A stretch of 26,567 nt of DNA from the IMG/VR virus record IMGVR_UViG_3300029319_000411, positions 1-26,567 of that record, one strand, 5' to 3'. The position numbers and the translations under genes were made by a program. This DNA comes from a virus. This document shows, piece by piece, positions 1 through 26,567 of this stretch. How positions within the stretch are numbered: position 1 is the stretch's first letter; the number at the start of each line of letters is the position of its first letter. The notes below the pieces were generated by a model that saw only the letters and a list, made by a program, of their open reading frames with translations, searched no databases and was not told the DNA's origin.

Positions 1-185
1 CCTTCAGTTTTGGTTGGCGCACCACCGAACCCGGTGATAAGCACCTCTTCCTCAAAAGCGCGCTGAGAATCTTCGATTGCAAAAATTTCTTCGTATTCGC
101 GGTCATAGCTATCGTAAGACATGCCGAATAACGAGTTCAATCCTGGTTCGAGTTCCTTAGCGAGCTGTGCTCTTGAAATAGCCAT
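1..185 (-). CDS. Major capsid protein, N-terminal fragment (runs off the left edge)
   Basis: Reading leftward from an ATG at 185-183, the 61 visible codons begin MAISRAQLAKELEPGLNSLF and continue with an acidic stretch (EYEEIFAIED) and a Gly/Ala-rich turn. From memory this opening is typical of major capsid proteins of marine podo- and siphoviruses; I could not check it by search. The protein would form the icosahedral shell. The start is well supported: the Shine-Dalgarno AAGGAG lies 8 bases upstream, and the TAA stop of the preceding gene is embedded in it (TAAGGAG), which suggests coupled translation. Placement after scaffold and portal fits the normal head-gene order. The C-terminal majority lies outside the window, so the fold cannot be confirmed here. 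Confidence 0.75.
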   Translation of the reverse strand, partial: MAISRAQLAKELEPGLNSLFGMSYDSYDREYEEIFAIEDSQRAFEEEVLITGFGGAPTKTE

Positions 186-196
186 TGTTCAGCTCC

Positions 197-781
197 TTAT
201 GCTAGGCCAGCGCCTTTGACGCCGTAGATTGAGTTTTGAATGACCACAAGCACGTTAGTGTTCGCCGATGCAACGTCGTCGTTGTTCGGATCTTGTGAAA
301 TGTCAATCGCCTTAATTGGGAGGTTGGTGTTTGTCGCTCCCGTTGTCACATCCAACTCAGCACCTGAAATGCCAGTGAGTGTGCTGCCCGAGCTGGTGTA
401 CACGATATCGAAGTTGCCGAACAAATCAGCGACTGGGAACGTGTCGTCCGCTTGGACCTCAAAAACGACATTCGGATCATCGATAATGAATGCGATGATG
501 TCGGATGCGTTTGTGCTTGCTGGATAGAAGTTGCTGAACACCTGTTCCCCACTTGTAGGATCGGTGAACTGACAACCGTTGAAAACACCTACAATGGGGA
601 CTGTCCCGCCGTCCGCATGAACTTCGACCGTACCACCTGTCACTTGAGCGACCATGTCGCCTTGGAAGATGGATGTGCCGTAGTTTGCCGCGATACGATA
701 TCGACTTGTTCCGCCAGAGTAAGGTGCGCCGCCAATCATTCTGACGGGCTTCATGCCAAATGCAGCGTCTTTATTCGCCAT
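197..781 (-). CDS. Putative head structural or decoration protein, 194 aa
   Basis: The protein begins MANKDAAFGMKPVRMIGGAP and is rich in Gly, Thr, Val and Asn with short hydrophobic beta-like segments, few charged residues and no coiled coil or membrane segment. That composition suits an extracellular or virion beta-sandwich. It sits immediately before the major capsid gene, with its stop codon inside the capsid gene ribosome binding site. Proteins with this opening are, from memory, common next to capsid genes in uncultured marine phages and are usually labelled structural. A capsid-decorating or head-stabilising role is inferred from position and composition only. The start has GAGG about 10 bases upstream. 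Virion proteomics would decide between decoration and head-tail joining roles. Confidence 0.6.
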   Translation of the reverse strand: MANKDAAFGMKPVRMIGGAPYSGGTSRYRIAANYGTSIFQGDMVAQVTGGTVEVHADGGTVPIVGVFNGCQFTDPTSGEQVFSNFYPASTNASDIIAFIIDDPNVVFEVQADDTFPVADLFGNFDIVYTSSGSTLTGISGAELDVTTGATNTNLPIKAIDISQDPNNDDVASANTNVLVVIQNSIYGVKGAGLA

Positions 782-795
782 TTGAAATTACCTCG

Positions 796-1269
796 CTATC
801 TGCGTCCAAAAGTGACGTTGCTATCTCGCTGAGGATCGTATTTGACGTAACGGCTGTCGCCCCGCGTTTCGTTGAACATGGTGTTGTCCAAGGCATCCGT
901 GGCTTGTTGAGATTTGTCCGCGTAGTACGCACGCCGCTCTTCAACCGTTTCGTTAGGGATCTTTGCAAGAAGCAACCCTTCGTTGTAAACCACGCCTTCA
1001 TGCCGTCCATTGTCGAGGGTAGGCAAAGATCGCCATTCAGGTGGCAGTTCAGTGCCGCGCACTAACTCCCAGCCCTCACGCAAACGTCGTGACACGTTTG
1101 CACGGTCTTCTTGACCTAGCATCGACTCCCGAATCCATCGGTAGGTATAACCTTCCGGGGGTGTTGGTGTTTCAAGTGAACGAACAGGTTTCCAGGGTTT
1201 ACGTCGCGTCTGATTATCGTGTGACTGCGAATCACGGGATGAACGTGCGCTTGCTTTTGTTTCTGCCAT
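796..1269 (-). CDS. Conserved hypothetical head-region protein, 157 aa
   Basis: I chose the ATG at 1269 (MAETKASARSS) rather than the upstream ATG at 1314: it begins one base after the TAA stop of the scaffold gene and has AGAGG about 9 bases upstream. The N-terminal 30 residues are basic and polar (RRKPWKPVRS), followed by a Trp/Tyr-containing region (EGYTYRWIRESML, REGWELVRG) and a C-terminus rich in Asp, Asn and Arg. No catalytic motif is visible. It lies between scaffold and decoration/capsid genes, so it probably acts in head assembly, perhaps as a minor capsid or assembly factor. I do not recognise a named family. Confidence 0.65.
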   Translation of the reverse strand: MAETKASARSSRDSQSHDNQTRRKPWKPVRSLETPTPPEGYTYRWIRESMLGQEDRANVSRRLREGWELVRGTELPPEWRSLPTLDNGRHEGVVYNEGLLLAKIPNETVEERRAYYADKSQQATDALDNTMFNETRGDSRYVKYDPQRDSNVTFGRR

Positions 1270-1270
1270 T

Positions 1271-2233
1271 TTAACTTGCCTCTCTTTGTGCGATTTTTTG
1301 CTTCTCTTTGGCAACTCGCTGCAACCATGCCTCTTCTGACATATTGTGCGGCTTTAAGCCTCTGAGACGCTCGAGCTCTGACTTTGAAAAGCTTACGCCA
1401 TTCTTTTTGCCTTGTGTTTTTGACCGACCTCCAGCGGAGGCTGATGCAACTCTTTGCACAGCGGGTTGCGCTTCACTTTCAACGGCCTGACTTCTAGTTT
1501 CAGAAGTTCTGGTATGAGGATAAACCGTGCCTACACGACTGTCCAATTCCTCGTAATATTCATCGGAGCCAACATCGTACCCCTCATTGGCAAGGTTGTA
1601 ATGCACATAATAGGCATACTCGGTGGCCTTCATATCCTCAGGGCTTTCTTTGTTGGCATACCAAGGGTTGCGCTCATGCCACGCTAAAGCGTCTTCAGTA
1701 GGTTGGATCTCTTGTTGAGCGGGCTGTTCTGGTTGCTGGTAAACAGGCTGCTCGTTGCCTTGGCTCACATATTCTTCTTCTTGCGTTGCCGCTTGTTGTC
1801 TTGCTTTTGCGACTCGCAGTTTTTCTTTCTGGATTGAAATATCGCTTTGCAGTTTTGCCGCTTTTGTAATCAGATCCGCGTCACCGCTTTCAACAGCTTT
1901 ACGATACACGTCATCAATCTGAGCCTCTTTGCTGTTGATGGCCTCTTCTTCTTTCGCCAAGACCTGGTTCGACTGCTGTTGCGAGTAGGTGCGATATCTT
2001 TGTAACTCCGCCTCTTTTTGCAAAGCAATTTGTTCGAGTTGTTGAGCGCGCTGTTCGGCCTCGCGTGCTTTTGCATTAAGCTTGTTGATGCGCTTTGAGA
2101 CCGATTTGGTATACGTTTCGAGCTCATCGTCCCCACTGTCTGATGTTGGGGATTCAACCGGGTCTTCAGTTACCTCTATTTGTAATTGCTCTTCGATAAC
2201 GTCTTGTTGCTCTGCTGCTTGATTCTCAATCAT
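1271..2233 (-). CDS. Head scaffolding protein, 320 aa
   Basis: The N-terminus is very acidic (about residues 1-40, many Glu and Asp). It is followed by a long predicted coiled coil from about residue 45 to 150, rich in Gln, Glu, Ala and Lys, then a Gln/Pro-rich linker (PVYQQPEQPAQQ). The C-terminus is basic (KTQGKKNGVSFSKSELERLRGLKP and on to KEKQKIAQREAS). This arrangement of acidic helical N-terminus and basic capsid-binding C-terminus is characteristic of phage scaffolding proteins, which organise procapsid assembly and then leave. Position between portal and capsid genes agrees. Its start overlaps the stop of the GroES-like gene by four bases (ATGA). The Shine-Dalgarno is weak (GTGAG), so translation is probably coupled. 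Function is inferred from architecture and position. Confidence 0.75.
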   Translation of the reverse strand: MIENQAAEQQDVIEEQLQIEVTEDPVESPTSDSGDDELETYTKSVSKRINKLNAKAREAEQRAQQLEQIALQKEAELQRYRTYSQQQSNQVLAKEEEAINSKEAQIDDVYRKAVESGDADLITKAAKLQSDISIQKEKLRVAKARQQAATQEEEYVSQGNEQPVYQQPEQPAQQEIQPTEDALAWHERNPWYANKESPEDMKATEYAYYVHYNLANEGYDVGSDEYYEELDSRVGTVYPHTRTSETRSQAVESEAQPAVQRVASASAGGRSKTQGKKNGVSFSKSELERLRGLKPHNMSEEAWLQRVAKEKQKIAQREAS

Positions 2234-2649
2234 TTGAAACTCACTATGTCTGCGGGATGTAGAATGGTGCCGATGACCTCGTCATCGTTGATGATACGAA
2301 CCTCTTCGCCGTCTTCTAATTTAAAACGCGCGCCAGCATAACGGCCGATGAGCACCCATTGATTCTCCGATACCCAGGGAGTGTCCCCAAACTTTTCAGT
2401 GTCGCCGTAGCAAAGCGGCCCCATCTTCAGAACAAGCGCGACGACGGTGGCAAGCGCCTCCCGATCCACGGTTTCTTTCAAAAGATGAATACCCCCCTCC
2501 GTCATTGCTTTGCCTTTCCAAGGCATAACGAGCATCCGCCAGCCTGTAGGCTGCGGTAAACGCTCCAGCGCACTTTTTTCAAGCAAATCGGGGTTGAGCA
2601 CCATCTCACTGGCAGGGACGTAAGCGGAGGCTATGGTTGATTCTGTCAT
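2230..2649 (-). CDS. GroES-like co-chaperonin (Cpn10 fold), 139 aa
   Basis: Co-chaperonins cap GroEL and assist folding of large proteins, in phages mainly the capsid protein. The core matches Cpn10: an opening strand (TGWRMLVMPWKG), a mobile-loop-like segment with TEGGIHLL, a central VVALVLKMG, the strand WVLIGRYAGARFKL, and a closing GEEVRIINDDEVIGTI that parallels the GroES ending EEVLIMSESDILAIV. No GroEL is encoded here, so it would work with the host GroEL, like T4 gp31. An in-frame ATG at 2688 exists, but I prefer 2649: AAGGA sits about 9 bases before it and it starts one base after the upstream gene's stop. The region before the Cpn10 core is about 35 residues, longer than in bacterial GroES. 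The gene lies just before the scaffold, consistent with a role in head assembly. Confidence 0.75.
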   Translation of the reverse strand: MTESTIASAYVPASEMVLNPDLLEKSALERLPQPTGWRMLVMPWKGKAMTEGGIHLLKETVDREALATVVALVLKMGPLCYGDTEKFGDTPWVSENQWVLIGRYAGARFKLEDGEEVRIINDDEVIGTILHPADIVSFK

Positions 2650-2650
2650 C

Positions 2651-2833
2651 TCAGACATCCTTGTAATACTCTCGAATCGTGTCTTCAACCAAGTTTATAA
2701 TAACCAGCTCTCCCTGCAAAGATTTATAGTGTTCTATATCTTTTAGCATACCGTCCATCAGCACCTCGCGAATCAACTCTCGTCGCTCTGACAAAATGCG
2801 TTTTAGGCGTGAACCCAGGTCAATATCGTCCAC
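2651..2833 (-). CDS. Small helical hypothetical protein, 60 aa
   Basis: The start is GTG, overlapping the TAG stop of the preceding gene by one base (TAGTG). The protein is almost entirely charged helix (SRLKRILSERRELIREVLMDG, then EHYKSLQGELVIINLVEDTIREYY), with no membrane segment or catalytic motif. It would be a small soluble coiled-coil-type protein. It lies in the head operon between portal and scaffold, and proteins of this look recur at that place in marine phage genomes as I remember them. Function unknown; an assembly-accessory role is only a guess from position. Confidence 0.65.
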   Translation of the reverse strand: MDDIDLGSRLKRILSERRELIREVLMDGMLKDIEHYKSLQGELVIINLVEDTIREYYKDV

Positions 2834-3003
2834 TAGTCGCGCTCATGAAAGTCGTAACCGCGTGTTGCTGCACCGTAACCGCGCGCTTTGATTACACGAT
2901 AAGGTCCACCGACCGTGCGCCGCACGGGGTCAGGCATGGTGGGCGTAGTCTTCATCTTTTTTGTAGGCGTTTCTACTTTTTCAATCCGAGTCATATCTTT
3001 CAT
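2833..3003 (-). CDS. Small basic hypothetical protein, 56 aa
   Basis: A short gene reading MKDMTRIEKVETPTKKMK and ending in a Gly/Arg/Tyr-rich tail (KARGYGAATRGYDFHERD). AAGGA lies 6-7 bases before the ATG, and the stop TAG shares its last base with the GTG start of the next gene, so the gene fits the unbroken coupled operon. The GYGAATRGYDF ending resembles a tail I remember in tiny proteins beside head genes of marine phages. It is probably unstructured and basic. Function unknown. Confidence 0.65.
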   Translation of the reverse strand: MKDMTRIEKVETPTKKMKTTPTMPDPVRRTVGGPYRVIKARGYGAATRGYDFHERD

Positions 3004-3006
3004 GGT

Positions 3007-3387
3007 TTATCCTTTTTTGCGTGATGATTTTTTGGGTGCAACCTTTTTTGCCGCCGCCTTTTTTGCCGCCGCCTTCTTTGCAGGTGCTTTTTTTGCGGGC
3101 GCTTTTTTCGGCGCGGGCTCTGGTGCAACTTCAGGCTCGACGGCGGGAGGCGCTACTACTTCTACCTCCGCAGGCGTTGATACGATAGGCGGTGGCGGTT
3201 CATGGCCGTGTATCCTAGCCATTTTTGTGGCAATGCGATGATCGCTTGCCTCTTTTTTTCTCGCTTTTTCTATAGCGGCGATCTCTGCCGTCTTCGCTTC
3301 TACATCGCGCACCAGTCGTTTTTCTTCTTGTAGCGCGGCCACTTTTGCTCGCACCGTCGAGTTGGATGAAATAAATTTACCTGCCAT
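3007..3387 (-). CDS. Lysine/alanine-rich protein with histone H1-like tail, 126 aa
   Basis: Residues 1-60 form a charged, probably helical segment (RAKVAALQEEKRLVRDVEAK, then AEIAAIEKARKKEASDH). A Pro/Val/Glu linker follows (about 65-90), and the last 35 residues repeat PAKKAPAKK / AAAKKAAAKK and end SSRKKG. The tail looks like the C-terminal domain of histone H1 and bacterial H1-like proteins, which bind nucleic acid without sequence specificity. Placed between portal and scaffold genes, it could be a virion protein touching packaged DNA or portal. That is inference. The start has GGGGA about 9 bases upstream, overlapping the end of the portal gene, and there are two bases between the two genes. 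Confidence 0.65.
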   Translation of the reverse strand: MAGKFISSNSTVRAKVAALQEEKRLVRDVEAKTAEIAAIEKARKKEASDHRIATKMARIHGHEPPPPIVSTPAEVEVVAPPAVEPEVAPEPAPKKAPAKKAPAKKAAAKKAAAKKVAPKKSSRKKG

Positions 3388-3389
3388 AG

Positions 3390-5885
3390 CTATCTTCCCC
3401 TGTTCTGCATATCAAGCAGTTTCAATTCTGCTTGTTGTTCCAAGCGTCGCAAGGCGACATCTAATTTGTCGTCCGCAACCTCTTTTTGTGTGTCGATCCG
3501 TTGCTTTGCAATCTCACTCTCAAGCAGCTTTTCTTGTGCTCGCGCTGCTTGTTTTGCTGCAAACTGGTCGTTATCTGAGTCGATTGCCTTTTCGCGCAAC
3601 GCAAGCTCCTGCTGTCGTATTTGCACTAGCGGATCTGTCTCGTCACCTTGCCCAATTGACTCAAGCAACTCTTGCGTCAACTGCGCCAAAAGCGGCGCTG
3701 AGAATTGTTCGACCTGCATTTGAATCTGACTCATCTGCATTTGCATTTGATCAGGCGATATCTGTCCCGCTTGCCCCGCCGCTTGCAACTGTTCAATCTG
3801 TTGATTCAGCTCGGGAGGTATTTGGTCTTGCACCATCTGACCTGCCATAAACTGCAAATGTTGCATCATATGACCAATAATCATGCCCTGTAGCGCAGGA
3901 TTCTGTTTCACCACATCGGTCAAAAATAAAGAACGGTGAGCGTCAATGTGTGCTTGATGATTTTGTTGCTCAAACGCCTGGGCGGGCTGGCCCATCAAAA
4001 AGCCGTTGTTTTCGATCCCTGCATCGATAGGCTGAGGCATCGGTGGCGGAGGTGGCGGCTGAATCAAACTATCCACATCATCTACACCCAGCGCCGAATA
4101 CATGCGCCGATAGGCTTCGTAAATACCCTGGGGACCGTGTATTTCTGGATTAGATTGCACCATTTGCAACAGCTCTTGCGCCATCGTAATGCGCTGAGAC
4201 TGGGAAAAAATATTGGGGTCTGATACGGGGATGACGTCCACGCGGCCATCGAAGTCTTGACCCATAATTTCTTGTGGGCCATTGCGTGAAACAAATGGGT
4301 AGCTCTGTGGCAGATACTCTGCAAAAACTTTTGCTAGAAGCTGGAACTCAAGCTTCTGACTGTAGTGCAGCCGCTTATGAATTGCAGACATGACTTTGGT
4401 GCCACGCTCCAGCAAAGCGACTGTTGTACCGACGGGCATGGCTTGATTCATGTCGCCCACGTTCATATCAGCAATACTGGCAAACCGTTTGCCTGACTCG
4501 ACCAAAAGCCCGAGCAGACTCATCAATACGTTGCTGGGTTCTTTGATTGGCAGTGGTATTAGGTTTTCTCGCAGTGAGGCGCCCGTGGTATCAATATCAC
4601 GGAACTCACCAGGTTGCAGCGGGTTGTCCTCGTCACGGATGCGCATACCCCGGGCTTTGAAACCCGCGGGCAAGTTTGCCAGCGTGCCCGCGTCGATGAG
4701 TTGTCGGAGTATCGAAGTCGCTGATTTGCTTATCCCGCCGATCATGTGGCTGAGGCCAAGTCCGTAGAAGCCTAGCCCCGGCAAAAACTTGTACTGCACA
4801 AAATAGTTGATCTTCATTTTGCGCGGGTCTTGCTCAAGATAGTTACGTCGTATCGACAACACTTTTTGTGACTGCTCATCGATGGTGACGATGTAAGGCA
4901 GCTTGAGACCCGTTGGCTCACCATCTGCTCCCAAGTCCTCAAAGCCTGGAATATCCAAAATCGTGTGTGTCTCAAAAACGACATAATCTCTGTTTTCTTG
5001 GTACGACGGCTCCATGCCCTCTATCTCGTCGATCTCTTCTTCGACTTCACTGCGCATGTAGTTGATTGAGCCACCCTTAAGCTCAACGTCCGCATAGAAA
5101 CCGTTGAGTTGTTGCTTCTTGATCTCGTTGCGGCTCATGTTCAAAACATGTGTCACACGCTCTGCCGTAAATAAGTCAGCGGCCTCGTAGGGCACAATCA
5201 AGTCTTGCGGCTCGATGAATTTGCTCGCCGCTTTATTCATGCTAGTGTCGTAATAGACTTTTTTGAACGCAGATCCTGCCAACGGCAGGTAAAACAAGAG
5301 CATATCGAGTTCTGGATCGTACTCTTGCATCACATTCATGATGTAGTAGTTCATGAATTCTTGCACACGAACTGCCTGCATTTCGACTTCTGGCGTGCGG
5401 ACGCCTACCACCTCTGTTTTGACTGGGCCTTTGGCGGGCAACAATTCTTTGTACGCTTGGGCCTGAAACTGCGTGACTGACTCTGCCAAGATGGGGTGGA
5501 TAACCCCGGTTGAGCCTTCAAAGGGTTGGCTCCGTGAATCATCGAACTTCATGCCCAGATATTTGAGGCCGTCTGTATAAGTCTTCTCCCACTCGCTACG
5601 ACTTTCCTTGTCTGATTTGATCGACGACAAGACGTCATCAGCAAGCTTAGACAGATCCGATGGGGAGATGAATTCAACCAGATTGGCGTTGAAATCTGTG
5701 GCGATAGGCTCGTCTGCGGCGTCTATCTCATCATCGATGAGTATGCTTTCTTCTGAGATCAGTATTTCTGCGGCGTTGCGTATTTCATCGGCCCGAGTCA
5801 TTTCAGGCTCTATTTCCATCGCGCTGCCCATCGGCATCACATCGGGATCTGTCTCAGTGCCTAAACCTTTTTTCTCAATCGCCAT
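3390..5885 (-). CDS. Portal protein, P22-like, 831 aa
   Basis: The portal is the dodecameric ring at the capsid vertex through which DNA enters and leaves and to which the tail attaches. The protein has an acidic N-terminus (about 1-70). A conserved core follows, containing SRSQPFEGSTGVIHPILAES, a QAQAYKELLPAKGPVKTEVVG segment, and GLGFYGLGLSHMIGGISKSAT. This is what P22-type and marine podovirus portals look like. After about residue 600 come a proline run (PPPPPPMPQP) and a long Gln/Met-rich helical region ending in a Lys/Glu-rich coiled coil, comparable to the barrel of large portals. It begins with an ATG sharing one base with the terminase stop (TGATG) and is followed by the H1-like gene. 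Length and order (terminase, portal, scaffold, capsid) support the call. Confidence 0.9.
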   Translation of the reverse strand: MAIEKKGLGTETDPDVMPMGSAMEIEPEMTRADEIRNAAEILISEESILIDDEIDAADEPIATDFNANLVEFISPSDLSKLADDVLSSIKSDKESRSEWEKTYTDGLKYLGMKFDDSRSQPFEGSTGVIHPILAESVTQFQAQAYKELLPAKGPVKTEVVGVRTPEVEMQAVRVQEFMNYYIMNVMQEYDPELDMLLFYLPLAGSAFKKVYYDTSMNKAASKFIEPQDLIVPYEAADLFTAERVTHVLNMSRNEIKKQQLNGFYADVELKGGSINYMRSEVEEEIDEIEGMEPSYQENRDYVVFETHTILDIPGFEDLGADGEPTGLKLPYIVTIDEQSQKVLSIRRNYLEQDPRKMKINYFVQYKFLPGLGFYGLGLSHMIGGISKSATSILRQLIDAGTLANLPAGFKARGMRIRDEDNPLQPGEFRDIDTTGASLRENLIPLPIKEPSNVLMSLLGLLVESGKRFASIADMNVGDMNQAMPVGTTVALLERGTKVMSAIHKRLHYSQKLEFQLLAKVFAEYLPQSYPFVSRNGPQEIMGQDFDGRVDVIPVSDPNIFSQSQRITMAQELLQMVQSNPEIHGPQGIYEAYRRMYSALGVDDVDSLIQPPPPPPMPQPIDAGIENNGFLMGQPAQAFEQQNHQAHIDAHRSLFLTDVVKQNPALQGMIIGHMMQHLQFMAGQMVQDQIPPELNQQIEQLQAAGQAGQISPDQMQMQMSQIQMQVEQFSAPLLAQLTQELLESIGQGDETDPLVQIRQQELALREKAIDSDNDQFAAKQAARAQEKLLESEIAKQRIDTQKEVADDKLDVALRRLEQQAELKLLDMQNRGR

Positions 5886-7369
5886 CAGTAATACACCTGT
5901 CTATTCGCGCGCAGTAGCTGCACTTCCTCAGGGTAATCGTCCTGTAAAGCCAAAAACCCACCTTGGCGGAACCGCATCAAAGCCATAGTAGCACTGTCGC
6001 AGTAATCGTCATTATCGCCGAACGGAAAGCTTGCCATCTCTTCAATTACCTCATCAGCAAAACTTTCATCGGGTGCCCAGACCATGCCGCTCTCAAAAAT
6101 CGGAGCAACAGAGTTCATTCTGGCGATCTTATCTTGCCCACGCGAAGGTGTATAGCTTGTGACGGGTATACCCATGCGCCTCAACTCTTGCGTCAAAGGC
6201 GTGCCGCTGGCTTTTGCTTCAATCAAGATACAATCGGGCTCCCAATATTTGTATTCATCATAAGCCAATCGCTTGAGTTCTGGAAAATCCATTCGTACTC
6301 GTTTTGCGTCTAGTAAGATGATTGATTCGACGTCCTCGTCAGGCGAATGAAAAATAGCCCACGTCGTGATAGCCGAGTAATCAGCGGTCTCTTTTTTACT
6401 GAACGCCGTATCGTAGCTTTGAATAACGTAGTCGTAGCCGGGTACATAATCAGGCTCCCAACGCCGCCACCACTCGCGCTTAACGATAGAGCCCGCCTCA
6501 GCCGTAGGATTTTGCATCCATTGCGAGTTCCACTTATTGACTGGAAGTGAAGCTTTAACCGACAGCAGCTCATCTTTTTTCCAAAACTCAGGCCATAGTG
6601 GTGTGTCTGACTCAGGCATGATTGCTGGGAACTCAATGACCTCCCATTGGTCAGCGTGATCGTCGCCTTGTTTTTTTAAGACTTTGCCAACTAGGTCTTT
6701 TGTGCTCCATCGCGTCATTACAATGATAATGATGCCGCCTGGCTGCAAACGCTGGCGTGGTCCTGATGTGTACCACTCATAAGCGGACTCCATCGCAGTC
6801 GGTGACAATGCGTCTTGCTCTGAGTGAGGATCGTCAATGATCAAAAGATCAGCACCTCGACCCGTGATTGCACCACCCACGCCCGCATAAAAACTTTCAC
6901 CGTCTTGATTTGTTGTCCATCGGCCCGCCGACTTGTTATCAGCCTCAAGTTTTAGGTCTGGAAACACTTGCGAGTAATCGTCAGAGTCGATGATATTTCG
7001 GACTTTACGTCCAAACCGCACTGCAAGCTCCGCTGTGTGTGTGGTTTGGATAATTTTCAGGTCACCCTTCAAACCCATCATCCAAGCAGGGAAATAGGTG
7101 GAAGCAAACTCTGATTTGGAGTGTCGCGGCGGGAGGCAAACTATGAGTCGCTTGAGCTTGCCTTGGGCTATCTTGTTGAATTTATCGCCGATTATTTTGT
7201 GGTGTCTGCCGAGAATACACTCGGGCCACATGTGTTTCACAAACTCGATGAAGTCTCCCTGGCACTTCTCTTGCTTTTCCATTTGGTCAAAGCGAGACAA
7301 AAGTGCAAGCGCCTCATTTTGGTCCTGTTCGCTGAGGATCTCAAAGTCTTTGAGGCGCAGATCGTTCAT
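5885..7369 (-). CDS. Terminase large subunit, 494 aa
   Basis: This ATPase-nuclease motor packages DNA into procapsids. The ATPase half shows a Walker A-like LPPRHSKSE (79-87), Walker B LLIIDDPHSE (175-184) and coupling motif IIIVMTRWSTKDL. The C-terminal RNase H-fold nuclease shows IQSYDTAFSKKETADYSA with Asp320, CILIEAKASGTPL with Glu384, and FPFGDNDDYCDSATMALMRFR with Asp455/458 as candidate metal ligands. Length is typical. It is preceded by the endolysin gene (four bases apart) and overlaps the portal by one base. No Shine-Dalgarno is visible before the ATG, so initiation probably depends on coupling to the endolysin gene. The small subunit is unusually far away, about 17 kb upstream in transcription order. 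Confidence 0.93.
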   Translation of the reverse strand: MNDLRLKDFEILSEQDQNEALALLSRFDQMEKQEKCQGDFIEFVKHMWPECILGRHHKIIGDKFNKIAQGKLKRLIVCLPPRHSKSEFASTYFPAWMMGLKGDLKIIQTTHTAELAVRFGRKVRNIIDSDDYSQVFPDLKLEADNKSAGRWTTNQDGESFYAGVGGAITGRGADLLIIDDPHSEQDALSPTAMESAYEWYTSGPRQRLQPGGIIIIVMTRWSTKDLVGKVLKKQGDDHADQWEVIEFPAIMPESDTPLWPEFWKKDELLSVKASLPVNKWNSQWMQNPTAEAGSIVKREWWRRWEPDYVPGYDYVIQSYDTAFSKKETADYSAITTWAIFHSPDEDVESIILLDAKRVRMDFPELKRLAYDEYKYWEPDCILIEAKASGTPLTQELRRMGIPVTSYTPSRGQDKIARMNSVAPIFESGMVWAPDESFADEVIEEMASFPFGDNDDYCDSATMALMRFRQGGFLALQDDYPEEVQLLRANRQVYY

Positions 7370-7373
7370 TAGA

Positions 7374-7799
7374 TTATGATTCGGGATAGTTTCCTGTTCT
7401 GATCATCGTGCAGACTTCTTCTGCCCGGTATCCAACCTGCTTTGCCCATCGCGAATCCATGAACTCATCGGCAGCGGTATCGTAGTCGCCCACCGACATG
7501 GCAGTCAGCGCATTTTTGAATCCGAGCAGCCGGGTCATGCCCAGGTTGAAACACATATTGATTAGGGCGTCTTGTCGCACCGAATCGATTTGGCTGAACC
7601 AAGGCAACGTGATGAGCTCTTGCTTACAGCGTCTGATGTCGTTTTCCAAAAGGTAGTCAATTTCGTCGTCAGAAAGCCCCAAGCCACCGTTCTCATCTAT
7701 GTTTCGACCAACACCTACAGTTATCATATTTGCACTGCATTTGTAGGCATGACTACGTACACCCTCATGTATGCGTAACTGATCAGATAGTTTGCTCAT
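7374..7799 (-). CDS. Endolysin, GH24 lysozyme (muramidase), 141 aa
   Basis: It cleaves the beta-1,4 bond between N-acetylmuramic acid and N-acetylglucosamine in peptidoglycan, releasing progeny at the end of infection. The family signature is at the N-terminus: LRIHEGVRSHAYKCSANMIT followed by VGVGRN. Glu12 is the general acid. Cys21 stands where T4 lysozyme has Asp20, and Thr27 matches Thr26, giving the Glu-8-Cys-5-Thr spacing known from P1 Lyz and relatives. The C-terminal helices (QDALINMCFNLG, TAADEFMDSRW, RAEEVCTMI) also fit. There is no signal peptide or SAR segment, so it needs the holin to reach the periplasm. It overlaps the holin gene by four bases (ATGA). Confidence 0.92.
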   Translation of the reverse strand: MSKLSDQLRIHEGVRSHAYKCSANMITVGVGRNIDENGGLGLSDDEIDYLLENDIRRCKQELITLPWFSQIDSVRQDALINMCFNLGMTRLLGFKNALTAMSVGDYDTAADEFMDSRWAKQVGYRAEEVCTMIRTGNYPES

Positions 7800-8272
7800 T
7801 TGGACCCCGACTTACTCGCACCGAAATAGAAGCTCACCACGCTAGACACGATACCCCCGAGATAGCCCAGCACAAGATTAACGACATTGAGGTCGTTGTC
7901 ATCAGCAGGTTGGATAGTGACAAGCAAAACATAGCCGCCAAAAAGCACGATAGATAAAAGCGCAATCGCGCGGGCTGTCCAATCTTCTTTGAAAGATTCT
8001 CTTGCATGTTGTATATCCTTGGTTTCTAAAGAAAACACATCAAGGTCTATTTCGGCCATCTTCACCTCAAAGTCGAGTTCGGCCTTCTTTATTTCAGCGA
8101 GCTGCTCAGGAGTAGCCTGCTGTAAAGCTTTTTCTATTTTCTGTGGTGTAGGCTCGCATCCAAGCACATTAGCCAACATGCTTGCAGCGGCGCCAGCCAC
8201 AGGACCACCGAGCCCAGCCGCGATTGTGGGGGCGTAGTCAGCGAGCAAACCCTTGATTGCATCGAACTTCAT
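7796..8272 (-). CDS. Holin-like membrane protein (resembles GTA-type 3TM holins), 158 aa
   Basis: The protein has a Gly/Ala-rich hydrophobic stretch at about 14-37 and a charged helical middle (KIEKALQQATPEQLAEIKKA, with repeated Glu/Lys/Asp). Two clear membrane segments follow at about 100-120 (ARAIALLSIVLFGGYVLLVT) and 129-151 (VNLVLGYLGGIVSSVVSFYF). This layout matches what I remember of the 3TM holin family first described in gene transfer agents. Its position directly before the endolysin, with a four-base ATGA overlap on both sides, strongly supports a role as holin, forming lesions that let the lysozyme out. The short SK-rich C-terminus would be cytoplasmic. Confidence 0.8.
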   Translation of the reverse strand: MKFDAIKGLLADYAPTIAAGLGGPVAGAAASMLANVLGCEPTPQKIEKALQQATPEQLAEIKKAELDFEVKMAEIDLDVFSLETKDIQHARESFKEDWTARAIALLSIVLFGGYVLLVTIQPADDNDLNVVNLVLGYLGGIVSSVVSFYFGASKSGSK

Positions 8273-8454
8273 CGTAAATACTCCACTGCTCCGAGACAGG
8301 CTATGATGAACGGATACATAGCGAAAAGCATTCGTTCGACTCTATTGAACCGCGCTTGGCCTTGATCCAATCGTCTTTCGATCATTTCACGCATGAGCTT
8401 GCATTCAGCTTCATGAATTTCGATACGCTTTAATGCTTCTGCTGCTGTATCCAT
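8269..8454 (-). CDS. Small single-span membrane protein in the lysis block, 61 aa
   Basis: Residues 1-40 form an amphipathic charged helix (EALKRIEIHEAECKLMREM, then ERRLDQGQARFNRVER). Residues 41-59 are a membrane segment (MLFAMYPFIIACLGAVEYL) ending in Arg. The topology, a cytoplasmic helix followed by a C-terminal anchor, resembles XhlA-type hemolysin/holin-accessory proteins, but sequence identity to that family cannot be judged here. It overlaps its neighbours by one base (TAATG) and four bases (ATGA). A role in lysis timing is inferred from position. A spanin is less likely because there is no exported domain. Confidence 0.65.
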   Translation of the reverse strand: MDTAAEALKRIEIHEAECKLMREMIERRLDQGQARFNRVERMLFAMYPFIIACLGAVEYLR

Positions 8455-8960
8455 TATTGATCCGCTAATGGGTTATCGAGCGCCCTTTGCACCATTGCTT
8501 CAAGCCTCGCTTCCAACTCTTTGATGTCTTGGTCTTGTGATGTTCTCAACTGATCCCGCCGTGTCTCAAACCGATCCTCTGCCGCATCGATTACCTCACG
8601 CACTTCCGATTCCACATTGTCCATCGCATCTCGTAAGTCGCGCGTGGTGCTTCGCACCAAATCCTCTGTGCGATCAGCCTGTTGCTCTATGCGAAGTATA
8701 TCATCTCGTAATCCATTCTTAATGTCCCGGCTGTACTCAACCGCTTCAGTAACCTTAGTATCCATCACTTCCATCTGCTGCTGGTAGGCGCCAAGGTCTA
8801 AATTGGCAATTTCTTCAACCTTTTGATACATCAAAAAACCGCCATACAACGCACCACACAAACTGCTAACCACGCCCAGTGCAGCAATGCGCGCTCCCCA
8901 GGACATACGAGACACATGACCTGTGACCATTTTTATCTGGTCATCAATGTCCTCGCTCAA
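8454..8960 (-). CDS. Membrane-anchored coiled-coil protein, 168 aa
   Basis: The start is TTG at 8960 (TTGA overlap with the preceding stop), with GGAG 8 bases upstream. A short charged N-terminus is followed by one membrane segment at about 23-45 (ARIAALGVVSSLCGALYGGF). The remainder is a long coiled coil with heptad-like Ile/Leu/Val spacing and many Arg/Asp/Glu (about 60-160). If the N-terminus stays inside, the coiled coil projects into the periplasm, as in an i-spanin-like or scaffold protein. It sits between the exported block and the holin, which would suit an envelope-spanning function at lysis, but there is no partner lipoprotein with a convincing lipobox. Function unknown. Confidence 0.65.
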   Translation of the reverse strand: MSEDIDDQIKMVTGHVSRMSWGARIAALGVVSSLCGALYGGFLMYQKVEEIANLDLGAYQQQMEVMDTKVTEAVEYSRDIKNGLRDDILRIEQQADRTEDLVRSTTRDLRDAMDNVESEVREVIDAAEDRFETRRDQLRTSQDQDIKELEARLEAMVQRALDNPLADQ

Positions 8961-9379
8961 TTTTCAAACTCCGCATCATCGTTAAGAGCTATTCGTCGAA
9001 GGTTTTCTACTTCTCGTCGCAACTTCAACACTTCAAGTTCTTTTTTTTCAAGCTCTAATTTATACAAGGCATTGCAATTAATTCGCTCTTCTGGACCATC
9101 TAAAGGTATGACAATACGTGCATAGACGCCGATATCTTTTCGTTGCTGACTGAGCGGGTTGTAACCATCGAAAGGATCGTCAACGTCGTTGATGATCCCT
9201 GTGACCCCAAATTCTATGTTCGTTCCGCCACCAATGGCGTTGGAGCAATCAAGATCGCCTGCTCTAAACTTGTCCGATTGATAACTTGTTGGGCCACTCG
9301 GTAGCTGTAAATTCAAAGAGTTGTTTTGTGCAACAGCGCTCATGCAGAAAAAAGGCAGTATCCAGATTAATCTTTTCAT
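8957..9379 (-). CDS. Exported protein, last gene of the secreted block, 140 aa
   Basis: The N-terminus is a clear Sec signal peptide (MKRLIWILPFFCMSAVAQ, cleavage expected after AVA at 17). The mature part has a Ser/Asn/Gly-rich start, two Cys (in GDLDCSNAIGGG and ERINCNALYKLE) that could form a disulphide, a beta-like DIGVYARIVIPL segment, and a C-terminal charged helix (LELEKKELEVLKLRREVENL). No enzyme motif is visible. It would be periplasmic or on the outer surface. It overlaps the previous exported gene by four bases (ATGA). The C-terminal helix could pair with the neighbouring membrane-anchored coiled-coil protein; that is a guess. Confidence 0.7.
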   Translation of the reverse strand: MKRLIWILPFFCMSAVAQNNSLNLQLPSGPTSYQSDKFRAGDLDCSNAIGGGTNIEFGVTGIINDVDDPFDGYNPLSQQRKDIGVYARIVIPLDGPEERINCNALYKLELEKKELEVLKLRREVENLRRIALNDDAEFEN

Positions 9380-9762
9380 AGCAGCGGCTCCTTAAATTTG
9401 GAGCAGATGCGCGAAGCAATGATGGTGCCGTCCGTTTGTTCGCGTCTAAGCTTGGACTGCGAACATACATAAGTCGCCCTGTCTGCGTCTTGCGCGTTTA
9501 TGTAAACGTCAAACGTGACGTGCGACAGATACTCAACTTTCAATATGCGATAACCCGTTACAAACGGCACTGGCCTCCAATCAGCATCGAAAACACCCAC
9601 TTCGTAATATTCGACATCTTGCCGTTTATTGAACATGCGCATCTGCACCTGCAACACATCTTCAATATACGAGGGTTGAAACCGTGGATACGCAGGCAGC
9701 ATTTGATGCGCTTGGGCAATAGAGGCCAACAAAAACGCACATGTCGCTAACAAGACTTTCAT
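9376..9762 (-). CDS. Exported protein, possible Ig-like fold, 128 aa
   Basis: I place the start at ATG 9762 (MKVLLATCAFLLASIAQAH, a signal peptide with cleavage after AQA at 18). It overlaps the stop of the upstream gene (TAATG); GGAG lies about 14 bases back. An in-frame GTG at 9777 would add five residues but has no spaced ribosome binding site. The mature part alternates hydrophobic and polar residues as in beta strands (VLQVQMRMFNKRQDVEYYEV, then GVFDADWRPVPFVTGYRIL and HVTFDVYIN). It has two Cys near the C-terminus (TYVCSQSK, SRICSKF). The general pattern recalls periplasmic Ig-fold chaperones of pili, but no chaperone signature is clear. Function unknown. Confidence 0.65.
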   Translation of the reverse strand: MKVLLATCAFLLASIAQAHQMLPAYPRFQPSYIEDVLQVQMRMFNKRQDVEYYEVGVFDADWRPVPFVTGYRILKVEYLSHVTFDVYINAQDADRATYVCSQSKLRREQTDGTIIASRICSKFKEPLL

Positions 9763-10256
9763 TAGTTTGCGATGCACTCCGCCATGACAATCGCGCGGTA
9801 AGTACCTGCGGGATAAGGTTTTCCATACCCGTACTCAGCCTTGCTTGTCACCTTGAACCAAGTGGTGCCCGCAGTGTGCATATCGAATTCTGTCGTATAG
9901 TCGTACTCCACTTTACTTGTTTCGTAGTCAGACATAGCGGTATCAGAAACCTCATTGACCTCAACTTCCCCACTCCAATCCACGACATCATTCAAACTAG
10001 GCGCCGTGCTGAAACTGCTGGGGGCCGTGATTCTCGCGGTGTATGCATTACCTAACGCAATGTCATAACGAATAATCGGTAGGACACCGCCGTCGGCGGG
10101 TAAGGTGCTTAACGTCCCCGCCACTGGGTTGCCGTAGACGCCGTTGACATCTGTGTTGATCACGCACTTCGATTCAATAGTCCCAGTGATCACTGCCTCT
10201 TCCGCGAGAGCTGGCAGTGCTAAAATCGTAAGTGTTGTAACTGCTAGTTTCTTCAT
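9762..10256 (-). CDS. Exported beta-rich protein, pilin/spore-coat-U-like in appearance, 164 aa
   Basis: The signal peptide is MKKLAVTTLTILALPALA (cleavage after ALA at 18). The mature protein begins with ITGTIESKCVINTDVNG and ends VMAECIAN, so two Cys flank a long Gly/Thr/Tyr-rich beta domain with YDIALGNAYTARITAPSSF and PYPAGTYRAIVMAE. A first-strand Cys after a GTI motif and a final YRA-hydrophobic strand recall secreted pilin-like and SCPU-type sandwiches, but I cannot establish membership. AAGGA is 7 bases before the ATG. With the neighbouring Ig-like exported protein it could make a subunit-chaperone pair. This is inference from composition and order. Confidence 0.65.
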   Translation of the reverse strand: MKKLAVTTLTILALPALAEEAVITGTIESKCVINTDVNGVYGNPVAGTLSTLPADGGVLPIIRYDIALGNAYTARITAPSSFSTAPSLNDVVDWSGEVEVNEVSDTAMSDYETSKVEYDYTTEFDMHTAGTTWFKVTSKAEYGYGKPYPAGTYRAIVMAECIAN

Positions 10257-10266
10257 TACTCATTCC

Positions 10267-11130
10267 TTACTCATACTGGAGTTGAATCATTTTTTCGTGC
10301 AGCACCTGTTGTGCCAGGTTGTTTCGCAAACCCCGTTTATTGTCGGGTATGTCTTTGCTCGGCAACGACACCGTTTCGACATACACGCCGCCATCTATTT
10401 GTTTTTGGTAGTACGGATCAAAGCGAACTTGATTTGCTATAGAGGCCATCATGAAGTCCTGCGACACCTCGCTTGCAATGTCTAAGGCGTTCTCCGTTGC
10501 CGCCAAGCCTTTTTCTAAACGATCATCAGGTTCTTCCTGGTTTTGTCTGCGGTTTTTGCCGTCGCGATCAAACAACTCGGGGTCTGTTTCTTTCGTAGCT
10601 TCCAGCACGGCTTCATCACTCAGTGCATTATAGGAGTCCAGATTCGGTTCTGGAGGAGGTGGGATAGGCGGCAAATAGCCAGGACAAGAGGGGTTACTTT
10701 GCGGGTCATAGCACGGGTCATATTTGTACGTGTAGATGACATTGGGGTCTGCGACAGACCCTGTGCCTTCAATCTCGATCGAGCCTCTTCCCCAAAACCC
10801 AATCGGTACATCATTGACCGCTACAATCTTGTTGATTCGGTTGCCCGGCAAACCTGACCAATCGTCTGTCTCACGGAATATGTAACCATCTCCTTGTGCA
10901 TTTTCATTTTGCACATGCACCAGCATGTCAGCGGCAGGATCTTTGATCGCCGTGTACTGGTAGATGACATTGTTGACTTGCAGCCCTGCCTGTTGAGGCA
11001 AGACGTTAGCCATCGACCAATTGAAGCCATTGGCGGCGGCGTTCGTTGTCACCCCGTAGATAGTCTCAGAGTAGGAGTAAGAGGCCGAGCACGCCAGCGA
11101 CAGCACCAGCACCTTGCACACGTTTTTCAT
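10267..11130 (-). CDS. Exported conserved hypothetical protein, 287 aa
   Basis: The signal peptide (MKNVCKVLVLSLACSASYSY) ends near residue 21. SLAC is close to, but does not match, a lipobox. The mature N-terminal half is a beta-rich domain (ETIYGVTTNAAANGFNWSM, then NNVIYQYTAIKD, MLVHVQNENAQGDGYIFRET and DDWSGLPGNRINK). It ends with a Cys pair (PCYDPQSNPSCPGY) and a proline run (PPIPPPPEP). The C-terminal half is charged and helical. Together this suggests a folded extracytoplasmic domain joined by a proline hinge to a helical domain. The start has AAGGGA 9 bases upstream and lies 65 bases inside the preceding gene, so the signal peptide is dual-coded. Function unknown. Confidence 0.7.
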   Translation of the reverse strand: MKNVCKVLVLSLACSASYSYSETIYGVTTNAAANGFNWSMANVLPQQAGLQVNNVIYQYTAIKDPAADMLVHVQNENAQGDGYIFRETDDWSGLPGNRINKIVAVNDVPIGFWGRGSIEIEGTGSVADPNVIYTYKYDPCYDPQSNPSCPGYLPPIPPPPEPNLDSYNALSDEAVLEATKETDPELFDRDGKNRRQNQEEPDDRLEKGLAATENALDIASEVSQDFMMASIANQVRFDPYYQKQIDGGVYVETVSLPSKDIPDNKRGLRNNLAQQVLHEKMIQLQYE

Positions 11131-11635
11131 TTAAAGTATTCCCTTTTTCTTCCGCTTCAAAACTATCCGATGTCCCAACGTCCATCGCTAATTGTTCAGC
11201 CTCCCAAGCGCGTTTTGCCTCATCGCCGATCAAACCATCGAAGGGACAAGGTGTGCCTGCGTCCATCATGGCCTGAAACACTCGTTGGTCTTGGCACATG
11301 ACAGATACAGCAGCAACTTTCATTCCCATATCATAGAGGGTTTTTGCGTTTTTCAACTTTTCACAATTTTCGTCTCTGACGGTGGTGCCCATAGAGATAC
11401 CCAAAATTTGAGTCTGAACAGCACCTGCGACACCAAAAGTGCAAAGGTCTGAGTTCCCGTTCGAAATAATTTGAGGAGAGATAGCCGAAGGTGGAGGCGA
11501 TTTTACGGTTGTCTCCATCGTCCCGGTAGTTGTGACTGTACTTGTTGTGGTTGACTCGGTCACAATCGGCTCTTCTTGCGCGTGAGAGGTCATTGCTATT
11601 GACAGCAATCCAAAAACGAATATGAGCTGTTTCAT
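11066..11635 (-). CDS. Exported protein with C-terminal hydrophobic tail, 189 aa
   Basis: A signal peptide (MKQLIFVFGLLSIAMTSHA, cleavage near 19) leads into a Thr/Ser-rich low-complexity stretch (about 25-45, resembling an exposed linker). A conserved-looking domain at about 50-150 follows, with four Cys (65, 91, 114, 130), including SPQIISNGNSDLCTFGVAGA, QTQILGISMGTTV, LYDMGMKVAAVSVMCQDQRV and GTPCPFDGLIGDEAKRAWEA. The last 15 residues (GAGAVAGVLGLLLLL) are a hydrophobic tail that may anchor it. It would sit in the envelope with the domain in the periplasm. It is the first exported gene in the block and overlaps the upstream gene by four bases. I remember similar proteins in marine phages but no assigned function. 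Confidence 0.7.
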   Translation of the reverse strand: MKQLIFVFGLLSIAMTSHAQEEPIVTESTTTSTVTTTGTMETTVKSPPPSAISPQIISNGNSDLCTFGVAGAVQTQILGISMGTTVRDENCEKLKNAKTLYDMGMKVAAVSVMCQDQRVFQAMMDAGTPCPFDGLIGDEAKRAWEAEQLAMDVGTSDSFEAEEKGNTLNEKRVQGAGAVAGVLGLLLLL

Positions 11636-11877
11636 TGCAACGCTGCGCTTTCGGTGACAGTCTCTGCGTCAGACTCGACTTGCTTCAGTGACTGCGCCAG
11701 GGCATTCACAAACGCCTCTCGCCCAAACGCAAGCTGATCGAGATTGAATCGCGCATTTGATATCTTTCGATCAAGATCAGTGATGTGATTCACCATCAAC
11801 TGCTGTTGTTCATTTAAATCTTCAACAAAGTATTCTTGATCTTCAACTGTAATGGGGGTCTTTTCATTTTTTCCCAT
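11632..11877 (-). CDS. Small soluble conserved protein (DUF6447-like in appearance), 81 aa
   Basis: The protein has a short polar N-terminus with TPITVEDQEYFVEDLNEQQQ followed by a helix with VNHITDLDRKISNARFNLDQ and a further amphipathic helix (GREAFVNALAQSL). The opening pattern (TI-x-hydrophobic-D/G-x-x-Y-x-hydrophobic-x-D-L) followed by a helical LDRKIS...NLDQL element resembles a small family I associate with the name DUF6447; that link is from memory. There is no signal peptide, unlike the next five genes. The Shine-Dalgarno AAGGAG overlaps the TAA stop of the preceding small gene (TAAGGAG), the same arrangement as before the capsid gene. Confidence 0.65.
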   Translation of the reverse strand: MGKNEKTPITVEDQEYFVEDLNEQQQLMVNHITDLDRKISNARFNLDQLAFGREAFVNALAQSLKQVESDAETVTESAALQ

Positions 11878-11890
11878 CGTCGTCTTCTCC

Positions 11891-12055
11891 TTACTGTTTA
11901 GCTTTTCCTATGTTAAGCGCTAAGACCTCAAGGAACTTGTACGCTTTCCCGATCCACACGTCATCTTTTGGTGTGGGTGTGACAGCGGCGATTAACGAGC
12001 ACACCGCAATGACTGAGGTTGCGATATTGGCAACGTCCATTAACAGACCGATCAT
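11891..12055 (-). CDS. Small membrane protein, 54 aa
   Basis: The short gene reads MIGLLMDVANIATSVIAVCS, LIAAVTPTPKDDVWIGKAYK and ends FLEVLALNIGKAKQ. The first 25 residues form one membrane segment and the rest a basic helix. It starts with a four-base ATGA overlap with the upstream gene, and its TAA stop forms part of the next gene's ribosome binding site. That unbroken coupling, plus a sensible membrane topology, is the evidence that it is real. The form is compatible with a small holin or holin accessory, though the main holin lies nearer the endolysin. Function unknown. Confidence 0.65.
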   Translation of the reverse strand: MIGLLMDVANIATSVIAVCSLIAAVTPTPKDDVWIGKAYKFLEVLALNIGKAKQ

Positions 12056-12321
12056 GGCGTATACGCCTTTGCAGCGGCAATAGCAGAATCTACGGTTGAG
12101 AAGTCTTCACTCCCCCAGTCCGTCAACGCTTTGCCGTGCTCAAGATAGCCACAACTACGCATGACGCGCTCTTTGACTTCTTCTGCTGTCATGTCAGAAC
12201 AAAAGTCGTTTTCAGAATCTAAGGCGTTTGTAATCACACTGACACTACCCAGCATCGCTGAGTACATCTGTGCCTTCTCTTCGTCGGTTCTTGGTGGGTT
12301 TTCTATTGCATCTTCACTCAT
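12052..12321 (-). CDS. Small acidic hypothetical protein, 89 aa
   Basis: An acidic, soluble protein (MSEDAIENPPRTDEEKAQMY at the start) with a helical middle containing CSDMTAEEVKERVMRSCGYL, and ending FSTVDSAIAAAKAYTP. Three Cys are present but in no recognisable zinc arrangement. GAGGGA is 8 bases upstream of the ATG, embedded in the last codons of the tail fibre gene, and the genes are three bases apart. Small genes of this kind just after a fibre gene can be fibre assembly chaperones; that is inferred from place only. No family recognised. Confidence 0.6.
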   Translation of the reverse strand: MSEDAIENPPRTDEEKAQMYSAMLGSVSVITNALDSENDFCSDMTAEEVKERVMRSCGYLEHGKALTDWGSEDFSTVDSAIAAAKAYTP

Positions 12322-12324
12322 AAT

Positions 12325-15300
12325 TTATCCCTCTAAGGTTGCGATTCGTGCGGTTAGTGATTCGATCAAGGCTTGTTGCTCTTGAATGGCTTTCACAAGG
12401 ATTGGTACAAACTTTTCATACTGCAAACCATACTGCTTGCCATCTTCAGACAGCGACACTGTAAGGTTTTTCTTGTCAGATATTGTATGCCCAGCGGCTT
12501 CTTCCAAAGCTAAAACGGACTGTGCTTTGAAGCCCACATCCATCCAATCTTCTTTGTGAGTGCCATCAGGAACTTGGGCGTTAAGGTCATAGTCTTCAGC
12601 ATATTTATCGCCGTACTTACTACGCTTATCCCAGTAATAGGTGACAGGCTCTAAGGCTTTTACGAAGTCCAGTCCAAGGTCTAAATCAACAAAATCTGTT
12701 TTGTCTCGTTGGTCTGATGCTACGGTCAAGGCAACTTGGCAATGGAAGCTGGTGATATTTTCATCACCCAAGCCTATTTTGTTGTCTCCTGCTCCTTGCG
12801 AACCGCCAGGGCTTCCGGTTCTAAGAGCATCTTCTCCCAGAGCTATATTATTTGCCCCGCTCGTAATATCGAATCCAGCCGCCCGACCTACAGCAGTATT
12901 ACCCGTGGCATCAGTGCTATTTACAGATCCCAAAGCACTTGCGCCAACTACGGTATTGTGCTGACCACAAGCTCCATCTAACGCATCCGCTCCTACGACC
13001 GTGTTGCTTCCTACGCCGTTGAAGTTTTTACCAGCGTTATAACCTATGGCGGTGTTAGAGTTGCCAGTCACTAAGGTAGTTAAAGCGTTAAGACCCACAG
13101 CAGTAGAGCCTGTCGCTGTTGTTATTGCATCTCCTGCCAAACTTCCGATCAGGGTGTTGTTGGTTCCCGTAGTGACATTTTGGCCTGCCTTATGTCCCAC
13201 TGCGGTGTTGTGAGAATCTGTGGCCGACGTGAAGTTTTGATTTGTTAGTGCAGACCGTCCTATTGCAGTTGATTTACTGCCTTGCGTATCTGCTGATAAA
13301 GCAAGGTAGCCCAACGCCACGTTGCTATCTGCGTCAGTGAGGGCATCACCTGCAAGAGCGCCCACAATAGTATTTCCAAGTCCCGTAGTGATTGACTTGC
13401 CTGACTCATAGCCTACTGCTGTATTGAATATATCTGCCGCAGAAGTATTGTTTTGATTAAATAACGAATACGAACCAAGCGCTGTAGATTTACTACCTAA
13501 AGTTTCGCCGCTTAAAGCCCCTGTTCCTACTGCGACATTAAAATCAGCGTCAGTAAGTGCGTCTCCTGCTAACCCGCCAAGTAGAGTGTTTTGCTGGCCC
13601 GTAGTCACTGACGTTCCTGCCGCATGACCCACTGCCGTGTTGTAAACATTCGTAGATGAAGTGTTGTTTTGTGCTATAAGTGCATATGTTCCAACTGCAA
13701 CCGAACGATGGCCCAAAGTTTCAGCACTCAGTGCGGATGTCCCAATGGCTACATTAAAATCAGCATCTGTTAGCGCATCACCCGCAAGGCCACCTATCAG
13801 GGTGTTCTGAACTCCGGTAGTTATTAAATAACCCGCTTGATACCCCATCGCAGTGTTGTAAACACTCGTAGATGAAGTGTTGTTTTGAACTGCAAGTGCT
13901 TGATAACCGACAGCAGTCGAATAATTACCTGCCGTTTCATTCGATAGCGCCAAAGCACCCAATGCTGTATTTCTTATCCCGGTCGTAAGTCCGTCTCCCG
14001 TCAGACCACCCACCAAGGTGTTGCGAGTTCCGCTAGTAATTACACCTCCAGCAAAATAACCCACTGCCGTGTTGTAAACATCTGTATCACTTGCATTGGA
14101 CTGTAATGAAAGGGCCGCATAACCCACCGCAACATTTCTATCGCCTTGTATTTCCGCAGAAAGAGCAGAACTTCCCACGGCGACGTTGGTATTGCCTGTA
14201 GTCAATGCGTCACCCGCAAGACTTCCAACTAAGGTATTCTGAGTTCCAGTAGTAACAGACAAACCTGCGTTATATCCTATCGCAACATTGTCTGTGTTTG
14301 TTGCAGATGTAAAATTTTGAGCCGCTAAAGCATTTCGTCCTATTGCGGTGCTTCTACTGCCAAGTGTGTCAGCAGATAAAGCAGATGTTCCTATCGCTAC
14401 GTTAAAATCAGCGTCTGTGAGGGCATCGCCTGCGAGAGCACCAAGAAGGGTGTTGTTAACTCCCGTAGTGACTGCTGTGCCTGCTTTATAACCGACTGCT
14501 ACGTTGTTAGATGCTGTATCTGATGTAAAGTTTTGTGAGGCAAGTGCCGATCGCCCGATTGCTACACTGTATTTTCCTAAAGTATCCGCCGCTAAAGCAC
14601 TGGTTCCCATCGCAGTATTTTCAACACCCTCAGTGAGAGAAGAACCAGAAGCACCCCCAGCTAAAACATTTTTATTGCCTGTCGTGAGTGATGTGCCTGA
14701 TGTCCACCCTACTGCGACGTTAAAAGCATCAGAACCAGCATTTAGAGTTTTAAGAGATTGATAACCAACAGCTACATTATTGCCATGACCATCTTCAGTT
14801 TTTAACGCCTCAAAACCGATGGCTACGTTGTTATCACCCGTAGTCAATGCCGTACCCGCTTCATCACCCACAAGGACGTTGTAATTACCGCCAGATGTGA
14901 TGCTGTCGCCAGCGTTTACGCCTAATCTTACGTTAGATGTTCCTGCTGTCGGAGTGGATATGCCACCGTCTGCGGCGATTTGCAATCGTGAAGAACCGCC
15001 TGTGCTGAAGCCCAGTATGTCACCCCCACCCCAAAACACACCTGTATCGGGGTCAATAGCAGACTGTAGGGTAGGATCAGAAGCAGAACCTCTATTTCCT
15101 ATGTTGATACCAGAGTTGAATGTAGCGATCCCCGCCGCTGACATGTCGAGGGTAAGGGCTGTGACATCACTTCCTGCATCGTTCCCTACGAAGGTTAAAT
15201 CTTTGTTTGACACTGAAGATTTAAGTGAAAAACCTGCACTTACATTTGAAAGTCTTCCAATTTCAGTTCCATCATCAGAAAAAATAAAATCACCACCTCC

Positions 15301-15954
15301 TGCATCGAAAGTGATGTCACCTGCAACGTCTAAAGTGAGATCGCCAGAGGACAAATCAATTTCAGTGCCATCAATCGTGATGTTGTCTACAACTACGCCA
15401 GCGTTGGCAGTAACTACGCCACCAACCGCCAAAGTGCTTGCCATATCGACAGCACCGTCAATATCCACGACATCAAGGTTAGTCGTGCCATCTACGTCTA
15501 AATCTCCAGAAACAAAGAGTGACGGGACAGACAGATCAGTAAACGCATCGATCATCGCACCGCCAGAGCCAGCGCCGTCTGAATAAATGGCTTTGGTTTG
15601 ACCATTTGCAATCGTAACGGTCGAACCTGAGCCCTGCTTGATGATGATGCTTTGAGAACCGCTCGTTGCGTTTTCAATGAACCACAGTTTCGATACGGTA
15701 TTTGGGCCGATGGTAATCGTGCAGGTAGAGTCCAGGGTGCCTGTGTACTTCAAAAAGATCGCTCGACCTGCATCGGCGCTGCCGTCTGCTATCGTGGTGG
15801 TGTGCGTATCGGCATTTGTGGTAATCGCCTCTGTACCGAATCCAAATGAGTCTGCAATTAGCGACAAGTTGGTATTCGTAGTCGTGCCCCAGGTGCCTGA
15901 GCCTTCCCCCGTGGCGAGTTCTGTTAGTCGTAAATCGTTTGTGTAAACTGCCAT
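12325..15954 (-). CDS. Tail fibre with YadA-like head repeats and an S74 intramolecular chaperone, 1209 aa
   Basis: This is the receptor-binding fibre. The N-terminus (1-140, MAVYTNDLRLTELATGEGSG) is probably the virion-attachment part. A Gly/Asp/Thr-rich shaft region (about 140-355) follows. From 360 to about 1060 come many short NTAVGYxA and NNVAIG motifs of the trimeric-autotransporter YadA-head type, organised in a 72-residue higher repeat (429-932). The C-terminus (1075-1209) matches the S74 endosialidase chaperone domain: VASDQRDKTDF with candidate nucleophile Ser1080, DLGLDFVKALEPVTYYWDKR, a GFKAQSVLALEE helix and a closing coiled coil (QEQQALIESLTARIATLEG). Such domains trimerise the fibre and then cut themselves off. 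The start has GAGGT about 10 bases upstream. Confidence 0.9.
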   Translation of the reverse strand: MAVYTNDLRLTELATGEGSGTWGTTTNTNLSLIADSFGFGTEAITTNADTHTTTIADGSADAGRAIFLKYTGTLDSTCTITIGPNTVSKLWFIENATSGSQSIIIKQGSGSTVTIANGQTKAIYSDGAGSGGAMIDAFTDLSVPSLFVSGDLDVDGTTNLDVVDIDGAVDMASTLAVGGVVTANAGVVVDNITIDGTEIDLSSGDLTLDVAGDITFDAGGGDFIFSDDGTEIGRLSNVSAGFSLKSSVSNKDLTFVGNDAGSDVTALTLDMSAAGIATFNSGINIGNRGSASDPTLQSAIDPDTGVFWGGGDILGFSTGGSSRLQIAADGGISTPTAGTSNVRLGVNAGDSITSGGNYNVLVGDEAGTALTTGDNNVAIGFEALKTEDGHGNNVAVGYQSLKTLNAGSDAFNVAVGWTSGTSLTTGNKNVLAGGASGSSLTEGVENTAMGTSALAADTLGKYSVAIGRSALASQNFTSDTASNNVAVGYKAGTAVTTGVNNTLLGALAGDALTDADFNVAIGTSALSADTLGSRSTAIGRNALAAQNFTSATNTDNVAIGYNAGLSVTTGTQNTLVGSLAGDALTTGNTNVAVGSSALSAEIQGDRNVAVGYAALSLQSNASDTDVYNTAVGYFAGGVITSGTRNTLVGGLTGDGLTTGIRNTALGALALSNETAGNYSTAVGYQALAVQNNTSSTSVYNTAMGYQAGYLITTGVQNTLIGGLAGDALTDADFNVAIGTSALSAETLGHRSVAVGTYALIAQNNTSSTNVYNTAVGHAAGTSVTTGQQNTLLGGLAGDALTDADFNVAVGTGALSGETLGSKSTALGSYSLFNQNNTSAADIFNTAVGYESGKSITTGLGNTIVGALAGDALTDADSNVALGYLALSADTQGSKSTAIGRSALTNQNFTSATDSHNTAVGHKAGQNVTTGTNNTLIGSLAGDAITTATGSTAVGLNALTTLVTGNSNTAIGYNAGKNFNGVGSNTVVGADALDGACGQHNTVVGASALGSVNSTDATGNTAVGRAAGFDITSGANNIALGEDALRTGSPGGSQGAGDNKIGLGDENITSFHCQVALTVASDQRDKTDFVDLDLGLDFVKALEPVTYYWDKRSKYGDKYAEDYDLNAQVPDGTHKEDWMDVGFKAQSVLALEEAAGHTISDKKNLTVSLSEDGKQYGLQYEKFVPILVKAIQEQQALIESLTARIATLEG
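13159..14670 (-). repeat. Seven 72-residue (216-base) tandem repeats within the tail fibre
   Basis: Residues 429-932 split into seven consecutive units of exactly 72 residues, followed by a degenerate partial eighth. Each begins with an NTLxGxLAGDALT element, then NVAxGTSALSxETLG, then STAxGxxALxxQN, then NTAVGYxAGxxVTTG. Units 2, 5, 6 and 7 share the DALTDAD segment almost unchanged. Unit length stays fixed while surface positions vary, as expected of a beta-roll under selection for receptor contact and length change by recombination. At DNA level the units are diverged enough that this is a protein repeat rather than a recent tandem expansion. Confidence 0.9.
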
Positions 15955-15969
15955 GCCTTAACCTCGCTG

Positions 15970-16758
15970 CTATGCTGCTGAACGCCCGGCATCTAATTCC
16001 TCATAGTTGGGCGTTTGACTTGTGCTGACTGCGGTGTAATTTGCAGTCTGGCTATCATCAATCGTAGTGTAGTTTGGCGATTGAGAGGTGTCTATCTCAC
16101 CATAAACTAGCATATTTCCTATGTTAGTCGTGATCCCCTCGCCTGTAATCTGAATCAGCGCTTTGGCGACTGTCTCTATATCACCCACAGCACTGGTCAC
16201 TTGTTGCCCACCGAGATCGACCGCGGCTTTGGCATTTATCGTCAGAGATCCGATGCCAGCCGTCGTACCCACACCTGTGGGCGATACTGTAGCTTTTGCA
16301 ACGGTCGTGACCGCCCCGACGCCTGCGGTTGCGCCGACACCCGCTGTAATTTGTGTGATGGCTTTGGCGACGATTTGAATCGCACCTGGGGATGCCGTTG
16401 CGGATTGGCCTGTGGGAACCACGTTGGCTTTTGCAGATATCGTCAGCGCGCCTTGACTTGCCGTCACTCCTTGCCCGGTCACAGAGACATTGGCTGCCGC
16501 GTTTGTGGTAACACTGCCAACACTACTGGTGGCGCCGACACCCGTGGGCGTGACATTCGCTTTTGCGTTGAGTGTGACCGCACCGACACCCGCACTGACC
16601 GCTTGGCCCGTGGGCACGACGTTAGCTTTTGCAACGACCGAAACAGAGCCGACACTCAGCGTCGCGGCAAGACCTGTGGGCTCTACAGGTAAGGGTGTAC
16701 CCCAAGCCGCCTCACCCCAGGTGCCGCGACCCCACCCTGTCAGCGTCTGATCCGACAT
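15970..16758 (-). CDS. Repeat-rich tail-associated protein, 262 aa
   Basis: The N-terminus is MSDQTLTGWGRGTWGEAAWG, a Trp/Gly-rich segment. It is followed by about nine 22-residue repeats of the form VxPTGxxATxxVGxVTxxAKAN (residues 25-220), then three 11-residue repeats of the form SQTPNYxxxDD (225-257). No catalytic residue is seen. The uniform beta-like repeats suggest an elongated virion component. As I remember, proteins with GWGRGTWG openings and TGVxAT repeats are found near fibre genes of marine phages. It starts with a one-base overlap (TGATG) with a 44-codon gene and is followed 15 bases later by the fibre. Function as a fibre or fibre-tip adaptor is inferred from position. Confidence 0.7.
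   Translation of the reverse strand: MSDQTLTGWGRGTWGEAAWGTPLPVEPTGLAATLSVGSVSVVAKANVVPTGQAVSAGVGAVTLNAKANVTPTGVGATSSVGSVTTNAAANVSVTGQGVTASQGALTISAKANVVPTGQSATASPGAIQIVAKAITQITAGVGATAGVGAVTTVAKATVSPTGVGTTAGIGSLTINAKAAVDLGGQQVTSAVGDIETVAKALIQITGEGITTNIGNMLVYGEIDTSQSPNYTTIDDSQTANYTAVSTSQTPNYEELDAGRSAA
15988..16086 (-). repeat. Three 11-residue (33-base) repeats at the C-terminus of the same protein
   Basis: Residues 225-257 read SQSPNYTTIDD, SQTANYTAVST and SQTPNYEELDA, an 11-residue period distinct from the preceding 22-residue one. Confidence 0.8.
16093..16686 (-). repeat. About nine 22-residue (66-base) repeats inside the tail-associated protein
   Basis: Repeat starts at residues 25, 47, 69, 91 and 113 are exactly 22 residues apart; one unit near 135 carries an extra residue and the last two are more degenerate. 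Common elements are PTG near the start, a central VGxVT or VGAVT, and AKAN at the end of each unit. Confidence 0.85.
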
Positions 16759-16892
16759 CAGCTACCTTGTGCGGCTTTCAGATGTTCGACAGCGCGCGTC
16801 ATGATATCGCGCACCGAATCAGTCAAAAAATCAGTAGCGAGGGAATCCTCGAGGATTTTGATCGTTTCAGCAATGTGCTCTTCTGGTGTCAT
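16758..16892 (-). CDS. Tiny hypothetical protein, 44 aa
   Basis: The gene reads MTPEEHIAETIKILEDSLAT, DFLTDSVRDIMTRAVEHLKA and ends AQGS. It is a single amphipathic helical protein with no membrane segment. Its stop overlaps the start of the repeat-rich tail gene by one base (TGATG), the same coupling seen throughout the operon. An AAGGGGG Shine-Dalgarno precedes the ATG, lying within a hairpin loop described separately. No family recognised; possibly a small chaperone for the neighbouring tail protein. Confidence 0.55.
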   Translation of the reverse strand: MTPEEHIAETIKILEDSLATDFLTDSVRDIMTRAVEHLKAAQGS

Positions 16893-16893
16893 A

Positions 16894-16914
16894 GGTGGCC
16901 CCCTTGGAGCCACC
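16894..16914 (-). promoter_or_regulatory. Hairpin holding the ribosome binding site of the 44-aa gene
   Basis: Perfect 6-base arms GGTGGC and GCCACC enclose a 9-base loop that contains the AAGGGG part of the Shine-Dalgarno, one base upstream of the ATG at 16892. It is 10 bases past the recombinase stop. No T-run follows, so a terminator is less likely than control of translation, or simple separation of recombinase and tail messages. Confidence 0.45.
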
Positions 16915-16924
16915 ATCATAGACC

Positions 16925-17713
16925 CTACGCCGCCTTTGGCAAACCCTGAAACTTGCGGTTGAGAATGCGCTGGACTTTTGAATGTGTCAGCGGTGGGATG
17001 TCGTGCAAGCTATTGACCTGGGTTGCTATCTTACGTGGACCCAAGCCACGCTTGTGCAGACGGTAGATGGTTTTCAAGACGGCTTGCTCCTCTGGCACCT
17101 CTTCCAAAAGCTTGCGGGTTTTGCTTCCTGTCTTGACCTCCACATGGCGAAACCCGTAAGGCGCCGATCCACCGATCGCATACCCGCGTGACGCCCAGTC
17201 TAGTTTGCCCGCTGAGAAACGGTCTTTGATCGTCGCATGTTCAATCTCTGCGACGGCAGAAAGCACCATCAACATGATCTGATTTGCCATGTGATTCATG
17301 TCAAACTTTGCATCCAAGCCCTTTGTTTTGACTGCGTCAGGGTAAACAATCGGCATTTCACCGAACTGCTCACAGAAAAACAGGGTGATGCCAATCTCTT
17401 GCAGTTGAGGGATAAGCGATAGTAAATCAGAACTTGATCGGCTTAATCGATCGAGCCTGGTACAAACAACGACATCGTGTTCATCAATGATGTCAGTCAT
17501 TTCACGGCTGGCAGGGCGATCTAAAACCGCATGCGTACCACTGATGCCTTCATCAGCAAAAAACTGCGTGACCTCGCGATTATACTTCTCGCGCACAAAC
17601 TCGCTGATCTGTTGCATCTGGGTTTCGAGCGAAATGCCCGACTTGACTTGCTCATCCGTGGACACCCGAATGTAGCCGTAGATGTTGTTGATTTGCTTAT
17701 ACGGCCCGCTCAT
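16925..17713 (-). CDS. Serine recombinase (resolvase/invertase family), 262 aa
   Basis: The N-terminal resolvase domain (10-160) has YIRVSTDEQ with nucleophile Ser18 and Arg16, then DRPASREM (Arg66, Arg70) and TRLDRLSRSSSDLLSL (Arg86, Asp88, Arg89), the active-site set of serine recombinases. A long E-helix-like segment follows (NQIMLMVLSAVAEIEHATI). The C-terminal part (SRGYAIGGSAPYGFR, then LHKRGLGPRKIATQVN) is a short recombinase/helix-turn-helix domain. It is longer than Gin-type invertases (about 190) and much shorter than large serine integrases (over 400). It lies next to tail fibre genes, so inversion or exchange of fibre DNA is possible, but I found no flanking crossover repeats. It overlaps the preceding gene by four bases. 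Confidence 0.88.
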   Translation of the reverse strand: MSGPYKQINNIYGYIRVSTDEQVKSGISLETQMQQISEFVREKYNREVTQFFADEGISGTHAVLDRPASREMTDIIDEHDVVVCTRLDRLSRSSSDLLSLIPQLQEIGITLFFCEQFGEMPIVYPDAVKTKGLDAKFDMNHMANQIMLMVLSAVAEIEHATIKDRFSAGKLDWASRGYAIGGSAPYGFRHVEVKTGSKTRKLLEEVPEEQAVLKTIYRLHKRGLGPRKIATQVNSLHDIPPLTHSKVQRILNRKFQGLPKAA

Positions 17714-17946
17714 TTCACACCACCTTTGTAACCGTAGTCGGTCATCTCTTCATGCAGTCGTTGCCAGTTGATATCAAGTGGCATGTTGTCGTTTGTGCGG
17801 TCGGCAAACATCACCACACCATCCTTTACCAGCTCCACGCCATACACGGCCTTTGGCACACCATCGTAAACAATATCAATGTTGTGCTTCAGACAAGTGC
17901 GACGCACACGATTATAAAACCGCTTTTTCTGTTGCGCTTTATCCAT
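17710..17946 (-). CDS. Small basic hypothetical protein, 78 aa
   Basis: I chose the ATG at 17946 (MDKAQQKKRFYNRVRRTCLK), because GAAGGAGG lies 8 bases upstream. The longer frame from 18033 would cover the upstream gene and starts with an unlikely sequence. The N-terminus is very basic, and the rest has a strand-rich look (NIDIVYDGVPKAVYGVELVK, DGVVMFADRT). It might bind nucleic acid and overlaps the recombinase start by four bases, so it could assist or regulate that enzyme. No family recognised. Confidence 0.65.
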   Translation of the reverse strand: MDKAQQKKRFYNRVRRTCLKHNIDIVYDGVPKAVYGVELVKDGVVMFADRTNDNMPLDINWQRLHEEMTDYGYKGGVK

Positions 17947-18106
17947 AGTTGATGCCTCCTTCTTTTTGCAAAATAGCCAAAACCAAAACCTTTTCGATTT
18001 CCTCAAGCTGTCGCTGAAGGTCACTGCCCTCAACCACTTTGTGCTTCCAGTCGGCCACTTGGTTGAGCAGCACGTCGGCTTGGTCCATAGTCAGTTCGAC
18101 CTTCAT
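17939..18106 (-). CDS. Small helical hypothetical protein, 55 aa
   Basis: The ATG at 18106 (MKVELTMDQADVLLNQVADW) overlaps the previous stop by four bases and has AAGGAGG a few bases upstream; the alternative ATG at 18133 lacks this. The protein is one long amphipathic helix with Leu/Val and Glu/Lys (DLQRQLEEIEKVLVLAILQK), probably a dimer. Its end overlaps the next start by eight bases (ATGGATAA). Function unknown. Confidence 0.65.
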   Translation of the reverse strand: MKVELTMDQADVLLNQVADWKHKVVEGSDLQRQLEEIEKVLVLAILQKEGGINYG

Positions 18107-18324
18107 TCTCCCTCCTTCTTGCCAGCCAACCACGCGGTCTGTGGGAAACTTTCAATAAGATGCTCAGTAAGGGCTGGCTCAAACCGCTCTGCCTGCCTAA
18201 ACAGCTTTTCAGCAGCGCTCTTTGCGTGTTTGATGTTTCCACCCCAAAGGATGCCGTCAAGACCGTCAGCAAGAACTTGAATCTCTTGCGATGTGAGTTG
18301 AATGCGTTCTGTTAAAAGTGTCAT
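18103..18324 (-). CDS. Small hypothetical protein, 73 aa, related to the plus-strand gene at 19455
   Basis: It opens MTLLTERIQLTSQEIQVLAD and is helical throughout, ending in a basic/acidic tail (KKEGE). The opening matches the divergent 73-residue protein at 19455-19676 (MTLLSTQYVQFTNEELELLN): MTLL, a spacer, Q, L/F, T, S/N, then a Glu/Gln helix with Leu. The lengths are identical. The two may be paralogues on opposite sides of the control region. AAGGAG lies 6 bases before the ATG. Function unknown; small dimeric regulators are one possibility. Confidence 0.65.
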   Translation of the reverse strand: MTLLTERIQLTSQEIQVLADGLDGILWGGNIKHAKSAAEKLFRQAERFEPALTEHLIESFPQTAWLAGKKEGE

Positions 18325-18337
18325 AAGCTTCTCCTTC

Positions 18338-19297
18338 CTAAATTGCGACCAACGGGTCTAATGGCTCAACGAGCCGATAAATGTTGCCTTCATACGTGGC
18401 TTGGCGAGGCCCTACAAAGCTAGGCTTCACGTAAATTTTCTTGCCGTATTGCGGGTGGTGCCGGAAGCGTGGGTGACTCAGGGTCTTCCAGTGGCCTCGA
18501 CGTCGGTGTGGCTTGGGTGATGCGTGAGTGCCAATGCTTTCGCTTTGGGTCGTGGGCATACGGTCCAACAACAAAATTCGTGGGCCAGTAGCGCCCACCC
18601 ATGGCCTGTTCTTTTGAAGCGCAGGTGACGTCTTGGGTTTCTTCGTAGGCGTGACCTCAACGAGGTGTTTGGGTCCGTGTTTCAAATAAAGCATCAAAAA
18701 ATGAGCGCCCAAGAAAAACGACTGTGCCTGCTTCAAGCCCTCATCCATTATATTGAGGTCAAAACATTTGCGGCTCGCAACCTCCTTATATAAAGGCGTG
18801 GGTTTGATACTTATGTCTAAATTCACCGCTCCATCCCTAGTGCGGACAAAGCACTCAGCAAAAAACTCATAAGAGCCATCGCCTCCAACCATTTCAGACA
18901 GCTCTGTTCGAAAAGACTCTGGGGGGTGTCGTTTTGTCCAAACATGGCACAAAAATAAATCTTCGTCTTTGGTTTTTGGCACTTTTCTGATGATGCCCCA
19001 CTGCTCAGTTTTTGAAGGATAAGCCTTGTCAACACCTTCGACGAATTTGCTGTTTTCATAAAAATCAGCGTCGTATGTGTGAGCCATGACGTAATCATCG
19101 TAAACGTGCTCAGTCCTTAGTTGATCCTGATCAGAAAAATCAGAGTCAGCATAAGGTTGATCTGCGAGCTTTTTGTCCGCCATGTAAAAGAACGGCAAGG
19201 TCATTGCCCATTTGACGTATTCTTCGTCCGCGAAGCCCCAAGCCTTTGACAGCTTGACGTAGCGTCGGATCATCTCAAGATCGGGTCGTTGTGCCAT
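18338..19297 (-). CDS. Conserved hypothetical protein, first gene of the long leftward operon, 319 aa
   Basis: AAGGAGGTGAC directly precedes the ATG, the strongest ribosome binding site in the window, so high expression is likely. The N-terminal half is acidic with many Tyr/Asp (KLADQPYADSDFSDQDQLRT). The middle is alpha/beta with a hydrophobic LGAHFLMLYLKHG. The C-terminus is a basic His/Arg-rich module (residues 230-297: RPWVGATGPRILLLDRMP, PHRRRGHWKTLSHPRFRHHP, YGKKIYVKPSFVGP). I remember that C-terminal module as recurrent in marine phage proteins of unknown function; it might bind nucleic acid or metal. As first gene after the divergent promoter it could be a regulator or early host-takeover protein, but the sequence does not show which. 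Confidence 0.7.
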   Translation of the reverse strand: MAQRPDLEMIRRYVKLSKAWGFADEEYVKWAMTLPFFYMADKKLADQPYADSDFSDQDQLRTEHVYDDYVMAHTYDADFYENSKFVEGVDKAYPSKTEQWGIIRKVPKTKDEDLFLCHVWTKRHPPESFRTELSEMVGGDGSYEFFAECFVRTRDGAVNLDISIKPTPLYKEVASRKCFDLNIMDEGLKQAQSFFLGAHFLMLYLKHGPKHLVEVTPTKKPKTSPALQKNRPWVGATGPRILLLDRMPTTQSESIGTHASPKPHRRRGHWKTLSHPRFRHHPQYGKKIYVKPSFVGPRQATYEGNIYRLVEPLDPLVAI

Positions 19298-19317
19298 GTC
19301 ACCTCCTTATCAATTGC

Positions 19318-19333
19318 TGTTCCACATGGAACA
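19318..19333. promoter_or_regulatory. Operator-like palindrome TGTTCCacatGGAACA
   Basis: Perfect 6-base arms around a 4-base centre, 20 bases upstream of the leftward operon's first ATG and just before its ribosome binding site. The arms extend imperfectly into AATT on both sides. A dimeric repressor binding here would block leftward transcription, and in RNA it could form a hairpin near the ribosome binding site. Confidence 0.5.
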
Positions 19334-19402
19334 ATTCACAGTCTGCCATGTGCCGTGTCGATGTACAACATATTTATACAAAAATGTTTTTGTGCAAAAG
19401 TG

Positions 19403-19427
19403 TTGACAATGACACGCACAGTGTGCG
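19403..19427 (+). promoter_or_regulatory. TTGACA -35-like box with palindrome CGCACA-G-TGTGCG
   Basis: TTGACA at 19403-19408 is followed at 19415-19427 by a perfect 13-base palindrome that covers the spacer and the expected -10. It lies 28 bases before the ATG of the first rightward gene, in the position of a repressor operator. Confidence 0.5.
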
Positions 19428-19454
19428 ACGGTCGATTTTATTTGGGAGAAAAAA

Positions 19455-19676
19455 ATGACACTACTTAGCACACAGTACGTGCAGTTTACCAACGAGGAGT
19501 TGGAGCTGCTCAACACCCTCATACGGATGAGCTCTGATGATCCGCGCGTTAACGGCATTGAGAGCACCTGTTTTCGACATGAAAACTCTAGCCCAGATCA
19601 AGAAGCCAGGTTGAAATCCTTGTGGACCTCGATTGAGATAAAACTCAGCGAGTTTGAGGTGGCCGCTGATGGATAA
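19455..19676 (+). CDS. First rightward small protein, 73 aa
   Basis: GGGAG lies 8 bases before the ATG. The protein opens MTLLSTQYVQFTNEELELLN, continues as an acidic helical domain (RMSSDDPRVNGIESTCFRHE) and ends with another helix (EARLKSLWTSIEIKLSEF). Its start and length resemble the 73-residue protein encoded divergently at 18103-18324. No DNA-binding motif is evident. The next gene overlaps its end by eight bases. The opposite-strand ORF over the same bases lacks a ribosome binding site and is a shadow. Confidence 0.65.
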   Translation: MTLLSTQYVQFTNEELELLNTLIRMSSDDPRVNGIESTCFRHENSSPDQEARLKSLWTSIEIKLSEFEVAADG

Positions 19677-19869
19677 GTTCAAACAAATGTTACTTGAGCA
19701 TGATTGGTATTTCGTTTACAGCGATGACCACCGGGCTTGGCGGCGTGGCAAACAGCAACGCGCTGACCTGCGAGCAGAAGCAGAGCGCTTGGGTAAACCT
19801 GAGCTGGTGAACCAAGCGTTTGAAAAATTTGAGGCAGGTGAGCTCGAGCATTGGGTGGAGAAGTTATGA
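19669..19869 (+). CDS. Small basic hypothetical protein, 66 aa
   Basis: The ATG at 19669 (MDKFKQMLLEHDWYFVYSDD) is chosen over one at 19654 because GAGGTGG is correctly spaced before it and the eight-base ATGGATAA overlap is the same as at 17939-17946. After the Trp/Tyr-rich start comes a basic helix (HRAWRRGKQQRADLRAEAER) and an acidic tail. It may contact nucleic acid. Function unknown. Confidence 0.65.
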   Translation: MDKFKQMLLEHDWYFVYSDDHRAWRRGKQQRADLRAEAERLGKPELVNQAFEKFEAGELEHWVEKL

Positions 19870-20078
19870 ATCGCTATTTCGATACATTAGATTTTGTCGC
19901 GGGGCGTATGCCGCACGATCCCTCCTCAACGCGAGGCAAAAAAGTCTTACGCAAGGCACTAACGCGGGAACACGACGCGGGGCCAGAAGCCAACTACATC
20001 ATTCGGGTGTGGAAAGAAGAGCGTGGGTTAGAAAAACGGCCGCCAGCTTCTGGCGATGTTACAAAGCCACATCCATAA
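19866..20078 (+). CDS. Small basic hypothetical protein converging on the polyvalent gene, 70 aa
   Basis: The ATG overlaps the upstream stop by four bases (ATGA) and GGAG sits about 6 bases before it. The protein reads MNRYFDTLDFVAGRMPHDPS and becomes basic (TRGKKVLRKALTREHDAG), ending in a charged Pro-rich tail. Its last 20 bases overlap the 3-prime end of the oppositely transcribed polyvalent protein gene, so one message is antisense to the other there. No family recognised. Confidence 0.65.
   Translation: MNRYFDTLDFVAGRMPHDPSSTRGKKVLRKALTREHDAGPEANYIIRVWKEERGLEKRPPASGDVTKPHP
20031..20055 (-). terminator. Probable rho-independent terminator of the polyvalent protein transcript
   Basis: Reading leftward, the stop at 20061-20059 is followed by CGCCAG-AAG-CTGGCG (perfect 6-base arms, 3-base loop, 20055-20041), then GCCG and five T (20036-20032). 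The stem is strong but the T-run is short and offset by four bases, so termination may be partial. It lies inside the coding end of the convergent rightward gene. Confidence 0.6.
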
Positions 20079-23000
20079 GACTTTTTGCCGCTTCACGTTC
20101 TGCATCGCCAAAAATATCTTCGTAGACATACTTTCCGCCTTGGTACAGCAAGCCAAGCGGTGTGACGTTGTCTGGCCGAGTCACTTCTTCAACAAACTGT
20201 TGACCTAAGGGTGTCACCGCTTGGACAACAGGCTCCAGTAACGAAGCAATACCTGCCTGCGCTCTTTCGCTGAGTTCCTTGCCTTCAGGAGTGAAGGGTT
20301 CAAAATCTAACGCCGCTGCTCTTTCTTCTCTTGCAGTGCGAACGAGTTCTGCCAACTCTTCTGAGCTGATATCCCTTCCCCGTAAACGATCGACTAACCC
20401 TTTGCGATACGCATCGAGGCCCGCTATGCCGCCAGCAATCGGCGCTACTATGGCGGAACCCAAATCTGCCGCAACCTCAAACGGCGCACCTTGGGCTCGC
20501 CGGGTCGCTGCTTGGGCTTCTTGCATCGCACCCAGGCCGACAATACCTGCGGACGCAGGCACTAAGAGTGGAGGCGCGCTTGCGAGTATGTTGGGTGAGT
20601 CTGCTTTTGCTGGATCAAACCTTGCGTTGATTGAGCGTATAAGGTTTTCATTGCCAGGAAAAACAACGGTATGCATACCGCCGGGTGACATCCCAGCAAA
20701 TTTAGACCCTACTGTATTATCTACAACGCCTTTGTAACCCATATCGACCAAAAGGTTCTGCATAATTTGGCCGTTGTTCAGCATTTCACCAGTTTCGACA
20801 TCTTCACTGAAAGTCTTGCGAAGGGTGTCATTGATATCAGTAAAATCTATTTCACCCGCTTCTAAAACGCGGTCTATTACAATATTTGTTGCTTCATCAC
20901 TTGCACCCGCTGATCTCAGCGATTCAGCAAGTTTTGCAATCGGGCTTTCGTAATCAAAATTTTCGAGCTCCTGTGCGTACTCAAAAACAGCATCTTCGTA
21001 ATCATCATCGCTTTGAAAATCACCGCGATCTACTTCATCTCTAGCAGTCTCGTAATATTGTTCTCGATCAATATCAATGACCGTTTTGTTTTTTCCTCCA
21101 ATGACTGCAAATTCTTTGTTGTTGACAAAGACAGGGTAAATAACGCCCTCGTTATCGCCTTTCAGTATCGTTTTCGCCGCTAACTTTGAGGCTGCGCGCA
21201 GCGCATCACGATCTCGATCTTCCTCAAATCTATCAACGAGTTTCTCCACTTTTGCGAACACTTCTGGGTCATTGATTTTTCCCCAAAACTCAGGATTCAA
21301 ATCCCAATCACTTTCTAAACTATTTTCGATGCTTTCGGCGAGTAGCTCAATACGGTTCGTCAAGTCTGGTCCTTCACCCGCATAGTTCCGCGAAGCGTCA
21401 CTCGGCGAAACAGTAAAGTAAGTGCCTTGTCCGAAATCATTATCGGAGTTGAGGCTAGGCACAAACTTTTCTATGTCGAAGGTAGATCCGTGATAAAGAA
21501 TTTGGTCTGTCTGAAAACCCATTTTGTCCGCTTTCAGCATCGCCTCTGCAAACTCTTTCAGAGCACCCGCTTGCACTTCTTGCGGTGTCACCAAACCTGC
21601 CGACAAAAGCGTAAAGGTCAAGGCGCCACCAGTTAGACCCACGATGGAATTTACATCTACACCGCGAGCTTCCATACGCCTTAGAATGTCTTCCGTGATG
21701 GTTCCGCCATACGGCTTCATTTGGAGGGCGCGTATTTCTTGCTGAGTGGGGTTCGCGGGGTCTTTGACTGGTTTTTGAGCTTTACCAAAACGCGCCTCTG
21801 GTAATAAGTCGAACACCGTGGCTGCGCTTGCGTTTTCCAGCACTCCGACCCCACCACCAGGTACGACAAAAGGATATGAGGGATGCGCTGAATCAAAAAT
21901 ATCAATGTCAGCAAAAATGCGCCCGACGTTTTGGATGCCCGCATCTCTTGCGGTAAGTTGTTTTGGATCGGCATTTATCAAGCGTGCCGCACCAATGGAA
22001 AGACCACCTTTTCCGCGAAACTGGACATCCATCATGTTCATGAGTTCTTTGCGTAATACGTCGGGTGCATTTCGCCACGCTTGAACGGCTTCAGGATTGT
22101 CTAGGCCCGGCCAGTTTTTACCAAAACTGACTCCCGCTCCTACCCGTTTTCCGTCTTTGATCGAACCCACTGTTTTGTAATCACGTAACGCTTTATCCAA
22201 AGACTTTTTTGTTGCCTTGGTCATATTCGCGGCGGCGTACCCGAGCATCAATTCACCCGTCGTCGTCGCAAAATCTCCCCCGCTAGGAGCCATGCGCCAC
22301 GGGATGTACAGTGGGTCTTTACCTGATTTCGATTTGAGTTCACGCGCCAACTCTAAAATTTGGCGCGATGGTTGTTCTGCGGACGCCCAGACACCACTTG
22401 GATTGTTAAACATAAAGTCTTGGCCACCAGGTAAATCGATGGGATCTACAAGCTGCACTCGATTGATGCTGGTGACCTGACCACCCGCCCTGGTCCGATC
22501 GGCCATTGAGGTGACAAAGTCCTCGCCCTCCAACTCCGACAGAGCAAGTGGTGGCATTGGTTGAGTATCTAGACTGGGCTGTATTTCCGCTTCAAGATTC
22601 CTCAACATTTCCTGCTCTCTGACGCGAGGATCAAAGCGAGGGTCGAAATCACCTTTCAAAATCAAATCTAAGATGCCACCTTTTGCCATCGATCGGACAC
22701 TACCACCGCTGGCTTTCAGCAGCTCTGGCGAATCAAGATCCTCAAAGTCGGCGTTAACAGAACGTACATTTTTCGGATCGAAGATGACGAGTTCATCGCC
22801 GACCTTGAACCCCGCAAAGCCCGCTTCAGCCATGTCTTCTTTCGCTTTATTTTTTAAGAGATCGCGAGCATCGGGGAAGCTTAACTCACTTGTATCTAGC
22901 TCTTTTTGCGCCTTGTTAAAAAAAACATCGTAGTCCTTAATATCACCGATCTTTCCCCGTACAAACACGGGCAAAATGCGAGCGTTGTCACCAAATAACG

Positions 23001-23550
23001 GACTATCTGGATTGCCTGTTTGGTACGTCGTCCTTATGTACCTCTCCGTATATTTGGGGTCTGGTGATACATAGATGCCCGGTCCCAACTTTCCTCTCTC
23101 TGAGGGCATGAGTTGTGAGAACTCATCTCCCGACTCCAGCTTATCGGTGGCGTGGTAATACACCGTGCCTGTATCGAATCCCGCCTTTTCAGCCTTAGCC
23201 AAACGGTCAGCGGCCTTGATCATGCCGCGTGCAGTGCGAGCTGCACCACCAATCACAGGGATCGCGCCCATGCTCTGTAACGCAGCGGCACCAAAATTAC
23301 CCTCGCGCAAATTTTCAGCCAGGCTAGGAGAGCGTGGCCCCTGCATGACCATTTCCGACATCGATACGCCAGGTGCTGGGAACTCTGGGAACTCGCCAGT
23401 GATGTCAATCAGACCCAAGGGGTCCACAAAAGCACCCAAAATGTTGGCAGTTTGCGCGGGTGTGAGCTCTGGGAAGCGACTTTCACGTTTATCAGCAGCA
23501 GAGCCGCCTTCTTGAAAGCTAAAAATGTCAATGTCGTCGGTTTTTTGCAC
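20059..23550 (-). CDS. Phage polyvalent protein with two ADP-ribosyltransferase-like domains, 1163 aa
   Basis: Two regions share the ART-PolyVal layout. Domain 1 (about 110-275) has KAGFDTGTVYYHATD, GPGIYVSPDPKYTERY, ILPVFVRGKIGD and VIFDPKNVRSVNADF. Domain 2 (about 670-985) has KADKMGFQTDQILYHGST, GQGTYFTVSPSDASRNYAGE, VIYPVFVNNK and HTVVFPGNENLIRSINARFD, with an acidic insert at about 826-930. Such domains transfer ADP-ribose from NAD to targets. The middle (380-590) is an unassigned domain, and the C-terminus (985-1050) has hydrophobic Gly/Ala-rich segments. Polyvalent proteins of phages and plasmids are thought to be injected with DNA to disarm the host. The start is GTG sharing a base with the upstream TAG (TAGTG). 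ART membership is likely; target and activity are unknown. Confidence 0.82.
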   Translation of the reverse strand: MQKTDDIDIFSFQEGGSAADKRESRFPELTPAQTANILGAFVDPLGLIDITGEFPEFPAPGVSMSEMVMQGPRSPSLAENLREGNFGAAALQSMGAIPVIGGAARTARGMIKAADRLAKAEKAGFDTGTVYYHATDKLESGDEFSQLMPSERGKLGPGIYVSPDPKYTERYIRTTYQTGNPDSPLFGDNARILPVFVRGKIGDIKDYDVFFNKAQKELDTSELSFPDARDLLKNKAKEDMAEAGFAGFKVGDELVIFDPKNVRSVNADFEDLDSPELLKASGGSVRSMAKGGILDLILKGDFDPRFDPRVREQEMLRNLEAEIQPSLDTQPMPPLALSELEGEDFVTSMADRTRAGGQVTSINRVQLVDPIDLPGGQDFMFNNPSGVWASAEQPSRQILELARELKSKSGKDPLYIPWRMAPSGGDFATTTGELMLGYAAANMTKATKKSLDKALRDYKTVGSIKDGKRVGAGVSFGKNWPGLDNPEAVQAWRNAPDVLRKELMNMMDVQFRGKGGLSIGAARLINADPKQLTARDAGIQNVGRIFADIDIFDSAHPSYPFVVPGGGVGVLENASAATVFDLLPEARFGKAQKPVKDPANPTQQEIRALQMKPYGGTITEDILRRMEARGVDVNSIVGLTGGALTFTLLSAGLVTPQEVQAGALKEFAEAMLKADKMGFQTDQILYHGSTFDIEKFVPSLNSDNDFGQGTYFTVSPSDASRNYAGEGPDLTNRIELLAESIENSLESDWDLNPEFWGKINDPEVFAKVEKLVDRFEEDRDRDALRAASKLAAKTILKGDNEGVIYPVFVNNKEFAVIGGKNKTVIDIDREQYYETARDEVDRGDFQSDDDYEDAVFEYAQELENFDYESPIAKLAESLRSAGASDEATNIVIDRVLEAGEIDFTDINDTLRKTFSEDVETGEMLNNGQIMQNLLVDMGYKGVVDNTVGSKFAGMSPGGMHTVVFPGNENLIRSINARFDPAKADSPNILASAPPLLVPASAGIVGLGAMQEAQAATRRAQGAPFEVAADLGSAIVAPIAGGIAGLDAYRKGLVDRLRGRDISSEELAELVRTAREERAAALDFEPFTPEGKELSERAQAGIASLLEPVVQAVTPLGQQFVEEVTRPDNVTPLGLLYQGGKYVYEDIFGDAEREAAKSLMDVAL

Positions 23551-23960
23551 TATGCTGCCTCTTTTGGTGCATCAAACGATGATTTCAACAGAAAAAACCA
23601 GTCCTCAAGCGTCAATACCACGGTTCTCGCGTTGTTTTTCGCGATTTTTGCGTTGATGGAGTGCAACGGCACACAAACGCGGATCGGTTTGTTGTTAAAT
23701 TTGTAAATCAACACTGGAATATCGTCACCGCACGCTTCACAGACCTGGTCCCACCAGGCAGAAGCGTACCACCAACCGCTTTTGTACGCTTTACACTCGA
23801 TAGAATAGCCAGGAATCTCAATATCACACAGATTGGCAGCCTGGTATTGGTCGAGATTGCGCTTACACGTAAAACCCAGCGCATGTTCAGCGGCGAATGC
23901 GTTGATTCGCTTCACAATATCCCGCTCGAACGCGGCGCCTTTGGTGCGTGAGTCTGCCAT
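23550..23960 (-). CDS. PD-(D/E)XK nuclease, Holliday-junction-resolvase-like, 136 aa
   Basis: The motif series is clear: KGAAFERDIVKRIN with Glu12, CKRNLDQYQAANLCDIEIPG with Asp46, and YSIECKAYKSGWW with Glu55-x-Lys57. This is the E...D...ExK set of restriction-type and Hjc-type resolvases. A likely role is cutting branched recombination or replication intermediates before packaging. A helix with DQVCEAC and a VLIYKFNNKPIRVCVPL strand pair complete the fold. The ATG at 23960 lacks a visible Shine-Dalgarno and is just downstream of an 8-base inverted repeat, so initiation may be regulated. The gene overlaps the polyvalent protein gene by one base. Confidence 0.8.
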   Translation of the reverse strand: MADSRTKGAAFERDIVKRINAFAAEHALGFTCKRNLDQYQAANLCDIEIPGYSIECKAYKSGWWYASAWWDQVCEACGDDIPVLIYKFNNKPIRVCVPLHSINAKIAKNNARTVVLTLEDWFFLLKSSFDAPKEAA

Positions 23961-23964
23961 TGGC

Positions 23965-23999
23965 CGAGTGTAAGCAAAAAAAAATTAGAAATACACTCG
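23965..23999. promoter_or_regulatory. Inverted repeat CGAGTGTA / TACACTCG upstream of the nuclease gene
   Basis: Perfect 8-base arms separated by a 19-base A-rich loop, directly upstream of the nuclease ATG, which has no Shine-Dalgarno. In RNA the arms would form a hairpin just 5-prime of the start; in DNA they could be an operator. Confidence 0.45.
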
Positions 24000-24024
24000 C
24001 GGAAAGGATACCTTACGGGCCTTC

Positions 24025-24054
24025 CTACCAAATCACCCTGCTCGCCCGACCCAT
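24025..24054 (-). other. Possible 9-codon leader ORF
   Basis: Reading leftward, GAAGGAG precedes ATGGGTCGGGCG by a spacer of about 11 bases. The peptide is MGRASRVIW followed by a stop. It lies about 65 bases before the nuclease start, which has no ribosome binding site. A translated leader is possible but unproven, and the frame is also open upstream. Confidence 0.25.
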
Positions 24055-24321
24055 GTTTTTGTTGTCTCCTTCAAAAACCGGGTGGGCAGGGTCCCTATGG
24101 GCGCGTGGATTTGCGTTGCGCATTTTTGGGGGTTGGATGTACCAAACCTTGCTATAGCTACAGCGCCATGCGGCCGCGCGATATAGGGGGGTGCGGGTGT
24201 CGCTCTCTATTACGATCTGACGGCTTTTTTTCGACCCTATAGGGTTCCTTACCTTACACACGCTTTTGCGACACAGAGCAATACAGGGCGTCCTACGCGC
24301 TTCTGGCCCCAAGTTTGCGCT

Positions 24322-24367
24322 GTCTGGCAGACCACCGTATCGCCTCTGCTCAGAGCCAAGCGATACG
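24322..24367. other. Two stacked hairpins in the noncoding region
   Basis: The first is the palindrome GTCTG-G-CAGAC (24322-24332). The second has outer arms CGTATCGC (24336-24343) and GCGATACG (24360-24367), both perfect, enclosing inner arms CTCTG (24344-24348) and CAGAG (24351-24355) with a 2-base loop and a 4-base bulge (CCAA). Thirteen paired bases in a 32-base span is far from random expectation. Could be a protein-binding cruciform or a structured RNA. Confidence 0.6.
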
Positions 24368-24408
24368 CACAACTCTGCGCGCACCGAAATATCGCGCGTA
24401 AGTTGTTG

Positions 24409-24464
24409 TTTTTATTCCATTTTTATATTTTTTTGCAGGTTTTTGCTTTTTTCTGCATTTTTTT
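24409..24464. other. Phased T-tracts, probably curved DNA
   Basis: Six T-runs of 5-7 bases are centred near 24411, 24422, 24431, 24442, 24450 and 24461, about one helical turn apart on average. Such phasing gives intrinsic curvature, as found at packaging sites, replication origins and IHF-dependent sites. It ends about 65 bases from the small terminase stop. Confidence 0.55.
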
Positions 24465-24529
24465 GGGCGGCGCCAAGCGGGAGGGGCAAAAACGATGTTC
24501 ATCCCCCCACATCTTCCCACCCGGCTCGG

Positions 24530-25066
24530 TTAATGGTCGCGGTCCCGCATTTCGCTGTCCACGCCCAGCAGCTCATTCAACCGTTGCTTGATGTCGTCCT
24601 TTGTCATCTTCTGCAAGTCAGCGTTGATGTTGAGGTTCTGACTACGGTGTATGGTCAGCCCAGCGAGCTGGTTCAGCTCTTTCACCGCGCTCACCGCCGC
24701 GTTGTACGCACCATTCTCAAAGCTTGTCTCCGCAATCTTCCAAAGCATTGCGCCTGTCTTCTGCGGCGTAACCGCATACTTCTCGCGAAGCTCATCTTGT
24801 TTGACCCGCACGGCGCGAGTCACCTTCGGGAAGGTCTTCCCGTCAAGCATCTTCGTCGCAGCCGATGCTGGGAATGCAAACCCCGCACGCCTGGCAGCTT
24901 CAGTCTGCCCACACGCACCTTCCGTGTAATGCCAGACAAAGCTCGTCTGCATTTCCGTAATGCCCGCCTCGTCATCCGCCTCAAATTGAAGCGGCATCTC
25001 AACTAATGCTTTTCGATCTTTGCGTGGCCTTCCGCGCTTTGCTTGTCCGTTGGGTTTGTCAGCCAT
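24530..25066 (-). CDS. Terminase small subunit, 178 aa
   Basis: This subunit recognises the packaging site and loads the large terminase. The ATG at 25066 has AAGGA about 7 bases upstream. The N-terminus carries an AT-hook-like KRGRPRK (about 10-16). The core is a Terminase-small-type helix-turn-helix: TEMQTSFVWHYTEGACGQTE, AARRAGFAFPASAATKML. A helical dimerisation region follows (AMLWKIAETSFENGAYNAAV) and then the C-terminus (TIHRSQNLNINADLQKMTKD). It overlaps the upstream small gene by 64 bases with this start. A later ATG at 24997, just after that gene's stop, would remove the overlap but also the AT-hook. The large subunit is about 17 kb away in the same transcriptional direction. Confidence 0.8.
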   Translation of the reverse strand: MADKPNGQAKRGRPRKDRKALVEMPLQFEADDEAGITEMQTSFVWHYTEGACGQTEAARRAGFAFPASAATKMLDGKTFPKVTRAVRVKQDELREKYAVTPQKTGAMLWKIAETSFENGAYNAAVSAVKELNQLAGLTIHRSQNLNINADLQKMTKDDIKQRLNELLGVDSEMRDRDH

Positions 25067-25185
25067 CCGCTTTCCTTCAGTTGTTGAAACAACGCGAACG
25101 CTTCTCGCTCGGGCAGTCGAGGTTCCCCCCACGCTTCCCGTTCGCAATCATTCGCATACCGCCATTGAGTAAAGTGTAAATACAT
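25003..25185 (-). CDS. Small hypothetical protein before the small terminase, 60 aa
   Basis: I place the start at ATG 25185 (MYLHFTQWRYANDCEREAWG), because AAAGG lies 7 bases upstream; an ATG at 25212 has no such site. The protein is Trp/Glu/Arg-rich (PRLPEREAFALFQQLKESGW) and probably a small alpha/beta fold. Its 3-prime end overlaps the small terminase N-terminus by 64 bases, which makes either this gene or that terminase start uncertain. Function unknown. Confidence 0.5.
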   Translation of the reverse strand: MYLHFTQWRYANDCEREAWGEPRLPEREAFALFQQLKESGWLTNPTDKQSAEGHAKIEKH

Positions 25186-25228
25186 AATCAAACCTTTGTA
25201 ATTGTAATTCATTACCCACTCACCGTGA

Positions 25229-25420
25229 GGGGGTGGGGTAGGGTACCTTTTTTCAGCCTAATACTAGGGGGAACTAATTTCATCTCTTTTAAGGCTAATA
25301 AAGGCGTCTTTTTACCTTATATATATAAATACAATACTTATTGTAACTACTATACCCCACCCCCCCCATCGCTGAGACCCGCGTAGAATATAGCGTTCAG
25401 AGTTTTCGCAATGGGGTATA
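25229..25420. repeat. G-rich inverted repeats able to pair in two exclusive ways
   Basis: GGGGGTGGGGTA (25229-25240) is complementary to TACCCCACCCCC (25353-25364). The overlapping TATACCCCA (25351-25359) is also perfectly complementary to TGGGGTATA (25412-25420). The middle C-rich element can therefore pair either upstream or downstream but not both. Further GGGGTA or GGGGGTA copies lie at about 25421-25427, 25453-25459, 25464-25469 and 25474-25480, inside the end of the neighbouring gene. Confidence 0.6.
25318..25346 (-). promoter_or_regulatory. Candidate leftward promoter with palindromic operator
   Basis: On the minus strand TTACAA (25346-25341) and TATATA (25323-25318) are 17 bases apart; the -10 is good and the -35 poor. 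The perfect palindrome TACAATACTTATTGTA (25330-25345, 7-base arms, 2-base centre) fills the spacer and -35, as a repressor operator would. This would drive the small gene, small terminase and perhaps nuclease and polyvalent genes. Confidence 0.45.
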
Positions 25421-25443
25421 GGGGGTAAAGCACCTCACCCCCT

Positions 25444-26567
25444 CTAAAAGTCGGGGGTAGAGCGGGGTACAGTGGGGGTATCTACAGGTTCGTACTGTAC
25501 GTCGTATATTTTCTTGCCATGCGACTTTCTGGGCTTGATGCCGCGCTCCTGTAAGATACGACTCGCTTCTTTGTAATCGCTCATTCTCGGCGCGCGTATC
25601 CCCAAATCGGTGAGAAGCTTTGCCATCTGCACGGGCTTGGTATTCAACCCCTCAAAGTCCACCTGCTGCAATAGCAGATCCTCCACGACACTCTGCGTCC
25701 TCGAGTTCTCGTTGCTAACCTGTAACCGCTCACGCTCCTCACTGGTCAAGAACCAGGTCTCCCCGCCTTGATACACCTCATGCAACACCTCTGCCCAAAT
25801 CTGTTGCATGTTGAGACCGTGCTGAAAATTAATCTTGTTAACATGCACTACCCAAAAGCGTCGGTTCCCCGTGGGATCGACCAAGAACTCACGCTCGTTT
25901 ACAGACCCATAAAAGGCCGTGCGGCGCTGGTAGCGGCTAAAGCTGCGACCGTAGGGCAACCGCAGCTCATCTTTTGATTTGGTAAGGAACGCCTTGAGCT
26001 GATCGATGTCGGCCTTTTTGAAGGTGCTGCCCAGCTCACCCAGCTCCACAATCCAATGGCTAACCGCGTGCTTGACGCTGTCTTTATCGCTTGGGTTGAG
26101 CGTCGCGCCCTCAAGCAACCAATCTTTGTTCGGCGCCAGCGACTTCATCCACTGCGTCTTACCGATCGCTTGTCGTCCGACAAAAATAAGCACGCCCTCG
26201 AGGTTAGCGCCCTGTGGTAGACAGGCCACGGCCGCACACCCAGCCAGCCATTTACGCATCAGCATCTCTTTGAGCGGGTTGTCCTCAGCGTCCACGGTGT
26301 CTAGCAACTGCTGTATGCGGGATGTGCCATCCCAGGGGACGCTCTCCATCCAGTCTTTGACTGGGTTGTGTTCTCTTGCCAGTAGCGGCAGATTCACCCG
26401 CATACGTTCATGCGGAAGCATTTCTTTAATGCAACGGTTTTCTAGCTCTGCAATCATCGCATCCTCTTTGAGATCGTTGATAAACCGCATGTCAGGGATG
26501 TCGATCTCCATCTCCTTTTTGATGACGTTGTACGCCACATCGATCTCGTTCTTTTCAAGCAGCACCG
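25444..26567 (-). CDS. VirE/VapE-type primase-helicase, C-terminal part (continues beyond the right edge)
   Basis: These proteins are D5/VirE-type helicases, often fused to a primase and used in phage replication. The visible 373 residues show Walker A GRQAIGKT (about 130-137 of the fragment), a Walker B-like SHWIVELGEL, a sensor motif TAFYGSVNERE, and GNRRFWVV with the arginine pair typical of this family. A C-terminal winged-helix-like segment (RAPRMSDYKEASRILQERGI, KPRKSHGKKIYDVQYEP) follows. The frame is open to the right edge, so the N-terminus, possibly a primase domain, lies outside. Its last 30 bases include GGGGTA-type motifs shared with the downstream gap. Confidence 0.85.
   Translation of the reverse strand, partial: VLLEKNEIDVAYNVIKKEMEIDIPDMRFINDLKEDAMIAELENRCIKEMLPHERMRVNLPLLAREHNPVKDWMESVPWDGTSRIQQLLDTVDAEDNPLKEMLMRKWLAGCAAVACLPQGANLEGVLIFVGRQAIGKTQWMKSLAPNKDWLLEGATLNPSDKDSVKHAVSHWIVELGELGSTFKKADIDQLKAFLTKSKDELRLPYGRSFSRYQRRTAFYGSVNEREFLVDPTGNRRFWVVHVNKINFQHGLNMQQIWAEVLHEVYQGGETWFLTSEERERLQVSNENSRTQSVVEDLLLQQVDFEGLNTKPVQMAKLLTDLGIRAPRMSDYKEASRILQERGIKPRKSHGKKIYDVQYEPVDTPTVPRSTPDF

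What the first reader, a model, noticed from the sequence alone, without database searches (positions are those of the whole stretch)
20059..23550. Polyvalent protein carrying two divergent ADP-ribosyltransferase-like domains
The sequence shows two copies of a GF-x-T...YYH-A/G-T...G-x-Y-x-S-P...F-DP...SVNA-F layout about 550 residues apart, with an acidic insert in the second and an unassigned domain between them. ART domains in phage polyvalent proteins are established, but two in one chain, with the first having HAT and the second HGS, suggests one active and one altered copy, or different targets. The protein has no signal peptide and is followed by its own terminator, so it may be produced and packaged separately.
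Basis: partly seen in the sequence, partly recalled or inferred. Interest (0 to 1): 0.72.

Follow-up and report, generated by a model that had tools for sequence, protein, structure and literature searches.

The report
Phage effector with swappable ART cassettes
A large protein of an uncultured marine phage carries two ADP-ribosyltransferase-like enzyme domains, and near-identical sister phages have one of these domains deleted, swapped, or the whole gene replaced, so it looks like a modular weapon that the phages keep re-equipping against their bacterial hosts.

Summary
The gene is real: window 20059-23550, minus strand, 1163 aa. Two ART-PolyVal-like domains (112-280 and 668-989) flank a conserved 363-residue domain that has no Pfam, PHROG or PDB sequence match. 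ART1 folds as an ART in AlphaFold; its best solved match is a chain of the cyanophage A4 pre-ejectosome. ART2 is supported by sequence only, because its model was poor. Two ARTs in one chain is not new: 12 copies are published. The "HAT versus HGS" contrast does not show an altered copy. Both domains keep H and Y, and ART2 belongs to a different, widespread ART-PolyVal subfamily. What is new is the variation. Sister genomes break exactly at module borders: one 96%-identical relative lacks just ART2, one keeps only the N-terminus and ART1 and carries a PBECR5 nuclease instead, and two lose homology at the gene's start codon. In a second phage lineage, 10 of 24 pairs with at least 97% identical central domains carry ART cassettes below 50% identical. 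I read this as a modular, probably virion-delivered effector in a hypervariable slot, diversified by recombination at conserved borders, much as Iyer et al. 2017 speculated. Targets, activity and packaging are untested.

The parts
20059..23550 (-). polyvalent protein gene, 1163 aa, GTG start overlapping the rusA stop
23221..23535 (-). N-terminal constant segment NT (residues 6-110)
   Evidence: profile found in slot proteins of many relatives
22717..23214 (-). ART1 (residues 113-278); H133, Y160, candidate acid E253
   Evidence: PF18760 E 8.9e-4 alone; AlphaFold/Foldseek ART fold
21565..22653 (-). central conserved domain (residues 300-662), virus-only in searches, function unknown; weak YTH/EVE-like fold match
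21589..21642 (-). hydrophobic linker (residues 636-654) followed by TPQEVQAG
   Evidence: Kyte-Doolittle 1.78
20584..21549 (-). ART2 (residues 668-989); H687, Y711, H960, K940
   Evidence: PF18760 E 5.8e-7; ART1-only profile 2.4e-12 and 1.2e-5; relatives in many other phages
20812..21378 (-). acidic insert of ART2 (about residues 725-913)
20533..20586 (-). hydrophobic linker (residues 988-1006) followed by MQEAQA
   Evidence: Kyte-Doolittle 1.72
20062..20553 (-). C-terminal constant domain CT (residues 1000-1163), also fused to unrelated N-termini (L037)
20040..20056 (-). terminator-like hairpin with T-run, not conserved in relatives
20526..21549 (-). stretch (residues 668-1008) absent from the 96%-identical relative L007, replaced by a short unrelated linker in frame
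20034..22706 (-). stretch replaced in relative L015 (PBECR5 nuclease protein instead); borders = end of ART1 and just past the stop codon
23548..23550 (-). start codon; 96.3% homology to L237/L238 (terS-rusA) ends here and a different slot protein follows
23550..23960 (-). RusA-like/PDDEXK gene, constant left flank of the slot

Best explanation
It is a modular effector ('polyvalent') protein of a marine tailed phage, encoded in a hypervariable slot between terS-rusA and a conserved serine-recombinase block. SHOWN: its modules (N-terminus, ART1, central domain, ART2, C-terminal domain) are gained, lost and exchanged between closely related genomes, with breakpoints at module borders. In a second phage lineage the ART in front of the same central domain is swapped wholesale while the central domain stays 97-100% identical. 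SHOWN: ART1 has an ART fold in prediction, and ART2 is a sequence relative of a widespread ART-PolyVal subfamily. INFERRED: the protein travels in the virion and enters the host with the DNA; the ARTs then ADP-ribosylate host molecules early in infection; different cassettes hit different targets or escape host countermeasures; exchange occurs by homologous recombination at the conserved flanks (MDTASRMQRAEAMGFDP...YHGT before, VRSLFAAFDPEY...SNIL-hydrophobic-EEAEAG after).
For: Module breaks in the window lineage: L007 lacks residues 668-1008 (ART2 plus linker) at 94-96% nt identity on both sides. L015 (88-92%) matches to the end of ART1, carries PBECR5 (PF18814, 1.6e-18), and homology resumes at 20034. 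L237/L238 (96.3%) lose homology at 23548, the start codon. Census: slot contents range over NT-ART1, NT-ART1-CORE-CT, NT-ART1-CORE-ART2-ART3-CT, NT-ART1-PBECR5-ART2-CT, and proteins without a Pfam match. Second lineage: L083 and L081 are 99.5% identical over 5905 bp and 1243 bp, broken only at residues 64-194 (the ART body). L075, L077, L078 and L118 have cores at least 98.8% identical in nt but cassettes 11-61% identical. Of 24 distinct pairs with core nt identity >=97%, 10 have cassettes <50%. The L081 cassette recurs in L082 from another metagenome. Virion side: ART1's best PDB match is 9k3a chain B, cyanophage A4 pre-ejectosome (Foldseek 1.1e-3, prob 1.00; VIA Z 9.2, rmsd 4.4, 135 aligned). 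In the other lineage the gene lies between TerL and head genes. ART2 dN/dS is 0.06-0.22 where dS is measurable. Published models: PMC5512222, PMC9503650.
Against: There is no biochemical or virion evidence. The window gene lies next to terS/rusA rather than among head genes. The third catalytic residue of either ART is not settled. The ART2 model is poor (pLDDT 49). In the second lineage the cassette is not the only variable spot (L075/L078/L118 also break upstream). Several of the alternative cassettes (L033, L073, L076) have no Pfam ART match, so 'ART for ART' is inferred there from the H/Y-like motifs and flanks. All data are metagenome contigs.
Confidence: 0.6

Rival explanations
1. Only ART1 is an enzyme. 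ART2 has lost catalysis and works as a binding or positioning domain.
For: In the window lineage ART2 has K940 where 73 of 93 rows of the wider family have D (GYDG motif), and H960 where ART1 has E253. Iyer et al. give H-Y-D as the active site of this clade. ART3 of relatives has F for Y and T at the third position.
Against: H687 and Y711 are kept in every ART2 of the clade and ART2 is under purifying selection. H960 is the rule for the subfamily (81 of 92). Which residue is the catalytic acid is not known for ART2, and ART1 lacks the GYDG Asp as well.
Confidence: 0.25
2. The protein is made in the infected cell and acts there (takeover or superinfection exclusion), rather than arriving in the virion.
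For: The gene is coupled to rusA behind terS, away from the portal and tail genes of the window. There is no direct virion evidence.
Against: ART1 matches a chain of a solved pre-ejectosome. In another lineage and in phage C72C1 the central-domain gene lies between TerL and head/portal genes. Large polyvalent proteins with ARTs are generally held to be packaged (PMC5512222).
Confidence: 0.25
3. The ART-fold domains are structural parts of an ejection apparatus, without enzyme activity.
For: Best fold match is an ejectosome protein. Hydrophobic linkers lie between modules. Some cassette alleles lack the His (L076, YTGT).
Against: Most cassettes keep H and Y, and most N-terminal ones an acid at the third position. 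Wholesale exchange and presence/absence of the domain would be odd for a structural part.
Confidence: 0.15
4. The cassette differences are assembly chimeras.
For: All are metagenome contigs, some short.
Against: Homology to the same backbone resumes on both sides, the frames are open, breakpoints recur at the same motifs in many pairs, and the L081 allele recurs in L082 from another sample.
Confidence: 0.03

Closest known systems
ART-PolyVal (Pfam PF18760), ARTs of polyvalent proteins (Iyer et al. 2017, PMC5512222)
   Same: Sequence match above the family cut-off for the whole protein; H and Y motifs; several ARTs in one chain; phage-encoded; alongside other effector domains (PBECR5 in relatives).
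   Different: ART1 has an acid (E253) at the start of the last core strand instead of the GYDG Asp; ART2 has K there and H960. A conserved partner domain absent from Pfam. Direct evidence of cassette exchange between near-identical genomes, which the paper only raised as a possibility for a kinase locus.
Cyanophage A4 pre-ejectosome protein (PDB 9k3a chain B)
   Same: The ART1 model aligns to chain residues 1418-1600 (Z 9.2), well above the PARPs and toxin ARTs listed.
   Different: No sequence match; the rest of the chain is not related as far as tested; A4's paper was not available here.
Polymorphic toxin systems
   Same: Constant scaffold with exchangeable toxin-like cassettes and conserved joints.
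   Different: The variable part is N-terminal or internal, not C-terminal; no immunity gene was recognised; delivery would be by virion.
T4 Alt (packaged, injected ART)
   Same: Proposed way of working: packaged ART that modifies host proteins at once.
   Different: Alt belongs to the R-S-E clade (PMC5512222); different sequence and architecture.
YTH/EVE modified-base reader domains
   Same: Central domain model aligns to YTH domains (4u8t Z 7.3, 137 of 154 residues) and to MJECL36 (2p5d); the near-invariant W of VWAS falls on the YTH cage Trp motif in hhalign.
   Different: Z below 8; hhalign probability 0.5%, E 0.11; no Pfam hit.

Membership tests
ART-PolyVal (PF18760) | profile match above the curated cut-off | tested here: met
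   41.7 bits against 31.2 for the whole protein; each domain alone stays below it, ART2 30.8 and ART1 20.5
ART-PolyVal (PF18760) | ART fold (split beta-sheet), ART1 | tested here: met
   AlphaFold model; Foldseek/VIA matches are ARTs: 9k3a Z 9.2, tankyrase, ParT, MbcT, Tpt1
ART-PolyVal (PF18760) | ART fold, ART2 | tested here: inconclusive
   model pLDDT 49; profile evidence only
ART-PolyVal (PF18760) | His in strand 1 and Tyr in strand 2 | tested here: met
   H133/Y160 fall in model strands 1 and 2; H687/Y711 conserved in all ART2 of the clade
ART-PolyVal (PF18760) | Asp in strand 5 (H-Y-D) | tested here: inconclusive
   ART1 E253; ART2 H960 and K940; which strand the published D belongs to could not be checked
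ART-PolyVal (PF18760) | NAD-dependent ADP-ribosyl transfer | not testable with these tools
   needs purified protein
phage polyvalent protein | two or more unrelated domains in one large chain, at least one an effector enzyme | tested here: met
   ART + central domain + ART; ART + PBECR5 + ART in L172
phage polyvalent protein | packaged in the virion and injected | not testable with these tools
   only indirect: fold match to an ejectosome chain, head-gene neighbours in another lineage
polymorphic toxin system | constant scaffold with exchangeable toxin cassettes | tested here: met
polymorphic toxin system | variable domain at the C-terminus | tested here: not met
   variable ARTs are N-terminal or internal
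polymorphic toxin system | dedicated immunity gene next to it | not tested
   no neighbour was recognised as an antidote, but none was searched for systematically
YTH/EVE domain (central domain) | sequence-profile match | tested here: not met
   no Pfam hit up to E 10 in 20 members; hhalign 0.5%
YTH/EVE domain (central domain) | YTH/PUA-like fold | tested here: inconclusive
   Z 7.3 at best, within the range of common arrangements

The most novel reading that the evidence does not exclude
The central domain is a viral modified-nucleic-acid reader of the YTH/EVE kind that steers interchangeable, injected ART cassettes. The targets would then be modified nucleic acid or its binding proteins, and the phage population would re-arm one reader with many different transferases.
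Probability: 0.1. Interest if true: 0.85.

Novelty: new variant of a known kind. Interest (0 to 1): 0.6.

Why it matters
ART-bearing polyvalent proteins were predicted from architecture. Here near-isogenic marine phage genomes differ by one ART domain, by one cassette, or by the whole slot protein. That gives ready-made natural experiments: the same phage with and without ART2, or with allele A and allele B, can be compared for host range and for modified host proteins. It also exposes a highly conserved virus-only domain, in at least 266 IMG/VR stretches, that rides with the changeable part and is unknown to Pfam, PHROGs and the PDB by sequence.

Tried and rejected
Pairwise ART1/ART2 BLASTP: not clearly above shuffles; replaced by profiles. 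'ART2 is degenerate because E became H': held for a while, then withdrawn when distant ART2 relatives showed H to be the rule. Central domain as a known family: no Pfam, NCBIfam, PHROG or PDB sequence match; the best PDB fold list is YTH/EVE at Z about 7, not accepted. No central-domain relative was confirmed in 84,980 bacterial and archaeal genomes, and only one distant match in cultured phages (C72C1). A structure of ART2 plus the C-terminus failed (pLDDT 49) and was not searched. The terminator as sign of separate production: not conserved. Paper on the A4 ejectosome not held. Pelagiphage HTVC023P and phage 023Pt_psg01, TerL relatives at 58-63%, show no comparably large annotated gene between terS and TerL. 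Some ART1 rows (L010, L013) compare the wrong domains, since those contigs are cut, and are ignored.
Full report
WHAT IS THERE. The gene runs 23550 to 20059 on the minus strand and codes for 1163 aa from a GTG that overlaps the stop of the upstream rusA-like gene (TAGTG). Profiles divide it into NT (6-110), ART1 (113-278), a central domain (300-662), ART2 (668-989, with an acidic insert at about 725-913) and CT (1000-1163). The whole protein passes the ART-PolyVal cut-off in Pfam. The record is a 26.6 kb virus contig. Its TerL and portal are closest to 023Pt_psg01, HTVC027P, DSL-LC04 and HTVC023P (TerL 57-63%, portal 43-52%).

THE TWO ARTS. ART1 is predicted with an ART fold. H133 and Y160 lie in strands 1 and 2 and E253 at the start of a late strand. 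The best solved match is chain B of the cyanophage A4 pre-ejectosome, residues 1418-1600 (Foldseek E 1.1e-3, probability 1.00; VIA Z 9.2, rmsd 4.4, 135 aligned); PARPs, ParT, MbcT and Tpt1 follow at Z about 6. ART2 could not be modelled well (pLDDT 49). A profile made only from ART1-like domains finds it in two blocks around the insert (2.4e-12, 1.2e-5), and hhalign gives 96.8%. At least 60 other phage contigs encode near-full-length relatives of ART2 including the insert, at 26-37% identity. In that wider set the His (98/105), the Tyr (92/104) and H960 (81/92) are the rule. So ART2 is a regular member of a second ART-PolyVal subfamily. The only sign of an altered site is K940, where most relatives have D (73/93). 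ART2 evolves under purifying selection (dN/dS 0.06-0.22 where dS can be measured).

THE CENTRAL DOMAIN. At least 266 IMG/VR stretches encode it. No bacterial or archaeal genome in the scan does, and one cultured phage has a distant version at 26% (C72C1). Identity to the window among IMG/VR relatives is 44-88%, with near-invariant motifs (MSDRT, GGQxFMFxNP, VWAS, RMAPxGGDF, GLSIGEAR). It is predicted with good confidence (pLDDT mostly 80-95). The PDB list is led by YTH domains and an EVE-like protein at Z about 7, which the tool itself calls middling. Sequence profiles do not support it. Viral structure models match it, all uncharacterised.

CASSETTE EXCHANGE IN THE WINDOW'S LINEAGE. The order terS-rusA-[slot]-...-serine recombinase-g15970-tail spike is kept in many relatives. 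L007 (94-96% nt identity) has ART1, the central domain and CT, but residues 668-1008 are replaced in frame by a short linker. The missing stretch begins at the first residue of ART2 in the profile and ends where CT begins. L015 matches through the end of ART1 (22706), then carries a PBECR5 nuclease (PF18814 1.6e-18), and homology resumes at 20034. L237 and L238 are 96.3% identical through terS and rusA and stop matching at 23548, the start codon; a protein with an EFQSDW motif and no Pfam match follows. Others carry ART1-core-ART3-CT, ART1-core-ART2-ART3-CT or ART1-PBECR5-ART2-CT.

CASSETTE EXCHANGE IN A SECOND LINEAGE. Proteins with ART plus central domain (about 640-710 aa) lie between TerL and virion genes. 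L083 and L081 are 99.5% identical over 5905 and 1243 bp and differ only at residues 64-194, the ART body between the YHGT motif and the VRSLFAAFDP motif. L075, L077, L078 and L118 share cores at >=98.8% nt identity and carry four cassettes that are 11-61% identical. Over all distinct pairs with core nt identity >=97%, 10 of 24 have cassettes below 50% aa identity; at >=90% it is 30 of 49. Breaks recur at residues 27-79 and just before VRSLFAAF. L028 has two ARTs in tandem, and the joint repeats the constant flanks (FDPEYKGSNIL-hydrophobic-EEAEAG-...-YPEEVAQRIASGELPMD), which suggests how arrays grow. The same type of joint (FDP..SPNIL-hydrophobic-EAQA) closes ART2 in the window.

HOW IT PROBABLY WORKS. 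Shown: modularity, exchange, conservation, fold of ART1. Inferred from established families: ADP-ribosylation of host molecules (PMC5512222, PMC9503650), packaging and ejection (ejectosome fold match; head-gene neighbourhood in the second lineage). Inferred: homologous recombination at conserved flanks as the route. Iyer et al. only raised recombinational variability as a possibility for a kinase-bearing locus; the near-isogenic pairs here are direct evidence for ART loci.

LIMITS. Metagenome contigs only; no activity, target, host or virion data. Several alternative cassettes have no Pfam ART match.

Noticed in passing
window 16925-17713: Serine recombinase (PF00239), about 85-92% conserved among relatives whose primase is only about 61% identical, next to g15970 and the tail spike; only weak relatives (<60%) among cultured phages. 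It could act on the neighbouring variable genes.
   Followed up: partly
window 12325-15954: 1209-aa tail spike (phrog_4636) full of NTAVGYxAG/TTGxxNTLxGxxAGDAL-type repeats, with a conserved C-terminal part.
   Followed up: no
L237:2929-4797, L238:3896-5887, L240, L243, L170, L301: Alternative slot proteins with a conserved (V/E)E(F/V)QSDWxQxxR motif and no Pfam match; the same domain follows the central domain in L020/L021/L063.
   Followed up: partly
L076:1051-3153: A cassette allele with YTGT in place of YHGT, that is, without the catalytic-type His, on a core 99.7% identical to that of L074.
   Followed up: partly
window 20533-20586 and 21589-21642; many loci: Hydrophobic segment followed by (E/Q)EA(E/Q)A(G/A) closes most modules; it looks like a membrane segment plus an AxA-like site and may be a processing or membrane signal.
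   Followed up: partly
window 15970-16758: 262-aa protein of repeated TGxGxxxxxGxVxxxAKA units, poorly conserved between relatives (32-49%) although its neighbours are well conserved.
   Followed up: no
L104 (phage C72C1) 9509-10915: The only cultured phage with a distant central domain, with no recognised ART, lying between a TerL-like gene and the portal.
   Followed up: partly
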